From NCBI RefSeq assembly GCF_041081105.1, contig NZ_CP163528.1:992001-1056000 (forward strand): a DNA stretch of 64,000 nt. Direction: 5' to 3'. Each line of letters starts with the position of its first letter. Within the stretch, counting starts at the first letter, position 1. The notes beneath the pieces were generated by a model. It had not been told where the DNA came from. It saw only the letters and a program-made list of their open reading frames with translations, and made no database searches. A program made the translations under genes and the position numbers. Shown here one piece after another: positions 1 through 64,000 of the stretch. Source of the DNA: Promicromonospora sp. Populi (GTDB lineage: Bacteria; Actinomycetota; Actinomycetes; Actinomycetales; Cellulomonadaceae).

Positions 1-1
1 C

Positions 2-958
2 GAGCACCGGACCGGGCTCGGCCGTGACCTCCCCGCGCCCGACGGGCTGACCTGGTACGCGGGCGACACGCACGCACATACCACCCACTCGGACGGGTCG
101 CTCAGCATTGCCCAGCTGACCGCCGCAGCAGTGGGTCGCGGCCTGGACTTCCTCGCCGTGACCGACCACAACACCGTCTCCCACCACGCGCACCTGCCTG
201 GTGTGGGCGCCGCGTACGACATCTGCCTCCTGCCCGGGCAGGAGGTGACCACGCATGCGGGGCACGCGAACGCGTTCGGCGACATCGGCTGGGTGGACTT
301 CCGTCGCCCGGCGGCGCAGTGGCTCTCCGACGTCACCGAGCGCGGTGGGCTGTTGTCCGTCAACCATCCGATCCAGGACGACTGCGCCTGGCTGTTTCCC
401 GTGCGGACGGGGTTCCTCGAGCTGTGGCACATCTCGTGGTTCCTCGACCTGACGGCCACGGGGGCGTGGGCCTACCTGCGCGGGTACAACGGCCTGCCTG
501 ACGGCGGTACCACCAGCGGCGGCCGGCCCGGTACCACCAGCCCGGCCGGCGGTCCTGTACTGCTGGGCGGTAGCGACTTTCACACGCCGGAGCAGGGTTT
601 CCCGCCCGGCACGCCTACCACCTGGGTCGCCGCCGAGGACCGTACGCCCGAGGCGATCCTGGACGCGATCCGGCAGGGACGCACCGCCATCAGTAGGTTT
701 CCCGGGCCGGGCGAGCCCGCACTGGTGCGCGTGGGCGACGACCTCGTCGCCGTGGACGCGGACGGCACGGTACTCGTGGAGGGTCTCGACCTCGGGGGAA
801 TTCCTGAGGTCGCCGGAGGTCAAGGTCGCGCGGACCGGCCGGGGAACGGCCGACGACGCCGGGTGCGCGGCGACCGGGTGACGTTCTCCGCGCCACCCGA
901 GCACGGCCCCTACCGGCTGGAGGCCGCGGACCGTACCCTGCTCGCGATCAGCGCGTGA
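2..958 (+). CDS. PHP-domain metallohydrolase, CehA/McbA-like (5' partial)
   Basis: The reading frame is open from the left window edge, so the true start lies outside. Near the beginning it encodes GDTHAHTTHSDGS, the HxH metal motif that opens the PHP phosphoesterase fold. LAVTDHNTVSHH and a late GGSDFHTPE supply further metal ligands. Such proteins hydrolyse phosphoester or carbamate-type bonds with bound divalent metals; the substrate cannot be read from the sequence. After about residue 260 of the visible part there is an Arg/Gly-rich stretch that does not look conserved, possibly an insertion or a pair of compensating frameshifts. The stop overlaps the end of the convergent transporter gene by 11 bp. 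Confidence 0.8.
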   Translation, partial: EHRTGLGRDLPAPDGLTWYAGDTHAHTTHSDGSLSIAQLTAAAVGRGLDFLAVTDHNTVSHHAHLPGVGAAYDICLLPGQEVTTHAGHANAFGDIGWVDFRRPAAQWLSDVTERGGLLSVNHPIQDDCAWLFPVRTGFLELWHISWFLDLTATGAWAYLRGYNGLPDGGTTSGGRPGTTSPAGGPVLLGGSDFHTPEQGFPPGTPTTWVAAEDRTPEAILDAIRQGRTAISRFPGPGEPALVRVGDDLVAVDADGTVLVEGLDLGGIPEVAGGQGRADRPGNGRRRRVRGDRVTFSAPPEHGPYRLEAADRTLLAISA

Positions 959-2369
959 CGGGCGCCGAGTCTGGTCCGGCGTCGGGCTCGACGTTCGGTC
1001 CAGCAGCGTTCGGTCCAGCAGCCGGACCGTAGGGCGAGTCCGCCGCCTCCGGCGCCGCCGGCAGGCGGATGAAGCGGGAGACCGTTGTGCCGATCACGAG
1101 CAGCGCGAACGGGTACACGCTCAGGTAGACGCGGAACGCCTGCCCCGGGTCGGGACCGGGGTCGGCGCCCGAACGGTAGCCGAACCACAGGGCCAGCGAC
1201 GTCAGCGCCCCCGCCGTCACCAGGCCGTTGAGCCGGCCCAGCACGCCGAACGCCGCCAGGAACAGCCCGCTGCGGTGCGTGCCGTGGCGTGCGGCGTCGG
1301 CGTCCAGCACACGGGCGATGACCAGGTCGTTCGTGGCGAGCACGCCCGAGTAGCCGACCGCCACGGAGAGCCCGGCGAGGATCCCGGTGAGCAGGTCGGT
1401 CGCGAAGTACATCGGCACGAACCCCACGGCCGCGACCGGCAGTGCGAGCCGCCACGTCCACGCGGCGCCCTTGCGGCGCACGACTGCCGCCCACACGCTG
1501 AGCATCCCGATCGCGACGGCGATCACGACCAGCTGCAGGATGCTCGCGTCCAGCGCCGAGCCGTTCAGCGTGTGGTCCACGTACAGCTGGAGACCGCCCA
1601 GCACCAGGGCCATAGCGGACCCGTAGCAGGCGTTGACGACCCCGACCGTCCAGAACTGCGACGTCGACAGGATCTGCCCTACCGACCGGAAGAACTGTGG
1701 CCGGGGCTCCGCGTCGAGCGCCGGGTCCTCCCGCACGCCGAAGGCGGTCCAGAGGATGACGGCGGCGGCCACCACCCCGAAGATCACCGCGAGGCGCCCG
1801 TAGCCCACCGTGGAACCCTCGGTACCGAGCACGTTGCGCGCCAGGACAGGCGTCAGCGCGAGCGCGATGACCAGGGCCACGAGCTGGGCGCCCTGCCGCA
1901 CCGCGTTCGCCGTCGCGCGGCGTCGCTCCTGGGTGAACAGCTCGGGCAGCAGCGCGCCGTAGCTGGCGTTGATCAGGGAGTCGGCCATCTCGGTGGTGAT
2001 CGCGAAGACGGCGAACCACACCGCGAGCCCGACGGCGGAGTCCGCGACGGGCCCCGGCACGGAGAACAGGGCGATCGTCGTGGCGGCCAGCACCAGAGCG
2101 CCGGTCACCAGGTACGGCCGGCGGCGCCCCCACCGCGACCGTGTCCGGTCCGACAGGTGCCCGAACAGCGGGTTGTCCAGGGCGTCGAGCACCCCGTACA
2201 CCGCGTACACGGTCGCGTAGACGACGGCGTCCAGACCGAGCAGCTCGACGTACACGTAGAGCATCGAGCCCTTGACGAGGTTGATCGGCAGCGACGTGCC
2301 GAACATGCCGACGCCGTAGCGCACCGGCGAGGTCCCGCGTTCGGCGTCCACGTCGGCGAGCCTACTCAC
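948..2369 (-). CDS. MFS sugar/cation symporter, GPH (glycoside-pentoside-hexuronide) type
   Basis: This is an integral membrane protein of about 473 residues with roughly 12 hydrophobic segments. The loop SDRTRSRWGRRRPYL is the hallmark of the GPH symporters (MelB/LacS/UidB type), which import glycosides with H+ or Na+. I chose the GTG at 2367-2369 because it overlaps the TGA of the upstream deacetylase gene (GTGA), suggesting translational coupling; a GTG one codon earlier is equally possible. Pairing with a YdjC/ChbG deacetylase suggests uptake of an acetylated oligosaccharide or glycoside. The 3' end overlaps the convergent PHP gene by 11 bp. Confidence 0.85.
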   Translation of the reverse strand: MSRLADVDAERGTSPVRYGVGMFGTSLPINLVKGSMLYVYVELLGLDAVVYATVYAVYGVLDALDNPLFGHLSDRTRSRWGRRRPYLVTGALVLAATTIALFSVPGPVADSAVGLAVWFAVFAITTEMADSLINASYGALLPELFTQERRRATANAVRQGAQLVALVIALALTPVLARNVLGTEGSTVGYGRLAVIFGVVAAAVILWTAFGVREDPALDAEPRPQFFRSVGQILSTSQFWTVGVVNACYGSAMALVLGGLQLYVDHTLNGSALDASILQLVVIAVAIGMLSVWAAVVRRKGAAWTWRLALPVAAVGFVPMYFATDLLTGILAGLSVAVGYSGVLATNDLVIARVLDADAARHGTHRSGLFLAAFGVLGRLNGLVTAGALTSLALWFGYRSGADPGPDPGQAFRVYLSVYPFALLVIGTTVSRFIRLPAAPEAADSPYGPAAGPNAAGPNVEPDAGPDSAPVTR

Positions 2370-3235
2370 CACCTGCCGACGAGGTCGATGCCCTGCCGCT
2401 CGATCTCCCGGATGAAGTCCGGGTCGCCCAGCAGGCGCAGCTCCCACGTCCGCTTCTGCCACCAGCCGGCCGACGTCGCGCGCAGGCGCGCCGTGTCCGG
2501 GGACGGGTGCAGGAAGATCTCGCTCGTCCCCTCCGGCAGCCGCTCCAGCAGCCGCAGGTAGTGGTCACGCAGCGTCGGGTAGTCGCGTGCCTCGAGGTCG
2601 CCGCCGCGGTGCGTGCCGATCACCCGGGGCAGTGGCACGCCGGCGGCGTCCGCCGCTGCTACTGCCATCGCGTGCCGTGCCCGGACGCCGGGCTCGGTGA
2701 GCACCGGGTCGTCGTCGCCGTACAGCTCCAGGCCGCGGGGCAGGCGGAGCGCGAGCCCGAGCCGCGCGCACAGGCCGATCGCCTCGCCGAGGTAGGAGCG
2801 GCCTCGCAGCCCGTACAGCGTGCCCTGGTGGGAGTCCAGGCGGTCCGGCGCAGGCAAGCCGACGGCGGCCGTGGCCTGGCTCAGCGCCGTGACCTGGGCG
2901 ATGATCCGGTCGACGACGTCGTCGAAGCCGCCATCCGGTTCGGGCACCGGCAGGACGACGTGCACTCCCGGTGCCACGTCGGGCGCGGCTTTGGCGATGA
3001 GCTCGACGGCGCGAGCCGCACCACCGGCCGCCGGTGCGCCGGGCTCTCCCGGGCTGGGCCCGACGTCGTCGACGCGCCTGCCGTGGTGGCCGCGCCCGGC
3101 CTGGTCTGCCGGATCCGCGGCCGTGATCACGCCTACGGCCGTCAGCGGTGAGCCGGCCAGGAGTGCGGCGATCTCACGGTCCGCGTCGGGGTCGAGCCCG
3201 GCGTCGTCTGCGGTGAGGACGAGGCTGCGCGTCAT
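2366..3235 (-). CDS. YdjC/ChbG family carbohydrate deacetylase
   Basis: The protein has 289 residues. The N-terminus SLVLTADDAGLD carries the conserved Asp-Asp of the YdjC/ChbG/HpnK family, and later motifs include DSHQGTLYG (metal-binding His) and EIFLHPSPD. Family members remove N-acetyl groups from chitooligosaccharides or similar sugars with a divalent metal. I start at the ATG of MTRSLVL because the residues before it look like translated 5' UTR. It is the first gene of a two-gene unit with the GPH symporter, with overlapping stop and start. A short region of about residues 45-75 is Gly/Arg-rich and atypical. Confidence 0.85.
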   Translation of the reverse strand: MTRSLVLTADDAGLDPDADREIAALLAGSPLTAVGVITAADPADQAGRGHHGRRVDDVGPSPGEPGAPAAGGAARAVELIAKAAPDVAPGVHVVLPVPEPDGGFDDVVDRIIAQVTALSQATAAVGLPAPDRLDSHQGTLYGLRGRSYLGEAIGLCARLGLALRLPRGLELYGDDDPVLTEPGVRARHAMAVAAADAAGVPLPRVIGTHRGGDLEARDYPTLRDHYLRLLERLPEGTSEIFLHPSPDTARLRATSAGWWQKRTWELRLLGDPDFIREIERQGIDLVGRW

Positions 3236-3335
3236 CTGCCCAGTCTGGCCCCAACAGCGGGCCCGACCCACGACCCACGCTGAGGACTGACGACCAGCCC
3301 GGTTCAGCTCGCCGGTTCAGTTCAGTCGATTCGGC

Positions 3336-4019
3336 CTAGCCGACTGTGTGGGCCGATTCTGTGTGGGCCGAGTCATGCCAGGCCGAGTAGTGCCACGCCG
3401 CGTCGGTGCCACCGGTGTTGGTGGCCGTCGCGTGTGTGCCGGTCGATCGTGTGCCGGTCGCGTCGGTCTGGCCGATCGCGCTCGTGCTGAGCGCTCCCCC
3501 GACCTCGCCGAGCTCTACCTCGAGCTCCCAGGGGGTGGTCAGGTGCGGGATGGCCGGGGAGACGCAGGCCGCCACTGCCGTGTGCAGCGTCAGGGTGGCA
3601 CCCAGGCCGTCCGCTCGCCAGACGCCCGGGCCGACGACCGTGAACTCACCCGCGGCGGTGCGGTGCAGGACCACTACGTACTGCTGACCGTCCTGCAGGA
3701 CCTCGGGCAGGCCGTCACCCGGCGGTGCCGCCGCTGAACCCACCTGGGTGACTGCGAGGCCGGCGTCCTTCGAGAGTGCGCCCAGCAGCACCTTGCGCAC
3801 CTGGAGCTCGGTGCGGGTGTACGGCACCCGGTCGACGACGTCGACGTCCGACGCGCCCGCCTGCACCAGGGCGACGACGTCGGCGTCGGCGACCAGCTGT
3901 TCGACCGTCTCGTACTTCTCCGGGGCGGTGAAATTAGCCGTGCTGGCGCCGCTGGCGCAGCCGCTGAGGAGCCCGGCTACGACAAGTGTGCCGAGCGCTG
4001 TCCCCACGTGCCGTTGCAT
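3336..4019 (-). CDS. Predicted lipoprotein of unknown function
   Basis: The protein has 227 residues. A short basic N-terminus, a hydrophobic segment and the lipobox LLSGC (Cys21) mark it as a Sec-exported lipoprotein anchored outside the membrane. The middle part (about 35-170) looks like a compact beta-rich domain. The last 45 residues are low complexity, rich in Thr, His, Ala and Trp, and are encoded by short imperfect DNA repeats. I do not recognise the family. It is monocistronic, with 142 bp of upstream DNA carrying an inverted repeat. Confidence 0.7.
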   Translation of the reverse strand: MQRHVGTALGTLVVAGLLSGCASGASTANFTAPEKYETVEQLVADADVVALVQAGASDVDVVDRVPYTRTELQVRKVLLGALSKDAGLAVTQVGSAAAPPGDGLPEVLQDGQQYVVVLHRTAAGEFTVVGPGVWRADGLGATLTLHTAVAACVSPAIPHLTTPWELEVELGEVGGALSTSAIGQTDATGTRSTGTHATATNTGGTDAAWHYSAWHDSAHTESAHTVG

Positions 4020-4052
4020 TAACCGGTCTCGCCTCTGTCGTTCTGGTCTCGT

Positions 4053-4074
4053 GCAACGAATGCTCCTCCGTTGC
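4053..4074. promoter_or_regulatory. Inverted repeat upstream of lipoprotein gene
   Basis: GCAACG, 10 bp, CGTTGC, centred about 45 bp before the lipoprotein start. The spacing fits a dimeric repressor site, but no regulator gene is adjacent. Confidence 0.3.
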
Positions 4075-4161
4075 GCGACGGCAGGACAAGGGCAGAACGG
4101 GGCTAACCCGACCAGATGGGGCGACTACTTTGCCACGATGCGAAAACCTGGGGGCTACTCC

Positions 4162-4863
4162 TCAGGCGGCGTGTGCTTTACCGATCGCGCGCACCAGACC
4201 CGTGGTGGAGATGGAGCCCTTGCGGTAGCGCTCCACCGCGGCAACAAGCGCTTCGCTGACGTCGCGCGGCACGCGTGAGGACCGCGTCACGGGGTGCCAG
4301 ATCTCCCGCTCGAAGACGGCGGTCCGCCGGGCGGGGCCGCGGAACAGCCTGCCGGCGAGGGGCGGCGGTGGCGGGACTGGGCCCGGCCCCGCGCCGGGTA
4401 CGGGATGTGGCGCAGGGCCGGGCCCAGCGGCGGGTGCGTCGAGGACCCCGGAAACGATCGTCACCTGCGGGCCTGGTGCCTGCGGGACCGGGGGTTGCGG
4501 GACGGGCGGGAGCGGTACCGGAGCCTGGGTGGCGGGCGCCTGCGGCACGGGGAGCTCGACGCCCGGAACGTGTACGGCCGGAGCCGGTGTGGTCGGAACA
4601 TCTGCGAGCCGCGATGCGCGGTAGCGGGCGCCGGGGTTCCAGCGCAGGGTCGGCACGCTCGGCTTGGCCGATCGCACGCCGGTGCTCGCCCGGCGGGGCG
4701 CGGGCGCCTCCGGCGCCTCAGCCTCCTCGGCGTGTGCCTTCCGCAGCGCGGCGACGATTCGAGCGACCCGCTCGGGGTCGGCGCTCAGGTAGTGCGCGTT
4801 CGCGCCCTCCGGGCTGTCAGCGTTCGGACCGTCTGGGGCCTGCTGTTCTGTGCCGTCCGCCAT
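4162..4863 (-). CDS. Hypothetical Pro/Ala-rich protein
   Basis: The protein has 233 residues from the ATG at 4861-4863 (MADGTEQQAP). It consists of an acidic N-terminal helix region with LSADPERVARIVAAL, a long Pro/Val/Ala linker (about residues 90-165, repeated PVPQ-type units), and a C-terminal helical segment ending near IGKAHAA. No signal peptide or membrane segment is visible. The linker suggests a two-domain scaffold or cytoplasmic adaptor, but I do not recognise the family. An upstream ATG at 4962 is possible but would add untypical residues. Confidence 0.6.
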   Translation of the reverse strand: MADGTEQQAPDGPNADSPEGANAHYLSADPERVARIVAALRKAHAEEAEAPEAPAPRRASTGVRSAKPSVPTLRWNPGARYRASRLADVPTTPAPAVHVPGVELPVPQAPATQAPVPLPPVPQPPVPQAPGPQVTIVSGVLDAPAAGPGPAPHPVPGAGPGPVPPPPPLAGRLFRGPARRTAVFEREIWHPVTRSSRVPRDVSEALVAAVERYRKGSISTTGLVRAIGKAHAA

Positions 4864-4972
4864 GACCGCGCTCCCTCGCCCTCGTCCCGGCCGCGACCGG
4901 CGACCGTTGTCCCATATGTTCCCCGCGATGACCTGGCCGTGCAAGCCCCAGGCATGGTGCACCTACCGGGAT

Positions 4973-5003
4973 CACCTGGAAAGCATCGTGAACTTCCCAG
5001 GTG
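4973..5003 (-). terminator. Weak hairpin after the FMN reductase gene
   Basis: CACCTGG and CCAGGTG pair across 17 nt just downstream of the FMN reductase stop (transcription leftward). There is no clear T-run, so this is only a candidate. Confidence 0.3.
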
Positions 5004-5026
5004 CGCAGGTCAGGAGGTGCGCGGCC

Positions 5027-5704
5027 TCACTCTCCGCCCAGCATGTCCAGGAAGCTCGGGGTGCCGGCGAACGGGTCGGCGGGCTTGGCGTGCGGGGCGC
5101 GTCCGGAGACGACGTCGGCGAGGGATCGGCCGGCCCGCTCGATGCGCTGGGGCAGGGACGGCAGAGCGAGCTGGGCGGAGCTGCCCCCGTCGTTGTGCCC
5201 GTCGTCGTCTCCGGCCTGTGCCCAGTCGTCGGTTGCCGCGAAGACCGACGTCGTGACGACGTCGGCGCGCAGGTAGGTGAACAGGGGCCGCATCGAGTAC
5301 TCGAGTGCGAGCGAGTGGCGCGGCGTACCGCCGGTCGCGCCGAGCAGCACGGGAGTGCCGGTCAGGGCTTCCTTGTCGAGGATGTCGACGAACGACTTGA
5401 ACAGCCCCGAGTAGGTGGTGGTGAACAGCGGGGTGACGGCGATGACGCCGTCGGCCCGCGTGATCGTCTCGATGGCGCGCGCGAGGTCGCCCGTGGGGAA
5501 CCCGGTGAGCATGGCGTCGATGATCGCGTGACCGTGGTCGCGCAGCTCGATCATCTCGATCGTCACGTCGTGGCCGAGAGCCTTGAGCTCGCGTGCCGTC
5601 GCGTCGGCGAGGCGGTCGGCCAGCAGCCGGGTCGACGACGGCTGGCCCAGGCCCGCGTGCACGACGGCGATGGTGCGGGCGGTGTTCCCGACGGATTCGG
5701 TCAC
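5027..5704 (-). CDS. NADPH-dependent FMN reductase (CE1759-like)
   Basis: The protein has 225 residues of flavodoxin-like fold. AVVHAGLGQPSSTRLLADRL is the N-terminal FMN phosphate loop, and AVTPLFTTTYSGLFKSFVD is the second conserved flavin-binding stretch of the NADPH-dependent FMN reductase family. The GTG start overlaps the TGA of the upstream monooxygenase gene (GTGA), so the two are probably coupled. It likely supplies reduced FMN to the luciferase-like monooxygenase. This reductase/monooxygenase pairing is recurrent in actinobacteria. Confidence 0.85.
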   Translation of the reverse strand: MTESVGNTARTIAVVHAGLGQPSSTRLLADRLADATARELKALGHDVTIEMIELRDHGHAIIDAMLTGFPTGDLARAIETITRADGVIAVTPLFTTTYSGLFKSFVDILDKEALTGTPVLLGATGGTPRHSLALEYSMRPLFTYLRADVVTTSVFAATDDWAQAGDDDGHNDGGSSAQLALPSLPQRIERAGRSLADVVSGRAPHAKPADPFAGTPSFLDMLGGE

Positions 5705-6867
5705 GACAGGACCTCTTCTACCTCTTCGGCCCGCTTGCCGGTGTACTCGTCGCCGCCGTCGCCCACATGCGTGGCTCCGGCCTCGCCCTTGGCCCGCGCG
5801 GCGGCTACCCGCTCGGCGTGCGTGGGCGGGTTGGCAGGCACGTCGTCGGGCCGCTTGGCGTCGGCGATCTTGCGCAGCTCCGGCACGACGTCGGAGGCCA
5901 GCAGGTCGATCTGCTCCAGCACCGTCTTCAGCGGCAGGCCCGCGTGGTCGGTGAGGAACAGCTGGCGCTGGTAGTAGCCGACGTCGTCGATGAAGGACCC
6001 GTACCGGTCGATGACCTGCTGCGGGGAGCCCACGGTCAGCGGTGTGTCGCGCGTGAAGTCCTCCATGGTGGGGCCGTGGCCGTAGACGGGCGCGTTGTCG
6101 AAGTACGGGCGGAACTCGTTCCAGGCGTCCTGGCTGTTCTTGCGGACGAAGGCCTGGCCACCGAGACCGACGATCGCCTGGTCGGCCCGGCCGTGGCCGT
6201 AGTGCTCGAACCGCCCGCGGTAGAACTGCACCATCTGCTTGGTGTGGCTGATCGGCCAGAAGATGTTGTTGTGCAGGAACCCGTCGCCGTAGTAAGCGGC
6301 CTGCTCGGCGATCTCGGGGCTGCGGATCGAGCCGTGCCACACGAACGGCGGCACGCCGTCCAGCGGGCGCGGGGTGGAGGTGAAGCCCTGCAGCGGGGTG
6401 CGGAACTTGCCCTCCCAGTCCACGACGTCCTCGGTCCAGAGCCGGCGCACGAGCGCGTAGTTCTCGATGGCGAGCGGGATGCCCTGGCGGATGTCCTGCC
6501 CGAACCAGGGGTAGACGGGACCGGTGTTGCCGCGGCCCATCATGAGGTCCATCCGGCCGTCCGAGATGACCTGGAGCATCGCGTACTCCTCGGCGATACG
6601 GACCGGGTCGTTGGTCGTGATCAGTGTCGTGGCCGTCGACAGGGTGATGTTCTTGGTGACGCCGGCCAGGTAGCCGAGCATCGTCGTCGGGCTGGAAGCG
6701 ACGAACGGCGGGTTGTGGTGCTCGCCGGTGGCGAACACGTCGAGGCCTGCCTCGTCCGCGTGCTTGGCGATGGTGAGCATCGAGCGGACGCGCTCGGTGT
6801 CGTCCGGGGTGTGCCCCGTCGTCGGGTCCGTCGTCACGTCGCTGACACTGAAGATCCCGAACTGCAT
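5701..6867 (-). CDS. Luciferase-like FMN-dependent monooxygenase (CE1758-like)
   Basis: The protein has 388 residues with the TIM-barrel pattern of bacterial luciferase-like enzymes: MQFGIFSVSDVT at the start, ATGEHHNPPFV and STATTLITTNDPVR inside, and DLMMGRGNTGP as a flavin-binding stretch. These flavin-dependent enzymes oxygenate small organic substrates; the substrate is unknown. It is the first gene of a two-gene operon with the FMN reductase. A nearby ACATGCA/TGCATGT inverted repeat could be its operator. Confidence 0.85.
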   Translation of the reverse strand: MQFGIFSVSDVTTDPTTGHTPDDTERVRSMLTIAKHADEAGLDVFATGEHHNPPFVASSPTTMLGYLAGVTKNITLSTATTLITTNDPVRIAEEYAMLQVISDGRMDLMMGRGNTGPVYPWFGQDIRQGIPLAIENYALVRRLWTEDVVDWEGKFRTPLQGFTSTPRPLDGVPPFVWHGSIRSPEIAEQAAYYGDGFLHNNIFWPISHTKQMVQFYRGRFEHYGHGRADQAIVGLGGQAFVRKNSQDAWNEFRPYFDNAPVYGHGPTMEDFTRDTPLTVGSPQQVIDRYGSFIDDVGYYQRQLFLTDHAGLPLKTVLEQIDLLASDVVPELRKIADAKRPDDVPANPPTHAERVAAARAKGEAGATHVGDGGDEYTGKRAEEVEEVLS

Positions 6868-6914
6868 GGTGTTCCGCTCCCTAGGTTGCTACCTGCTCAG
6901 CACTGCTGACTTCT

Positions 6915-6934
6915 ACATGCAGATGCATGCATGT
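6915..6934. promoter_or_regulatory. ACATGCA-N6-TGCATGT inverted repeat upstream of monooxygenase
   Basis: A perfect 7-bp inverted repeat starting 48 bp upstream of the monooxygenase ATG, with overlapping ATGCAT palindromes inside. The size suits a MarR- or TetR-type dimer. Confidence 0.4.
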
Positions 6935-7113
6935 CGGCCTCAACCCGCTGCCGGTGTCGATTGTTCCCGCTGCCCGGTTCCCACCAGCCCACCAGCCGTT
7001 ACGCACGTGAGATCGCGCACATCAGCGCCCAGTTTGCCCGGAGTGCGCTTGCGAGCGCACCTCCGGCGCGTAGCCTGATCAGACGGCTGGACAACCGACG
7101 GCCGGAAAATGCG

Positions 7114-7178
7114 CTGGAACGTCAGAACCTGAAACGTCAGAATCTGGAACGCCAGTACATGGGCTGGAACATCACAGA
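7114..7178 (+). repeat. 15-bp tandem repeats upstream of rbpA
   Basis: Three contiguous 15-bp copies at 7114-7128 (CTGGAACGTCAGAAC), 7129-7143 (CTGAAACGTCAGAAT) and 7144-7158 (CTGGAACGCCAGTAC). After a 5-bp gap comes a fourth, diverged unit at 7164-7178 that begins CTGGAAC. Copies 1, 3 and 4 contain GGAAC, the -35 element of SigR-type promoters, and the last one lies in the predicted promoter. The rest of the 6868-7244 gap shows no gene that I would support. Confidence 0.75.
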
Positions 7179-7191
7179 GGGTCCCTGCGTT
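7166..7191 (+). promoter_or_regulatory. SigR/SigH-type promoter of rbpA
   Basis: GGAAC at 7166-7170, 18 bp, then GTT at 7189-7191. This matches the GGAAT/C-N18-GTT pattern of thiol/heat-stress sigma factors of the SigR/SigH family. In Streptomyces and mycobacteria rbpA is known to be under such control. Transcription would begin near 7198, about 47 bp before the rbpA start. Confidence 0.65.
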
Positions 7192-7244
7192 GGCACTACG
7201 GACCTTTTTCCGCCACCAATCCCGACAACCCTCTGGAGGACATC

Positions 7245-7589
7245 GTGCCCGACCGGTCCCTGCGCGGTATGAGCATCGGTAGTAAGAGCATGGAGTCCGA
7301 CGAGGGCGTGGACTTCGCCCCTCGGTTCCAGGCCTACTACGACTGCCCCAACGGCCACACCATCATCCTGCCCTTTGCCACCGATGCCGACGTGCCCCCG
7401 ATCTGGGAATGCCGTTGCGGCGAGGAGGCGCTCCTGCGCGACGCCGAGAAGCCGGAGCCCAAGGCGACCAAGCCGCAGCGCACCCACTGGGACATGCTGC
7501 TGGAGCGCCGCACGGTGAAGGAGCTCGAAGACCTGCTCGACGAGCGCCTCGAGCTGCTGCGCGCCGGCAAGCTGCGCCGCTCCGCCTGA
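7245..7589 (+). CDS. rbpA: RNA polymerase-binding protein RbpA
   Basis: The protein has 114 residues. The core YYDCPNGHTIILPFATDAD and WECRCGEEA match the RbpA core domain, and RTHWDMLLERRTVKELEDLL matches the basic linker and sigma-interaction helix. RbpA binds the principal sigma factor and RNA polymerase and stabilises the open complex in actinobacteria. I chose the GTG start because GGAGGA lies 5 nt upstream; an internal ATG at 7269 is possible. It converges on lnt through a strong bidirectional terminator. Confidence 0.95.
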   Translation: MPDRSLRGMSIGSKSMESDEGVDFAPRFQAYYDCPNGHTIILPFATDADVPPIWECRCGEEALLRDAEKPEPKATKPQRTHWDMLLERRTVKELEDLLDERLELLRAGKLRRSA

Positions 7590-7615
7590 CAGCTCAGCAG
7601 CAGCAAGCACCACAA

Positions 7616-7655
7616 CGACCGTCGGTCCTGGCCACAAGGCCAGGACCGACGGTCG
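7616..7655. terminator. Perfect bidirectional terminator between rbpA and lnt
   Basis: An 18-bp perfect stem (7616-7633 with 7638-7655) closes a 4-nt loop ACAA. It lies exactly between the convergent rbpA and lnt stops and starts 27 bp after the rbpA stop. Confidence 0.85.
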
Positions 7656-7657
7656 AT

Positions 7658-9331
7658 TCACATCTGCTCATGGATCCCGGCCAGCCGCGCCCGCCGTCGG
7701 GCACCGACCCCGCCCACGACACCCGCCACCACCAGGACGACGGCGAGCCCACCGACCACCCAGCCCGGCCAGTACCCGGCCGCCACAGCCGGCGTGATCG
7801 AGGACCGCAACGGCAGCTGCGTCACGAACTGGTCGGCCTCGAACAGGCCCGTCTGCCGCACCACCGTGCCGTCCGGCGTGATCACCCCCGAAACACCCAC
7901 CGTCGAGATCTGCACCGTCGCCCGCCCCGTCGTGATCGCCTGCATCCGCGACATCGCCAGCTGCTGCGTCGACTCCGCCGTGAACCCGAACGACGCATTG
8001 TTCGTCGGGATCACCAGCACCTGCGCCCCCTCAAGGACCGCGTCCCGGATGATCTCGTCGTACGCCACCTCGAAACAGATGATCGTGCCCAACCGGTAGT
8101 CCCCCTGACCCAGCCGACTCGGCACATCCACGTACGGCGGGTTCACCCCCGCGATCATGTCCGTCTGCACCCGGTCCACCTGGTCCGAGAACACCCGCAG
8201 GATCGACCGCATCGGCATGTACTCACCGAACGGCGCCGGATGCTGCTTCGCATACCGCCCGATCACACCACTGCCCGCCTGCCACAGCAGCGACACGTTG
8301 TACCGCCCACCACTGCCCGGGAACTCCTGCGCCCCCACCAGGATCGGCGCCCCCACCGCCGTCGACGCCGCATCCAGCCCCCGCGCAACATCAGGCGCCG
8401 TCTGCGGGTCCAGATCGCTGCCGTTCTCCGGCCACAGCACCACGTCGAGCTCACCCGCATAGTCCTCGGCCAGCACGTACGTACCCTCCAGGTGGTTGTT
8501 CAGCACCTCCGCCCGGTTCGCGAACGCACCCAGACCCGGCTCCCCCACATTGCCCTGCACCGCACCCGCCCACAGCGTGCCGTCCTGGGCCAAGTCACTC
8601 CCGGCGTCGTACACCTCGCCACCCTCCGGCGTCTCGACACTCCCGGCGCTCGCGGAGGTGGGCAGGGGCAGCACGAGCGGTACGACGGCGATCGCGACGC
8701 CCAGCGTGAGGGCGCCGGCGGCGCGGCCCACCGCGTGCGGGGCGCCGTCGCCCTGCTGAGTGCGGTGCCGTGCCGCCCGGACCAGGCCGGCCACGGTCAG
8801 GGCGAGCAGCACGCCCGCGAAGGCGACCAGCAGGCTCACCAGGACGGTGCCGCCGAGCCAGGCGGCGCGCCCGGTCGGGGCGTCGACCATGGTCCACGCG
8901 AGGCGGCCCCAGGGGAACCCGCCGAACGGGACCTCGGCGCGCCACTGCTCCACGGCTACGAACAGCACGGCGAACGCCGCGGCGAGCCGCCAGCCGCGGC
9001 GGCGCAGGAACCGGGTGCGCCGCACCCAGGTCCACAGGGCACCGAACCCGGCCAGGAACAGCGCCTCCACGACCGACATCGCGATCCACGGCGCGGTGGC
9101 GGTCGACTCGTGTGCCCACCACAGGTGGGGCAGGAAGAACGCGAGGCCGAACAGGAGGCCGATCAGGAAGTTCCACCAGGCGTTGTCCCGGCCGAGCGAC
9201 CAGTACAGGGCGGCGACGGCGACGAACGCGGCGGGCCACACTGCGGCGTCCGGGAACGCGGCCCAGAGGACGAGGCCACCGGCTACCGCGAGGAACAGGG
9301 TCAGCAGCCGGGACGGCTCAGGCAGGCGCAC
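7658..9331 (-). CDS. lnt: Apolipoprotein N-acyltransferase
   Basis: The protein has 557 residues, with six or more N-terminal membrane helices (about 1-225) followed by a periplasm-facing nitrilase domain. The catalytic triad is visible as Glu302 in WPENGSD, Lys362 in GRYAKQHPAPFGEY and Cys419 in GTIICFEVAYDE. A last hydrophobic helix sits at the C-terminus. It N-acylates the diacylglyceryl-cysteine of lipoproteins. The start is the GTG at 9329-9331. In many actinobacteria a polyprenol-phosphate mannosyltransferase gene sits between lnt and rbpA. It is absent here, and no mannosyltransferase domain is fused. Confidence 0.93.
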   Translation of the reverse strand: MRLPEPSRLLTLFLAVAGGLVLWAAFPDAAVWPAAFVAVAALYWSLGRDNAWWNFLIGLLFGLAFFLPHLWWAHESTATAPWIAMSVVEALFLAGFGALWTWVRRTRFLRRRGWRLAAAFAVLFVAVEQWRAEVPFGGFPWGRLAWTMVDAPTGRAAWLGGTVLVSLLVAFAGVLLALTVAGLVRAARHRTQQGDGAPHAVGRAAGALTLGVAIAVVPLVLPLPTSASAGSVETPEGGEVYDAGSDLAQDGTLWAGAVQGNVGEPGLGAFANRAEVLNNHLEGTYVLAEDYAGELDVVLWPENGSDLDPQTAPDVARGLDAASTAVGAPILVGAQEFPGSGGRYNVSLLWQAGSGVIGRYAKQHPAPFGEYMPMRSILRVFSDQVDRVQTDMIAGVNPPYVDVPSRLGQGDYRLGTIICFEVAYDEIIRDAVLEGAQVLVIPTNNASFGFTAESTQQLAMSRMQAITTGRATVQISTVGVSGVITPDGTVVRQTGLFEADQFVTQLPLRSSITPAVAAGYWPGWVVGGLAVVLVVAGVVGGVGARRRARLAGIHEQM

Positions 9332-9376
9332 GTTCGCAGCCTACCGGCGCCTGGTCGGCCCCCTGCGCCAGCGGGG

Positions 9377-11158
9377 TTAGAACGTGTCGTGGAGGATGAC
9401 GCCGTCGCGCATCGTGTGGAGGCATTCCGGCTCGACGGCGTCGGGTGAGAGGTCGGGCAGCAGGGGCGTTCCCGCGCGGGCTTCCTCGCTCCAGGAGCTG
9501 AGCCTGCCGGGTGCGGCCTGCACGCCGAGGTGCTCGGCCCGCCAGACGGCGAGGTGTGCGGGCGCGCCGACGCTGAGCTGTCCGGCGCCGGTGTGGTCGA
9601 GCCCGGCCAGGCGCCAGCCGCCGCGGGTGTGCGCGCGGAAGGCCGCGCCGGCGGAGATGCGCTGGTCGGGGTCTTCGTGGCTGGTGGCGGCGCGCACGCC
9701 CTGCCAGGGGTCGACGGCGGTGACGGGCGTGTCGGAGCCGAACGCGAGCGGCACACCGGCCTGCGCGAGGTCGGCGAAGGGCATGAGGGAGCCGGCGCGG
9801 CTCGGGCCGAGCCGGGTGGCGTACACACCCTTGCTCCCGCCGAAGGCCGACTCGAACGCGGGCTGCATCGACAGGCCGACGCCGTGCAGCAGGAGCGCGG
9901 CCAGGGTGTTCGCGTCCACGAAGAGCCCGTGCTCGACGCGGTGGTGCGCGGCACGCAGGGCGCTCTGCCCGCTCATCTGCGCCGCGAGGTGGAGGCCGAG
10001 CACCAGGGTGTCCATGGCCCGGTCGCCGATGACGTGGAACGCGGACCGGGTCCCGGCCTCCTGCACTGCCGTGAGGTGGTTGGCGATCTGCTCGGCCGAG
10101 AGGTAGAGGTTGCCGGTCCACGGGGTGCCGTCGGCGTTGGTCAGGGCGCCGGTGAAGTGCCCGGAGGACGGGTCGAGCGGCAGGTCGGAGTAAGGGCTGC
10201 GCAGTGCGGCGGTGCGGGAGCCGATCGAGCCGTCGACGTTGAGGTCGCCGCCGATCCCGGTGAGGAATGGCAGCTCGGCGAGCAGGGCGCGCGCCTCGTC
10301 GGGGGTCTGGCACAGTTCCCCGCGGTAGGCGACGAGGTGCGGCAGGGCGGGTGCGCCCGGGTCGGACCCGGCCTCGGGCGTCAGGGGGCCTGCGGTCATC
10401 GCGTACAGCTCGGCGAGGCCGGCGCGGGTGTCGAGGTGCTGACCGTTCATCTCGTGCACGGACACGATGCCGCGGGCGGCCCAGGCGGCCAGCGTCTCGC
10501 GGTAGATCCGGGTGCGGCGTTCGGGTGAGAGTGCGTGGGCGACGTCGCGCACGATGTGGTGCAGGCCGGCCGTGACCAGGCCCGTGTCGGCCGGTGCGTC
10601 GGACCAGCCGGACCCGGACAGGCGGGTGCCGGTCCAGGCGGGGTCGCGCTCGATGCCGGCGCGGACGGCCAGCGCGGTGGAGATCACCGCGGAGTGCACG
10701 TCGATCCGGGCCGCGTAGACGGGGCGGCCGCCGCAGGCGTCGTCGAGCTCCTGGCGGGTGAAGGCGCGCTGCTCGGGCCAGGCCTGCTCGTCCCAGCCGA
10801 AGGCGAGCAGCACCTGGTCGCCTTGCGCGTCGGCGGCGGCCAGGCGGCGGGCGCCGGTGTGCAGGGCGGCCAGTGCGTCGGCGAGGGAGTGCACACCGCC
10901 GGCGGGTGTGAGGTCCACGGAGTCGTTCGACAGGCCGGACTCCAGCACGTGGGCGTGCGCGTCGACGAACCCGGGGGTGACCAGCGCACCGTCCAGGTCG
11001 ATCACGCGGTCGGCGCGTGCGGCGAGCCCCGCGGCGGTGTCGTCGGCACCGAGCCAGGCCACCACGCCGTCGTCGACGAGGATCGCCTCGGCGAAGGGGT
11101 CGGCGGCGGAGTGGATGACCCCGTTGCGGTACAGGATGGATCGGACAGGCTGGCTCAC
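9377..11158 (-). CDS. YtcJ-like metal-dependent amidohydrolase
   Basis: The protein has about 593 residues. It begins with the beta-sandwich strand ILYRNGVIHSAA, then the metal motif FVDAHAHVLESG (HxH), VHEMNGQH, and later HHRVEHG and SDTPVTAVDPW, a pattern typical of the amidohydrolase-3/YtcJ family. These enzymes hydrolyse C-N bonds (amides, cyclic amides, formamides); the substrate is unknown. I start at the GTG at 11156-11158, because the longer frame upstream is antisense-like sequence over the helicase 3' end. It lies 25 bp downstream of helY on the same strand and may be cotranscribed. Confidence 0.8.
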   Translation of the reverse strand: MSQPVRSILYRNGVIHSAADPFAEAILVDDGVVAWLGADDTAAGLAARADRVIDLDGALVTPGFVDAHAHVLESGLSNDSVDLTPAGGVHSLADALAALHTGARRLAAADAQGDQVLLAFGWDEQAWPEQRAFTRQELDDACGGRPVYAARIDVHSAVISTALAVRAGIERDPAWTGTRLSGSGWSDAPADTGLVTAGLHHIVRDVAHALSPERRTRIYRETLAAWAARGIVSVHEMNGQHLDTRAGLAELYAMTAGPLTPEAGSDPGAPALPHLVAYRGELCQTPDEARALLAELPFLTGIGGDLNVDGSIGSRTAALRSPYSDLPLDPSSGHFTGALTNADGTPWTGNLYLSAEQIANHLTAVQEAGTRSAFHVIGDRAMDTLVLGLHLAAQMSGQSALRAAHHRVEHGLFVDANTLAALLLHGVGLSMQPAFESAFGGSKGVYATRLGPSRAGSLMPFADLAQAGVPLAFGSDTPVTAVDPWQGVRAATSHEDPDQRISAGAAFRAHTRGGWRLAGLDHTGAGQLSVGAPAHLAVWRAEHLGVQAAPGRLSSWSEEARAGTPLLPDLSPDAVEPECLHTMRDGVILHDTF

Positions 11159-11183
11159 GGGGGAACTGTATGTGATCCGAGCG

Positions 11184-14147
11184 TCAGAGGCTGGAGTACG
11201 CCACGACTCCGCGCAGGACCGCGTCCTGCGCCTTGCGGGCGGTCGAGCGCAGCTTCTCGGACGGCGCGGCGCCGCCGAGCTGGTCCAGGACGTCGATGAC
11301 CTGCTTGCACCACCGCACGAAGTCACCCGCGGCCAGGTCAGAGCCGCGCAGCACGCTGTCCAGGCCCTTGCCGGACGCCCACCGGTACATCGCGCCGACC
11401 AGGCCCAGGTCGAGCGCCCCGGTGGCCTCGATGCCGTGCGCTTCCTCGAGGTCGTCGACCTCGGACCACACGCGCTGCGTGGCGTCCAGGACGACTCCGA
11501 GGCGCCCGGTCGGGCCGCCGGGGATGTACGGGTCGGGGGCGTCGTCGCGCCGCCCCTGGTAGACGACGGTGGAGACGACGGCGGCCAGCCCCGCCGGGTC
11601 GAGCCCGTCCCACACGCCGCGGCGCAGGCACTCGGCCAGCAGGAGGTCGTTCTCGGCGTAGAGGCGGCGCAGCCAGCGGCCGTCGTCGGTGACGCGGATG
11701 CGTTGGTCAGCGGTGCGTTGGTCTGAGGTGCGCTGGAGGTAGCCGAGGGTCAGCAGCACGTCGAGGGTGCGGTCGAAGGTGCGGGCGATGGAGCCGGTGC
11801 GTCCTTCGACGCGGCGGACGAGCTGGTCGTGCTCGCGCTTGAGCTTGTTCCAGCGCTCCGCCCAGCGGGCGTGGTCGTCGCGTTCGGCGCAGGCGTGGCA
11901 GGGATGTGCCTTGAGGGCCTTGCGCAGGCGGGCGAGCTCGGCGTCGGTGGCGGCGTCCGTGCGGCGTCCAGTGGGGGCGGTGCCGCCGCGGGCGGCTCGG
12001 CTCGCGGCGCTGGTCACGGGGCTGCTCGTGGAGTGCGCCGAGGGGACGTCGTCGGCCAGGACGCCTAGGGCGTTGCGCATGCTGGAGACGAGGTCGCGGC
12101 GTGCGTCGGGCTTGCGGGGGTTGAACGCCTTGGGGATCTTGACGGTGGTGACGGTCTCCAGCCCGTCGGGCGCGTCGGCGAGGGTGAGCTTCTTGACCTG
12201 GCGTTCCTGGGTCAGGACCGTGGGGCGGGGTCCGTCGAAGCCGCCGGGCTCGCCGGGGTCGAGCACGAGGACGTACCCGCGCCGCCGCCCGGACGGCACC
12301 TCGACGACGTCGCCGCGGCGCAGCTGTTCCAGGGAGGCGACGACCTCGGCGCGGCGGGCGCCGGACACCGCGCGGGAGAGCTCTTTCTCGCGGTCCTTGA
12401 TGGCGCGGCGCAGGTCCATGTACTCGCCGAAGTCGCCTTCGGTGCAGCTCATGGCCTTGGCGTACCCGTCGAGGGCCTCGGCGTGTGCCTGGGCCTGCTT
12501 GGCGAGGCCGACGACGCCGCGGTCGGCCTGGAACTGCGCGAACGACGTCTCCAGGACCTCGCGGGCGCGGTCGCGGCCGACCTGGGCGACGAGGTTGACG
12601 GCCATGTTGTAGGTGGGCCGGAAGCTGGACTTGAGCGGGTACAGGCGCTTGGACGCGAGGCCGGCCAGCGCCACCGGGTCCAGGGCGGGGTGGTCGACGA
12701 CGACGGCGTGGCCCTCGACGTCGATGCCGCGGCGCCCGGCGCGGCCGGTGAGCTGGGTGTACTCCCCGGGCGTGACCGGGACGTGGCTGGAGCCGTCCCA
12801 CTTGACGAGCTTGTCCAGGACCACGGACCGGGCGGGCATGTTGATGCCGAGCGCGAGGGTCTCGGTGGCGAACACGACCTTGACCAGGCCGCGCGAGAAC
12901 AGCTCCTCGACGGTCTCCTTGAACACGGGCAGCATGCCGGCGTGGTGGGCGGCGATGCCTCGGGCCAGGGCCTGTGACCAGGCCCAGTAGCCGAGCACTT
13001 CGAGGTCCTCGGGCGGCAGCGCGGTGGTGCGTGCCTCGACGATGGCGCGGATCGTGGCTTCCTCCTGCGGGCTGGTCAGGCGCAGCCCGGCCTTGAGGCA
13101 CTGGTCGACGGCGGCTTCGCAGCCCGCGCGGGAGAACACGAAGTAGATCGCGGGCAGCAGGGCGTCCGCGTTGAGGGCGTCGATGACGATGAATCGCGGC
13201 GGGGTGCGTCGGCTCGGCCCGATGCCACCGCCCCCGCCGGGGCCGTCGCTGGTGCGGCGGCCGTTTCCGCCGCGGTACCCGCGGTCGCCTCGTCCGCGTC
13301 CGCGGGCGCCGCCGCGGCCCCGGTGGCCGGGGCCGCCGTGGTCGCCGGGGCGGTTGCCGCCTCGTCCGGACCGGAACGCGGCGGACAGGTCGGGGTTGAT
13401 GGGCGGGCTGGTGCCGGGGTCGGTCGGGTCGACGTGCCCGTCGTACAGGTCCAGGAGGCGGGGCTTGCCGCGCGGCTCCGGGGAGGACATGAGGACGTGC
13501 TGCCACAGGGGTACGGGCCGGCGTTCGGAGACGACGACGGCGGTGTCGCCGCGCACCATCTCGAGCCAGTCGCCGAACTCCTCGGCGTTGGACACCGTCG
13601 CGCTCAGGGAGACGAGCTGCACGTCGTCGGAGAGGTGGATGATGACCTCTTCCCAGACGGGGCCGCGGAAGCGGTCGGCGAGGTAGTGCACCTCGTCCAT
13701 GACCACGTAGGCGAGCCCGTCCAGGGTGGACGACCCGGCGTAGAGCATGTTGCGCAGCACCTCGGTGGTCATGACCACCACTGGTGCGTCGCCGTTGATC
13801 GTGGAGTCGCCCGTGAGCAGGCCGACGTTCTCAGGCCCGTGCCGGCGTACGAGGTCGGCGTACTTCTGGTTGGACAGGGCCTTGATCGGCGTCGTGTAGA
13901 ACGCCTTGCGGCCGGACGCGAGGGCCAGGTGGACGGCGAACTCGCCCACCACGGTCTTGCCTGCCCCGGTAGGGGCCGCCACGAGCACGGCGCGGCCCTG
14001 TTCGAGGGCCTCGCAGGCCTGCACCTGGAACTCGTCGAGCTGGAACCCGACGACGTCCCGGAAGCGGGCCAGCTCGGGGTGCTGGGCCGCTGAACGGCTC
14101 TGTGACCGGTATGCCGTGTACCGCTCGGCGGGGCTCAGGTCGCTCAT
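11184..14147 (-). CDS. helY: Ski2-like DEVH-box RNA helicase HelY
   Basis: The protein has 987 residues. Walker A is APTGAGKT (58-65), the DEVH box is at 151-154, motif III SAT is at 182-184, and the C-terminal motif QLTGRAGRRGID follows. The arrangement matches actinobacterial HelY (Rv2092c type), which resembles eukaryotic Ski2/Mtr4 RNA-exosome helicases. Residues about 260-312 form an RG/GG-rich insertion between the two RecA domains, resembling an RGG RNA-binding segment. The gene follows tatC by 78 bp in the conserved paf-tat-helY block. Confidence 0.92.
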   Translation of the reverse strand: MSDLSPAERYTAYRSQSRSAAQHPELARFRDVVGFQLDEFQVQACEALEQGRAVLVAAPTGAGKTVVGEFAVHLALASGRKAFYTTPIKALSNQKYADLVRRHGPENVGLLTGDSTINGDAPVVVMTTEVLRNMLYAGSSTLDGLAYVVMDEVHYLADRFRGPVWEEVIIHLSDDVQLVSLSATVSNAEEFGDWLEMVRGDTAVVVSERRPVPLWQHVLMSSPEPRGKPRLLDLYDGHVDPTDPGTSPPINPDLSAAFRSGRGGNRPGDHGGPGHRGRGGARGRGRGDRGYRGGNGRRTSDGPGGGGGIGPSRRTPPRFIVIDALNADALLPAIYFVFSRAGCEAAVDQCLKAGLRLTSPQEEATIRAIVEARTTALPPEDLEVLGYWAWSQALARGIAAHHAGMLPVFKETVEELFSRGLVKVVFATETLALGINMPARSVVLDKLVKWDGSSHVPVTPGEYTQLTGRAGRRGIDVEGHAVVVDHPALDPVALAGLASKRLYPLKSSFRPTYNMAVNLVAQVGRDRAREVLETSFAQFQADRGVVGLAKQAQAHAEALDGYAKAMSCTEGDFGEYMDLRRAIKDREKELSRAVSGARRAEVVASLEQLRRGDVVEVPSGRRRGYVLVLDPGEPGGFDGPRPTVLTQERQVKKLTLADAPDGLETVTTVKIPKAFNPRKPDARRDLVSSMRNALGVLADDVPSAHSTSSPVTSAASRAARGGTAPTGRRTDAATDAELARLRKALKAHPCHACAERDDHARWAERWNKLKREHDQLVRRVEGRTGSIARTFDRTLDVLLTLGYLQRTSDQRTADQRIRVTDDGRWLRRLYAENDLLLAECLRRGVWDGLDPAGLAAVVSTVVYQGRRDDAPDPYIPGGPTGRLGVVLDATQRVWSEVDDLEEAHGIEATGALDLGLVGAMYRWASGKGLDSVLRGSDLAAGDFVRWCKQVIDVLDQLGGAAPSEKLRSTARKAQDAVLRGVVAYSSL

Positions 14148-14225
14148 GGGGCACAGCCTACGGTCAGTGTGTGACAGGCCCGCGCGACAACCGGAATGTG
14201 ACAGCCGGCTATCGCGTGGGCCCTG

Positions 14226-15002
14226 TCAGACCTCCGCGTCCGCGAGGAGCCGGCGCTCGACGCTCCTGTCGTGCAGCACCGACACACCGACGGCGCCGAA
14301 GTAGAGCACGCAGATCGGCAGCGCGACGAGGATCATCGTCAGGGCGTCCGGCGTGGGCGTGATGATCGCGGCGAACGTGAACGCGACGAGGATGGCCCAC
14401 CGCCACCCGCCCAGGAGTGCTTTGCCCGACATCAGGCCCGCGAAGTTGAGGCCCACCAGCACCACCGGGGACAGGAACGCGAGCCCGAACGCGATGAGCA
14501 GTCGCATCACCAGGGACAGGTACTCCTGGGCGTTGGTGAACGCTGTCGCGTTGTCCGGCAGGAACCCGGACAGGAGCTGGATCGCGTGCGGGAACACGAG
14601 CCACGCCATGTAGGCCCCGCCGAGGAACAGCGGGAACGCTGCGCCGACGAACCCGTACGCGTACTTCTTCTCGTGTCTGTTCAGGCCCGGCGTGATGAAC
14701 GCCCACACCTGGTACAGCCACCAGGGGCAGGTGATGAACACCGCGAGGAACAGGGACGACTTGATCTTCAGGTCCAGTGCCGCCATCGGCCCGGCGAAGT
14801 TCAGGGTCATCTCGTTGCCCCGCAACTCCTCGGCGACCACCAGCGGTCGCTGGAGCAGGACCAGCAGCGGGTCGTAGAGCAGCCATCCGACGACGGCGCC
14901 GACCACGAGGCCGACCGCTATCAGGACGAATCTCTTGCGCAGCTCGAGGAGATGCTCGAGCAGAGGCATGCGGCCGTCGGACGGCCGACTGGTACGTGCC
15001 AC
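14226..15002 (-). CDS. tatC: Twin-arginine translocase subunit TatC
   Basis: The protein has 258 residues with six predicted membrane helices. The N-terminal MPLLEHLLELRKR carries the conserved Glu-Leu-Arg stretch that contacts Tat signal peptides, and FITPGLNRHEKKY is the conserved first-loop region. It is the receptor core of the Tat system, which exports folded proteins. It sits 4 bp downstream of tatA. Confidence 0.95.
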   Translation of the reverse strand: MARTSRPSDGRMPLLEHLLELRKRFVLIAVGLVVGAVVGWLLYDPLLVLLQRPLVVAEELRGNEMTLNFAGPMAALDLKIKSSLFLAVFITCPWWLYQVWAFITPGLNRHEKKYAYGFVGAAFPLFLGGAYMAWLVFPHAIQLLSGFLPDNATAFTNAQEYLSLVMRLLIAFGLAFLSPVVLVGLNFAGLMSGKALLGGWRWAILVAFTFAAIITPTPDALTMILVALPICVLYFGAVGVSVLHDRSVERRLLADAEV

Positions 15003-15006
15003 CGGT

Positions 15007-15303
15007 TCAGGCCTTGGGGATGTCGCGGTCCCTGTTGGAGATCAAGCCCGGTACCGAGTCGGAGCTCGTCGTCGCGCCCGTCGCCGATCCAGTCGTGGAG
15101 CGGGTCGACGCGCCCGGTGCGTTGTCGGCAGCGTTGCCGTCAGCGTCGTCGGACTTGTCGTCACGCAGCTCCTTGACCTCCTTCTTGAAGATCTTCATCG
15201 ACTGGCCCACGCTCTTGGCCAGCCCCGGCAGTCGGCTGGACCCGAAGAGCAGCAGGACGACGACGAGCAGGACGATCCAGTGCCACGGCTGCAGTGTGCC
15301 CAT
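15007..15303 (-). CDS. tatA: Twin-arginine translocase subunit TatA
   Basis: The protein has 98 residues: one N-terminal membrane helix (residues about 8-22), the FGSSRLPGLAKSVGQ hinge and amphipathic helix, and an acidic, disordered tail. This is the pore-forming Tat component. The gene directly precedes tatC, as in the actinobacterial paf-tat cluster. Confidence 0.95.
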   Translation of the reverse strand: MGTLQPWHWIVLLVVVLLLFGSSRLPGLAKSVGQSMKIFKKEVKELRDDKSDDADGNAADNAPGASTRSTTGSATGATTSSDSVPGLISNRDRDIPKA

Positions 15304-15430
15304 GGTGACTCCTTTTACGATGCGGTGCTGTTACGCGAGGTAGCGGATATGACCGATCCTACGCGGACGCGGGGGGCAAAAAGGTAGCCCCCTGATGGAC
15401 GGGCTCTGTCAGTCGCTGGTCAGTCGCTTG

Positions 15431-15769
15431 TCAGTCGTTGAAGTGCTTCCACTTCTGCCACGTGGCCACGTTCCGCGCCCGGCGCGCGTCCCTGCGCCCC
15501 GCACGGGCCGCGCGCTGCGCGTTGACGCGCTCGTAGTGGATGGTCACGTCGTCGAACAGGCTCGGCCCGGCGTGCTGCGTCGCCGCCTCGCGCGCCTGGT
15601 CGGAGAGCTCCTGCAGCCGCTCGCTCGACTCGGCGAACCGGCGGGAGCTCTCGCCCAGCTCCTGCAGCAGCCCCTTCGCGGAGCGCCACAGAGAACGGGC
15701 CAGAAAGAACGCGCCGACGAGGCTGCCCACGATCAGCAGGGTCCACACCCAGAACCACATGGTCACCAA
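15431..15769 (-). CDS. Small membrane protein with coiled-coil and basic tail
   Basis: The protein has 112 residues: one N-terminal membrane helix (about 4-24), a helical segment LLQELGESSRRFAESSERL with coiled-coil character, and a strongly Arg-rich C-terminus. The family is not named with confidence; a similar small gene occurs between pafC and tatA in related actinobacteria. It follows pafC after 2 bp, so it is likely cotranscribed. An internal start at 15760 (MWFWVW) is possible. Confidence 0.7.
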   Translation of the reverse strand: MVTMWFWVWTLLIVGSLVGAFFLARSLWRSAKGLLQELGESSRRFAESSERLQELSDQAREAATQHAGPSLFDDVTIHYERVNAQRAARAGRRDARRARNVATWQKWKHFND

Positions 15770-15771
15770 GC

Positions 15772-16803
15772 CTAGTCCGGATCGCCGGATGTGGCTGCGG
15801 CCGGGCTACCACCAGTGCTGACACCAGTGCTGACACCGTATGCCGCCAGCGCATCCTTGGCGGCGCCCGCCACGTCGTCGGCCAGGGCCCGGGGCAGGAC
15901 CGACCGCACGTACGGTGCGAGCTGGATCAGCGTGCTGCGCAACCAGCCCGGGTTGGTGACCCGCAGCGTGACCTCGAAGTCGCCGTCGGGCAGGTTGCGC
16001 ACCGACTCGACCGGCACCTCCTCGGCGAACCACCGCGCCCGCGGCGCGAACCGGATGGTCGCCAGCGGCGAGGAACCACCCGCGAACAGCGCCGCGAAGT
16101 CGATCTCCGCCGACGGCTCCCCCACCCCCGGGTGCGCCTGCACCGGGATGTCCGTCTCGGTCGCCTCCAGGATGCGGTCCACCCGAAACGTACGCGGCGC
16201 ATCGGCCCGGTAGCACCACGCGGCGAGGTAGGCGAACTCGTCCTGCGTGTGCAGCCGCACCGGGTCCACCTCCCGCTCGCTGACGACGTCCGACGACGTC
16301 ACGTACCGGATCCGCAACCGGTGCCGCGCCGTGAGCGCCGACGAGATCGCCGCTACGACCTGCCGGTCCCCACCTGGTGCGAGCCGCACGTCGACGGCGC
16401 TCGCGGCCTCGCCCGTGGCGTCGGTGAGCTTGCGCAGGGCGGACTCGACGACGGCGGAGCGGGCGCCGTCGGCCTGGACGGCGCTGGTGGCCTTCATGGC
16501 GCGCAGGGCCGCGACCAGGGCGATCGCCTCGCGGGTGCCGAGGCGTAGGGGCCGGGTCATGCCGCGGGCCTCGGTCAGGTGCACAACGCCGCGGTCGATG
16601 GATGCGGCGTCGAAGTCGATGAGGTCGTCGGGCCAGTATCCGGGGGTGCCGGAGACCCACAGGGCGTCGACGTCCTTCTGGATCTGCGCGGGGGTGGTGC
16701 CGAACCGCTTGGCGAGGTCCTCCACCGGGACGGGCCCGGCGCCGTCGAGGTAGGCGACGATGCCGAGCAGGCGCAGCAGCCGGTCGTCGGCCCGCTCAGC
16801 CAC
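15772..16803 (-). CDS. pafC: WYL-domain transcriptional activator subunit PafC
   Basis: The protein has 343 residues. The N-terminal winged helix-turn-helix spans about residues 1-65 (VEDLAKRFGTTPAQIQKDVD). The central WYL domain contains RIRYVTSSDVVSEREVDPVR, and a WCX-type C-terminal extension follows. With PafB it forms a heterodimer that activates the LexA-independent DNA-damage response in mycobacteria. The start GTG at 16801-16803 overlaps the end of pafB by 8 bp. The C-terminus ends in a short Ser/Thr/Gly repeat. Confidence 0.88.
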   Translation of the reverse strand: MAERADDRLLRLLGIVAYLDGAGPVPVEDLAKRFGTTPAQIQKDVDALWVSGTPGYWPDDLIDFDAASIDRGVVHLTEARGMTRPLRLGTREAIALVAALRAMKATSAVQADGARSAVVESALRKLTDATGEAASAVDVRLAPGGDRQVVAAISSALTARHRLRIRYVTSSDVVSEREVDPVRLHTQDEFAYLAAWCYRADAPRTFRVDRILEATETDIPVQAHPGVGEPSAEIDFAALFAGGSSPLATIRFAPRARWFAEEVPVESVRNLPDGDFEVTLRVTNPGWLRSTLIQLAPYVRSVLPRALADDVAGAAKDALAAYGVSTGVSTGGSPAAATSGDPD

Positions 16804-17866
16804 GGTGGATCTCCGAGCCGAGCGCCGCGGCGGCGGTGAGCCGGCGCACGGTCTCCTCGCGGACCGGTTCTGGTTCCAGGACGACGACGGCCGCCCCGTA
16901 CCCGGCGGCCTCGGACGCCATGCCGGACCGGGACCGGTAGGGCACCTGCAGGATGTCCCAGCCCGCGGGGTCGGTTCCCGCCTCGGTGAGGTGCTCGATG
17001 TAGGTGCCGCGCTCGCCGTCGGGCACTGCCTTGGCGCGGGCGCGCAGCGCTCCGGCGCGTTCGGGGCGCACCGCGAGCACCGCTTGCTTGACCTCGCCGT
17101 GCGGTCCCTTGCCGAGCATGGCGTCGGTCTCGAAGTCGGGGATCTGATAAGCGTCGGTAGGGCCGGTGATCCGCACACGGGACTCGATGCGCGACATGCG
17201 GAACACGCGCGGTGCCTGCCGGTCGCGGTCGAAGCACATGAGGTACCAGCCGCCGTCACGGGCCGCGATGCGCCAGGGCTCGACGTGCCGGGTCAGGACC
17301 GCCCCGTTGTACGCGGCGCGGTAGCTGAACGTGACCACGCGGCGCGCTTCGATCGCCTCCATCAGGGGCCCGTAGGCGTCACCCACGGCGCGGACGGACG
17401 GCGCGAGGCCGGCCAGCGCGTCCGCCGAGGGGTCCCCCGCACCCGCGGCGCGCAGCTTCACCATGGCCCGGTTGATATCGGTCTGCAGCGTCTTGTCCTG
17501 CCAGAACTGGGCCGCCAGGGACAGCACACCGAGCTCCGCGGGAGTGAGGTCGATCGACGGCAGGGCGTAAGCGTCCTGGTCGATCCGGTACCCGAGCTCG
17601 TCGGTGTGCCCACCGGAGCCGACCGTCACCACAGGGATGCCGAGAGCGCGCAGCATGTCCTTGTCCCGCTCGAACATCCGCTCGAACGCCTCGGCGCTGG
17701 GCGCGTCGGCATACCCGGCCACGGCCGTACGCACCTGCTGCTTGGTCATGGCCGCGTTCGTGTTCACCAGCGCGATGACAAGGTTCAGCAGCCGCTCGGC
17801 CGGGTTCAGGCCGGGGAGCGGGCTGGTCGGCTGGACGGACAGCGGGGCGGGCAGGTCGATGGGCAT
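16796..17866 (-). CDS. pafB: WYL-domain transcriptional activator subunit PafB
   Basis: The protein has 356 residues: an N-terminal DNA-binding domain (ERLLNLVIALVN to about residue 100), then a WYL domain with VTFSYRAAYNG and WYLMCFDRDR, and a C-terminal WCX region. It partners PafC, and the overlapping genes suggest equimolar synthesis. No pafA homologue lies next to it: upstream is a divergent DUF3866 gene only 37 bp away, so the two starts share a compact promoter region. Confidence 0.88.
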   Translation of the reverse strand: MPIDLPAPLSVQPTSPLPGLNPAERLLNLVIALVNTNAAMTKQQVRTAVAGYADAPSAEAFERMFERDKDMLRALGIPVVTVGSGGHTDELGYRIDQDAYALPSIDLTPAELGVLSLAAQFWQDKTLQTDINRAMVKLRAAGAGDPSADALAGLAPSVRAVGDAYGPLMEAIEARRVVTFSYRAAYNGAVLTRHVEPWRIAARDGGWYLMCFDRDRQAPRVFRMSRIESRVRITGPTDAYQIPDFETDAMLGKGPHGEVKQAVLAVRPERAGALRARAKAVPDGERGTYIEHLTEAGTDPAGWDILQVPYRSRSGMASEAAGYGAAVVVLEPEPVREETVRRLTAAAALGSEIHRG

Positions 17867-17903
17867 CAGGGCAACGCTATCGTTGGGTAGCCTCCATCGT
17901 GTG

Positions 17904-19118
17904 ATGACGTGGCGGATCGGGACCGTGATTTCCACAGGCAGGTCGTGGCGGGGTGCCCGCGAGCTCGAGGTGACGCTCAACCAGCCCCTGCCAGGGCGTA
18001 CCGCCGACATCGGGGTCAGCGGTGGGATCGGTTCCGTGACCGTCCGTGCCCTGGCGTACACCGACCTCGTAGGCGAGCCCGCCCCGGGTGACGCCCTGCT
18101 GCTCAACGTCTCCGCGCTCGCCCGCGGGCTCGGCACCGGCGGGTACGCGCTCGTCGTCGGGCCCGCATCCGGAGCGACCGACCTGCCCCCGGACCCTGCC
18201 CAGGGTCCCGGCCACCTCGTCAAGGCCCGGTACACCCCCCTGCAGACGATGGTGCTGGGCGTCGACGAGCAGGAGTCCCCGCACCACGCGACCCTGGCCG
18301 ACGCCGACAGCCTCGACGGTATGCCCGTCGTCGTCGCGGACCTGCACTCCGCGCTGCCCGCGGTCGTCGCGGGGCTGCGGCACGCCGCTGGTCGCGCCGC
18401 CACGGGCCCGGACAGCCTGAAGGTCGCCTACATCATGACCGACGGCGGTGCGCTGCCCGCCGCGTTCTCCCGCACCATCGCCGCCCTGCGCGACGCCGAC
18501 TGGCTCACCACCTGCGTCACCGTCGGCCAGGCCTACGGCGGCGACCTGGAAGCCGTCACCGTGCACACCGGCCTCCTGGCCGCCCGGCACGTCACCGGAT
18601 GCGACGTCGCGATCGTCGCCCAGGGACCCGGCAACCTCGGCACCGGCACCCGCTGGGGCTACTCCGGTGTCGCCGCCGGTGAGGCGATCAACGCCGCCGC
18701 CACCCTCGGCGGCCGCCCGGTCGCCTCCCTGCGCCTGTCCGGCGCGGACCCCCGCGACCGGCACCTCGGCGTCTCCCACCACTCACTGACCGCGTACGGC
18801 CGGGTCGCCCTCGCACCCGCCGACATCCCCGTCCCGGTCCCCACCGCCGACGTCGAGACCCTGCCCAACTGGGGCGCACCACTCACCCGACGCGTCCGCG
18901 AACAGGCCCTGACGCTCACCAACCCCGGCCGGCACACCCTCGTCGACATCCCCGCCGACGCCACCCTCGTCGAGACCCTGCGCACCTCCCCCGCCGGGCT
19001 ACGCACCATGGGCCGCAACCTCGACGGCGACCCCGCATCCTTCGTCGCAGCCGCCGTCGCCGGAATCCACGCCCACCACCTCACCCAGAGCAGCTCCGAC
19101 ACCGCGCAGCCCGCATGA
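17904..19118 (+). CDS. DUF3866 family protein
   Basis: The protein has 404 residues from the ATG at 17904 (MTWRIGTVIST). It has a small N-terminal beta domain, a middle stretch SLKVAYIMTDGGALPAAFS, and a Gly-rich QGPGNLGTGTRWGYSG motif. These are characteristic of DUF3866, an uncharacterised actinobacterial/firmicute family. No signal peptide is visible, so it is probably cytoplasmic. It is divergent from pafB, a neighbourhood seen in other actinobacteria. The stop overlaps the next start (ATGA). Confidence 0.88.
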   Translation: MTWRIGTVISTGRSWRGARELEVTLNQPLPGRTADIGVSGGIGSVTVRALAYTDLVGEPAPGDALLLNVSALARGLGTGGYALVVGPASGATDLPPDPAQGPGHLVKARYTPLQTMVLGVDEQESPHHATLADADSLDGMPVVVADLHSALPAVVAGLRHAAGRAATGPDSLKVAYIMTDGGALPAAFSRTIAALRDADWLTTCVTVGQAYGGDLEAVTVHTGLLAARHVTGCDVAIVAQGPGNLGTGTRWGYSGVAAGEAINAAATLGGRPVASLRLSGADPRDRHLGVSHHSLTAYGRVALAPADIPVPVPTADVETLPNWGAPLTRRVREQALTLTNPGRHTLVDIPADATLVETLRTSPAGLRTMGRNLDGDPASFVAAAVAGIHAHHLTQSSSDTAQPA

Positions 19119-19876
19119 AGGCGACCACCCGCCTGACCCTCGTCTGCCTGCTCATCACGCTCGTCGTTCTCGGCGCCGCCACCGCCACCCCCTGGCGCCT
19201 CAACCCACCCGAGCTGACCACCCCCGAGCTCACCATGCCCACCCCCGAGACCCAGCCCAGCCCCTCCGGCAGCCCCAGCCAAGCCGCCACCCAAGAAAAC
19301 CCACCCCCACCAGACCTCAGCTGGCTCGTCCCCATCATCACCGCGATCATCACAATCCTCGCCACCGCCCTGATCATCCTCGTCATCCGCGAGCTCCTCG
19401 CAGCACGCAGCCGCCGCATGGCAGCCCGCCACGACAACCTCACCGGCGGCACCGCAGCAGGCGCCGACGACGAAGCCGTCAACCTGCCCGAGCTCCAGGA
19501 CGCCGTCACCCGCGCCCTCGCCCACCTCGACGGACACGCCCGCCCCCGCGACGCCGTCGTCGCCGCCTGGGTAGCCCTCGAAGAAGCCGCCGCCCGCGCC
19601 GGCACCCACCGCAACCCCGCCCAGACCCCCACCGAATTCGCCGGCACCGTCCTGGCCGCCACCCCCGCACCACCCACCGCCGTAACCCACCTACGCACCC
19701 TCTACCAGCGCGCCCGCTTCACCGACCGCCCCATCGACGCACCAGCCGTCAACCAGGCCCGCGAGGCGCTCGCGGACATCGCGCGCAGCCTGGACGTCAA
19801 GGCCCCAGTCAGGGCTCCAGTCAGGGCTCCAGTCAAGGCCGCAGTCGAGGGCAACCAAGTCGAGGGCACCCCATGA
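19115..19876 (+). CDS. DUF4129 domain membrane protein
   Basis: The protein has 253 residues: an N-terminal membrane helix or uncleaved signal (about 5-25), a Pro/Thr-rich extracellular linker, a second helix PIITAIITILATALIILVI, and a cytoplasmic helical domain with RPRDAVVAAWVALEEAAARAG. The last part is the DUF4129 signature found next to MoxR/DUF58 genes. The C-terminal APVRAPV repeat is encoded by short DNA repeats. It is coupled by ATGA overlaps to both neighbours. Confidence 0.85.
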   Translation: MKATTRLTLVCLLITLVVLGAATATPWRLNPPELTTPELTMPTPETQPSPSGSPSQAATQENPPPPDLSWLVPIITAIITILATALIILVIRELLAARSRRMAARHDNLTGGTAAGADDEAVNLPELQDAVTRALAHLDGHARPRDAVVAAWVALEEAAARAGTHRNPAQTPTEFAGTVLAATPAPPTAVTHLRTLYQRARFTDRPIDAPAVNQAREALADIARSLDVKAPVRAPVRAPVKAAVEGNQVEGTP

Positions 19877-20418
19877 GGTCCTGGAACTGGCGGCGCGTCG
19901 TCATCGTCACCGTCCTGGTCGGTCTCACCGCCGGAGGGCTCGTGCTCTGGAACGTCATCGACCCGGGGCACGCCACAGCCGCTGTCGCCCTGGCCTGCGC
20001 GCTGGCCGTCGTCTGGTCCGCGACCGACGACGAGACCGCCGACCCCGAGTGGACCCACCTCGACGTCACAGCCCGTGCGGGCGGGCGACACGACGTGTCC
20101 GACCTCGGCTGGTCCGTGTTCGGCCGCGACGGCCGGGTCACCGACCGGGTGGTGCTCCGGATCCGGGCGCTCGCCGCCACCCGGCTGCGCGCGCACGGGG
20201 TGGACCCCGCCGACCCGGCCGCCCGCCCCGAGATCGAACGCCTGCTCGGCGTCCGTGTGCTGCGCCAGCTCTCGTCCACGCTGCCGCCCACGGCACGCAC
20301 CGTGCAGACCTGGCTCGACGCGATCGAACGCCTCGACACGGCGCCCACCACAGCACACACCGCAGCACACACCGCCGCGCCCCCGACCGCGCCCCCCACC
20401 GAGGAGAACCGTGCCTGA
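19873..20418 (+). CDS. Hypothetical membrane protein in MoxR operon
   Basis: The protein has 181 residues with two hydrophobic helices near the N-terminus (about 9-27 and 33-50), then a soluble, charged domain and an Ala/Thr/His-rich tail. I do not recognise a named family. Its start overlaps the DUF4129 stop and its end overlaps the moxR start, so it belongs to the operon. The corresponding position in related operons also carries a small membrane protein. Confidence 0.75.
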   Translation: MRSWNWRRVVIVTVLVGLTAGGLVLWNVIDPGHATAAVALACALAVVWSATDDETADPEWTHLDVTARAGGRHDVSDLGWSVFGRDGRVTDRVVLRIRALAATRLRAHGVDPADPAARPEIERLLGVRVLRQLSSTLPPTARTVQTWLDAIERLDTAPTTAHTAAHTAAPPTAPPTEENRA

Positions 20419-21463
20419 CCTCAGCAGCGCCCGCCCGAGCACCACTCCCCGGACGCCGGCACCCCAGTCCGCCGGCACCCCAGCCGCGCCCCAGCCGCAC
20501 CCCCTCGCCGTCCGCGACGTCGCAGCGCTCGGCGAGCAGGTCCTCACCGAGGTCGGCACCGCCGTCGTCGGCATGCACGACGCCCTCCGGACCGCCCTGG
20601 CGACCATCCTCGCGGGCGGGCACGTGCTCTTCGAGGACGTCCCCGGCCTCGGCAAGACCCTCGCCGCCCGCTCCCTGGCCACCGCCCTCGGCCTCGACTT
20701 CGCCCGCCTGCAGTGCACCCCCGACCTGCTCCCCGCCGACATCACCGGATCCTCCGTGTTCGACCCCGCGACCCGCACCTTCGAGTTCCGGCCCGGACCC
20801 GTCTTCACCGGCCTCTTCCTCGCCGACGAGATCAACCGCACCGCCCCCAAGACCCAGTCCGCACTCCTGGAAGCCATGGCCGAACGACAGGTCTCCATCG
20901 AGGGCACCAGCCGCCCCCTGCCCAACCCCTTCCACGTCCTGGCCACGTCCAACCCCGTCGAGTACGAAGGCACCTACCCCCTGCCCGAGGCCCAGCTCGA
21001 CCGCTTCATGGTCCGCCTCGCCGTCGGCTACCCCGACCAGGCCCAAGAAGCCGAAGTGCTGAGCCGCCGGCTCGCCCGCAGGCACGAGGCCGCGACCGTC
21101 CGCCAGGTCGTCGACCCCGCCACCGTCCGCGCCATGCAAGCCGGCACCGAAGCCGTCGCTGTCGACCCCGACGTCGTCCGCTACTGCGTCGACCTCACCG
21201 CCGCCACCCGCGGCCACCGCGCCCTCGAGGTCGGCGCCTCCCCCCGCGGCTCCCAGAACCTCGTGCTCTTGGCCCGCGCCATCGCCGTCCTCGACGGACG
21301 CGACTACGTACTGCCCGAGGACGTCAAGCGCATCGCCGTACCCGTCCTCGCCCACCGCATCACCCTGACCCCCACCGCCTGGGCCTCCGCCACCCGCCCC
21401 GAGACCATCGTCGCCGACCTCCTGCACACCGTGCCCACCCCCACCACGGTCCGCACCCGATGA
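20411..21463 (+). CDS. MoxR family AAA+ ATPase
   Basis: The protein has 350 residues. Walker A is FEDVPGLGKTLAARSLA, Walker B is FLADEINRTAPKTQSALLEAM, sensor 1 is ATSNPVEYEGTYPLPEAQLD, and the C-terminal lid is typical of the MoxR group. These chaperone-like ATPases work with DUF58 and VWA proteins on envelope or metal-cofactor maturation. The GTG start at 20411 follows GAGGAG and overlaps the previous gene by 8 bp. A Pro/Ala-rich N-terminal extension of about 40 residues is unusual. Confidence 0.92.
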   Translation: MPDLSSARPSTTPRTPAPQSAGTPAAPQPHPLAVRDVAALGEQVLTEVGTAVVGMHDALRTALATILAGGHVLFEDVPGLGKTLAARSLATALGLDFARLQCTPDLLPADITGSSVFDPATRTFEFRPGPVFTGLFLADEINRTAPKTQSALLEAMAERQVSIEGTSRPLPNPFHVLATSNPVEYEGTYPLPEAQLDRFMVRLAVGYPDQAQEAEVLSRRLARRHEAATVRQVVDPATVRAMQAGTEAVAVDPDVVRYCVDLTAATRGHRALEVGASPRGSQNLVLLARAIAVLDGRDYVLPEDVKRIAVPVLAHRITLTPTAWASATRPETIVADLLHTVPTPTTVRTR

Positions 21464-22830
21464 CCATCGGCGGCATCATCGTCGCCCGCGGACGAACCTC
21501 CCAGGGCAAACCAGCCGACAACCACCGCGGCTGGCGCCTCACCTCCGCACACACCAGCGCCGTCGTCGTCGGCATCCTCCTGCTCACCCTCAGCGTCCTA
21601 GCCGGACGCGCCGACATCGCCCTCATCGGCATCCCCGGCCTCCTCGCCGCAACCTGGGCCCACACCACCCGACCCACCGCACCCCCACGCGGAAACCTCC
21701 ACGAACCAGACGGCCCCACCACCGCCGGCGAGCTCACCGCCGCCCTCCACCTCACCGCGCCCCACACCACCGCCGACGTCTTCCACCTCCGCATCAACGC
21801 CACCGGCCACCGCAGCACCCACCTCGCGCTCGCGGCGCGCCCGGGCGCCGACGCTGACACCGACGAGCGCCGGATCGCACTGCGCCTGTCGTCGGTGCGC
21901 ACCGGGCCCCAGGAGACGTTCGCCATCGACCTGCGTGGCACCCGGCACGCCGTCTGGGAGCGCGAAGCCGACGAGATCCGCGGCGCCCGCCGCCTCGTCC
22001 TGCCAGGAGCCGCCCCGCTCGGCCGCCTGCCCCTGCCGCGGCGTCTGCGCGGCCTGAACGGCCCGCACTCCTCGCGCCGCCTGGGCGACGGCGCCGAGCT
22101 GCGCGACATCCACCAGTTCGCGCCGGGCGACCGGCTGCGCCGGATCGACTGGCGCACGACGGCGCGCCGCTCCCCCGAGCTCGACACCCTCTACGTGCGC
22201 CGCACCTACGCCACCGCCGAGGCGACGGCCGTGCTCGTCGTCGACTCCCGGGACGAGGTCGGACCCGACATCCGGACCTGGCGCGGCTACGGCACCATCC
22301 GCGTCGACGAGCCGACGTCGCTCGACCTGGCCCGGCACGCCGCCGCCTCGGTGGCCCAGGCGCTCGTCGACGCCGGCGACCGGGTCGGCCTGGAGGACCT
22401 CGCCCGCCGACGTCGCCCCCTGCCGCCCGCGGCCGGACGACGGCACCTGCGCCGCGTTGTGCACGGCCTCGCCCTGGCCCACCCCAAGGAGCGCGCCTCC
22501 GTGCACCGGGTGCGCCCGCCCCAGGTCCCGGCCGACGCCGTCGTCTACCTGTTCACCACGGTGCTCGACGACGAGCCGCTGCACCTCGTCCGCACCTGGC
22601 GCACCAAGGGCCACCCCGTAGTGGTGATCGACACCCTGCCCGACCTGCACCCCGTCATCGAGAACCACCTGTGGATCGCGTGGCGCATCGCCCGGCTCGA
22701 ACGCGAGGTCCGGCTCGCCGCGCTCGCCGACGAGGGGGTGCCCGTGGTGCGGTGGGCCGGCTCCGAACGAGACCGGGCCGCCGTCCGGTTCGAGGCCCTG
22801 GCCCGTGCGGCCCAGCGGCACGTCCGATGA
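21460..22830 (+). CDS. DUF58 domain protein
   Basis: The protein has 456 residues with two N-terminal membrane helices (about 28-65). The core contains GDGAELRDIHQFAPGDRLR and IDWRTTARRSPELDTLYVR, the DUF58 signature next to a VWA-like Rossmann fold with VLVVDSRDE. DUF58 proteins are the usual partners of MoxR ATPases. The start overlaps the moxR stop (ATGA). Codon and residue composition shifts at about residue 125 from Ala/Thr/His-rich to more typical sequence. Confidence 0.88.
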   Translation: MTIGGIIVARGRTSQGKPADNHRGWRLTSAHTSAVVVGILLLTLSVLAGRADIALIGIPGLLAATWAHTTRPTAPPRGNLHEPDGPTTAGELTAALHLTAPHTTADVFHLRINATGHRSTHLALAARPGADADTDERRIALRLSSVRTGPQETFAIDLRGTRHAVWEREADEIRGARRLVLPGAAPLGRLPLPRRLRGLNGPHSSRRLGDGAELRDIHQFAPGDRLRRIDWRTTARRSPELDTLYVRRTYATAEATAVLVVDSRDEVGPDIRTWRGYGTIRVDEPTSLDLARHAAASVAQALVDAGDRVGLEDLARRRRPLPPAAGRRHLRRVVHGLALAHPKERASVHRVRPPQVPADAVVYLFTTVLDDEPLHLVRTWRTKGHPVVVIDTLPDLHPVIENHLWIAWRIARLEREVRLAALADEGVPVVRWAGSERDRAAVRFEALARAAQRHVR

Positions 22831-23435
22831 TCCCCTACACCGTGGCCGAGTGGATCCGCCGGTTCCAGCTCCGCCTGTCCGATCCCGCCGCCCGGCCCCT
22901 GCCCGAGGTGACCGTCGAGGCCGGCCCCACCCTGCGGGGCTGGGTGCTGCGCGCCGCCCTCCTCGTCCTCGCGCCGCTGCTGGTCCTCACCGCGGCCGCC
23001 CGCACGCCAGGGCTCCCGGCCGGCGTCGTCTGGATCGTCATCATCCTGAGCACCGGGCTGCTCGTGGCCCGCCCCACCCCCGCGACGGCGGGCGGCGTCA
23101 CCGTGGTCTCCGCCGTGCTCCTGTGGGGCTTCACCAGCGAACCGTTCGACCAGTGGTCCCTCGTCGTCGCCCTCCTGGCCTACCTCGTCGCCCGTGTCAC
23201 GTGGTGGGCGGCGCACGTCCCGGTCGGCGGGCGCGTCGAGATCGCCGCGCTCCTGGTCGGCTGGCACCGCGACGCCGTCGTCCTGGGCGGCACCGGGCTC
23301 CTCGGCGCGCTCGCGCTGCTCGTCTCCGGGGTGACCGTCCCGGGCGCAGTCCTGCTCGCCGCGCTCGCCGTTCTGGGGATCGCGCTCGTCGCGCTGGCGA
23401 CTGGTGGCCACCCGCGTGACGATGGAGGGACCTGA
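22827..23435 (+). CDS. Hypothetical multi-pass membrane protein in MoxR operon
   Basis: The protein has 202 residues with about six hydrophobic segments and almost no soluble domain. The family is not recognised. The start overlaps the DUF58 stop (ATGA), making it the last gene of the five-gene operon. No transglutaminase-like gene, a frequent partner of MoxR/DUF58/DUF4129, is present. Confidence 0.75.
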   Translation: MIPYTVAEWIRRFQLRLSDPAARPLPEVTVEAGPTLRGWVLRAALLVLAPLLVLTAAARTPGLPAGVVWIVIILSTGLLVARPTPATAGGVTVVSAVLLWGFTSEPFDQWSLVVALLAYLVARVTWWAAHVPVGGRVEIAALLVGWHRDAVVLGGTGLLGALALLVSGVTVPGAVLLAALAVLGIALVALATGGHPRDDGGT

Positions 23436-23487
23436 CTCACCCCGATTCACGCGGCCGATACGACGGCCGGAAGAGGAGGACCCTGTC

Positions 23488-24000
23488 ATGTCCCCGAAGC
23501 TGCCCCGCTACACCGTCCCGTCCCTCACGCCCGAGCAGGGGGCGCAGGTCGCCGAGATCCTGCAGCAACGACTGCACGCGCTGAACGACCTGCATCTCAC
23601 GCTCAAGCACGTGCACTGGAACGTGGTGGGACCGCACTTCATCGGCGTCCACGAGATGATCGACCCGCAGGTCGAGGCCGTGCGCGCCATGGTCGACGAG
23701 ATCGCCGAGCGCATCGCGACGCTGGGCAGTGTCCCCATCGGCACGCCCGGCGCCCTGGTCGCTGCCCGCACCTGGGAGGACTACAAGCTGGGTCGCGCCA
23801 CGACGACCGAGCACCTGGCTGCGCTCGACGGTGTCTGCGACTCGGTGATCACCTTCCACCGCAAGGCCGCCACCGACACCGCCGAGCTCGACGACGTCAC
23901 GGACGACCTGCTCATCGGGCACCTGCACGACCTTGAGCAGTTCCAGTGGTTCGTGCGTGCCCACCTGGAGTCGACGTCGGGGGCCATCCCCGAGTCCTAA
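23488..24000 (+). CDS. dps: Dps-family DNA-protecting ferritin-like protein
   Basis: The protein has 170 residues with a four-helix ferritin-like fold. The inter-subunit ferroxidase ligands are visible as His43 (HVHWNVVGPHF), His55, Asp70 and Glu74. Dps dodecamers oxidise and store iron and shield DNA from oxidative damage. The start ATG follows AGGAGGA by 8 bp. The C-terminus is short, without a Lys-rich DNA-binding tail. Confidence 0.93.
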   Translation: MSPKLPRYTVPSLTPEQGAQVAEILQQRLHALNDLHLTLKHVHWNVVGPHFIGVHEMIDPQVEAVRAMVDEIAERIATLGSVPIGTPGALVAARTWEDYKLGRATTTEHLAALDGVCDSVITFHRKAATDTAELDDVTDDLLIGHLHDLEQFQWFVRAHLESTSGAIPES

Positions 24001-24012
24001 GGCCCGACACGT

Positions 24013-24018
24013 TACTGT
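24013..24018 (+). promoter_or_regulatory. Possible -10 for leaderless GNAT transcript
   Basis: TACTGT lies 6 nt before GTG at 24025, and there is no Shine-Dalgarno sequence. The spacing fits a leaderless mRNA, common in actinobacteria. No convincing -35 is seen. Confidence 0.35.
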
Positions 24019-24024
24019 GCCGTG

Positions 24025-24657
24025 GTGACCGAGCCCTTCATCCGCCCGTATCGCCCCGCCGACCGGGACGACGTCGCCGACATCTGCGTCCGCACCGCCG
24101 CCGCCGGGGGCGATGCGCGCGGGTTCTACTCGTCGGACCTGCTGATGCCCGACGTCTACGCGCTGCCCTACGTGGACCACTCCCCGGACCTGGCCTGGGT
24201 TGTCGAGTACGAGGGCCGTGCCACCGGGTACATCCTCGGCGTCGCCGACACCCGGTCCTTCGCCGACTGGTGGGCACGCGAGTGGACGCCGGGCTTTGTC
24301 GCCCGCCATCCAGCGCCCGGCCCGGTCACCAGTCATCGCCCGGGCTACACCGAGGCCCAGCTGCTGCACGACGGCGCAGACCCCGAGCGTCTGTACCGCG
24401 GCCTGCGCAACGGGGAGCTCACCACCCACCCCGCCCACCTGCACATCGACCTGCTGCCGGTGCTCCAGCGCCGCGGCCTGGGCTCCCGCCTCATCGACAC
24501 GCTGCGCACTGCCCTCGCGGAGCGCGACGTGCCGGGAGTCCACCTCGGGTACGCGGCCGAGAACACCGCCGCCCGAAAGTTCTACGACCGGTACGGGTTC
24601 ACGGAGCTGCCGTCGTCGACCCTCCAGGCCCCGCTGCTGGGCATCGCTACCGCCTGA
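24025..24657 (+). CDS. GNAT family N-acetyltransferase
   Basis: The protein has about 210 residues. IRPYRPADRDDVADIC opens the GNAT fold, LHIDLLPVLQRRGLGSRLID is motif A (acetyl-CoA pyrophosphate binding, QRRGLGS), and AAENTAARKFYDRYGF is motif B. The substrate is unknown. The start is GTG 24022 or 24025; I prefer 24025 because of the leaderless promoter arrangement. It ends 4 bp from the convergent recombinase-like gene. Confidence 0.88.
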   Translation: MTEPFIRPYRPADRDDVADICVRTAAAGGDARGFYSSDLLMPDVYALPYVDHSPDLAWVVEYEGRATGYILGVADTRSFADWWAREWTPGFVARHPAPGPVTSHRPGYTEAQLLHDGADPERLYRGLRNGELTTHPAHLHIDLLPVLQRRGLGSRLIDTLRTALAERDVPGVHLGYAAENTAARKFYDRYGFTELPSSTLQAPLLGIATA

Positions 24658-24661
24658 CCGC

Positions 24662-25270
24662 TCACCGCTCCACCTGGGCTGCCTCCACCCACGCCCGGCG
24701 GACCTGCTCGAAGCGGGTGGGCAGCGGCGGGCGCAGCGCGCCGTAGCGGGCGTTCGTCCGGTGCACGAACCTCCGCCACGAGAGCACGAGCCCTTGGCGG
24801 CTGATCGGCAGGCCGGACGCGACCGTGGTTCCGTTGTCGTGCGTGTGGTGCACCGTGAGCAGCAGCGCCCGCGGCACCGAGCCCTCCAGCTCGGCCGCGA
24901 GCTCCTCACGCACCACCATCCAGTGCTTCAGCAGCACGACCAGGTCGGCCGGCAGCAGGTGCCGCCGCGGTGTGCGGTGCTTACCGTGCCGCACCAGCAC
25001 GCTCCCCTCAGACGCCTTGGCCCGCGCCGGCCCGAGGTCGATGTCCTCGACACGCACGCGCAGCAGGTCGCCGTACCGGGCGCCGGTCGCCCGCACCATC
25101 CCCGTGATCACCGCCAGCCGTGCCGCCTCCGGCTTGGCGCCCGGCCGCATGGCCTCGGTCGACAGCTCGCGCCACACCCACTCGGCCTCCTCGAGGGTCA
25201 CCGGCGGCCGCGGGTAGCGGGCGAGCTCCCCACTCTGTGCTGGTGGTGACGTGGTATCGGTACTGGTCAT
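24662..25270 (-). CDS. Degenerate tyrosine recombinase-like protein
   Basis: The protein has 202 residues and resembles only the catalytic domain of phage integrase/XerC-type recombinases. GARYGDLLRVRVEDIDLG matches the first catalytic Arg box, and HGKHRTPRRHLLP matches the beta-hairpin Lys region. The HxxR box is not recognisable (TRFEQVRRAWVEAA stands in its place) and the protein ends before a nucleophilic Tyr. It is therefore probably inactive as a recombinase, or repurposed as a DNA-binding protein. No attachment site or phage genes are adjacent. Its promoter predicts a leaderless transcript. Confidence 0.6.
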   Translation of the reverse strand: MTSTDTTSPPAQSGELARYPRPPVTLEEAEWVWRELSTEAMRPGAKPEAARLAVITGMVRATGARYGDLLRVRVEDIDLGPARAKASEGSVLVRHGKHRTPRRHLLPADLVVLLKHWMVVREELAAELEGSVPRALLLTVHHTHDNGTTVASGLPISRQGLVLSWRRFVHRTNARYGALRPPLPTRFEQVRRAWVEAAQVER

Positions 25271-25277
25271 GGGTCCT

Positions 25278-25305
25278 AATGTACGCTTGGCACACTATTA
25301 ATCAA
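25278..25305 (-). promoter_or_regulatory. Promoter of recombinase-like gene, probably leaderless
   Basis: Reading leftward, TTGATT (25300-25305) and TACATT (25278-25283) are separated by 16 bp. The ATG at 25270 begins 8 nt after the -10, so transcription would start at or next to the start codon. The stretch is strikingly AT-rich for this genome. Confidence 0.55.
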
Positions 25306-25387
25306 GGGGAAGACGCCGAACGAGAGGCCGAACGAGAGAGGGAGGCGCCTGGCGTCGGCACCTCCGGACAACCCGTAGCCTCGTCCC

Positions 25388-26094
25388 GTGGACCACCCCA
25401 GCAGCAGCCGAGCCAGCGGGAGCCTTCCTGGCACCCTGGCCCGGCCGGTCGACCATGAGGTGGTCATCAAGAAGTCCCGGTTCCTGGCCCACCTCTCCCC
25501 CGCCGGCAGCGTCGCGGAGGCTGACGCCGTCATCGCCCGCCTCCGCAAGGAGCTGTGGGACGCGCGCCACCACTGCGTCGCGATGGTGCTGGGCGTGCAC
25601 GCCCAGCAGGCGCGCTCCTCCGACGACGGCGAGCCCAGCGGCACCGCCGGTGTCCCGATGCTGGAGGTGCTCAGGCACCGGCAGGTCACGGATCTGGTCG
25701 CCGTGGTCACCCGGTACTTCGGGGGCGTAAAGCTCGGGCCGGCGGGCTCGTCCGGGCCTACTCGGGCGCCGTCACCGCTGCCCTCGACGTCGCTGCCGCA
25801 TCCGGGGCGCTGCTGCGCCGCGAGCTGCTCTACGAGGTCGAGGTGCCAGTCCCCCACGCCGACGCCGGCCGCATCGACAACGTGCTGCGCGACTGGGCAT
25901 CGTCACACGGGTCCGTCATGGAGCCGCCCGCCTACGCCGACGTCGCGCACCTGCGGCTGCTGGTCCCGCAGGACCAGCTCGAAGCCCTGTCCGCCGACGT
26001 CGCTGCCGCCTCCTCGGGTACCCTCTCCCCCGCCGTCGGCAACGCCCGCGTGGTCGACGTGCCCGTACCGGGGCAACCGGCGCGTCGGCCTTGA
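25388..26094 (+). pseudogene. YigZ/IMPACT family protein, frameshifted
   Basis: The first part (from GTG 25388) encodes a normal IMPACT domain: EVVIKKSRFLAHLSP, DDGEPSGTAGVPMLEVL and VVTRYFGGVKLG. At 25736-25740 the frame then breaks. The expected continuation GLVRAYSGAVTAALDVAAA is read in the +1 frame and runs on to a stop at 26094, with a normal C-terminal YigZ domain. One missing G in CTCGGGCC explains it. This is either a sequencing error or a recent inactivating deletion. Intact YigZ proteins are of unknown function, related to eukaryotic IMPACT. Confidence 0.8.
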
Positions 26095-26160
26095 CTGGCC
26101 CAGCGCACGGGTGAAGTCTCTGGGGCACCCCGCTCTGAGGTACCCCGCAGAGGAGAGTCC

Positions 26161-27564
26161 ATGCAACGTCGCATCCGCTCGTCCGCCGTCGTCCTCGCAC
26201 TGGCCACCACCACCGCCCTCCTCGCCGCCTGCGGCGGCAGCTCCGAGCCGGAGGAGGCCTCGACCGTCACCTTCTGGACGCCGCAGGCCACGCCCGAGCG
26301 GGTAGCCGCGCAGGAAGCGGTCGCCGCCCGGTTCACCGAGGAGACCGGCATCGAGGTCGAGGTGGTCCCGCTCGCGGCCGCCGACCAGGACCAGGCGCTG
26401 GTCACCGGCGCGGCATCGGGCGAGGTGCCCGACGTGATCCTGGCCGGAGCCTCGCAGGTCACGTCGTGGCAGGCGCAGGGCCTGCTGGACACCGACGTCG
26501 TCCAGGAAGTCATTGACACGCTGGACCCGGCCACGTTCAACCAGAACGCGCTCGGCGCGGTCACGGTGCAGGACGGCGGGGCCAGCACGGTCGCAGCGGT
26601 CCCGAGCGACGGCTGGGTACACCTCATCGCCTACCGCACCGACCTGCTCGAGGACGCGGGGATCGAGGTGCCCACCACGGTCGCCGAGCTTGCCGAGGCC
26701 GCCACGACCATCGAGCAGGAGCTGGACGTCACGGGCCTCGCCCTGGGCACCCAGTCCGGGACCGCCTCGGCCACGGAGGGCATCGAGTCGATCTTCCAGT
26801 CGGCGGGCTGCCAGCTCGTGACCGACGGCGCGGTCACCATCGACGCGCCCGAGTGCGCCGAGGCCGCAGGGTACTTCCGGGAGCTGCGCGACTCGTCGGT
26901 CGCCGGCGACTACGACGTCGAGTCCGCGCGCGCCGCCTACCTGGCGGGTGACGCCGCGATGCTGCTCTTCTCGACCCACATCCTGGACGAGCTGGCGAAC
27001 CTGGACGAGGCGGTGCCGCCGTCGTGCCAGGAGTGCGCCGACGACCCGGCGTTCCTTGCGGAGAGCTCGGGCTTCATCACTGTGCTGGACCCTGGGCCGG
27101 GCTCGGGCTCCGCGGCGAGCCCAGCCCAGTTCGGCGCCACCCTCGCCTACGCGGTCCCAGCGCGCGCCAACAGCGACCAGGCACGCCAGTACATCGAGTA
27201 CGTCCTGGGCGAGGGTTACGCCGACACGCTCGCCGTCGCCACGGAGGGCCGCCTCCCCCTGCGTACCGGGACCCCCGAGAACCCGACCGAGTACCTCGAC
27301 GCCTGGGGCACCCTGGGCTTCGGGCCGAACGTCGAGTCCTCGGTCGCCGAGGTGTACGGCGACGACCTGGTCGCCGCCATGGGCGAGGGCATGGCCGCTG
27401 TCTCCCGCTGGGGCCAGGGCACACCCGACGCGACGCTCGCCGGCCTCGTGGCCACCCAGGGCACGCTCGCGCAGCAGCTCGACCCGCTCTACGCGGGCAC
27501 CGACCCCGCCGAGGTGACGCGGCAGATGGCCGCCGAGGTGACGGCGCTGCAGCAGGACCAGTGA
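26161..27564 (+). CDS. ABC sugar transporter substrate-binding lipoprotein
   Basis: The protein has 467 residues. A signal peptide ends in the lipobox LLAAC (Cys24). The mature part begins with VTFWTPQATPE and follows the extracellular solute-binding family 1 pattern (TGIEVEVVPLAAADQDQ, GEVPDVILAG). It binds a sugar outside the cell and delivers it to the two permeases that follow. The ligand is not evident. A Cys-rich stretch SCQECADDP in the C-terminal half is unusual. Confidence 0.9.
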   Translation: MQRRIRSSAVVLALATTTALLAACGGSSEPEEASTVTFWTPQATPERVAAQEAVAARFTEETGIEVEVVPLAAADQDQALVTGAASGEVPDVILAGASQVTSWQAQGLLDTDVVQEVIDTLDPATFNQNALGAVTVQDGGASTVAAVPSDGWVHLIAYRTDLLEDAGIEVPTTVAELAEAATTIEQELDVTGLALGTQSGTASATEGIESIFQSAGCQLVTDGAVTIDAPECAEAAGYFRELRDSSVAGDYDVESARAAYLAGDAAMLLFSTHILDELANLDEAVPPSCQECADDPAFLAESSGFITVLDPGPGSGSAASPAQFGATLAYAVPARANSDQARQYIEYVLGEGYADTLAVATEGRLPLRTGTPENPTEYLDAWGTLGFGPNVESSVAEVYGDDLVAAMGEGMAAVSRWGQGTPDATLAGLVATQGTLAQQLDPLYAGTDPAEVTRQMAAEVTALQQDQ

Positions 27565-28538
27565 CGGCCCGCTCGACGACGGCCAGCCCGACGCCCGCGC
27601 GCCCGCCAGCGGTTCGCCCGACGACGCAGGCCCAGCGGGCAAACCGTTCGGGGTGGCTGCTCGTCTCCCCGTCGCTGGCGGTGGTGGGCCTGGTCGTCCT
27701 GCTGCCGTTCGCACTGGTGGTCGTGTTCGGGTTCTCCGACATCCGCCTGGTCGACATCCCGTACCTCGGGACGGAGCCCATCGAGTGGACCCTGGACAAC
27801 TTCCGGGGGGCGATGGCGTCGCGGGCGTTCTGGGGCGCCCTGTGGACCACCGTCCTGTACGCGGGGCTGACCGCCGTCGGATCCCTGGCCGTTGGCCTTG
27901 TGCTCGCGCTGGCGCTGCGGCGGCCGTTCCCCGGACGTGGACTGGTGCGGGCCCTGCTGCTGGTGCCGTACGTGCTGCCGGTGGTCGCGGCCGCGACCAT
28001 CTGGAAGACGATGCTCAACCCGCAGTACGGCGTGGTGAACGCGTTCGGCCGCGCCTATCTGGGGTGGGACACGCCGGTGGGCTTCCTCAGCACCACCACC
28101 GCCGACGTCTGGGGCATCCCCGTGCCGGTAGCGCTGCTCGTTGTGGTGCTGTTCGACATCTGGAAGTCGGCGCCGCTCGCGTTCCTGTTCCTCACCGCCC
28201 GGCTCCAGTCCGTGCCCGGCGAGATCGAGGAGGCCGCAGCGCTCGACGGCGCGAACCGCCGGCAGGCCCTCCGGTTCATCCTGCTGCCGCAGCTGCGGGC
28301 CGTGGCGCTGCTGCTCCTGCTGCTGCGGTTCATCTGGTCGTTCCAGAGCTTCGACGACGTCTACCTGCTCACCGAGGGCGCCGGGAGCACCCAGGTCATG
28401 GCGATCCAGGTGTACACGGAGCTCGTCACCAAGGCCGATATCGGCAGCGCGGCCGCGTTCGGGCTGCTCATGAGCCTGATCCTGGGTGTGCTCCTGATCG
28501 GTTACGTGCTGCTCTCCCGACGGACGGACGAGTCATGA
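27561..28538 (+). CDS. ABC sugar transporter permease, MalF-like
   Basis: The protein has 325 residues: an N-terminal Thr/Pro/Arg-rich cytoplasmic extension, then six membrane helices. EIEEAAALDGANRRQALRF is the EAA loop that docks to the ATPase. The GTG start overlaps the stop of the binding-protein gene (GTGA). Confidence 0.9.
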   Translation: MTARSTTASPTPARPPAVRPTTQAQRANRSGWLLVSPSLAVVGLVVLLPFALVVVFGFSDIRLVDIPYLGTEPIEWTLDNFRGAMASRAFWGALWTTVLYAGLTAVGSLAVGLVLALALRRPFPGRGLVRALLLVPYVLPVVAAATIWKTMLNPQYGVVNAFGRAYLGWDTPVGFLSTTTADVWGIPVPVALLVVVLFDIWKSAPLAFLFLTARLQSVPGEIEEAAALDGANRRQALRFILLPQLRAVALLLLLLRFIWSFQSFDDVYLLTEGAGSTQVMAIQVYTELVTKADIGSAAAFGLLMSLILGVLLIGYVLLSRRTDES

Positions 28539-29383
28539 GCGGCGTCCGCCCCACCCGCGCGGCGCGCGCCGGCCGCGCGATCGTCGTCGCGATCGCGCTG
28601 CTGTGGTCGCTGGGCCCGGTTGCTTACGGGGCAGTGCTGTCGATGCGCCCGTACGCGGACGTGACGCGCGACCCGCTGGGCCTGCCGTCCGGGCTGGACC
28701 TGTCCGCGTTCGCCACGGCCATGCGGGACGAGGATGACGGCGGCTTCGGGCTCGGCCGGTTCGTGCTGAACTCCCTGGGTGTGGCCGTCGGGACGGTCGT
28801 GCTGAGCATCGTCGTCTGCATCCTCGGTGCGTACGCCGCCGCCCGGCTGCGGTACCGCGGCCGGGCGCTGACAAACGGCATCATCCTGGCCGTGTACCTG
28901 TTTCCCGGGATCGTGCTGGCGGTGCCGAAGTTCGTGATCCTGTCCCGGCTGGGCCTGACCAGCTCCCTGGTGGGGCTGCTGATCGTCTACGTCGCGGCCA
29001 CCGTGCCGGTGGCGCTGTACATGATGCGCAACTTCTTCCTCGCACTGCCGCAGAGCGTCGAGGAGGCGGCCATCATGGACGGCTGCACGCTGGGCCAGCT
29101 CCTGGTCCGGGTGGTGCTGCCGATCGCGATCCCGGGCGTGGTCGCGACCGCGATCTACGTGTTCATGATCGCCTGGAACGAGTACTTCTACGCCCTGCTG
29201 TTCCTGGTGCAGCACCGCGACCTGTGGACCGCGCCGCTGGGTATCGCGCAGCTCGGCGACTTCCAGGTGCCGGTCACCGTGCTCCTGGCCGGGTCGATAG
29301 CGGTGACCGTGCCGGTGGTGATCGTCTTTTTCCTCGCCCAGCGGTACATCGTGTCGGGGCTGGTCCAGGGCGCGGAGAGGTAG
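28535..29383 (+). CDS. ABC sugar transporter permease, MalG-like
   Basis: The protein has 282 residues with six membrane helices. SVEEAAIMDGCTLGQLLVR is the EAA loop. The ATG overlaps the previous stop (ATGA). No ATP-binding gene follows: the next gene, 19 bp on, is convergent. The system probably shares a housekeeping MsiK-type ATPase. Confidence 0.9.
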   Translation: MSGVRPTRAARAGRAIVVAIALLWSLGPVAYGAVLSMRPYADVTRDPLGLPSGLDLSAFATAMRDEDDGGFGLGRFVLNSLGVAVGTVVLSIVVCILGAYAAARLRYRGRALTNGIILAVYLFPGIVLAVPKFVILSRLGLTSSLVGLLIVYVAATVPVALYMMRNFFLALPQSVEEAAIMDGCTLGQLLVRVVLPIAIPGVVATAIYVFMIAWNEYFYALLFLVQHRDLWTAPLGIAQLGDFQVPVTVLLAGSIAVTVPVVIVFFLAQRYIVSGLVQGAER

Positions 29384-29402
29384 AGCGCCGAACGACGAGG
29401 GT

Positions 29403-30809
29403 TCAGAAGCCTTCCGGGCCCACCGTCGCGCCGTCCGGCACGGTGCCGCCCTCCCCCGCGAGCTCCGCCTTGCCCTCGGCCCGCACACCCGCACCGAAGG
29501 TCCAGTCGCCGTGGACGGTCAGGGAGTCGGCGTCGCGCAACGACGGCGCGCCGGCGGCGAACCGCTCGGTGAAGCCGTCGATGAGCTTGTAGAACTGCTT
29601 GTCCAGGTCCACGAGCGGGGCAGGGGCTTGCGCCTCGAGCAGGTAGTCGGGCGTCAGGGCATAGACGTCCGAGCGCAGCACCAGCAGGTCGTTCGTCGTC
29701 TTGACCGGCAGGAACCGGGACCGCTCCACCTCGATCGCCGTCGCACCCTCGAAGACCGCAACCGCGGCACCCATGGCGGACTCGATCTGGACCACCTTCG
29801 GCGACGACGAGTCGGCCGGATCCACGGTCTTGTCGTTGCGGATCAGGGGCAGCTCGAGCACACCCGAGGTCCGCTCCAGCTCGGCGGCCAGCGCCTCCAG
29901 GTCGAACCACAGGTTGTTGGTGTGGAAGAACGGGTGGCGGGTGGGGTCCAGCGACGCGGCGACGTCGTCCGGGTGGGTCTGCGCGGTCTCGCGCTGGACG
30001 ATGCGGCCGTCGGCCTTGCGGATGACAAGCTGGCCGCCCTTGACGTCGGCCGGCGTCTTGCGGCAGAGCTCGGCGGCGTAGGGGGCGCCGGAGGCCGCGA
30101 ACCAGCCGGCGATGGTTGCGTCCGGAGTGGCACCGAGGTTGTCGGAGTTGGACACGCACATGTACTTGAAGCCTGCCTCCAGCAGCGCGACCACGACGCC
30201 GGAGGCGTGCAGCGCCGGGTAGAGGTCACCGTGTCCCGGCGGGCACCACTCGAGGTCGGGGTCGCGCTCCCAGACCACGGGCGTGAGGTCGTTGCTAAGG
30301 AGCTTCGGCTCCCGGTTCTGCAGGAAGTCGACGGGCAGGCCGTCGACCGCGACGTCGGGGTACGGCTCAAGGGCGGCGAGCGTGTCCTCGCGGGTGCGGA
30401 ACGAGTTCATGAACAGCAGCGGGAGACGGGCGCCGGTGGCCTCCCGGGCGGCGCGGACCTGGCCCACGATGATGTCGAGGAACGAGAGGATCTCGCCGTC
30501 GCCACCCGGCGCCTCGCGCACTGGGAGCAGCGACTTGGCCTGGTCCATGCCCATCGACGTGCCGAGCCCGCCGTTGAGCTTGAGCATCGCGGTCTGCGCG
30601 AGTGCGGCGGCCGCGTCCTCGTCGCTGATGGTCAGCTCGGCGCGGCTCGGGATGTCGACGAGCGGGTCGATGTCGCTCTCACGGATCAGGCCGGTCTCGC
30701 CCGACTCCAGCAGGTGGTAGAACCGCGTGAACGTCTCGATGGCGGCGGGTGCCACGCCTGCTTCGGTCATCTTGGTGCGGGCCTGCTCGAGCCCGGTGGG
30801 GTCCGTCAT
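29403..30809 (-). CDS. UTP-glucose-1-phosphate uridylyltransferase (UGP2-type)
   Basis: The protein has 468 residues. MLKLNGGLGTSMGMDQAKSL is the nucleotide-binding GGxGTxxG...K motif of the eukaryote-like UDP-glucose pyrophosphorylases, followed by LLFMNSFRTREDT and the sugar-binding SNSDNLGATPD. It makes UDP-glucose for glycogen, trehalose and wall polymers. This type is distinct from GalU. I choose the ATG at 30807-30809; a GTG two codons earlier is possible. Confidence 0.9.
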   Translation of the reverse strand: MTDPTGLEQARTKMTEAGVAPAAIETFTRFYHLLESGETGLIRESDIDPLVDIPSRAELTISDEDAAAALAQTAMLKLNGGLGTSMGMDQAKSLLPVREAPGGDGEILSFLDIIVGQVRAAREATGARLPLLFMNSFRTREDTLAALEPYPDVAVDGLPVDFLQNREPKLLSNDLTPVVWERDPDLEWCPPGHGDLYPALHASGVVVALLEAGFKYMCVSNSDNLGATPDATIAGWFAASGAPYAAELCRKTPADVKGGQLVIRKADGRIVQRETAQTHPDDVAASLDPTRHPFFHTNNLWFDLEALAAELERTSGVLELPLIRNDKTVDPADSSSPKVVQIESAMGAAVAVFEGATAIEVERSRFLPVKTTNDLLVLRSDVYALTPDYLLEAQAPAPLVDLDKQFYKLIDGFTERFAAGAPSLRDADSLTVHGDWTFGAGVRAEGKAELAGEGGTVPDGATVGPEGF

Positions 30810-30900
30810 GGGCACAGGCTATTCGAAGCCGCTGACACTCCGTACGCCGGCGACGACGCCAGCTGCGACACCAGCTAGGACACCGACGACGCGCAGGGCG

Positions 30901-31521
30901 TCACTCGAACCGCGTGGGGTCGCCCGCGCCCTCGCGGACCACCTGGGGATAGCCGTCCGACCAGTCGACGACGGTGGTCGGCTCCGTCCCGGCGTCCCCG
31001 CCGTCGACGACGGCGTCGAGCACGTGGTCGAGCTCCTCCTTGATGGTCCAGCCGTCGGTCATCGGCTCGGCCTGGTCCGGGAGGATCAGCGTGGACGACA
31101 GCAGCGGCTCCCCGAGCTCGCGCAGCAGCGCCTGCGCGACTACGGAGTCGGGGATACGCACGCCAACTGTCTTCTTCTTGGGGTGCGCGAGGCGGCGGGG
31201 CACCTCGGCGGTAGCCGGGAGGATGAACGTGTACGGCCCCGGCGTGGCGGCCTTGATGGCCCGGAACGCGGAGTTGTCGAGCTTCACGAGCTGTCCGAGC
31301 TGGGCGAAGTCCGAGCACACCAGCGTGAAGTGGTGCTTGTCGTCGAGCCGCCGGATGCTGCGGATGCGATCCGCTCCGTCGTGGTACTCGATGCGGCAGC
31401 CCAGCGCGTACGAGGAGTCGGTCGGGTAGGCGACCAGGGCGTCGTCGCGCAGCATGGCGACCACCTGCCCGATGGTGCGCGGCTGAGGGTCGACGGGGTG
31501 GACGTCGAAGTAGCGGGCCAT
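30901..31521 (-). CDS. YciO-type Sua5/YrdC domain protein
   Basis: The protein has 206 residues, the same length as E. coli YciO. ARYFDVHPVDPQPRTIGQVV, VAYPTDSSYALGCRI, PGPYTFILPATAEVPRR and KKTVGVRIPDS follow YciO closely and define the RNA-binding YrdC fold. YrdC/Sua5 proteins form threonylcarbamoyl-AMP for tRNA t6A. YciO proteins are related, but their in vivo role is less certain. About 90 bp separate its end from the next gene downstream, the UDP-glucose pyrophosphorylase. Confidence 0.88.
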   Translation of the reverse strand: MARYFDVHPVDPQPRTIGQVVAMLRDDALVAYPTDSSYALGCRIEYHDGADRIRSIRRLDDKHHFTLVCSDFAQLGQLVKLDNSAFRAIKAATPGPYTFILPATAEVPRRLAHPKKKTVGVRIPDSVVAQALLRELGEPLLSSTLILPDQAEPMTDGWTIKEELDHVLDAVVDGGDAGTEPTTVVDWSDGYPQVVREGAGDPTRFE

Positions 31522-31571
31522 GGCGCCGAGCCTAGTCGGGCGCCAAGTCGGGCGCTGGCCGGGCGGTTGGC

Positions 31572-32558
31572 TCAGCCCAGGGCGCGCAGCAGCTCCTCCG
31601 CACTGGCATTCCCACCAGAGCAGACCACGCCGATGCGGCGGCCGGCGAACCGCTCGGGGTCGGCCAGGACCGCGGCAAGCGCCGCGGCGCCCGCCCCCTC
31701 CGCCACCGTGCGGGCGCCGGTGAGGTAGAGGCGCTGGGCGGCGGTGATCTGGTCGTCGGTGACCAGGACGAGGTCGGTGAGGTGTGCGCGCATGAGGGCC
31801 TGCGTGACCTCGAACCCGCAGCCGACGGCGAGGCCCTCCGCGCGGGTGGTGTTCTGGCGCTGGACGAGGGTGCCGGTGTGCCAGGAGTCGTGCGCGGCGG
31901 GTGAGGCCGCGGACTGGACGCCGATCACCTGGGTGCGCGGGGCGACGGCGGCCGCGACGAGGCCGGCTGCTGCGGCGCCGGAGCCGCCTCCGACGGGGAC
32001 GACTATCGCGTCGAGGGCGGGCGCCTGCTGGAGGAGCTCGAGGTAGAGGGTGCCGACGCCGGCGATGATGTCGGGCTCGTTCGCGGCGCCGACGAGCCGG
32101 GCGCCGGACGCTTCGGCGAGCGCGGTGGCCTGCTCGCGGGCGTCGTCGAACGTGGCACCGTGCAGCAGGACGTCGGCGCCCTGGTCGAGCACGGCGCGGA
32201 GCTTGACGGGGTTGGGGTCGTCGGGCATGACGATGGTGCACGCGGTGCCGGTCAGGCGGGCGGCGTAGGCGACGCCCTGTGCGTGGTTGCCCGTCGAGTA
32301 GGCGATGACGCCGCGGGCGCGTTCGGCGTCGGACATCGAGAGCAAGAGGTTGCACGCGCCGCGGGCCTTGAAGGCGCCGGTGCGCTGGAGGTTCTCGTGC
32401 TTGACGACGATGCGGGCGTCAGTGGCGCGGTCGAGCTCGGGATACTCGCCGACCGGTGTGCGGACCACCATGCCGTCGAGGCGCGACTGCGCGGCGAGAA
32501 CGTCTGCGACGGTCGGGAACACGAGCGGGAGCGCAGTCGGGAGCAGGGCCAGCGTCAT
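31572..32558 (-). CDS. PLP-dependent threonine/serine dehydratase
   Basis: The protein has 328 residues, fold type II. Lys64 in RTGAFKARGA is the PLP Schiff-base lysine, VVPVGGGSGAAAAG is the phosphate-binding Gly loop, and YSTGNHAQGVA is the Asn loop. There is no regulatory ACT domain, so it resembles catabolic threonine dehydratase or serine racemase. It is divergent from a LysR-type regulator, which probably controls it through the inverted repeat between them. Confidence 0.88.
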   Translation of the reverse strand: MTLALLPTALPLVFPTVADVLAAQSRLDGMVVRTPVGEYPELDRATDARIVVKHENLQRTGAFKARGACNLLLSMSDAERARGVIAYSTGNHAQGVAYAARLTGTACTIVMPDDPNPVKLRAVLDQGADVLLHGATFDDAREQATALAEASGARLVGAANEPDIIAGVGTLYLELLQQAPALDAIVVPVGGGSGAAAAGLVAAAVAPRTQVIGVQSAASPAAHDSWHTGTLVQRQNTTRAEGLAVGCGFEVTQALMRAHLTDLVLVTDDQITAAQRLYLTGARTVAEGAGAAALAAVLADPERFAGRRIGVVCSGGNASAEELLRALG

Positions 32559-32589
32559 GAACCCAGCGTGACTCCCCCATGACCCATAG

Positions 32590-32611
32590 GTCCAATACCT
32601 GTTACTTGGAC
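32590..32611. promoter_or_regulatory. Candidate LysR operator between dehydratase and regulator
   Basis: GTCCAA, 10 bp, TTGGAC: a perfect 6-bp inverted repeat 32 bp from the dehydratase ATG and 43 bp from the regulator ATG. A TCGATCGA palindrome lies 3 bp further (32614-32621). Confidence 0.5.
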
Positions 32612-32653
32612 TTTCGATCGATAATGCCTATGTTTCTGCGTTAACCTGGAGAC

Positions 32654-33574
32654 ATGACCGCAGAGCTCGATCTCACCCGGCTGCGTGTGCTCGCGGCGGT
32701 GGCCCGTACGGGCTCCGTCACGGCCGCGGCAAAGGAGCTGCACTACGCGCAGCCGTCGGTGAGCCACCACCTGTCCCGCCTCGAAGCTGACGCGGGGATC
32801 CCCCTGCTCCAGCGGCACGGGCGCGGCGTCCGCCTCACCGAGGCCGGCCGCCTGCTCGCCAACCGGGCCGAGGAGATCCTCGGCCGCGTCGAGGGCGCAC
32901 GCCGCGAGCTCGACGCGCTCGCCGGCCTCCGTGCCGGCCGGGCCCGCCTCGCCGCGTTCCCCTCCGCGCTGGCCACCCTCGTGCCCACCGCCGTGGCCCG
33001 GCTCGTGCAGGAGCACCCCGGCCTGTCCGTCGGACTGGTCGAGCAGGAGCCGCCGGACGCCGTCGCCGCGCTGCAGTCGGGCGCCGTCGACGTCGCGCTG
33101 GTGTTCGAGCACACCGACGTGCGCCACGCCCGCTCGATGGAGGACCTGTCGCGCTTCGAGTCGACGACGATCCTCGACGACCCGGTCAACCTGGTGACCG
33201 CGGCCGACCTGGACGCGGCTCCCGTACCCGGGTTCGTCCCCGACCTGAAGCTGCTCGACGACGCGGAGTGGATCGCCGGCTGCGAACGGTGCCGCGCCGA
33301 CCTGGTCGCCCGCTGCGCCGCCGTCGGCTTCGCCCCTCGCATCGCCTTCGAGACCGACGACTACGTGGCAGTGCAGGCCCTGGTCGCCGCGGGCGCCGGG
33401 GTGAGCCTCCTGCCCGGGCTAACGCTCCTTGCCCACCGGAATCCTGGGATCGCCACCGCTCCTCTGCCCGGGGCGATCCGCCGGGTCATGGCCCTCACCG
33501 TCGGCCCGCCGGCCCCGCCCGCGGAGGCCCTGATTCGGCAGCTCGTCGCGGCAGGCGCTAACGTCCCGGTGTGA
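32654..33574 (+). CDS. LysR-type transcriptional regulator
   Basis: The protein has 306 residues. The N-terminal winged helix-turn-helix contains TGSVTAAAKELHYAQPSVSHH, followed by a linker helix and a two-lobed effector-binding domain. It is divergent from the dehydratase with a shared 95-bp control region, the classic LysR layout. The effector could be an amino acid or keto acid, but this is inference. Confidence 0.9.
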   Translation: MTAELDLTRLRVLAAVARTGSVTAAAKELHYAQPSVSHHLSRLEADAGIPLLQRHGRGVRLTEAGRLLANRAEEILGRVEGARRELDALAGLRAGRARLAAFPSALATLVPTAVARLVQEHPGLSVGLVEQEPPDAVAALQSGAVDVALVFEHTDVRHARSMEDLSRFESTTILDDPVNLVTAADLDAAPVPGFVPDLKLLDDAEWIAGCERCRADLVARCAAVGFAPRIAFETDDYVAVQALVAAGAGVSLLPGLTLLAHRNPGIATAPLPGAIRRVMALTVGPPAPPAEALIRQLVAAGANVPV

Positions 33575-33650
33575 CCACGGCCACCTGCCCGTCCGGGTCT
33601 GACACGACCGGCGGCCCGAGGACAGACGACCTGAGGACGATCACCGCCTG

Positions 33651-34109
33651 ATGCTGCTCCTGACCACGTTCCTCTACTCCGCGGGCGCCGCCGTCGCGGC
33701 GTTCATGGCGCTGGAGGCGTACCTGGCGGTGGCCGCCCTGGACGGGACGTACCCGCCCGTGGTCCTGGCCGCGGTGGCGGCCGCCGGGCAGATCACGGGC
33801 AAGCTGCTCTGGTACTGGGCCGGCGCCGGGACCACCCGCCTGCCCTGGCTGCGCCGGAAGCTGGAGGCCCCCAAGGTCGCGGCCGCGATGACCCGCTGGC
33901 GCGACCGCACCGACGGGCGCCCGGTGTACACCGGCGCGGTGCTGCTCGCCTCCGCGTTCGCCGGGATCCCGCCGTTCATGGTGATGTCCGTGGTCGCGGG
34001 GGTGCTGCGCGTGCGGATGTGGCTGTTCCTGAGTACCGGCCTGGTCGGCCGGTTCTTCCGGTTCTGGATCGTGCTCGAGGCCGCCGAGTACGCGTGGTTC
34101 CTGCTCTGA
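33651..34109 (+). CDS. Small VTT/DedA-like membrane protein
   Basis: The protein has 152 residues with about four hydrophobic segments. SAFAGIPPFMVMSVVAGVLR resembles the re-entrant motif of the VTT/DedA (SNARE-associated) family, and VGRFFRFW a conserved C-terminal region. It is shorter than typical DedA proteins (about 200). VTT proteins are lipid scramblases or flippases; assignment here is by weak similarity. Confidence 0.65.
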   Translation: MLLLTTFLYSAGAAVAAFMALEAYLAVAALDGTYPPVVLAAVAAAGQITGKLLWYWAGAGTTRLPWLRRKLEAPKVAAAMTRWRDRTDGRPVYTGAVLLASAFAGIPPFMVMSVVAGVLRVRMWLFLSTGLVGRFFRFWIVLEAAEYAWFLL

Positions 34110-34121
34110 TTCCTGCTCTGA
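34098..34121 (+). repeat. 12-bp tandem duplication over a stop codon
   Basis: TTCCTGCTCTGA occurs twice in succession. The first copy contains the stop codon of the VTT-like gene and the second repeats it in frame, a recent slippage-type duplication. Confidence 0.8.
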
Positions 34122-34125
34122 GCTC

Positions 34126-34683
34126 TTAGAGGTCGGTCGCGCCGTCCAGAGCCTCGCGCAGCAGGTCCGCGTGCCCCGCGTGCCGGCTGTACTCCTCCAC
34201 CATGTGCACCAGGATCCAGCGCAGGGTCAGGTTCTTGCCGTGGTGCCCGGTGCGGACGGCGACCTGGTCCAGCGCGGACGCCCGGTCCGGAACGTGCGCG
34301 AGGACCCGGTCGAGGATCCGCTCGGAGGCGGCGACGGCGTCGTCGAACCCGGCGGTCAGCTGCTCGGGAGTGTCCTCCAGGGCGCTGTTCCAGTCCCAGT
34401 CGCGGTCCGCGGCCCAGTCCACCGTGTCCCATGGCGGGGCGGGCTCGTTGCCGGCGAGCCGCACGTTGAACCAGACGTCCTCGACGTACGCGAGGTGCTT
34501 GAGCATCCCGGCCAGGGTCATGGTCGACGGCGGGTGCGGGGTGCGCAGCTGCTCCACCGTCAGGCCGTCGCACTGGCGCCGGATCGTCGCGCGGTAGAAG
34601 TCGACAAATCCCCGGAGCGTCGCCACCTCGTCGGCGGCGACGGGCGGCTCGGTCCGGGGAATCTGACTCGTTGCGGAGCTCAT
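34126..34683 (-). CDS. DinB-family protein (DUF664-like)
   Basis: The protein has 185 residues as a four-helix bundle. MLKHLAYVEDVWFNVR and LVHMVEEYSRHAGHADLLRE carry the His residues expected to bind a divalent metal in DinB/YfiT-like proteins. Some homologues are thiol S-transferases using mycothiol or bacillithiol; others are uncharacterised. The start ATG is at 34681-34683. Confidence 0.85.
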   Translation of the reverse strand: MSSATSQIPRTEPPVAADEVATLRGFVDFYRATIRRQCDGLTVEQLRTPHPPSTMTLAGMLKHLAYVEDVWFNVRLAGNEPAPPWDTVDWAADRDWDWNSALEDTPEQLTAGFDDAVAASERILDRVLAHVPDRASALDQVAVRTGHHGKNLTLRWILVHMVEEYSRHAGHADLLREALDGATDL

Positions 34684-34794
34684 GTCGACACCGTACCGAT
34701 TGCGACAATGTGTTTCCGGGAGGAAAATACTTCGCCTGTCACCCAAGCCGAATCGTTACATGTCCAGTAAGCCTCTTTTGCTAGGAGTGTGAGC

Positions 34795-34821
34795 ATGGCA
34801 ACATGCGCTAGGTGCACCTGA
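34795..34821 (+). CDS. Possible 8-residue leader ORF upstream of DUF1851-like gene
   Basis: ATG at 34795 has an ideal Shine-Dalgarno AGGAG 7 nt upstream and encodes MATCARCT before TGA. It overlaps the GTG start of the next gene in another frame. Either it couples translation of that gene or it marks a frameshift at the gene's true start. Confidence 0.35.
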   Translation: MATCARCT

Positions 34822-35951
34822 TCCGAGAATTCGCACCTGACGCCTACGAGTTCGCGCTGTCGTCCTGGTCGTGGATAGGGATCGGTGACAAGACCCCGCG
34901 CTTCGCCTCCTGCTTCGGCGACATGTTTCTCGAGTCCATCGAAGGCTGGTGGTTCCTCGATACGGTCGAGGGCACGCTGGAGCGTCGCTGGAACACGATC
35001 GACACCATGTTCGCGGACCTCGAGGGTGACGAGGGACGCGCGGAGTACCTCCTCGAGGAGACTCTCAACTCCGCATTCGGGCAGGGCCTCAAGCTCGGCG
35101 AGGACGAGGTCTTCGCGTTCCTCCCGCCGCCCGCGGTGACCGGAACCATGTCCGTCAGCTCCCTCGCGCCGCTGCGCTTCGCAATCGCCGCCAACCTCGC
35201 CGGGCGCATCCACGGCGAGCTGAACGGCGTCCAGCCCGACGCCGGGGCGTCCGCCCTGTTCGCCGCCCAGCAGTTCGCGGCGCAGCAGGCGGCGCAGCAG
35301 GCGTCCGCGGAGAAGTACGCGGCCCAGCAGGCTGCCGCGCAGCAACAGGCAGCTCAGCAACAAGCGGCTCAGCAGTTCGCCGCCCAGAACGCGGCCGCGC
35401 AGCACCACGCCGCCACACCTGCGTTCGACACCCCGAATCCCCCGGCCGGCCGCTGGGAACCGGCAGTGCAGCAGGTGCACACCGGCGCCTACCCGGTGCA
35501 CCAGCCCACCCCACCCACCCCAGTGCGCGGGTACGCGGTCCTCCCGACCGCGGCGAGCACGCACCAGGCCGGTGGGTACGACGCTGCCGGGCACGAAGCC
35601 GGGTACGAGACGAGTGGCTACGAAACCGGCGGATACGCGACCGGCGGGCACTCGACCGACTACACGGCGGGCGCCGAGCTGGACTACACCGCCGCAGGTG
35701 ACCAGGGGTACGCCCCCGGCACCCAGACCGCCGCGCCGACCACTTCCGGTTACCTGCCGCAGGCCGGGGACACCGGGTACGACTACCTGGACAACTCGCA
35801 CACCCTCGACTCGGGCCAGTTCAGCCAGTACATCGCGGACCAGTACAACACCGGCCAGGTCGCAGCCGTCGACTACATCGCGGCCGACTACGGCACACCC
35901 GCCCCGGCCCGTCCGGCGCCGCGCCGGGGCGGACACCGCTCCTACGCCTGA
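34812..35951 (+). CDS. DUF1851/Tdi1-C-like domain protein with prion-like tail
   Basis: The protein has 379 residues. Residues about 1-130 contain FASCFGDMFLESIEGWWFLDT, resembling DUF1851 (the C-terminal domain of T6SS immunity protein Tdi1). Residues 140-195 are almost only Ala and Gln (AAQQ units). Residues 205-355 are rich in Gly, Tyr, Thr and His, with repeated GYET/GYAT-type units. The tail therefore resembles prion-like low-complexity segments. No signal peptide is seen. The frame is open only from GTG 34812, which has no good Shine-Dalgarno of its own. A terminator hairpin follows. Confidence 0.7.
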   Translation: MHLIREFAPDAYEFALSSWSWIGIGDKTPRFASCFGDMFLESIEGWWFLDTVEGTLERRWNTIDTMFADLEGDEGRAEYLLEETLNSAFGQGLKLGEDEVFAFLPPPAVTGTMSVSSLAPLRFAIAANLAGRIHGELNGVQPDAGASALFAAQQFAAQQAAQQASAEKYAAQQAAAQQQAAQQQAAQQFAAQNAAAQHHAATPAFDTPNPPAGRWEPAVQQVHTGAYPVHQPTPPTPVRGYAVLPTAASTHQAGGYDAAGHEAGYETSGYETGGYATGGHSTDYTAGAELDYTAAGDQGYAPGTQTAAPTTSGYLPQAGDTGYDYLDNSHTLDSGQFSQYIADQYNTGQVAAVDYIAADYGTPAPARPAPRRGGHRSYA

Positions 35952-35958
35952 GGCCCTG

Positions 35959-35997
35959 CCTCGCGGGACCCGACCAACACGGCCCGGTCCCGCGAGG
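35959..35997. terminator. Bidirectional terminator
   Basis: CCTCGCGGGACC pairs perfectly with GGTCCCGCGAGG across a 15-nt loop, between the convergent ends of the DUF1851-like and EamA genes. Confidence 0.8.
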
Positions 35998-36002
35998 CGG
36001 TT

Positions 36003-36905
36003 CTACTCCTCCAGGCCCGCTACCGCGGCCAGAACCAGGATCGACCCGACGATCCCAGCCTGCCCGAGCCGTTCCCCGAGCACGACGGCGGCGGCGACCG
36101 CGGCCGTTACGGGTTCCAGCAGCGTCGCGACGACGGCCGCGCCGCTGCGTGTGGTGCGCAGGCCCGCGTAGAACAGCCCGTACGCCAGCGCCATCGTGAA
36201 GATCCCGAGGTAGGCGAGCGTGCCGAGCGCCGTCGGGTCGCCGGTGAGGAACGGCCCGCCGCCCGCTAGAGCCAACGGGACGAGGCCGACCGAACCCGCC
36301 GTCGTCGCAACAGTCGTGAGCGCAAGCGGGTCCACGGCTCTTGACGCCAGCAGCGTACGGCCCAGCGCCGTCGTGCCCGCGTAGACAACGCCTGAGGCGA
36401 TGGCCAGCAGCAACCCGAGCATCGGTCGCGTGCCGACGGCGTTCAGCCCCGACGCCGTGCTCACCAGCACGAGACCGGACAGCGCCGCGGTCACGACCAG
36501 CGACAGCCGCAGGGTGCCGCGGGGGCGGGCCGTGCGCCGTCGGGCCTGCACAAGGTCCACGACCGCAAGGAGGACCGGCGCCAGCCCCAGGCTGACGACC
36601 GTCGCGACGGTGACGCCCGCGGTCGCCACGGACCCGAAGTAGAGCGCCTGGTAGGCGCCCGTCCCCAGCCCGACGACGGCGGTGCGCACCGGATGAGCCC
36701 GGACCAGCGCAACGAGCTGCGGGCCCCTACGCAGGACGAGCGAGGCCGCGACCAGCGCGACCGCGGCGATCAGCATGCGATACGCGCTGACCGTCAGGAC
36801 CGACATCGACGTGTGGTCACGGAGGATTTCGAGGGCAAGGCCGCCGGTGCCCCAGAGGACTCCGGCGAGGCTGATACAGAGCAGCCCGATTCGATTGGAA
36901 AACAT
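36003..36905 (-). CDS. EamA/DMT family transporter
   Basis: The protein has 300 residues with ten predicted membrane helices in two EamA repeats (GVLWGTGGLALEIL and LLAIASGVVYAGTTALG start the repeats; LLEPVTAAVAAAVVLGERLG is the conserved second-repeat stretch). This family exports small metabolites such as amino acids or nucleosides; the substrate is unknown. Its upstream 354-bp region holds the nested inverted-repeat cluster and no supported gene. Confidence 0.88.
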   Translation of the reverse strand: MFSNRIGLLCISLAGVLWGTGGLALEILRDHTSMSVLTVSAYRMLIAAVALVAASLVLRRGPQLVALVRAHPVRTAVVGLGTGAYQALYFGSVATAGVTVATVVSLGLAPVLLAVVDLVQARRRTARPRGTLRLSLVVTAALSGLVLVSTASGLNAVGTRPMLGLLLAIASGVVYAGTTALGRTLLASRAVDPLALTTVATTAGSVGLVPLALAGGGPFLTGDPTALGTLAYLGIFTMALAYGLFYAGLRTTRSGAAVVATLLEPVTAAVAAAVVLGERLGQAGIVGSILVLAAVAGLEE

Positions 36906-37139
36906 GTGTGCTCCTGGCCGGTTCCACCAGGTTCCGGCCTGATCCGAGGGACTTGTCGAGGACAGGGAATGTCACGGAGCGCACCTCGACGCCGGCCCAC
37001 GCGGGCCGGTCGTTGTGCCGCTCCGGTCAGACGACCGGGGGCGGCAGGACGGAGCAGATCGGAGTCACGAACGGGATGTTAGCAGCGGGCGTAGGCGTGC
37101 CCGCGCGGAGTCTCGGGCCGGAGCACAGGCAGGGCCGAC

Positions 37140-37262
37140 GTCGGCAGTCTCCTGTGAGGTCGGCAGTTGGCACCGAGGTCGGTCCAGGCCTGAGCCGACC
37201 TCGGTGCCAACTGCCGAGTTCGCGGGGCAAACTGCCGACACGACGGGAAGCTGCCGACCTCA
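37140..37262. repeat. Nested inverted-repeat cluster with GTCGGCAG units
   Basis: The core is a perfect 23-bp inverted repeat (37160-37182 with 37195-37217) around a 12-nt loop. GTCGGCAG or its complement recurs at 37140, 37159, 37232 and 37251, with a shortened CTGCCGA at 37211. An outer 16-bp pair (around 37151-37166 and 37251-37266) has one mismatch. The right end runs over the stop codon of the adjacent flavin-binding protein gene. It could act as that gene's terminator or be a dispersed REP-like element. Confidence 0.8.
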
Positions 37263-37997
37263 CGGGAGGGTGGCGGCCTCCCGGCCGAGCTCCGCCACGC
37301 GCTGCAGCACGTAGTCGGGCACCGGACCAGGGACGTAGTCCTCGGTCACGGGTGACTGCGCGACGCGGCGGACCGGCACCACTCCCGCCCAGCCGGTGAG
37401 CTCCAGGTCGCCCGGCTCGAGCGCGGCGCCGCCCGAGCGCTGCTTCATCGAGGCCTCGGCCAGCGGCAGCGCGATCACGACGGTCGCCGCGAGCTCCTTG
37501 CCCGTCGCGGGCCGGAGCGTCGCGGCCCGCCCGGGCATCATGTGGTCCACGATCAGGTCCAGCGCACGACGTCGCTCCTCAGGATCGGTCACCCGGCGCG
37601 GACGACCGATCAGCACCGCCGACCGATAGTTCATCGAGTGGTGGAAGCCCGTACGCGCAAGCACCAGGCCGTCCAGCTCCGTGACCGTCACGCAGACATC
37701 GCGCTCCATGGCCGGAGCGAGCCATCCCGCGGCGACGGATCCGTGCAGGTACAGCGTGCCCCCGTCGTCCGGCCCGGACTCGTCGACGCCGTATGCCGTG
37801 GGCAGCACCACCGGGTGCGCTCCGGCGACCACGCCCAGGTGCGCCACCAGCCCGTCGGCCAGCAGTGCCATGAGCCGACGCCGGTCGTCGACCTGGCGCT
37901 TCCGGCCGCGCGTCGGGGTCGTCCGCGAAGTCGGCGAGAGCGGGGTGGTCCGCACGGTGGGCGAGAGCGGGGTCGGCGAGAGCGGCTGCGTCGTCAT
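37260..37997 (-). CDS. Pyridoxamine 5'-phosphate oxidase-like split-barrel protein
   Basis: The protein has 245 residues from ATG 37997. After a Thr/Ser/Pro-rich start with repeated LSPT units, it shows the FMN-binding split barrel: AHLGVVAGAHPVVLPTAYGV, LYLHGSVAAGWL, and VTELDGLVLARTGFHHSMNYRS. The pattern fits the NimA-like/PNPOx-like 2 group rather than PdxH. It is divergent from a MocR regulator, which probably controls it. Confidence 0.85.
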   Translation of the reverse strand: MTTQPLSPTPLSPTVRTTPLSPTSRTTPTRGRKRQVDDRRRLMALLADGLVAHLGVVAGAHPVVLPTAYGVDESGPDDGGTLYLHGSVAAGWLAPAMERDVCVTVTELDGLVLARTGFHHSMNYRSAVLIGRPRRVTDPEERRRALDLIVDHMMPGRAATLRPATGKELAATVVIALPLAEASMKQRSGGAALEPGDLELTGWAGVVPVRRVAQSPVTEDYVPGPVPDYVLQRVAELGREAATLP

Positions 37998-38016
37998 ACC
38001 GTTAGCCTGACCGGTA

Positions 38017-38064
38017 AGTGGCCGATCAACACGGGCCATTTCACGCCATCTTTAACAGGCCACT
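38017..38064. promoter_or_regulatory. Candidate MocR operators
   Basis: TGGCC-N10-GGCCA (38019-38038), plus AGTGGCC (38017-38023) inverted against GGCCACT (38058-38064). All lie in the 80-bp gap between the divergent flavoprotein and MocR genes. Confidence 0.45.
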
Positions 38065-38077
38065 CCGGGAGGACCTC

Positions 38078-39415
38078 ATGCTCCCCGTCCACCTAGACCG
38101 GGCCCGGCCCGAGCCGCTCCCGGCCCAGCTCACCGCCGCTGTCCGCGGGCTCGTGACCGACGGCACCCTCAGCATGGGCGACCGTCTCCCCTCCAGCCGC
38201 GCGCTGGCGGCGGACCTCGGGGTGGCGCGCGCCGTCGTCGAGCAGGCGTACGACCAGCTCCTGGCCGAGGCCTGGGTCGAGACCCGGCGCGGGTCGGGCA
38301 CGTTTGTCGCCTCCGGCGAGACACTCCCCGTGCAGGCCCCGCCGCCCCGGCCCGCGACGCGCGAACCTGAGTATGTCCGGCTCGACGCGGGCACACCCTG
38401 GATCGACCCGCGCCACCTCGCGGGCTGGCGGCGCGCCTGGCGCGAGGTGTCCGTCACGCGGCCGCCGCGCGGGTATCCCGACCCGCGCGGGCTCCCTGAG
38501 CTGCGCGAGGCCCTCGCCGAACGACTCGCGCGCACCCGCGGCCTGGCCGTCGAGCCCGACGAGATCCTCGTGACGGCGGGCTCCACGGACGGCCTGCGCC
38601 AGCTCCTTGGTGTGCTGGGACCTGGGCCCGCCCTCGTCGAGGACCCTGGTTATCGCGCAGCGGTCGAGACCATCCGGGCGGCGGGCCGCGCCGTCGTCGA
38701 CCATCCGGCACTCACGCCCGTGACGGACCTGGCCGGCTGCGCCGCCGCGTACGTCACGCCCGCCCACCAGCACCCGCTCGGCCGGGTCATGCCCGCCGCG
38801 GACCGGCTCGCGCTGCTGGCCGCTGCCCGCGCCGCCGACGCCGTGGTGGTCGAGGACGACTACGACTCCGAGTTCCGCTACGACGTCGCCCCCGTACCCG
38901 CCCTCGCGGCGCTTGACCGGTCCCGCGTCGCCTACCTCGGCACCGCCTCGAAATCGGTCAGCCCCAGCCTGCGGCTGGGCTGGCTCGTCGCGCCGGCGGC
39001 GCTCCACGAGGGCCTGGTCCGACGCCGCACGATCAACCACGACACCCCGTCGTGGCCCAACCAGCGCGCACTGCTGACCCTGCTCCGTGACGGCTGGGTC
39101 GACAAGGTGGTCCGCACCGCCCGGCGCGTCTACGCGGACCGGGCCCCACGCGTCGCCGCCGCGCTGGAGCCGCACGCCGAGCTCGCCGGGCCGCTGGCCG
39201 GGATGTACTCGACCTGGCTCACGGACCCGGCAGCGGCCACCGCGGCGCGCGCGGCCGCCCGCGCCGCCGGCTTCGACGTCCGGCTCCTCGCCGAGTACTG
39301 CCGCAGCACGAGCCTGACCGGCCTGGTCCTCGGCTTCGGCGGCGTGACCGACGCCGAGCTTGACCAGGCGCTGGCGGCGATCGCCGGCGGTCTCGCCGGG
39401 GCGCCAGCGCGGTGA
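38078..39415 (+). CDS. MocR/PdxR-type GntR-aminotransferase regulator
   Basis: The protein has 445 residues. The N-terminal GntR winged helix includes GDRLPSSRALAADLGVARAVV. The rest is a fold-type I aminotransferase-like domain with YPDPRGLPELREALA, VVVEDDYDSEFRYD and the PLP lysine stretch YLGTASKSVSPSLRLGWL. MocR proteins sense PLP or amino acids. The ATG follows GGGAGGA. The target is likely the divergent pyridoxamine-oxidase-like gene. Confidence 0.92.
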   Translation: MLPVHLDRARPEPLPAQLTAAVRGLVTDGTLSMGDRLPSSRALAADLGVARAVVEQAYDQLLAEAWVETRRGSGTFVASGETLPVQAPPPRPATREPEYVRLDAGTPWIDPRHLAGWRRAWREVSVTRPPRGYPDPRGLPELREALAERLARTRGLAVEPDEILVTAGSTDGLRQLLGVLGPGPALVEDPGYRAAVETIRAAGRAVVDHPALTPVTDLAGCAAAYVTPAHQHPLGRVMPAADRLALLAAARAADAVVVEDDYDSEFRYDVAPVPALAALDRSRVAYLGTASKSVSPSLRLGWLVAPAALHEGLVRRRTINHDTPSWPNQRALLTLLRDGWVDKVVRTARRVYADRAPRVAAALEPHAELAGPLAGMYSTWLTDPAAATAARAAARAAGFDVRLLAEYCRSTSLTGLVLGFGGVTDAELDQALAAIAGGLAGAPAR

Positions 39416-39446
39416 GTGATCTGCGCGCGCAAACCGCGGCAGCAGC

Positions 39447-39484
39447 GTGCCGGACGGCGAGACCCTTGCCCCGTCGTCCGGCAC
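39447..39484. terminator. Terminator between MocR and ABC exporter genes
   Basis: GTGCCGGACG pairs perfectly with CGTCCGGCAC across 18 nt, in the 112-bp gap between the two convergent genes. Confidence 0.7.
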
Positions 39485-39527
39485 GTATCTGGGCCGCTGT
39501 CCGGCAGCTGTCCGGGCCCGCGGGCAC

Positions 39528-41381
39528 TCAGACCAGCGAGTCCTGCCAGGCCTCGTGCAGCTTGGCGTACCGCCCGTCGCCGGCGATCAGCTCGGCGGGT
39601 GTGCCGTCCTCGACGATCCGCCCGCCCTCCATGACGAGCACCCGGTCCGCGATGGCCACCGTGGACAGCCGGTGGGCGATGATGATCGCCGTCCGGTCGG
39701 CCAGCAGGGTCTGCAGACCACGCTGCACGAGCCGTTCGCCCGGCATGTCGAGCGAGGACGTCGCCTCGTCGAGCACCAGCACCGCCGGGTCCGCGAGGAA
39801 CGCCCGCGCGAACGACAGCAGCTGCCGCTGCCCTGCCGACACGCGCCCGCCGCGCTTGTTCACGTCGGTGTCGTAGCCCTCGGGCATGTCGAGCACAAAC
39901 TCGTGCGCGCCCACCGCGCGGGCGGCCGCCTCGATCTCCGCCTGGGACGCCCCGGGCCGGCCGAGCGCTATGTTCTCGCGCACGGACCCGCTGAACAGGT
40001 ACGCCTCCTGCGTGACCATCACGACGGCGCGACGCAGGTCGACCGAGGCCAGGTCCCGCACGTCGACGCCGTCCAGGCGCACCGCGCCATTCGTCGTGTC
40101 GTAGAACCGGGTCACCAGCTTGGCCACCGTCGACTTCCCGGCCCCGGTCGTGCCCACGACCGCCACGGTCTGGCCCGCGGGGATGGTGAGGTCCAGGTCG
40201 GGCAGCACCACCGGTCCGTCGCCGTACTGGAACCGCACGTGGTCCAGGCGCAGCTCGCCCCGGGTCCGGCCGTCGGTCAGCACCAGCGGCGTCGGGTTGG
40301 CCGGCTCTGTCACCGTCGGCTCCTCCTCGAGCAGGCCCGACACCTTCTCCAGCGCCGCGGTGGCCGACTGGAACGAGTTGTAGAACATGCCCAGCTGCTG
40401 CACCGGCTGGAAGAACCGCTTGCAGTACAGCAGCACCGCCGCCAGCACCCCCACGGCCAGGGACCCGTCGAGCACCCGCCAGCCGCCGACCGCGAGGGCG
40501 GCCACGACGGTCATGTTGCCGATCAGGATGAGCCCGGGCTGGAACCGGCCGTTGACGCCGAAGATCAGCAGGTTCGCGTCGCGGTAGTCGTCGCCGAGCT
40601 TGCGGTACTCGGCCTCGGTGGTGGGCTCCCGGCGGAATGCCTGCACGGCGCGCATGCCCGTCATGGTCTCGACGAACTTCACGATGAGCCGCGCCGACGC
40701 CGTCCGCTGCTCCCGGTAGAACCGCTGCGACATGCGCTGGAACCAGTGGGTGAGCAGCCACGCCGGCACGAACGCCACCGTGAGCACCAGGCCCGACCGC
40801 CAGTCCACGAAGAACAGGAAGACGAACGTGAAGAACATCAGCAGGATCGAGGAGACGACGCCGGTCAGACCGCCGTCGAGCAGCTCGCGCAGCGCCTCCA
40901 GGTCGGAGGTCTGCCGGGAGATGATCCGGCCCGACGTGTACGACTCGTGGAACTCCAGCGAGAGCCGCTGGGTCTGCCGGAACACCCGGCGGCGCAGGTC
41001 GAGCAGCACGGCCTGGGCGATGCGGGCGGCAGCCCGCACGTAGGCCCCCGCCGCGATGCCGCCCAGGACAGCGGCCACGAGGTACCCCGCCCCGACCAGG
41101 ACCAGCGGCGTGATCGACTCGTCGCGCAGCGCGGGCACTGCCTCGTCGATCGCGATCCCCACCAGCCACGGCCCGGCCACCTGGCCGAGCGTGGAGACGA
41201 TGACGAGCACGGCGGCCCAGGCCAGCGCACGCTTGTGCGGTCGCACCAGGTCGCCCATCAGGCGCAGGGACCGGCGCCGCACGCTGCGGGACGCCTCCTT
41301 GCCGAAGCTCGTCCGGTCGTCCGCGGCCGCATCGGTGGGCCGACGGCGGGCGGCGGGCTGGGGCAGCGTCGGGGCCGTCAT
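39528..41381 (-). CDS. ABC exporter half-transporter (canonical ATPase site)
   Basis: The protein has 617 residues. A six-helix type IV exporter membrane domain (about 45-335) is followed by an ATPase domain with Walker [10 protein letters not shown], signature [14 protein letters not shown] and Walker [13 protein letters not shown] with catalytic Glu. Its start overlaps the stop of the upstream partner gene (ATGA), so the two likely form a TM287/288-like heterodimer. By position it may belong to the siderophore operon and export its product. Multidrug export is the alternative. Confidence 0.9.
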
Positions 41382-43276
41382 GACAGTGCCTCCTGGCTCT
41401 CGGTGGTCTGGGTGTCCGAACCCCGCGGGGTGGGATGGTCCGGATCGTGCGCCTCGTAGTCCTCTTCCAGGCTGGAGATGATGTACCGGTAGTGCGGGTC
41501 GGTCGCGAGCAGGTCGTGGTGCGTGCCGACGGCGGTGATCTGCCCGCCCTGGAGCACGGCCACCCGGTCGGCCAGCGCTACCGTCGACGGGCGGTGGGCG
41601 ATGATCAGGCTCGTCGTGGCCACGAGCACGTCCCGCAGGCGGGCCGTCACCGCCTCCTCGGTGGTGACGTCGAGCGCGGAGAGCGGGTCGTCGAGCACGA
41701 GCACGCGGGGCCGGGCAGCGATGGCGCGGGCCAGGGCGAGGCGCTGGCGCTGTCCGCCGGACAGCGACATGCCCTCCTCGCCGATGCGGGTGTCGACGCC
41801 GTCGGGCAGGTCGGCCACGAAGTGCGCCTGGGCGACCTCCAGGGCCTGGGCCAGGAGCGCCTCGCGCTCGGCCTCGGACAGGGTGTCGGGGACGCCGAGC
41901 AGCACGTTGTCCCGCACGGACGCGGAGAACAGCGTCGGGTCCTCGAAGGCGACGGCGACCCGCTCACGCACCTGGGCGCGGGTCATGTCCCGCACGTCGA
42001 CGCCGTCCACCTCGACCGTGCCCGCCGTGACGTCGAAGAGCCGGGGCGCGAGCATCGCAAGGGTCGACTTGCCGGAGCCCGTCAGGCCGACCAGGGCGGT
42101 GGTGGTGCCGGGTGGCAGCTCCAGGTCGACCCGGTCGAGCACGGGGCGCGCGCCGTCGTCGTACCGGAAGGTGACGTCACGGAAGGCGACGTGGCCGCCG
42201 GAGGTACCCGAAGCACTGGGGGCACCGGAAGTGACCGCCGGGTCCGTCAGCGGGTTCACGGTGTCCATGACCTCGAAGAACCGGTCGACGGCGGTACGTG
42301 CGTTGAGCGTCATCGACAGCGTCATGCCGAGGTCCACCGTGGGGCCGTTGATGACGGCTGTAGTGGCGAAGAACGCGACCAGCGCGCCGATCGTCATGTC
42401 GCCGGACGCGACCAGGTAGGCACCCACCACCAGCGCAACGGCCTGCGTGACCTCGGGGATGACCCGCAGGGCGGTGGTCAGCCCGGCGTCGGTGGTGGCC
42501 TTGCGGATCTCGGTCTCGCGCAGCTCCGCTGCCTGGTCGGTGAACTGGTCGAGCGCGTCCGGGCCGCGGCCGAAGGCCTTCAGCACGCGGATGCCGTGCA
42601 CCGACTCCTCGACGGTGGTGGCGAGGTCGCCCGACTGGTCCTGCGAAAGCCGCGAGATCTTCCGGTACTTGCGCGAGAACCGGAACGCCAGGACCGTCAC
42701 CGGGATCGCCCCGCACAGGAAGATGATGCCGAGCCAGCCGCCCAGCACCACGAGCAGGCCGACGCCGACGACGATGGTCACAAAGCTGACGATGAGCTGG
42801 ATGACCCCGAAGACGAGCCAGCGACGCAGCAGGCCGAGGTCGCCCATGATGCGGCTCAGCAGCTGGCCCCCCGGCCACCGGTCGTGGAACGAGATCGGCA
42901 GGTTCTGCAGGTGCGTGAAGAGCGCCATGCGCATCGTCGACTCGACGCGGGTGCCCGGGAACATCACGAGGGTGCGGCGTAGCAGGATCAAACCGGCCTC
43001 CCCCGCACCGAGCACCGCGACCAGGACAACCGACCAGATCAGGCCGGTGAGGTCGTGCTCACGCACGCCGGTGGTGAGCGGGCCGTCAGTGACCCACTGC
43101 AGGACGCGTGGGATGGCCAGCGCCATGAGGCTGGCGCCGAGCGAGGCGGCCAGGCCGCCGATCAGACGCGGCATGGCGGTACGGACGTAGGGATGGAGGC
43201 GACGGATCGAGGCGAAGGTGCTGCGCTCGGACGATGGATCGGATCGTTTCGAACTGTCGGCTGTTTGAGGCATCAC
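41378..43276 (-). CDS. ABC exporter half-transporter (degenerate ATPase site)
   Basis: The protein has 632 residues, membrane domain first, then Walker [10 protein letters not shown], signature [14 protein letters not shown] and Walker [13 protein letters not shown]. Asp replaces the catalytic Glu, the mark of the degenerate-site partner in heterodimeric exporters. It lies 74 bp after the dimethylargininase-like gene on the same strand. A second ATG one codon downstream of the start is possible. Confidence 0.9.
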
Positions 43277-43350
43277 ACCCAGTATCGCGCGCGGCGCAAG
43301 TTGTTAGTTTGGGTAAGCACCTTCTTCTTTCAGTGACCTGCACCACACGC

Positions 43351-44142
43351 TCAGCGCACCCGCACCGACAGGCAGGTCACGCAGCCCTCGAGCTTCTCGA
43401 ACTCGCTCACGGGTGTGGTCAGCACTGTCAGGCCGCGGCCGCGGAGCAGCTCGGCGGTGCCGGGCGCGGCGTCGGACAGCAGCACTGTGGTCTCGTCCAG
43501 CACGACGACGGCGGTGCCCTCCGCCTCCGGGACCGGCAGGAACGCGTCGAAGACGCCCGCGTCGTCCACGGTGGGTTCGTAGCCGATAATCGTGCCGTCG
43601 GGCAGCGCGGTCACTGCCGACTTCAGGTGCAACGCCCTGGTCACGGGCACCTCCACGACCCGCCACCCGCGCGGTTCGAGCAGCGCCCGGAGCTGGGCCG
43701 CGCCGTCGGCGTCGGTGCGCGTCGTGCGCCCGACGTACACGGTGCGGCCTACCTTGAGGATGTCGCCGCCCTCGAGCGTGCCGGGCGGGGCGATCTCGGC
43801 GATCTCGTGCACGGCGGCCTCCGCCGCCGGCCGCATCGACTCCACCTCACCCCGCCGGGACAGCGCGCCCGGCCGGGTCAGGACGGCGAGGTCGTCGAAG
43901 ATCACCACCGAGTCCTCGACGAACACCCCGTCCGGGTGCGCCTCGGCGGCCGGCACCTCGCGCACGTCCCAGCCGCGACCGCGGAAGACGTCCACGTACT
44001 GTCGCCACTGCCGGGCCGCCAGGTCGGCGTCGACCGGCACGCGCTCGAGGTGGGTCAGCTCGCCGTCCGCCAGGTGAGTCGACGGCGGACGGACGAGCAG
44101 GATGCCACGGGCCGGGCCAGGGTTCGGGGAGCTCGATTCCAT
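43351..44142 (-). CDS. Dimethylargininase-like amidinotransferase-fold hydrolase (DDAH)
   Basis: The protein has 263 residues of the guanidine-modifying beta/alpha-propeller fold. Candidate catalytic residues are Glu76 in FVEDSVVIF, His172 in RALHLKSAV and Cys257 in LEGCVTCLS, in the order expected for N,N-dimethylarginine dimethylaminohydrolase, which yields citrulline and dimethylamine. It starts 9 bp after the penicillin acylase-GNAT gene, which makes it a likely member of the siderophore operon; its role there is unknown. Confidence 0.85.
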   Translation of the reverse strand: MESSSPNPGPARGILLVRPPSTHLADGELTHLERVPVDADLAARQWRQYVDVFRGRGWDVREVPAAEAHPDGVFVEDSVVIFDDLAVLTRPGALSRRGEVESMRPAAEAAVHEIAEIAPPGTLEGGDILKVGRTVYVGRTTRTDADGAAQLRALLEPRGWRVVEVPVTRALHLKSAVTALPDGTIIGYEPTVDDAGVFDAFLPVPEAEGTAVVVLDETTVLLSDAAPGTAELLRGRGLTVLTTPVSEFEKLEGCVTCLSVRVR

Positions 44143-44151
44143 GACGCGACG

Positions 44152-46986
44152 CTAGCGGACCGCCACCTCCGCGAACGCCTCCTCGCGCGTCAGGTAGGCC
44201 ATCCGCGCCTCCTTGGGCCCCTGGGGCGACTCGAACGAGACCAGCTCGCCGGCCGTGAAACCCATGACGGCCATGCGGCGCAGCGCCCTCGCATTGTGCG
44301 CGTCGGGCTCGCCCACCAGGCGCTGGGTGCCGGGCCCCGCGAAGAGGAACTCGCGCATGGCCGGCCGGAGCACGGCCCACGGGTCCAGCGGCGCGCCGTG
44401 CCGCGCCGTCGGCCCGCGACCCCCGAGGAAGAAGTGCATGCCCAGGTCGCCGGGGCGCACGTCGTAGGCGCTGCCGATCGGGTCGTGCTCCGGGTGGTAG
44501 GCCTGCACCAGGACGACGGGGTCGCCGTCCCACCGGACGAGGTACGCGTGGTGGGTCTCCAGGGAGTCCACGAACGCGTAGGTGTCGCGCACCTCTTCGC
44601 GGGTTTGCTCGCCCATCCCCCAGAACAGGGCGTGGGGCTGGATGAACCAGCCGTGCAGCAGGTCGGCGTCGGCCTCCGGGTCCACCACGTGCACGGTGAC
44701 TACGCCGTCCGCGCCGAAGCTGCCCCGCCACACCTCCTCGCCGGGGCTCCCGTTCAGCAGCCGGAGCGTCGTGTCGACCGGCCGCAGCCGGTCCCAGTCG
44801 GTGACGACGCGGGTGGTGCGGGCGTCCGCCCAGGTGGCGTGCTGGTCGTCGAAGTGCAGGTGGCCCGGCCGGCCGGAGGAGCCGAAGGGCACGCCCCACC
44901 GGCTATTCGCGCGGTCGTCCAGGTCCCAGACGTACCGCGCGACCGACCCGCGGTAGGCCGTCGGCGCCACCCCGGGTGATCCGCCGGTGCAGCGCACGGT
45001 CTCGTTGTTGCCCGAGACCGGGGCGGGAGCTACGTCGGGCAGGCGGCCCGCCGCACTCAGCGAGTCCGGGACCGGACGCAGCGGGGCCGGGACATGCAGG
45101 TCCCCCCAGGTCGGTTCGTCCTGCCCGACGGCGGCGGCCGCCACCTCAGCCACCACTTCGGCCAGCGCCGCGCGGGCCTCGGCCGCGGCGTCGATGCGGG
45201 TGGGCTGCCCGTCCGGTCCCTCGACGACGAGCCAGTCCGCCGCGAGGATCCGCCCGAGGCCTGCGCCGACCGAGGTCGGGACGTCGAAGACGCCGTCGAA
45301 CACGGAGGCGTTGGCCCCTGTGGCCTGGCCGTGCGGCGCGTACAGGCCCGCGAACACGGGGTGGTTCGCGATCCGGCGGGTCAGCGCGTCGCGCCACCGC
45401 ATGTACAGGGCGGCGTCCGTCGAGCCCGCCTCCACGTGCGCGCCGTCGGCGACCCAGGCGCGCAGGCGCGCGGCGGCGCCGGACGGGGCGGCGTCCGGGT
45501 AGGCCTCGGGGTGGGCGTCAAGGTGGGTGTCAAGGTGGGCGACGAGATCGGCCGCGCCCAGGTCGCGGGTGTCGCCGTGGATGCGGGCCTGGGTCTCGGG
45601 AGACTCCGGTTCGGTCGCCGCGGCGAGGAGCTGCCGGATCCGCTCGGCGCGGTACGGCGCGTACGACCAGCCGAGGTCGTGCGCCTCGCGACCGGGGCGG
45701 ACGTCACGCGGGCCGAGGCCCGGCCGGCCGTCCAGCCCGGCGGGCTGCTGCGTCGTCGGCCGCTCGTTCGCGTCGACCGCCACCTGGGTCACGGGGATGG
45801 GCGCCGGGAGGTCGGCGTAACCGTCGGCGGGCTTCAGGACCGGAAGCGCACGGTCCGGGAGCCCACGGCCGGGCAGGCCGGAGACGTCGGCGGGTACCTT
45901 GCCCGCAGTCATGCTCAGCACGTCGCCCGTGCTGTCCGCGGCGAGCACCCGGTTAACCGGGTCGACCCACCCGGCGAATGCGTCGGCGACGTCGCGGGCG
46001 GTGCGGACGTGCAGCAGCGCGCGCCAGGACGCGACGCCGACGTCGGACAGCTCCCGCGCCGGCCAGTTCAGGCGCCAGCCCTCGGGTCCGGCGGCGTCGG
46101 CGCCGTCGGACACTACCTCGACGTGGTGGGCCGCGGCGTTGGTGATGCCCCAGGCGACCGACGACCCGGCCTGTGCCGAGCCCGTCGAGACCGCACCCGG
46201 CGACACCGCACCCGGCGAGACCGCGTGCCCGAAGTGCGGGATGCCCGGCACCCCCGGGAAGGCGAAGCCAAGCACGTCGTAAGGGTCGGCCGGGTCCGTG
46301 CACGCCAGCCGGATCTGCTGGTACGGACCGGGCAGCTCCAGCGTGCGGTGCGGGTCCCCCGCCACCAGCGGGCTGCCCGACTCGGTGTACGACCCGTGCA
46401 CCGCCCAGGCGTTCGAGCCGGAGCTCGCCCCGGCGTCGGCCGAGAACAGGCCGAGCACCCGCTCCAGCACCCCGGGGACCCGCAGGTGCCGGGCGACGTG
46501 CGCACGCACAAGGATGCTGGGGAACCCGTTGAACAGCACGTGGGCCGTGAGGAACACACCGATCGGCGTCCAGGGCAACCACGGGCGGTACGGCACGCCG
46601 GCCAGCTCGGACACGTCCCGGCCGCCGGCCAGCAGGCCGGCGCTGACACCGTCGGCGTAGGCCGTGAGCCAGGCGCGCTCCGGCTCCGCGAGGGCGTCGT
46701 AGATGCGCTGGGCCGTGAGCGCCAGCCGCTCCCGGGCGGCGAACCGGTCCCAGGCCGCGCCATCAGCACCGGCGATCTCGGCGAACCGCTCCTCGGCCCG
46801 CATCCGGTCGGCCTCGATCTGCAGGCCCCGGTCCTGGGCGGTCACCCAGCCCTGCCCGTAGGCCAGGGCGGTCTCGGTGGCCGCCCGCACGTGCGGGATG
46901 CCGAGGGCGTCACGAAACAGGTCGAAGCTCTCGGAATGGGCGGTCACGTCCCCCATCATCGGACTGTCTGTCACGTTGAGGGTCAT
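44152..46986 (-). CDS. Penicillin acylase-GNAT fusion (DesG-DesH-like)
   Basis: The protein has 944 residues. Residues about 20-730 are a penicillin acylase (Ntn hydrolase): a helical A-chain, then a GS-N cleavage region with candidate nucleophile Ser191 in GSNAWAVHGS, and VAGDPHRTLELPGP. Residues about 750-944 are a GNAT domain of the IucB/DesC/MbtK type (RPGDLGMHFFLGG, GEPDAHNARALRR). There is no signal peptide, so it acts in the cytoplasm, unlike most penicillin acylases. In some Streptomyces, separate DesG and DesH genes next to desABCD are proposed to make aryl-acylated desferrioxamines; here both are one chain. The ATG overlaps the synthetase stop. Confidence 0.85.
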   Translation of the reverse strand: MTLNVTDSPMMGDVTAHSESFDLFRDALGIPHVRAATETALAYGQGWVTAQDRGLQIEADRMRAEERFAEIAGADGAAWDRFAARERLALTAQRIYDALAEPERAWLTAYADGVSAGLLAGGRDVSELAGVPYRPWLPWTPIGVFLTAHVLFNGFPSILVRAHVARHLRVPGVLERVLGLFSADAGASSGSNAWAVHGSYTESGSPLVAGDPHRTLELPGPYQQIRLACTDPADPYDVLGFAFPGVPGIPHFGHAVSPGAVSPGAVSTGSAQAGSSVAWGITNAAAHHVEVVSDGADAAGPEGWRLNWPARELSDVGVASWRALLHVRTARDVADAFAGWVDPVNRVLAADSTGDVLSMTAGKVPADVSGLPGRGLPDRALPVLKPADGYADLPAPIPVTQVAVDANERPTTQQPAGLDGRPGLGPRDVRPGREAHDLGWSYAPYRAERIRQLLAAATEPESPETQARIHGDTRDLGAADLVAHLDTHLDAHPEAYPDAAPSGAAARLRAWVADGAHVEAGSTDAALYMRWRDALTRRIANHPVFAGLYAPHGQATGANASVFDGVFDVPTSVGAGLGRILAADWLVVEGPDGQPTRIDAAAEARAALAEVVAEVAAAAVGQDEPTWGDLHVPAPLRPVPDSLSAAGRLPDVAPAPVSGNNETVRCTGGSPGVAPTAYRGSVARYVWDLDDRANSRWGVPFGSSGRPGHLHFDDQHATWADARTTRVVTDWDRLRPVDTTLRLLNGSPGEEVWRGSFGADGVVTVHVVDPEADADLLHGWFIQPHALFWGMGEQTREEVRDTYAFVDSLETHHAYLVRWDGDPVVLVQAYHPEHDPIGSAYDVRPGDLGMHFFLGGRGPTARHGAPLDPWAVLRPAMREFLFAGPGTQRLVGEPDAHNARALRRMAVMGFTAGELVSFESPQGPKEARMAYLTREEAFAEVAVR

Positions 46987-49454
46987 GCCGGTCTTCTCCG
47001 TGCCGGGTTGGCGAGGGTGCCGGCGTAGATCAGCGACTCCGACTGGTTGGCCAGGTCCACCATCTGCAGGGTGTTGCGCAGCTGCAGGCGGTTGAGGCAC
47101 GAGTGCGCGAAGCGCTCGGTCCGCAGGTCGATCCCGGTCCTGAGGTCCGGGTGCTCGGTGGCGTGCCGGTCGATCGTCTCGGCGACCAGCGCCCAGAACC
47201 GGTCCTCGCCCAGCACGCCGTCCTCGGCGAGGATGCCGGACAGGTGCCGCAGCACGCCGTCGAACACGTCGGTGAAGATCGCGAGCGCCTTCTCATCGTC
47301 GCTGACCACTGAGCGGATGCGGGCGATGCCGTCGGGCAGGGGGTGGTTCCCCAGCACGGCGACCTCTTCGCCGACGTCCTTCATGATGGCGCGGCGCACC
47401 ACGCCGTCGCGCAGGACGAGGATGAGGTTCTCGCCGTGCGGCATGAACGCGAGCTCGTAGCTGAGCAGGGTGTGCACCAGCGGGTAGAGATAGGCGTCGA
47501 GGTAGGCGCGCAGCCACTGCTCGGCCGGGATGCCGGACTGCCGGATCAGGCCGGTCGCGAACGAGGCTCCGCTCGCGTCGCGGTGCAGCAGGCTCGCCAT
47601 GGTCACGAGCCGCTCGCCGGTGTCGAGCCGGGGCAGGGGCGACTCGCGCCAGAGGGCGGCGAGCATCTTGCGGTGCGGGTTGGACTGCGCCTTGTTCAGC
47701 GGCGCGCGGTGGTAGATGTCGCCCGTGTAGCCGGCGGCGGCCACCTCGCGGAGCATGCTGAACCCGGCTCCCTGCAGGGTCTGGTCGTTCGCGACCAGGT
47801 TCGCCACCCAGTCGTTGATCTGCGGGGTCGAGCGCATGTAGGCCGGGGAGAGGCCGCGCAGGAATCCCATGTTCTGGATCGCGAGCGCCACCTTGACGTA
47901 GTGCCGTTCGGGGCGGGTGCGGTTGAACATGGTGCGGATGGACTGCTGCGGCTGGTACTCGTCCGATCCGGGTCCGAGCGGCACGAGGTCGCCGCGGGCG
48001 ACGTCGGCGGCGAACGTGATGGCTACGCGGTGCTCCCACTGCCAGGGGTGCACAGGCAGGTAGAGGTAGTCGGCGCTGTCGAGGCCGCGGGCGGCGAGGC
48101 GGTCGGCGAAGGCGGCCCGTTCGGCCGCGGAGAGCTCGGCGCCGTAGTGGCCGGCTTCGGTCTGGTCGGCGGCGAGCGAGAGGTGGGTGTGCTCGCGGCG
48201 GGCGGCGAGCCACAGCATGCGCATGCGTGCGCCGCGTTCGGGGGCGTAGGCGCGGTAGTCGCTCAGGGAGAAGCCGATGCGGCCGTTGTTCGCGACGAAG
48301 CCGGGGTGTCCCTCGGACATGGCGGCCTCGGTCTGCTGGAAGGCTTCCGCCACGGTGTGCGTGTCGGACGCGGCCTGCGCGCTCGCGAGCAGCCCGGCGA
48401 CCGAGGGGGTGCTCCCGTCGAGCTCGCGCTCGCGCTTGGCGGCTGCGCTGGCCAGGGTGGAGGAGAGCTCTTCGAGGTAGGTCGCCAGCATGTCGTCCGG
48501 GACCTGCAGCAGCGGCTGCAGCTCGGTGATCAGCTCCAGCGCGTCCACGGGCAGGGCGACGTCGCCGCCTACCCCGGTGTCGGCCGTGCGGCGGATGGAC
48601 GCCGGGTCGATGACCCAGTGCTCCAGGGTGTACCGGCGGGCGGTGAACCGGTAGCTGACGGCGTCGAGGGTGAGGCGGTAGGTGCCGGGCGCCTCGCCCG
48701 GGGCCTCTCCTGGCAGGGTGGCGTCGAGCTCCGGCTGGAACAGCCGCTCGTGGGCGAGCTCGGCGAGCACCTTGGCGGCGAGGTGCCGGTGCGCGTGCTG
48801 CATGTGCTCCGGGGTCAGGTGCCCGGCAGTCAGGTGTTCAGTGGTCAGGCGTTCGGCGAGGTGCGCGCCGTCGCCGAGGGCGGACGTCACGAAGTCGGCG
48901 CGGGTGGCGACGCTCAGGGCGGCGCGCTTCGCGTGCGCGCCGTGGCCGAGGTCTACCTCGCGCAGCACGCGGAACCCGGCTGCGGCGTTCTTCGCGGCGA
49001 TCTTCCGGTTGCGGACGTCGGGCTCGACGACGACCCGGGCGGCGCCGGCCTCGGTGAAGCAGAACCGCATGACTGCGGTCATGACGGCGTCCGTGAGGCC
49101 GTGCCGCGGGGTCGCGGGCGGGGCGACGAGCAGGTGCATGCCGACGTCGCCGGGTTGTGCGTCGTGGACGCCGTCGAGCACGACGTGCGCCGGGTCGTAG
49201 GTCTCGGTCAGGAACACCGGCTCGCCGTCGAGGCGGCCCAGCCAGGCGGCCTCGTGCGGCCGGGACTGGATGCCGACCAGGTACTCGCGCACCTCGTCGA
49301 CCCGGAGGTCGGCCATCTGCCAGTAGGAGGCCGAGGGGTGCGCGAGCCATTCCTGGACCAGGTCGGCGTCGCGTGCCGGGACAACGGGCTCCAGCGTGAT
49401 CTCGCCGAGCCGGGTGGTGGTGCTGTACAGGTGCACGGTGGTCGGGGCGCTCAT
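46983..49454 (-). CDS. GNAT-NIS synthetase fusion (DesC-DesD)
   Basis: The protein has 823 residues. Residues 1-190 are a siderophore GNAT acyltransferase (QPGDVGMHLLVAPP, VVVEPDVRNRKIAAKNAAAG), expected to acylate N-hydroxycadaverine. Residues about 215-823 are an IucA/IucC-type NIS synthetase with VHPWQWEHRVAITF, NKAQSNPHRKM and FMPHGENLILVLRD, which activates carboxylates with ATP and joins the units. In Streptomyces these are two genes, desC and desD. A His/Leu/Thr-repeat linker joins the domains. Start and stop both overlap the neighbouring genes by ATGA. Confidence 0.92.
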   Translation of the reverse strand: MSAPTTVHLYSTTTRLGEITLEPVVPARDADLVQEWLAHPSASYWQMADLRVDEVREYLVGIQSRPHEAAWLGRLDGEPVFLTETYDPAHVVLDGVHDAQPGDVGMHLLVAPPATPRHGLTDAVMTAVMRFCFTEAGAARVVVEPDVRNRKIAAKNAAAGFRVLREVDLGHGAHAKRAALSVATRADFVTSALGDGAHLAERLTTEHLTAGHLTPEHMQHAHRHLAAKVLAELAHERLFQPELDATLPGEAPGEAPGTYRLTLDAVSYRFTARRYTLEHWVIDPASIRRTADTGVGGDVALPVDALELITELQPLLQVPDDMLATYLEELSSTLASAAAKRERELDGSTPSVAGLLASAQAASDTHTVAEAFQQTEAAMSEGHPGFVANNGRIGFSLSDYRAYAPERGARMRMLWLAARREHTHLSLAADQTEAGHYGAELSAAERAAFADRLAARGLDSADYLYLPVHPWQWEHRVAITFAADVARGDLVPLGPGSDEYQPQQSIRTMFNRTRPERHYVKVALAIQNMGFLRGLSPAYMRSTPQINDWVANLVANDQTLQGAGFSMLREVAAAGYTGDIYHRAPLNKAQSNPHRKMLAALWRESPLPRLDTGERLVTMASLLHRDASGASFATGLIRQSGIPAEQWLRAYLDAYLYPLVHTLLSYELAFMPHGENLILVLRDGVVRRAIMKDVGEEVAVLGNHPLPDGIARIRSVVSDDEKALAIFTDVFDGVLRHLSGILAEDGVLGEDRFWALVAETIDRHATEHPDLRTGIDLRTERFAHSCLNRLQLRNTLQMVDLANQSESLIYAGTLANPARRRPA

Positions 49455-50887
49455 CGGGCTGCCTCCATCTTGTTGTCGCTCGTGTTGTCGCTGCGGATCT
49501 CGTCGAGCCCGGCGTCCGGCAGGCCGAACTGCTGGAAGGCAGTCCGGCGTTCGATCGGGTACGGCTCCCGGCCCGTGATGCCGGCGAGGATCACGGAGTT
49601 GCGCCAGGCCCCGAAGCCGAGGTCGGGCGCGGTCACGCCGTGGGTGTGCTCCTCGCCGTTGACCACGTGGATGCGCCGGTCGTCGTCGACCGTGTAGTTG
49701 CGGGTGACGTCGTACCGGCCGCGCGCGTCGAGGTTGACCAGGCCGGGCGCGAGGAAGCCGGGCACCGAGGCGGCATAGCCCGTGGCGGCCACCACCGCGC
49801 GGGTGCGGTGCTCCGCCGTCGTGCCGAGCTGGGCGTGGCGGAGCGTGAGGACGTACTCGCCGGCCCCGCCCGCGCCGTCGGCGTCGAACCGGGACGCGAC
49901 CACCTCGGTGTCGCTGAGCAGCGTGGTCGGCACCTGCGCGCCCAGGGCGGACTTGCGGTAGAGGGTGTCGTAGATGTCGTCGATGAGGTCGCCGCTGATG
50001 CCCTTGTAGAGGTTGCGCTGCTCGCGCCCCAGGACGTCGCGCTGCTCGATCGGCAGGGACACGTAGTGGTCGGTGTACTCGGGCGACGTCATCTCCAGCG
50101 TCAGCTTTGTGTACTCCATCGGGAAGAACCGCGGCGAGCGGGTCACCCAGTCCACCCGGTGCTCCCCCGGCCCGGTGCCGCAGCCCTCCAGCAGGTCGCG
50201 GTAGACCTCGGCCGCGGACTGCCCGCTGCCGACCACCGTCACCGACCCGCTCGCGGCGAGCTCCGCCCGGCGCGACAGGTAGTCGCTGGTGTGCACCACC
50301 GGGCCCGCGCCGTCGAGCCCGCTCAGGGCTTCCGGCAGCCGCGGCTGGGTCCCGGTGCCCAGCACAAGGTGCTTGGCACAGTATTTCTCGACGCCGTAGG
50401 CGGTCTGGGCAGTCACCTCGAACAGGTAGCTGCCGTCGAGCGCGCCGTCGTCGGGCCCGATGCCGTCGGGCCCGATGCCGTCGGCCGTCGCGGCCGGGTC
50501 CGGCACGCGCACGACGCTGATCACCCGCCGCCCCCAGCGCAGGCTCGGCAGCTGCTCGGCCACCCAGCGGCAGTACTGGTCGTACTCGGCGCGCAGCGGG
50601 TAGAACGACTCGCGGACGTAGAACGGGTACAGCCGCCCGGTCGCCTTGAGCCAGGCCAGGAAGGAGTACGACGACGTCGGGTCGGCCATCGTCACCAGGT
50701 CGGCCAGGAACGGGACCTGGAGGGTGGTGCCCTCGATCAGCATCCCCGGGTGCCAGGAGAAGGCCTCGCGCTGGTCGAGGAACACCGCGTCGACGTCGGC
50801 CAGGGGCTCCGCGAGCGCCGCGAGGCCCAGGTCGAACGGGCCGATCCCGATGCCGAGCAGGTCGTAGGTCGTGGTCGGGGCGGTCAT
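49451..50887 (-). CDS. desB: Cadaverine/lysine N-monooxygenase (DesB-like)
   Basis: The protein has 478 residues of the SidA/IucD/PvdA flavoprotein family. LGIGIGPFDLGLAALAEPL is the FAD-binding start, VTVVGSGQSAAEVYRDLLEG the NADPH site, and VVAATGYAASVPGFL the conserved C-terminal ATGY motif. In this context it N-hydroxylates cadaverine made by the adjacent decarboxylase. Both ends overlap neighbours by ATGA. Confidence 0.92.
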   Translation of the reverse strand: MTAPTTTYDLLGIGIGPFDLGLAALAEPLADVDAVFLDQREAFSWHPGMLIEGTTLQVPFLADLVTMADPTSSYSFLAWLKATGRLYPFYVRESFYPLRAEYDQYCRWVAEQLPSLRWGRRVISVVRVPDPAATADGIGPDGIGPDDGALDGSYLFEVTAQTAYGVEKYCAKHLVLGTGTQPRLPEALSGLDGAGPVVHTSDYLSRRAELAASGSVTVVGSGQSAAEVYRDLLEGCGTGPGEHRVDWVTRSPRFFPMEYTKLTLEMTSPEYTDHYVSLPIEQRDVLGREQRNLYKGISGDLIDDIYDTLYRKSALGAQVPTTLLSDTEVVASRFDADGAGGAGEYVLTLRHAQLGTTAEHRTRAVVAATGYAASVPGFLAPGLVNLDARGRYDVTRNYTVDDDRRIHVVNGEEHTHGVTAPDLGFGAWRNSVILAGITGREPYPIERRTAFQQFGLPDAGLDEIRSDNTSDNKMEAAR

Positions 50888-52587
50888 CTGGTCTCTCCGT
50901 CGGTATCCGGGTCAGCGTCTAGCTCGGTGGTCAAGTCTGTGCGGTGCAGGTCGGCGTGGTCCAGGTCCGTGTGGTCCAGATTCGCGTGGTCCAGATTCGC
51001 GTGGTCCAGGCCTGCGCCGTCCAGATCAGCGCGCGCGAGCCGCGGGTGCACGTCGCGGCAGGGTGGCTCCTCGGTGCCGGCGAGCGCCTCCCCCGCGAGC
51101 AGGCCGTGCGCGGCGGAGCGGACGAGCTCCAGCACGCCCCGGATGTCGGCGAGCGTGGCGTCGGGGTTCAGCAGGGTGAGCTTGAGGCAGGGGCGGCCGT
51201 CGATGACGGTCTTGGCCACCAGTGCGCGGCCCGAGTCGAACAGCACGCGCCGCACCTGCGGCACGAGGGCGTCCGCGCGTGCGGCGTCGAGCCCCTCGGG
51301 CTGGTAGCGGAACAGGACGGTGGACAGGTCGGTGGTGCCCACGAGCCGGAAGTCGTTGTCGTGCGCGAGGTCCTGGTGCACGGCGGCGGCCAGGTCGCAG
51401 ACGGCGTCCACCATGGCGCCGACGCCATCGGGCCCGAGCGCGCGGAGCGTGACCCACAGCTTGAGCGCGTCGAAGCGGCGTGTGGTCTGCAGGGACTTGT
51501 CGACCTGGTTGGGTTCGGCGTTCTCGGGCGGGTTGAGGTAGTCGGCGTGCCAGGCCACGGGCGCGAGGTCCGTACGCTCCCGGACGATCAGCGCGCTGGA
51601 GGACACGGGCTGGAAGAACGACTTGTGGAAGTCGACGGTGACGCTGCGGGCGCGGTCGATGCCGGCGAGCAGGTGGCGGCGCGTGGTGCTCACCAGCAGC
51701 CCGCAGCCGTAGGCGGCGTCGACGTGCAGCCAGGTGCCGACGGCGTCGCACAGGTCGGCGATCGCGCCGAGCGGGTCGATGCAGCCGCGGTCGGTGGTGC
51801 CGGCGGTCGCGACGACGGCGATCACGGTGTCGCCGGTGCGCTCGATGTCGACGAGGGTCTCCGCCAGGGCGTCCGGGCTCATCCTGCCGTCGGCGTCGGT
51901 GCTGACGGCGACCACTGCGTCGTCGGGCAGGCCGAGCAGCAGCGCGGACTTGGCGACGCTGAAGTGGCTCACGGCCGTCGCGAGGATGCGCATGGACTCC
52001 AGGCGGGTACCGGTGCGGCGCGCCTTCTCGCGGGCCAGGAACAGGGCCTGGAAGTTGGACTGGGTGCCACCAGAGGTGAAGATGCCGTCGGCGCCATCGG
52101 CTCTCCCGGTGACCGGGAACCCGATGCGGCCCGCCGTCCAGTCCACGAGGCGACGCTCCATCAGGGTCGCGATCGTGGACTGGTCGTAGGTGTCGACCGA
52201 GGTGTTGATCGCGGCCAGCATCGCCTCGGCGCCCACCGCAGGCAGTGCGACCGGGCAGTTCAGGTGTGCCGCGTAGGTGGGTTCGTGGAACCAGATCGTG
52301 TGCTTCGCATACAGGTCCGCTGCCTCGCGCAGCGCCTCCTGCGTGCCCGACGGCGGGCCGTCGAGGTCCACCGCGTCCACCAGCCCTTGCAGCTCTGAGC
52401 GGCTCGCCCCGGAGAACGGCTGTGTCACGGCCCTCAGCCGGGCCGCGACGTCGTCGACGACGTCGCGGACTGTCTCCGTATAGGCACTCGCGGTGGCCCC
52501 GCGCAGCAGCGCGGTCGTGTCGTGGCGCGCACCCGGGGCGGGTGCGCTGGTCACTGGCTGCGTCACTGCGGGCAGGCGTGAGGGCAT
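50884..52587 (-). CDS. desA: PLP group II lysine decarboxylase (DesA-like) with pentapeptide tail
   Basis: The protein has 567 residues. Lys322 in VTVDFHKSFFQPVSSS binds PLP, His208 and Asp290 (WLHVDAAYG) complete the cofactor site, and SGGTQSNFQALFLAR is the phosphate loop. It decarboxylates L-lysine to cadaverine, the first step of desferrioxamine synthesis; diaminobutyrate or another basic amino acid is a less likely substrate. Residues about 520-553 form roughly seven pentapeptide repeats of the A(N/D)LDH type, encoded by 15-bp DNA repeats and absent from usual DesA. ATG 52587 is preceded by GAGGAG. It is the first gene of the operon. Confidence 0.9.
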   Translation of the reverse strand: MPSRLPAVTQPVTSAPAPGARHDTTALLRGATASAYTETVRDVVDDVAARLRAVTQPFSGASRSELQGLVDAVDLDGPPSGTQEALREAADLYAKHTIWFHEPTYAAHLNCPVALPAVGAEAMLAAINTSVDTYDQSTIATLMERRLVDWTAGRIGFPVTGRADGADGIFTSGGTQSNFQALFLAREKARRTGTRLESMRILATAVSHFSVAKSALLLGLPDDAVVAVSTDADGRMSPDALAETLVDIERTGDTVIAVVATAGTTDRGCIDPLGAIADLCDAVGTWLHVDAAYGCGLLVSTTRRHLLAGIDRARSVTVDFHKSFFQPVSSSALIVRERTDLAPVAWHADYLNPPENAEPNQVDKSLQTTRRFDALKLWVTLRALGPDGVGAMVDAVCDLAAAVHQDLAHDNDFRLVGTTDLSTVLFRYQPEGLDAARADALVPQVRRVLFDSGRALVAKTVIDGRPCLKLTLLNPDATLADIRGVLELVRSAAHGLLAGEALAGTEEPPCRDVHPRLARADLDGAGLDHANLDHANLDHTDLDHADLHRTDLTTELDADPDTDGETR

Positions 52588-52620
52588 GCGGAAGGCTCCT
52601 CGTGGAGGGATGATAGGAAC

Positions 52621-52639
52621 GCCGTCCGGACCGGACGGC
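52621..52639. repeat. Palindrome in the desA leader
   Basis: GCCGTCCGG-A-CCGGACGGC, a 9-bp perfect palindrome between the iron box and the desA start. It could form a leader hairpin or bind a second regulator. Confidence 0.5.
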
Positions 52640-52650
52640 GGAGCGAACAC

Positions 52651-52695
52651 TTAGGTTTGCCTGACCTAACTTAATCGCTCGGAGACCCTCGTCAA
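52651..52695 (-). promoter_or_regulatory. Siderophore operon promoter with IdeR/DmdR iron box
   Basis: TTAGGTTTGCCTGACCTAA (52651-52669) matches the 19-bp iron box consensus of DtxR-family repressors (IdeR/DmdR1) at nearly all positions. Reading leftward, a -35 TTGACG (52690-52695) and -10 TAAGTT (52668-52673) with a 16-bp spacer overlap the box edge, so Fe-loaded repressor would block the polymerase. The box ends 64 bp before the desA ATG. Confidence 0.88.
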
Positions 52696-52867
52696 GACGT
52701 GGGTGAAACAAGGTACGTGGCGCCCGTCACTCCGAGCTCGCTCCGCGCTCGCTTCCCGCTCGCGACAAGCCTGCTCAGGGCACCTCACGCAGAACCTCAC
52801 CAAGAAACTCTGAGCGAAACGCCGCGCAATCCTGGGCATAGAGCCCCCACATCGGTACGTTTCCCCC

Positions 52868-53722
52868 ATGAGCAGTGACAGCGACGCGCCTCAGTCCGAG
52901 GGCGGCGAGAAGACTGAGCGGATGGACCGCCTACGGGCTCTGCTGACCAAGCCCATCAAGATCCCGGAGTCCGCCTCGGCCGACACCGAGGACGCCGACT
53001 ACGCCGCACCCGTGGCGGACGCCGCGGCGCCCAAGGGGGCCAGGACATCGATGACAGCGCCACCGAAGGGCACCAAGGTGCCGGTCGAGACCCCGCCGGC
53101 GGTCAAGGCCGCGGCCGAGGCGCTCGACCGCCTGACCGAGGAAGAGGGCGAGGAGAAGGACGCCGTCGCCGACGGATCCGGATCCGGCAACGGGTCGGGC
53201 AAGCGCAACAAGTCCCGGCGGACCTGGGCCGACGCCTACCTCGCCAAGCCCGACGAGCCCCTCACGCCGGAACAGGTCCGCGCCGAGCTGACCGTCGCGC
53301 TCAAGGAGCAGGGTGCGGAGGTCCGCGAGCTCCTGGCGAAGCAGGGCACCGCCCACGAGAAGGCCTTCGAGGCGGCGCGGGAGACGGCCGAGGCCGAGCT
53401 GACCGCCCGGTTCGACCTCAGGCTCGACGAGCTGGCCGGCTCGGTCGAGGTGGTCTCGGTGACCGCCCGCGACGAGGCGACGCGGCTGCAGGGGCGGATC
53501 GACGAGCTCTCCGCGACCAGCGAGGCGCTGCGCACCGACCTCGACGCGGTCCGCGCAGTCGCCTCCGCGGCCCAAGCCGCGGCGGACTCGGCCACGACAG
53601 CCGCATCAGCGGCACGCGAGGCCACCGACGCCGCGACGAAGAAGGCGGCCACCGCGACCACCTTTGCCTGGGTCGGCATCGCGCTGGCCCTGGTGGCCGC
53701 CGTGCTCGCGGTAGTGGTCTAG
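52868..53722 (+). CDS. Tail-anchored coiled-coil protein of unknown function
   Basis: The protein has 284 residues with an acidic, disordered N-terminal half (Pro/Ala/Gly/Ser linkers), a positively charged patch GKRNKSRRTWADAYLAKPDE, a long coiled-coil/Ala-rich helix (about 135-262) and a single C-terminal membrane helix AWVGIALALVAAVLAVVV. There is no signal peptide, so it is a cytoplasmic protein anchored by its tail. The architecture resembles ParA/wall-associated coiled-coil factors only in general. It is divergent from the siderophore operon, about 200 bp from the iron box. Confidence 0.7.
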   Translation: MSSDSDAPQSEGGEKTERMDRLRALLTKPIKIPESASADTEDADYAAPVADAAAPKGARTSMTAPPKGTKVPVETPPAVKAAAEALDRLTEEEGEEKDAVADGSGSGNGSGKRNKSRRTWADAYLAKPDEPLTPEQVRAELTVALKEQGAEVRELLAKQGTAHEKAFEAARETAEAELTARFDLRLDELAGSVEVVSVTARDEATRLQGRIDELSATSEALRTDLDAVRAVASAAQAAADSATTAASAAREATDAATKKAATATTFAWVGIALALVAAVLAVVV

Positions 53723-53723
53723 C

Positions 53724-53963
53724 TCAGCGCGGATCGTCAAGGTCGGCACCGGCGCGCAGCACGAAGCGCCGGTGCCGCCGCTGACCGGAACGGTGCCGGC
53801 CGTCCCCCTCGTAGTGCACGGGCCGTTCCCCGACCGGCGGGTACGTGACCCGGGGACCGGTAAACAGCTCGTCGAGCAGTGCCGCGAACGCCGCCTCGAC
53901 CGGCGGCCCCGCCACCCGCACGCTCGGCCGGCCGAACGCCTGACCTTCCGTTGATTCGTACAT
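53724..53963 (-). CDS. Small hypothetical protein
   Basis: The protein has 79 residues from ATG 53963 (MYESTEGQAFGRPS). PPVEAAFAALLDELFTGPRV looks like a helix followed by a basic Arg/His-rich tail. The family is not recognised. The 3' part contains the terminator of the convergent gene, so the gene may be spurious or end earlier. Confidence 0.4.
   Translation of the reverse strand: MYESTEGQAFGRPSVRVAGPPVEAAFAALLDELFTGPRVTYPPVGERPVHYEGDGRHRSGQRRHRRFVLRAGADLDDPR
53745..53776 (+). terminator. Terminator of the coiled-coil protein gene
   Basis: GGCACCGGCGC pairs perfectly with GCGCCGGTGCC across 10 nt, starting 23 bp after the stop. It lies inside the convergent small ORF. Confidence 0.65.
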
Positions 53964-54045
53964 GTGTTCGATCTTACCCGTCGCTCGCACTGGAGTCCAC
54001 CGAATGCGCTGGCCACTGCCGGACCGCCGCCGTTACCGTCGCCGG

Positions 54046-54801
54046 ATGATTCTCAGCCACGACACGACGGGGTCCGGCCCTGCCGTGCTGCTCCTGCACG
54101 CGGGCGTCGCCGACTCCCGGATGTGGGGCCCCCAGCGCGCTCCCCTGGCCCGGCAGCGCCGCGTGATCCGGTGCGACCTGCGTGGTTACGGCGACACCCC
54201 GCTGACCAGCGAGCCCTTCGACAACGCGAGCGACGTGAAGACCCTGCTCGGCTCGCTGGGCGAGCGCCCGGTGGCGGTCGTCGGGTCGTCCGCCGGCGGG
54301 AACGTGGCGCTCCAGGTGGCCTCCGCGTGGCCGGACCTCGTCTCGCACCTCGTGCTGCTGAACTCCGCCTTCGCCCTGCCCGCCACCCGGTCCCTGCAAC
54401 GGTTCGCCCGGCGCGAGGACGCGCTGCTGGAGGCCGGCGACGTCGAGGGCGCCACGGAGCTCAATGTCGCCACCTGGCTCGGGCCCGACGCCGACGCCGA
54501 TGCCCGCGAGCTGGTGCGCACCATGCAGCGCCACGCGTTCCAGGTCCAGCTCGGCGCCGGCGAGGACGTCAACCAGGAGGCCGGCCCGGCGATCGACCTC
54601 GCGGCGATCAGCGCCCACACCCTGATCGTCTCCGGCGGCCAGGACCTCGACCACTTCCGCGCCGTCGCGAACCACCTGGCCGGGCGCATCCCCGGCGCCA
54701 AGCACACGCAGCTCGGCTGGGCCGGCCACCTGCCCAACCTGGAGCGCCCCGACGAGGTCACGGCGCTCATCACCGAGTTCCTGGCCGAGTACCCGGCCTG
54801 A
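54046..54801 (+). CDS. Alpha/beta hydrolase
   Basis: The protein has 251 residues. LLLHAGVADSRMW is the oxyanion-hole strand-turn, VGSSAGGNVALQVA holds the nucleophile Ser in GxSxG, and GWAGHLPNLERPDE supplies the catalytic His. The start ATG is 54046 (MILSHDTTGSG). The substrate is unknown; it could be an esterase or a lactonase of the AB-hydrolase-1 group. Confidence 0.88.
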   Translation: MILSHDTTGSGPAVLLLHAGVADSRMWGPQRAPLARQRRVIRCDLRGYGDTPLTSEPFDNASDVKTLLGSLGERPVAVVGSSAGGNVALQVASAWPDLVSHLVLLNSAFALPATRSLQRFARREDALLEAGDVEGATELNVATWLGPDADADARELVRTMQRHAFQVQLGAGEDVNQEAGPAIDLAAISAHTLIVSGGQDLDHFRAVANHLAGRIPGAKHTQLGWAGHLPNLERPDEVTALITEFLAEYPA

Positions 54802-54831
54802 GGCTTTCCGGCCCGCGCTACCCGGCGCCAG

Positions 54832-55377
54832 CTACCGGGCCCCGACCGCCAGCGCGGCCGCCAGGTAACCGCGCGTCACCCGGTCCTGGACCCGGTGGGC
54901 CACCCGCGGCAGGATCCGTGAGCCCCAGAAGTCGTGCCGGGCCACCGCGTGGATCTCGAAGACGAGACCCGACGGGACGCCGTCGTCACGCAGCACGCGG
55001 AACGCTTCCACCCCCGTCTCCGGGTGGTGCGGCAGGGTGGCGTAGGTGAAGCCGATCTCGTCGGGCTCCCGGACGACGTCGACCACGCGACAGGGGGCGG
55101 TGAACCAGAGCGGGCCCACCCGCACACCCTGCACGACCGTCGTACCGATCTCCGCCGGGCCGCTCGGCGCGATGACCAGGCCGGCGCCGCGATGGATGCC
55201 CCAGCCGAACAGCGCGTCCGCGGTGGCCGTGAGCGACGCGCCCTGGTCGAGCACGACCCGCTCCCGCAGCACCCGGGCGCCCGGCGGCGGGGCGTCCAGC
55301 CAGCCGAGGTCCGCCGTCGGGCAAGCAGGGACTGAACGTTCAAGAACCTGCGCAAGATCCGGCCTGGTCAGCTGCAC
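54832..55377 (-). CDS. DUF1990 family protein
   Basis: The protein has about 181 residues. DALFGWGIHRGAGLVI, VGPLWFTAPCRVVDVV and FTYATLPHHPETGVEAF match DUF1990 (UPF0548), a small START-like family of unknown function. The start is uncertain: I chose GTG 55377, but no Shine-Dalgarno is visible. It follows the P450 gene by about 77 bp on the same strand. Confidence 0.8.
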   Translation of the reverse strand: MQLTRPDLAQVLERSVPACPTADLGWLDAPPPGARVLRERVVLDQGASLTATADALFGWGIHRGAGLVIAPSGPAEIGTTVVQGVRVGPLWFTAPCRVVDVVREPDEIGFTYATLPHHPETGVEAFRVLRDDGVPSGLVFEIHAVARHDFWGSRILPRVAHRVQDRVTRGYLAAALAVGAR

Positions 55378-55454
55378 AGAAGGAACCGTACCCGCCCGAG
55401 CCAGCCAGTTGAGTGCTGGCTGTCCGCCCTCCCGAGAGGGCGGATAACCACTAT

Positions 55455-56711
55455 TCAACGAGCCGGGCGGTGTTGTTCGAAGCGGACCGGAAGTGCTCGC
55501 GGGGCCGACGACCACAGCGTCCCCGTAGCGCTCAGCGCCTCGGGCGAGACGGTCAGCGTGACACCGCCGAGGCGACGCAGCGCCTCGGCGACCGCAACCT
55601 GCGCGATCACCGTCGCCGGACGGCGCGCCGGGCAGGCGTGCGGGCCCGCGCCCCAGGTGAGGTAGGACAGGTTGGCCGGCTCCAGCCAGATGTCGTCGCC
55701 CGCGGCCCGCGACTCGGCGCTCGCCCCCAGGATCCCGGGCACGACGGCGTCGCCCGCCCAGATCTTGCGGCCGCCGAGCGTGGTGTCGGCCACCACGAAC
55801 CGAGGCGCGGCGTTCGTCGCGGGCGGCGTCGAGCCGAGCACGGCGGCGAGGGTGTCGGGCGCCGACAGCAGGCCACCGGACCGGCCGTCGAACCGCGGGT
55901 CGGTGAGCCGCAGGCGCAGCGCCTGGGTGATCCACGCGACCTCGTACTGGCTGCCCAGGATGAGCGTCGCGGAGACCGCGCTCTGCACGTCCAGGTCGGT
56001 CGGCTCGCTCGGGTGGCGCAGGAGTGCCGAGGTCAGGTCGTCCGACGGCGCCGCGCGGCAGCTCGCGACCAGGTCCGCGATGAGAGCCCGCTGGGCGTCG
56101 AGGGACTCCCCGCCCGCCGCCCCCTTGGCCTCGAAGACCCGGCGCGAGTGGCTCAGCATGGCGCGCGCCTGGTCGGCGTCGAGCCCGAACATCGTGGACA
56201 TCACGAGCAGCGGGACCGCCCGCGCGTAGTCGGCGACGAGGTCGGCCTCGCCCTCGGCCAGCACGCGGTCCAGCGCGAGGCCGCACCAGCGCTCCACGAC
56301 GGCCGCGAGCCGGTGCTCGTCGACGCTCTCGAACGCGTCGTCGAGGAGGCGGCGCAGGTGGCGGTGCCGCACCCCGTCCACGTAGTAGATGCCGTCACGC
56401 GGGGCGAGGACCCCGCCGACGCCGCTGCCCGGACCGACCGTGCCGTCCGCAAACAGGTTCCAGCCGCGCGAGTCGCGCGAGTACAGGCCCTCGTTGCGCA
56501 GCACCGTGACCACCTCGCGGTGCCCCAGCGCGAGCCAGGCCGGCACCCCGGGCTCCAGGAGCACCGGTGCCACGTTGCCCCACCGGGCGCGCAGCCGCTC
56601 GTACACCTGAGCGGGATCCGCACTTGTGGTGGTCTCCATCAGCGGCGTCAGGTCGTCGTGGGCGACCAGGTCTTCCAGGCGCTCCGACTGTGTCGTCGTC
56701 GTGGCTGTCAT
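55455..56711 (-). CDS. Cytochrome P450 lacking the ExxR motif
   Basis: The protein has 418 residues. The heme-binding region YLTWGAGPHACPARR gives proximal Cys360, and RHRHLRRLLDDAFES is the C-helix. The K-helix ExxR, nearly universal in P450s, is not present (LAAVLGSTPPATN stands there). The I-helix LILGSQYEVAW lacks the usual acid-alcohol pair. It resembles the unusual actinobacterial CYP157-type enzymes that also lack ExxR (from memory). Redox partners and substrate are unknown. It is divergent from an FAD/NAD(P)-binding protein. Confidence 0.88.
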   Translation of the reverse strand: MTATTTTQSERLEDLVAHDDLTPLMETTTSADPAQVYERLRARWGNVAPVLLEPGVPAWLALGHREVVTVLRNEGLYSRDSRGWNLFADGTVGPGSGVGGVLAPRDGIYYVDGVRHRHLRRLLDDAFESVDEHRLAAVVERWCGLALDRVLAEGEADLVADYARAVPLLVMSTMFGLDADQARAMLSHSRRVFEAKGAAGGESLDAQRALIADLVASCRAAPSDDLTSALLRHPSEPTDLDVQSAVSATLILGSQYEVAWITQALRLRLTDPRFDGRSGGLLSAPDTLAAVLGSTPPATNAAPRFVVADTTLGGRKIWAGDAVVPGILGASAESRAAGDDIWLEPANLSYLTWGAGPHACPARRPATVIAQVAVAEALRRLGGVTLTVSPEALSATGTLWSSAPRALPVRFEQHRPAR

Positions 56712-56786
56712 GACTCCCCGGTTCCGGGCGCGACTTTGCGCGCACCCTGTACTTTTACCCGGAATGTACCTCATGTCCGAAGCGCA

Positions 56787-56816
56787 GTCATGGGCCGGAC
56801 TTGTCATGGGCCGGAT
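56787..56816. repeat. Direct repeats between P450 and FAD protein genes
   Basis: GTCATGGGCCGGA occurs at 56787 and 56803 with a 16-bp period, inside the 141-bp divergent promoter region. It may be a tandem operator. Confidence 0.55.
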
Positions 56817-56852
56817 TCCTCGGGCGCTCGCAGCGCCGGATATCCTCGGGCC

Positions 56853-58244
56853 ATGCCGCGGACCATCGCCGTCGTCGGGGGAGGCGCCGCCGGCGTCATC
56901 CTGGCGGCCCACCTGCTGCGCGCCGCAGCCGTCTCCCGGCCCGTACGAGTGCTGCTCGTCGACCCGGCCGAGACGCCCGGCCGCGGGCTGCCCTACCGGA
57001 CCACCGACCCGCGGCACACGCTCAACGCCGTGGTCGCCCGGCTCAGCGCCTTCGACGACGATCCCGGGCACCTCCTGCGCTGGTGCGGGCCGGCCAGGGT
57101 CCCCGCCGGTCCGGGGACGTTCCTGCAGCGTGCCGACTTCGGGCGGTACCTCACCGAGCTGCTGCCGTCGATCGACGTGCCGGAGGGCTCTGCGCTGCGG
57201 CACGTGCGCGGCTCGGTGGTCGATATCGACGACCGCGACGGAGAACACGGGCCCGTCGCCCTCACGCTGGCCGACGGCGGCATCCTGCGGGCCGACTCCG
57301 CCGTGCTGGCGCTCGGCACTCCCCCGCCGGTACGGCTGCCCGAGTACGAACCGTGGGGCGACCGTTACGTCGCCGACGCATGGTCGGCCGACCTCGACGC
57401 CCGCGCGGCGGGCGCCCGTCGGGTCCTGGTCGTGGGCACGGGTCTGACGACGCTCGACGTCGTCACCCACCTGCACCCCCTGCTGCCCGGCGCACGGTTC
57501 ACGGCGGTCTCCCGTGGCGGCACCCTGCCCGCCGCGCACGCGGCCGACCCGCTGCCGCCCGCGATCGACGTCGACCTGTGTGGTGCCGTCGGCGCGGCCG
57601 GTACTCCAACCGTGCTCGACACGGCGCTCGACACGGTGCGCCAGCGCGTCGCGGCCGAGCGTGCAGCGGGCCGGGACTGGCGGGCAGTGATCGACGCGGT
57701 CCGGCCGCAGGTCAATCCGGCCTGGGCGCGGCTGAGCCCCGAGGACCGGGTGACGTTCCAGCGCGAGCACGCCCGCTCCTGGGAGAACGTGCGGCACCGC
57801 ATGTCGCACGCCATGCGCACCCACGTGGACCGCCTGGTCGCCGACGGTGTGCTCACCGTCGGCACGGTCGCCGAGGTGCGCGGCGGGGACCGCTGGGACA
57901 CCTCCGCGTTCGACCTCGTGGTGGGCGCCACCGGGCTCCCGCCCCTGACGTCGCCGGGCTGGAACCCGCTGGTGGACGCCCTCCTCGCGCGCGGCGCGCT
58001 GCGCCCGCACCCGCTCGGCACGGGTCTCGACCTCACGCCCGACGCCGCCCTGGTCGACGCCGCCGGCACCGGCCACCCGCGGCTGCGCGCCATGGGCCTG
58101 GCCCGGCGCGGGCTGGAGTGGGAGTGCACGTCGGTCCCGGACCTGCGCCGTCAGGCCGCACTGCTCGCGGAAGATCTCCTCGCGGACGACCTCCTCACGA
58201 ACGTCCAGCCCGCGGACGTCCCGCTCGGCGCACACTCCGCCTGA
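56853..58244 (+). CDS. FAD/NAD(P)-binding protein
   Basis: The protein has 463 residues. IAVVGGGAAGVILAAHLL is the FAD dinucleotide fold, PGRGLPYRTTDPRHTLNA the following conserved box, and RVLVVGTGLTTLDVVTHL the second Rossmann site. LVVGATGLPP completes the FAD-NAD(P)-binding (PF13454-like) pattern. These are poorly characterised oxidoreductases or monooxygenase-like proteins. The start ATG is 56853. It is divergent from the P450 and may serve the same pathway. Confidence 0.85.
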   Translation: MPRTIAVVGGGAAGVILAAHLLRAAAVSRPVRVLLVDPAETPGRGLPYRTTDPRHTLNAVVARLSAFDDDPGHLLRWCGPARVPAGPGTFLQRADFGRYLTELLPSIDVPEGSALRHVRGSVVDIDDRDGEHGPVALTLADGGILRADSAVLALGTPPPVRLPEYEPWGDRYVADAWSADLDARAAGARRVLVVGTGLTTLDVVTHLHPLLPGARFTAVSRGGTLPAAHAADPLPPAIDVDLCGAVGAAGTPTVLDTALDTVRQRVAAERAAGRDWRAVIDAVRPQVNPAWARLSPEDRVTFQREHARSWENVRHRMSHAMRTHVDRLVADGVLTVGTVAEVRGGDRWDTSAFDLVVGATGLPPLTSPGWNPLVDALLARGALRPHPLGTGLDLTPDAALVDAAGTGHPRLRAMGLARRGLEWECTSVPDLRRQAALLAEDLLADDLLTNVQPADVPLGAHSA

Positions 58245-58318
58245 ACGGACAAATCGTCACCCGCGTGCCATGCGCGCGTTGCCCGGCGGCCATGCCCCCG
58301 GTGAAGTCTTCCTTCGAC

Positions 58319-58354
58319 ATCGCTACCTGTGTCACCACCTGTATCGCTACCTGT
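58319..58354 (+). repeat. 12-bp tandem repeats upstream of secreted protein
   Basis: ATCGCTACCTGT, GTCACCACCTGT and ATCGCTACCTGT follow each other without gaps, ending 25 bp before the secreted protein's ATG. Candidate regulator sites or leader structure. Confidence 0.65.
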
Positions 58355-58379
58355 CGGAACGAACGGGACGAGGGAAGAC

Positions 58380-59375
58380 ATGCGTGGAACAACACGACCA
58401 CTGAAGCTGGCCATCGGTACGACCGCGGCGGCGGTCGCCCTGGGCATAGCTGCGGCGGGCCCGACGGCGGCGGCCCCCGAGCTGGCCGTGAGCAACGCCG
58501 ACCTGGCCCAGCGCTGGGCGCCCATCCACTACCAGGACGTGGACCAGACCGGCACCAACGCCCTGGGCGGCCGCTCGGACTACATCGCCGCGTACGACTT
58601 CGACGGCGATCTGAACGCCCGCAACAACTGGGACAACACCGGCAGCTACTCGCTCGCGGCCACCGCGTACTACTCGGTGCAGGAGACAGCGACCCACTGG
58701 TTCGTCACCTACATGTTCTTCCACCCGCGGGACTGGTCGGACTCGATCTTCGACACGGAGCACGAGAACGACGGCGAAGGGGTCATGGTCGCCGTCCAGA
58801 AGAACGGCTCGACGTACGGCGTGCTGCGCGGCGCCGTCACCGTGGCGCACACCAACTTCTACTCGTACACGCCGTCGGGCAGCACGTGGGGCGCCGGCGC
58901 CGAGACCATCGACGGCACCCTGCAGCTCGCGACCAACCCGCACGACGGCCTCACCCACCCTGTCACCGCCCAGGAGGCCAAGGGCCACGGCCTCAAGGCG
59001 CGCCCGGGCTACGACATCGTGGGCGACGGTGTCATCTACTACCCGGCCGGCCGCGCCGAGGTGCCGGAGCACCCGGACGACCGGAACGTGGCCTACCGCC
59101 TGGTGGACGTCCAGGCGTCCGGCGGGCTCTGGGCGCAGCGCGCCAACACCCAGCTCTTCGCGAGCGCCGGCACCTTCGCCGGCGACGGCTCGGGCAGCTG
59201 CGGCGACGGCGGCATCTCCTGCACCACGAACTCCGCGAACGCCCCGTGGGGCTGGGACGACGGCGACGACCTCCCGGGCCGCGGTGCGCTGGCCACCGAC
59301 CCGGCGGGCCTGGCGGCCAACTACTTCCGCATCCCGGAGCCCCTGGACCGGACCTACGTGAACAACCCGTACTGA
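58380..59375 (+). CDS. Secreted protein of unknown function (Vps62-like motifs)
   Basis: The protein has 331 residues. A signal peptide (about 1-32, ending TAAAP) directs export. The mature part begins with LAQRWAPIHYQDVDQ and contains DYIAAYDFDGDLNARNNW, ATHWFVTYMFFHPRDW, EHENDGEGVMVAVQ and several Asp/His/Glu-rich stretches that could bind metal. The pattern is reminiscent of fungal/bacterial Vps62-related secreted proteins. Two Cys in GSCGDGGISC may form a disulfide. The enzyme activity is unknown. Confidence 0.75.
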   Translation: MRGTTRPLKLAIGTTAAAVALGIAAAGPTAAAPELAVSNADLAQRWAPIHYQDVDQTGTNALGGRSDYIAAYDFDGDLNARNNWDNTGSYSLAATAYYSVQETATHWFVTYMFFHPRDWSDSIFDTEHENDGEGVMVAVQKNGSTYGVLRGAVTVAHTNFYSYTPSGSTWGAGAETIDGTLQLATNPHDGLTHPVTAQEAKGHGLKARPGYDIVGDGVIYYPAGRAEVPEHPDDRNVAYRLVDVQASGGLWAQRANTQLFASAGTFAGDGSGSCGDGGISCTTNSANAPWGWDDGDDLPGRGALATDPAGLAANYFRIPEPLDRTYVNNPY

Positions 59376-59408
59376 CGACATGCGGTGACAGCACGCACTG
59401 ACTCTCAG

Positions 59409-59444
59409 CCTGAGGTTGAGACCTGGGTGAGGTTCAACCTCAGG
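59409..59444. terminator. Terminator after secreted protein gene
   Basis: CCTGAGGTTGA pairs perfectly with TCAACCTCAGG across 14 nt, between two convergent genes. Further GAGGTT copies flank it. Confidence 0.7.
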
Positions 59445-59464
59445 TTGAGGGTCAGGGTCTGGCG

Positions 59465-60379
59465 TCAGACCAGGCGGGCGCTCACCACGAGCTGCTGCCC
59501 GATCTCCAGGCGCACGTCCGCCACCCGGACGCCGTCCGGCAGCCTCTCGGCCAGGTCGATGTCGCGGCTCGTCGCGGCCTCGACCTGGCTGCGCACCGTC
59601 CCGAGGAGCGCCGCCACCAGCGGGTTGCCGCTGGAGAGCTGCACGTCGCGCACCGTGAGCACCAGGTTCTCGTCGATGCTGGCCGAGGCCGTCGCCTGCA
59701 CCCGGGCCGAGAGGAACAGGCCCTTCTTGATCGCGGCGTCGGCCCGGAGCGTGGCCGCGCGCGGCCCCTGCGACTCGATGTCGAGGTCCAGCCCGGTCAG
59801 GGTGATGCCCTGCTGCAGCAGGACGACGGCCAGCACGCCGCGGGCTGTCGCGACCAGGCCGGCCTTGTCCACGGCGACCCGCGCGTGCCCCGAGACGGGC
59901 GTGTCGGCGGTCGGCTCCACCGGCTGGACTCCGGTACGGCCATCCGCACCCTCCACCCAGTCGAACCGCAGGCCTTCGAGCTCCGCGGTGATGTCGACGG
60001 GCAGGTCCACCGCGACGATCGGGTGTGCGTCCACGCGCAGTCGGCGCAGCGTCCCGGGCTCGTGCCGGACGACCTCGGGCTGCCACCGCCCGGCGTCGGG
60101 CCCGGTCCCGGACGCCGGACTCCCCGACCCGCCGTCGAGCCGCACGGCGACGCCCGACAGGTCGATGTCCGCGGACACCACGTCGGCGCCGTCGAGCACC
60201 GCCTCGATCCGGGCATGGCCGAGCCCGACGACCTGGCCGCCGAGCTCGGCCGCGAGCGCATCGCGGATCCGGGCGGCCAGGTCGGCGCCGTCGACGGGCC
60301 GGGGCGTGGCCCCGAGCGGGATCGGTGCGGGCGTGCGGCTGGCGGGGATCGTGTCGGGGCGCGGAGCGGCGTCGGTCAT
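59465..60379 (-). CDS. Hypothetical protein, weakly LmeA/DUF2993-like
   Basis: The protein has 304 residues from ATG 60379 (MTDAAPRPD). It has no signal peptide or membrane segment. Repeating beta-strand patterns (VRLDGG, VAVDLPVDITAELEGLRFDW, TLRADAAIKKGLFLSARVQATASASI) suggest a lipid-binding BPI/TULIP- or DUF2993-like fold, but I cannot assign it firmly. Confidence 0.6.
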   Translation of the reverse strand: MTDAAPRPDTIPASRTPAPIPLGATPRPVDGADLAARIRDALAAELGGQVVGLGHARIEAVLDGADVVSADIDLSGVAVRLDGGSGSPASGTGPDAGRWQPEVVRHEPGTLRRLRVDAHPIVAVDLPVDITAELEGLRFDWVEGADGRTGVQPVEPTADTPVSGHARVAVDKAGLVATARGVLAVVLLQQGITLTGLDLDIESQGPRAATLRADAAIKKGLFLSARVQATASASIDENLVLTVRDVQLSSGNPLVAALLGTVRSQVEAATSRDIDLAERLPDGVRVADVRLEIGQQLVVSARLV

Positions 60380-60428
60380 AACCGCGAGACTAGCTGCGAC
60401 CACCCGTAGACGATGGTCATCGCGCCGG

Positions 60429-61358
60429 TCACGCCGACGGCGGTGTTGCGGCCTCGTCGTCGTCGCCGAGCGCGTTGAGCGTCTCGTCGAGCCTCGCCAT
60501 GACCACCTCGGGGTCGACCCCGACGCTCTGTGACAGGGTCCGGATCGTGGCGAGCATGGCCCGTTCCCGCGCCGCCGACGCGGCCTCGTGGTTGCGTTGG
60601 GCTGCGCGCCGGGCGGCCTCGTCGGCCTCCAGCCGGTCCACCTTCGTGATGAGCTGCTCCGTGCGGGTCGCGGTCTCGCCGGTGTTCACAAGAATGATCC
60701 GCTGCTGCTCGTCGGTCAGTGCCATGAGGAAGTCCTCCAAGTCGATCCGGATGTCGTCGAGGCGCGCGTACAGGTTCTGGCCGGGGCATGCGGTCTCGGA
60801 GACGTTGCGGTGCCCCCGCAGGGGCGCGCCCTGGGTCCACCAGCGCTGCCTGCCCACGTGGTAGATGGCGTTCGCGGTCGAGATCTGGGCTTCGGTGGGA
60901 TTGTTGGTCTCGTAGTTTCCCGCGAAGCAGATCGACCGCGCGGTGCTGTTGCGCCCGCCGGTGTGGGTGCCTCGGCGGTTCCAGCTCACGCCCTGGTAGG
61001 CCCGCCCGGACGGGAAGACGACCACGTTGTAGGAGATCCCGGTGCCGAACCGGGACTGTCCGACGCTCTCCAGCGCCCGCATCTGCTCCGCCTCGGCGGC
61101 GATGCTCGCGGAGGGCGAGAGCTGCGCCGTGACGGAGTGGTGCACGAAGACCTCGGCCGCCAGACCGGTTAGCGTCAGGTCGCCGTCCTGGTACCGGGCG
61201 CCCCAGGAGGCGCGCGTCGCGATGTTTACCGCGGCGAGCGGCGCGGGCTCCACCGTCGGTTCGGGCACGGCCTGCGGGTTGGCGGGGGGCACGTCGTCCG
61301 GACCGAGCACCTCCAGCACGGTGCCGTCGTCGCCCCTCATCTCGTATACCTCAGCCAC
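60429..61358 (-). CDS. N-acetylmuramoyl-L-alanine amidase, PGRP-type
   Basis: The protein has 309 residues. ATRASWGARY and VFVHHSVTAQ start the amidase-2/PGRP domain, with GISYNVVVFPSGRAYQGVSW and LRGHRNVSETACPGQ. The Zn ligands are the His of VHHS, the His of RGHRN and the Cys of ACPG. The C-terminal 100 residues form a coiled-coil. No signal peptide is visible, which is unusual for a host wall hydrolase and typical of phage-type lysins, though no other phage genes are present. Start GTG 61358 follows a G-rich Shine-Dalgarno. Confidence 0.88.
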   Translation of the reverse strand: MAEVYEMRGDDGTVLEVLGPDDVPPANPQAVPEPTVEPAPLAAVNIATRASWGARYQDGDLTLTGLAAEVFVHHSVTAQLSPSASIAAEAEQMRALESVGQSRFGTGISYNVVVFPSGRAYQGVSWNRRGTHTGGRNSTARSICFAGNYETNNPTEAQISTANAIYHVGRQRWWTQGAPLRGHRNVSETACPGQNLYARLDDIRIDLEDFLMALTDEQQRIILVNTGETATRTEQLITKVDRLEADEAARRAAQRNHEAASAARERAMLATIRTLSQSVGVDPEVVMARLDETLNALGDDDEAATPPSA

Positions 61359-61485
61359 CGCGCCCCCCAGGTTACGGATATGTCCCACATGTCTACCATC
61401 GAGCGGGTGGCGAGGCGACCCCTGCCGGGCGCCTGTGACCGCCGGATCGTGCCCGTCCCGCGCCTCGACGGGCCCCGCGCGCTTG

Positions 61486-61491
61486 TACTGT
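61486..61491 (+). promoter_or_regulatory. Possible -10 for leaderless GntR transcript
   Basis: TACTGT lies 7 nt before GTG 61499 with no Shine-Dalgarno, the same arrangement as at 24013. Confidence 0.35.
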
Positions 61492-61498
61492 GGCACGC

Positions 61499-61849
61499 GT
61501 GATCAGCATCGACGCCGACTCCCCCGTCCCGCCGTTCGAGCAGGTGCGCACCACGCTCGCCCAGCAGATGGCGGACCGCACGCTGCCCGTCGGCACCCGC
61601 CTGCCGACAGTGCGCGCGCTCGCGGCAGAGCTCGGCATCGCGGTCAACACAGTGGCCCGCGCCTACCGGGAGCTGGAGGCGGCGGGGCTCGTGGAGACCC
61701 GCGGCCGGGCCGGCACCTTTGTCAGCGCCGCCGGCAACCAGCGCCTTTCCCTGGCGCAGGAGGCCGCGGCGCAGTACGCGGAGACCACCCGCGCGCTCGG
61801 CCTCGGCCGGGCCGAGGCGCTGGAGATAGTCTCCGCGGCGCTGCGGTAG
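61499..61849 (+). CDS. Short GntR-family regulator (YtrA-like)
   Basis: The protein has 116 residues. The winged helix contains LPVGTRLPTVRALAAELGIAVNTVARAY, followed by only a short C-terminal helix, as in the YtrA subfamily that controls ABC transporters. The start could also be GTG 61490. No transporter gene is adjacent, so the target is unknown. Confidence 0.9.
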   Translation: MISIDADSPVPPFEQVRTTLAQQMADRTLPVGTRLPTVRALAAELGIAVNTVARAYRELEAAGLVETRGRAGTFVSAAGNQRLSLAQEAAAQYAETTRALGLGRAEALEIVSAALR

Positions 61850-61908
61850 CGCCCGCCGGCACAGCTGTAGCGCCCTACGGCACAGCGGTCGCGCCCTACG
61901 GGCAAAGC
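61846..61908 (+). repeat. 21-bp tandem repeats at the GntR gene end
   Basis: Three imperfect 21-bp copies at 61846, 61867 and 61888 share GCGCCC(T/G)(A/C)C. The first covers the stop codon. Confidence 0.7.
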
Positions 61909-61913
61909 CCGGG

Positions 61914-62855
61914 CTAGCCGAGCACCCGGACGGGGCTGCCCGCCGCCCAGGCCGCGATGTCCTCGACCGCCTGCGGGTAGAACGTGGCGTAGGTGTCCTC
62001 GGTGACGTACCCCAGGTGCGGCGTCAGCACGGTGCGTGGGGCCGAGCGCAGCGGATGGTCCGCGGGCAGCGGCTCGACGTCGTACACGTCCAGGCCGGCG
62101 CCGCCGATGCGGCCCGCGTGCAGGGCCTCCAGCAGTGCGCCGGTGTCCACGAGCGGTCCGCGCGAGGTGTTGATCAGGAGCGCGGTGGGCTTCATGCGCG
62201 CCAGGTCGTCCCGGCCGACGATGCCGGCGCTGCGCGCGCTCAGCTTGTAGTGCACCGTCACGACGTCGGACGTGGCGAACAGCTCGTCCTTGCTCACCGC
62301 GCGCACGCCCGCCTCGGCGGCCGCGGCCGGGTCGAGGTTGGTGCTCCAGGCGACGGCGTCCATCCCGAACGCCGCGCCGACCCGGGCGACCTGGGTACCC
62401 AGCCGCCCCAGACCCACCACGCCGAGCCTGCGCCCGGCCAGGTCCATGCCGATCGTGTGCTGCCAGCCGCCCGCGCGCAGGCGCGCGTCCTCCTGCGGAA
62501 CGTGCCGCGCCACGGCAAGGATCAGCGCCCAGGTCAGCTCTGGCGTTGCCGACGACGGCGACTCCGTCCCGCACACCACCACCCCCCGGGCGCGTGCCGC
62601 CGCCAGGTCGATCGACGCGTTCGCCCGCCCGGTCGTCACCAGCAGCTTCAGGTCGGGCAGGAGGTCGAGCACCTCGGCGGTGAACGGCGTCCGCTCCCGC
62701 ATGGCGACGACGACGTCGACGCCGGCGAGGGCCCTCGCGAGCCCGGCCGGGTCGGCGTGGTGCTCGGGATGGAACTGGACGTCGGCCTGGAGGCTCGCCC
62801 AGTCGGCGAAACGGTGGGCGGCCTGCTGGTAGTCGTCGAGGACGGCGATGCGCAT
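61914..62855 (-). CDS. D-2-hydroxyacid dehydrogenase family protein
   Basis: The protein has 313 residues. LGVVGLGRLGTQVARVGAAF is the NAD-binding Gly loop, LINTSRGPLVD gives the catalytic Arg, DVYDVEPLP the Glu, and LTPHLGYVTE the His. This is the phosphoglycerate dehydrogenase-like family, which reduces 2-keto acids. The substrate is not evident. The start ATG is 62855. Confidence 0.9.
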   Translation of the reverse strand: MRIAVLDDYQQAAHRFADWASLQADVQFHPEHHADPAGLARALAGVDVVVAMRERTPFTAEVLDLLPDLKLLVTTGRANASIDLAAARARGVVVCGTESPSSATPELTWALILAVARHVPQEDARLRAGGWQHTIGMDLAGRRLGVVGLGRLGTQVARVGAAFGMDAVAWSTNLDPAAAAEAGVRAVSKDELFATSDVVTVHYKLSARSAGIVGRDDLARMKPTALLINTSRGPLVDTGALLEALHAGRIGGAGLDVYDVEPLPADHPLRSAPRTVLTPHLGYVTEDTYATFYPQAVEDIAAWAAGSPVRVLG

Positions 62856-63030
62856 GCGCCTGAGCCTAGGTGCGCCGGTCCGGCGGATGCGCTTTGCGGG
62901 TGCGACCGGTGTCGATCTTTCGGCGTCTCGTTCGTCGTCCTGACAGGGGGCGACCGATGAGCTTGGGCACGGTCGGTCGTCAGTACTCACGGGAACCACG
63001 TCGAACGTCGAATCGAACGAGGAGAGCGCC

Positions 63031-63840
63031 ATGACAGCGACGCACGAGAGCCACACCCACCAGGACGGCACGGCGGCAGTCCCGCCCGTCGTCGACCGGG
63101 CCGCCTGGCAGACCGCCCGCGACGAGCTGCTGCTGCGCGAGAAGGCGCACACCCACGAGGGTGACGCGATCGCTGCGGCGCGACGCCGGCTGCCGATGAC
63201 GGAGGTCGACGGGACCGTCGCCGTCGTCGGGCAGAACGGGCCGACTATGCTGCTGGACCTGTTCGAGGGGCGTGAGGAGCTGATCGTCTACAAGCACATG
63301 TGGCACCTGGGCGAGCCGTTCGAGAACCAGTGCGAAGGCTGCACCCTGACCTACTGGGCGGTGCAGGACCCGGCGTACCTGACGGCGCGCGGGGTGTCGT
63401 TCGCCGTGTTCGCGAAGGCGCCGCACGTGGAGCTCGCGCCGTTCGTCGAGTTCATGGGGTACCCGCAGCACTGGTACTCCGTGTTCGACATCGAGGAGCC
63501 GATCGTGGGCGGTGACACGTTCGAGGACTTCGGCTACTGGACGGTCTTCCTGCGTGCAGGTGACCGCGTGTTCCTCACCTACCGGAACACCGGCCGGGGC
63601 AGCGAGGTGACGATGCCGGCGCTCGCGCTGCTCGACATGACCCCGCGCGGGCGCATCGAGGCCTGGCAGGACTCCCCCGAGGGCTGGCCGGAGGGTCGGT
63701 CGGCGGGCTGGTTCTGGCGGTCCGACGAGGACGGCGCCGGGAGCGGCGGGGACGCCCAGGTCGAAGGGCGGCCCGCCATCCAGTGGTCCCGCCCGGGCGC
63801 GACGCCGGTGGCGGCGGGCAGGCACCGCCACAACCACTGA
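63031..63840 (+). CDS. DUF899 (thioredoxin-fold) protein
   Basis: The protein has 269 residues. LLLREKAHTHEGDAIAAARR, LFEGREELIVYKHMW, CEGCTLTYW and FGYWTVFLRAGDRVFLTYR match DUF899, a thioredoxin-fold family of unknown function. Here the C-E-G-C pair sits where family members often have a dithiol. A GAGGAG lies upstream of the ATG. Confidence 0.88.
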   Translation: MTATHESHTHQDGTAAVPPVVDRAAWQTARDELLLREKAHTHEGDAIAAARRRLPMTEVDGTVAVVGQNGPTMLLDLFEGREELIVYKHMWHLGEPFENQCEGCTLTYWAVQDPAYLTARGVSFAVFAKAPHVELAPFVEFMGYPQHWYSVFDIEEPIVGGDTFEDFGYWTVFLRAGDRVFLTYRNTGRGSEVTMPALALLDMTPRGRIEAWQDSPEGWPEGRSAGWFWRSDEDGAGSGGDAQVEGRPAIQWSRPGATPVAAGRHRHNH

Positions 63841-63856
63841 GTCGGCCTGGCGCTGG

Positions 63857-64000
63857 TCAGCTCTGGGTCTGCCGGCGGCTGCTCGTCCCGAGGCTCGCGC
63901 GGACCGCCGGGTGCAGCATCACCGCGACGCCGACCAGCACGAACAGGACGTGCAGCGCACGGATCACCGGGAAGGCCGGGGAGACGTCGCCCTCGAAGGC
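63857..64000 (-). CDS. Partial membrane protein (5' truncated by window edge)
   Basis: The frame is open on the minus strand from the right edge and ends at TGA 63857-63859. The visible 47 residues include a hydrophobic helix ALHVLFVLVGVAVMLHP and a polar Ser/Arg/Gln tail. Too little is visible to identify the family. Confidence 0.55.
   Translation of the reverse strand, partial: AFEGDVSPAFPVIRALHVLFVLVGVAVMLHPAVRASLGTSSRRQTQS

Follow-up and report, generated by a model that had tools for sequence, protein, structure and literature searches.

Which siderophore is made by a run of five minus-strand genes at 43351-52650 of the window (the whole 64,000-nucleotide stretch of Promicromonospora sp. 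Populi DNA analysed here), two of which encode enzyme fusions? Very probably, this is an iron-repressed desferrioxamine operon with a DesG/DesH acetyl-editing branch, whose products would be desferrioxamines E and B. What we observed directly is which domains the des operon encodes, how its genes are ordered, its operator, its conservation and its relatedness. A first-pass annotation of this DNA had proposed a cadaverine-hydroxamate pathway of the desferrioxamine type, and both the domains and the nearest solved relatives support it.

Reading frames and domain searches identify desA, desB, desCD, desGH and a dimethylargininase gene, in that order. The product of desA (50884..52587, 567 amino acids) is a PLP-dependent decarboxylase with a Pyridoxal_deC domain (PF00282, E 3.7e-57), and desB (49451..50887, 478 amino acids) encodes a flavin N-monooxygenase with a Lys_Orn_oxgnase domain (PF13434, E 5.6e-108). 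They are followed by desCD (46983..49454, 823 amino acids), which joins a DesC-like GNAT to a DesD-like NIS synthetase, and desGH (44152..46986, 944 amino acids), which joins a DesG-like Ntn amidase to a DesH-like GNAT. ATGA-type overlaps connect desA to desB (50884-50887), desB to desCD (49451-49454) and desCD to desGH (46983-46986), each with ATG as the start and TGA as the stop; 9 bp lie between the desGH stop (TAG at 44152) and the ATG at 44142 of the dimethylargininase gene (43351..44142, 263 amino acids). These coordinates, together with the Pfam and NCBIfam domains, bear out the five same-strand genes, overlaps and 9-bp gap described at first pass. For desGH we took the ATG at 46986 rather than a longer GTG frame from 47100. 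The start of desA is most likely ATG 52587 rather than the listed GTG 52650, because the latter lies directly at the iron box. Next after the dimethylargininase gene come two co-oriented ABC-transporter genes (39528-43276), which may belong to the same transcription unit as the des genes. Domain searches identify them as halves with TM and ATPase regions, at 41378..43276 (half 1) and 39528..41381 (half 2) on the minus strand, with an ATGA-type overlap between them. Half 1, a candidate siderophore exporter, is present in all 14 related loci; half 2 is nearly full length in 13 of the 14, with only residues 10-52 in the remaining one (L044).

Just upstream of desA lies an iron box, a DtxR/IdeR/DmdR-type operator with the sequence TTAGGTCAGGCAAACCTAA (52651..52669, minus strand). 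Scored against TTAGGTNAGNCTNACCTAA, which we take to be the iron-box consensus, it has one mismatch; the 5.2-Mb genome holds eight sites with two or fewer mismatches to this pattern, and a reversed-pattern control gave none. Against a stricter consensus the box has two mismatches, with none expected in a shuffled window, and it is unchanged in 10/10 Promicromonospora loci that cover the region. The desABCD locus, judged by its sequence, has an upstream iron-dependent operator, and control by iron is the best explanation. None of seven Peripla_BP_2 matches in the genome was assigned as a ferrioxamine uptake gene. One of these genes, judged by its ORF start, begins some 40 bp downstream of an iron box; ferrioxamine is not named by its best PDB relatives, so we claim no uptake gene.

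All four Pfam domains by which a desABCD locus is recognized in the available text of PMC12161575 (PF00282, PF13434, PF13523 and PF04183 within 5 kb) score above cut-off here, in neighbouring genes that overlap by 4 bp. The top PDB match of DesA is 5o5c, a 'putative decarboxylase involved in desferrioxamine biosynthesis' (E 1.3e-123). For DesB it is 6xbb ('monooxigenase', E 1.3e-128), presumably a desferrioxamine enzyme, followed by 5o8p, an 'L-lysine 6-monooxygenase involved in desferrioxamine biosynthesis' (E 8.6e-116). In desCD, matches to Acetyltransf_8 (E 1e-46, residues 26-169), IucA_IucC (E 3.4e-82) and an FhuF-like domain (E 4.2e-31) place the NIS synthetase at about residues 206-823. 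Its top PDB match is DfoC, 5o7o, aligned over residues 8-820 (E 1.5e-183), and DesD entries come next over residues 210-819. The protein therefore has the N-terminal GNAT and C-terminal NIS synthetase of a DfoC-type fusion in one reading frame, and the earlier suggestion that DesC is fused to DesD holds. The accompanying generalization that DesA, B, C and D are separate proteins fails, both for DfoC and for BibC, a fusion ORF of the bisucaberin (bib) genes with homology to both MbsC and MbsD (PMC5577590, in the part available). The bib genes resemble desCD in this DesC/DesD-type fusion and differ from our operon in that the same part mentions no desGH. Similarly, Erwinia amylovora dfoJAC shares with our operon a decarboxylase, a monooxygenase and a GNAT-NIS synthetase fusion; its three proteins (DfoJ, DfoA and DfoC) are named for desferrioxamine E, the major product, but the available text of PMC6391442 names no desGH among them.

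The second fusion, with Penicil_amidase (E 8.8e-98) and Acetyltransf_8 (E 5.5e-39) domains, is the known DesG+DesH pair, an identity that was missed at first pass. PF01804 and PF13523, which the pair rule in the available part of PMC12161575 places within 1 kb of each other, here share one polypeptide, with the amidase at residues 1 to about 735 and the GNAT at about 736-944. The two parts form a single open frame in 11/11 Promicromonospora loci, two of which (L043 and L044) cover only the C-terminal part of DesG. In Streptomyces coelicolor, according to the same text, desABCD and desJGH supply the same six enzyme types under iron-box control, but as six separate genes at two loci, compared with four polypeptides in one operon here; no desJ-like gene is found among the genes examined in the operon. 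Mutants of that species show that desG and desH are both needed for desferrioxamine B, which falls about 1000-fold without desG and 16-fold without desH, while both mutants make more E (PMC12161575, available part). Its authors propose an HSC-to-HAC swap for the pair, and desuccinylation by DesG is likewise their proposal.

DesG has an intact nucleophile block. Alignment predicts Ser191 of 944 (codon TCG at 46414..46416, minus strand; context ASSG/SNAW) as the N-terminal nucleophile, and this serine aligns with the first beta-chain residue of both 35sz and 4hsr. Among the 38 loci listed for this search, a GSN.W...[GA]DPHR block is present in 12/12 related desG stretches (L032-L042 and L045) and, as a wider pattern, in all 12 that cover the region out of 17 further related loci, the other five of which do not cover this region. 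The closest PDB relative, 35sz (E 1.6e-46), is a penicillin acylase family protein whose beta chain matches, without a difference in 429 aligned residues, the DesG-like protein encoded after a DesD-like gene in another siderophore locus (L094). Its PDB entry lists the alpha and beta chains separately, with the break before the serine aligned here, which directly supports autoprocessing in the DesG family. Unlike in desGH, no GNAT fusion showed up for the L094 protein in the search, which gave no DesH match for that genome at E <= 1e-20. By eye, the N-terminus of DesG shows no apparent signal peptide. An AlphaFold model of DesGH was weak (mean pLDDT 65.3, pTM 0.62, from a 17-row alignment), with 296 of 944 residues below 50, including 184-221 at the nucleophile; a fold search with it returned D-succinylase first at an rmsd of 11, and given the weak model we treat this ranking as minor evidence.

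The first-pass suggestion that the two GNATs use different acyl donors is also supported by our results. The DesC and DesH domains fall into separate clades with 100/100 support (36 and 23 rows, each named after whichever of the window's two domains it scored better against, and thus not independently of the window), the second GNAT of the operon lying in the DesH set rather than the DesC set. Among the fixed differences between them, one column is E in 36/36 DesC rows and Q in 23/23 DesH rows; the GxH and EPDxxN motifs are retained in both. As two different subfamilies, they likely differ in donor. Acetyltransf_8 matches do not tell acetyl from succinyl transferases, and the donors are not fixed by sequence. 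Weak, below-cut-off NCBIfam matches link DesH to aminoglycoside 6'-acetyltransferases.

The same enzyme types could in principle make other products. A dimer like alcaligin or bisucaberin, the dimeric product of the bib genes, or a putrescine-based hydroxamate would fit the similarity of desCD to AlcC-type 2x0o (E 1.4e-143), of DesB to putrescine N-hydroxylase 7us3 (E 5.8e-100) and of DesA to 2,4-diaminobutyrate decarboxylase 2qma (E 2.2e-92), as well as the best NCBIfam model of DesA, L-2,4-diaminobutyrate decarboxylase, which falls far below its cut-off (429 against 900 bits); that of DesB is a putative histamine N-monooxygenase (360 against 700 bits). We nonetheless consider such a product very unlikely, as each enzyme ranks nearer to desferrioxamine proteins than to alcaligin, putrescine or diaminobutyrate enzymes in the PDB comparison, the very check that might have moved the decarboxylase and monooxygenase to another pathway, and surveyed strains without desGH made only uncapped desferrioxamines (PMC12161575, available part). 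Aryl- or other acyl-capped desferrioxamines, with the amidase or second GNAT handling phenylacetyl-type groups as the first-pass annotation had suggested, are highly improbable and were rejected as the main reading. Penicillin G acylases, which on that reading should lead the ranking, match DesG weakly, with E 1.2e-8 at best and only in the alpha-chain region, behind 35sz and then cephalosporin/glutaryl acylase (E 4.9e-32), an order that leaves aryl or phenylacetyl chemistry without support here; they are absent from the 50 fold matches shown for the DesGH model, and no aryl-CoA ligase is among the seven operon and neighbour proteins scanned with Pfam and NCBIfam. In S. coelicolor, no arylated desferrioxamines were identified, according to the available text of PMC12161575. 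D-succinylase matches the window's DesG at E 1.5e-4, below the penicillin G acylase alpha chains (about 1e-8), and two other DesGs more strongly (E 2.2e-34 and 6.9e-35).

A separate question is whether the dimethylargininase (NF045660, 381.7 bits against a cut-off of 340) is a working part of the desferrioxamine pathway. Its closeness to desGH, 9 bp here and as the next recognized gene in 8/9 Promicromonospora loci that have it, would suit such a role, as would His (LHLK) and Cys (VTC) stretches that align with solved dimethylargininase 3rhy. Yet the locus DNA contains it in only 9/11 Promicromonospora loci (L040 and L043 are without it) and in none of the 3 Cellulosimicrobium and Antribacter loci that carry this pathway; a TnpB-type gene sets it apart from desGH in L035; no pathway step requires it; and titles and abstract starts yielded no literature link between siderophore gene clusters and dimethylargininase. 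Given this patchy presence we reject it as a pathway enzyme, a role we regard as extremely unlikely, and it is probably a passenger.

Neither fusion type is new: desCD has the DfoC layout, and fused desGH, with amidase and GNAT on one polypeptide as here, has been noted in Streptomyces atratus and Micrococcus CH3/CH7 (PMC12161575, available part). What is unusual is both fusions in one operon, a known kind of system in an uncommon gene layout. A search for the same domain orders found both together only in the window's own genome among 396 sampled genomes of the phylum, a frequency based on these genomes, 39 relatives and one scan of genome contigs. Among the relatives, three matches (G006, G009 and G010) were reported with one internal stop; loci of similar sequence (L034, L036 and L044) have an open frame across both covered domains and the protein ends earlier, so we read the stop as probably a normal protein end.

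We infer substrates, acyl donors, products and hand-over from the S. coelicolor mutants and from homologues. On this basis, DesA would decarboxylate lysine to cadaverine, DesB would N-hydroxylate it and the GNAT domain of DesCD would add succinyl to give succinyl monomers, which the NIS synthetase domain would join, succinyl units only yielding desferrioxamine E. DesG, probably an autoprocessed cytoplasmic Ntn hydrolase, would remove succinyl from part of the N-hydroxy-N-succinylcadaverine, and DesH, on the same polypeptide, would acetylate the freed N-hydroxycadaverine, which would provide desferrioxamine B with its acetyl cap. The succinyl (C+D) and acetyl-editing (G+H) branches would thus be kept on separate polypeptides. 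The fused and split labels of DesGH switch at least four times on the tree, as a functional hand-over would lead one to expect. More speculatively, DesGH could be a single-chain acyl-exchange machine in which N-hydroxycadaverine passes unreleased from the amidase to the acetyltransferase site and the proportion of DesGH to DesCD determines the desferrioxamine B/E ratio. We think this rather unlikely.

Desferrioxamine B is used as a drug against iron overload, and it was only in 2025 that desGH were reported as the genes tipping the balance from E towards B (PMC12161575, available part). With the acetyl-editing and succinyl-assembly pairs each on a chain of its own, the proteins of this operon are convenient for testing succinyl removal by DesG and hand-over to DesH. 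If DesGH is indeed an editing machine, Promicromonospora would have the succinyl and acetyl branches naturally divided between two polypeptides, and desuccinylation and hand-over, as proposed, could be tested there directly. Apart from this, what the operon contributes is further detail of gene layout in a pathway already known.

Reading from 52587 down to 43351 on the minus strand, domain matches identify a PLP decarboxylase (desA, likely ATG at 52587), a flavin N-monooxygenase (desB), an 823-residue GNAT plus IucA/IucC fusion (DesCD), a 944-residue penicillin-amidase-family plus GNAT fusion (DesGH, ATG at 46986) and a dimethylargininase ending at 43351. Three 4-bp ATGA-type overlaps join the first four genes and the fifth starts 9 bp past the desGH stop, all as the first-pass annotation had described. 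Among named loci, the closest relatives of the operon region are from Promicromonospora. Short tandem repeats with units of 12 or 15 bp lie within desA, desB, desCD and desGH (50941-51033, 50431-50484, 48804-48849, 46181-46224 and 45510-45541). The C-terminal tail of DesA resembles a pentapeptide repeat; a 4-residue ADQT repeat occupies the matching position in Promicromonospora iranensis UTMC 00792. As DesA tails vary in length and content among 12 other loci examined, rapid repeat turnover is suggested.

In a ranking of PDB sequences, DesA is nearest to the desferrioxamine decarboxylase 5o5c (E 1.3e-123), DesB to 6xbb and then the desferrioxamine monooxygenase 5o8p, and DesCD to DfoC (5o7o; E 1.5e-183, residues 8-820 aligned), whose layout it shares. 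The best NCBIfam models, diaminobutyrate decarboxylase for DesA and histamine N-monooxygenase for DesB, fall far under cut-off.

The DesG part ranks closest to the beta chain of 35sz (E 1.6e-46) and to cephalosporin/glutaryl acylase (4.9e-32), with weaker matches to penicillin G acylase (1.2e-8) and D-succinylase (1.5e-4). All 429 aligned beta-chain residues of 35sz are identical to a DesG-like protein encoded after a DesD-like gene in a genome of the same class (L094:1501-3402); a DesG homologue therefore already has a solved structure, in which the alpha and beta chains split ahead of the serine aligning with Ser191, the predicted nucleophile of the window protein. D-succinylase clearly matches two other DesGs (E 2.2e-34 and 6.9e-35), for which penicillin G acylase is weaker or absent at E <= 1e-20. 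With an AlphaFold model of low confidence (mean pLDDT 65.3) as query, Foldseek placed D-succinylase at the top (E 1.6e-12, rmsd 11), followed by glutaryl/cephalosporin acylases. Cephalosporin/glutaryl acylases act on dicarboxylic half-amides, as, by its name, does D-succinylase, and removal of a succinyl group by DesG therefore fits better than removal of phenylacetyl, although this is no proof.

PMC12161575 reports that, in Streptomyces coelicolor, desferrioxamine B falls about 1000-fold in a desG mutant and about 16-fold in a desH mutant, with desferrioxamine E rising in both, and proposes that DesG takes succinyl off and DesH puts acetyl on. It also records desGH fusions in Streptomyces atratus and Micrococcus CH3/CH7, and suggests that DesH, when fused, can act ahead of re-succinylation. 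BibC is likewise described, in PMC5577590, as a fusion similar to DesC-DesD. Given these reports and DfoC, neither fusion type is new.

The two GNAT domains were compared in 36 DesC-type and 23 DesH-type rows, window included (matches of >=100 bits from loci L032 upward, without stop-containing or identical rows), each named by its better match to one or other of the window's own domains. Both sets keep the GxH histidine and the EPDxxN motif. At one column all 36 DesC rows carry E (DesCD residue 84) and all 23 DesH rows carry Q (residue 93 of the excised DesH segment), and the tree splits the sets with support of 100/100; three long-branched rows are of unsure placement.

A related-locus search returned 14 loci (11 Promicromonospora, two Cellulosimicrobium, one Antribacter). 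A single open frame spans DesC and DesD in all 12 readable loci (L043 and L044 left out); the same holds for DesG and DesH in 11/14, every one of them Promicromonospora, and in the remaining three loci these two are separate. In a sample of 396 genomes from the phylum, DesCD had a match at E <= 1e-20 in 27 and DesGH in 24. Where both parts lay in fetched loci, DesC-DesD shared a frame in 3 of 24 genomes (G000, the window's own, G175 and G343) and DesG-DesH in 4 of 9 (G000, G304, G240 and G143). High-GC DNA gives long open frames, but in fused cases the in-frame gap between the two domain matches is <=117 nt. Within these fetched loci, only the window's genome carries both fusions. By well-supported branches, the DesGH fused/split label changed at least four times, by gains or losses. 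The split Antribacter DesH is placed, weakly (85/70), inside the Promicromonospora group, and the change there may have been either a gain or a loss of fusion.

A palindromic iron box (52651-52669) lies 63 bp upstream of the likely desA ATG. The consensus TTAGGTNAGNCTNACCTAA finds eight places in the 5.2-Mb genome at <=2 mismatches, and a reversed-pattern control none. The identical 19-base box precedes desA in 10/10 Promicromonospora loci covering the region, its start 69-93 bp ahead of where the desA match begins. In both Cellulosimicrobium loci the closest site at that place carries three mismatches, and in Antribacter two. With this operator sequence, the operon would be expected to respond to iron. 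Beside the box, the divergent gene 52868-53722 encodes a 284-residue protein without a Pfam match. Elsewhere in the genome, a Peripla_BP_2 iron-complex binding protein gene (L115:590-1573) starts shortly past another iron box (2080029-2080047 of contig C1).

The dimethylargininase gene occurs in 9/11 Promicromonospora loci, directly after desGH in eight, and in none of the three other related loci within the locus DNA examined; it looks like a passenger. In P. iranensis UTMC 00792 an OrfB_IS605/Cas12f1-like TNB (TnpB-type) gene (L035:12917-14581) sits between desGH and dimethylargininase; strain UTMC 3169 has no space for it at the corresponding place. Downstream, on the same minus strand, lie two ABC transporter halves (43276-39528). 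The pair adjoins the operon in Antribacter and lies about 4.5-6 kb off in Cellulosimicrobium. Because the first half is present in 14/14 related loci and the second, nearly full length, in 13/14, they are better candidates for a functional link than dimethylargininase, and the pair is a candidate siderophore exporter.

The operon encodes a pathway of the desferrioxamine type, and its gene layout is uncommon. Sequence analysis establishes its anatomy, conservation, relatedness and operator sequence; its substrates and products are presumably those of desferrioxamine synthesis, and DesG would hand over to DesH.
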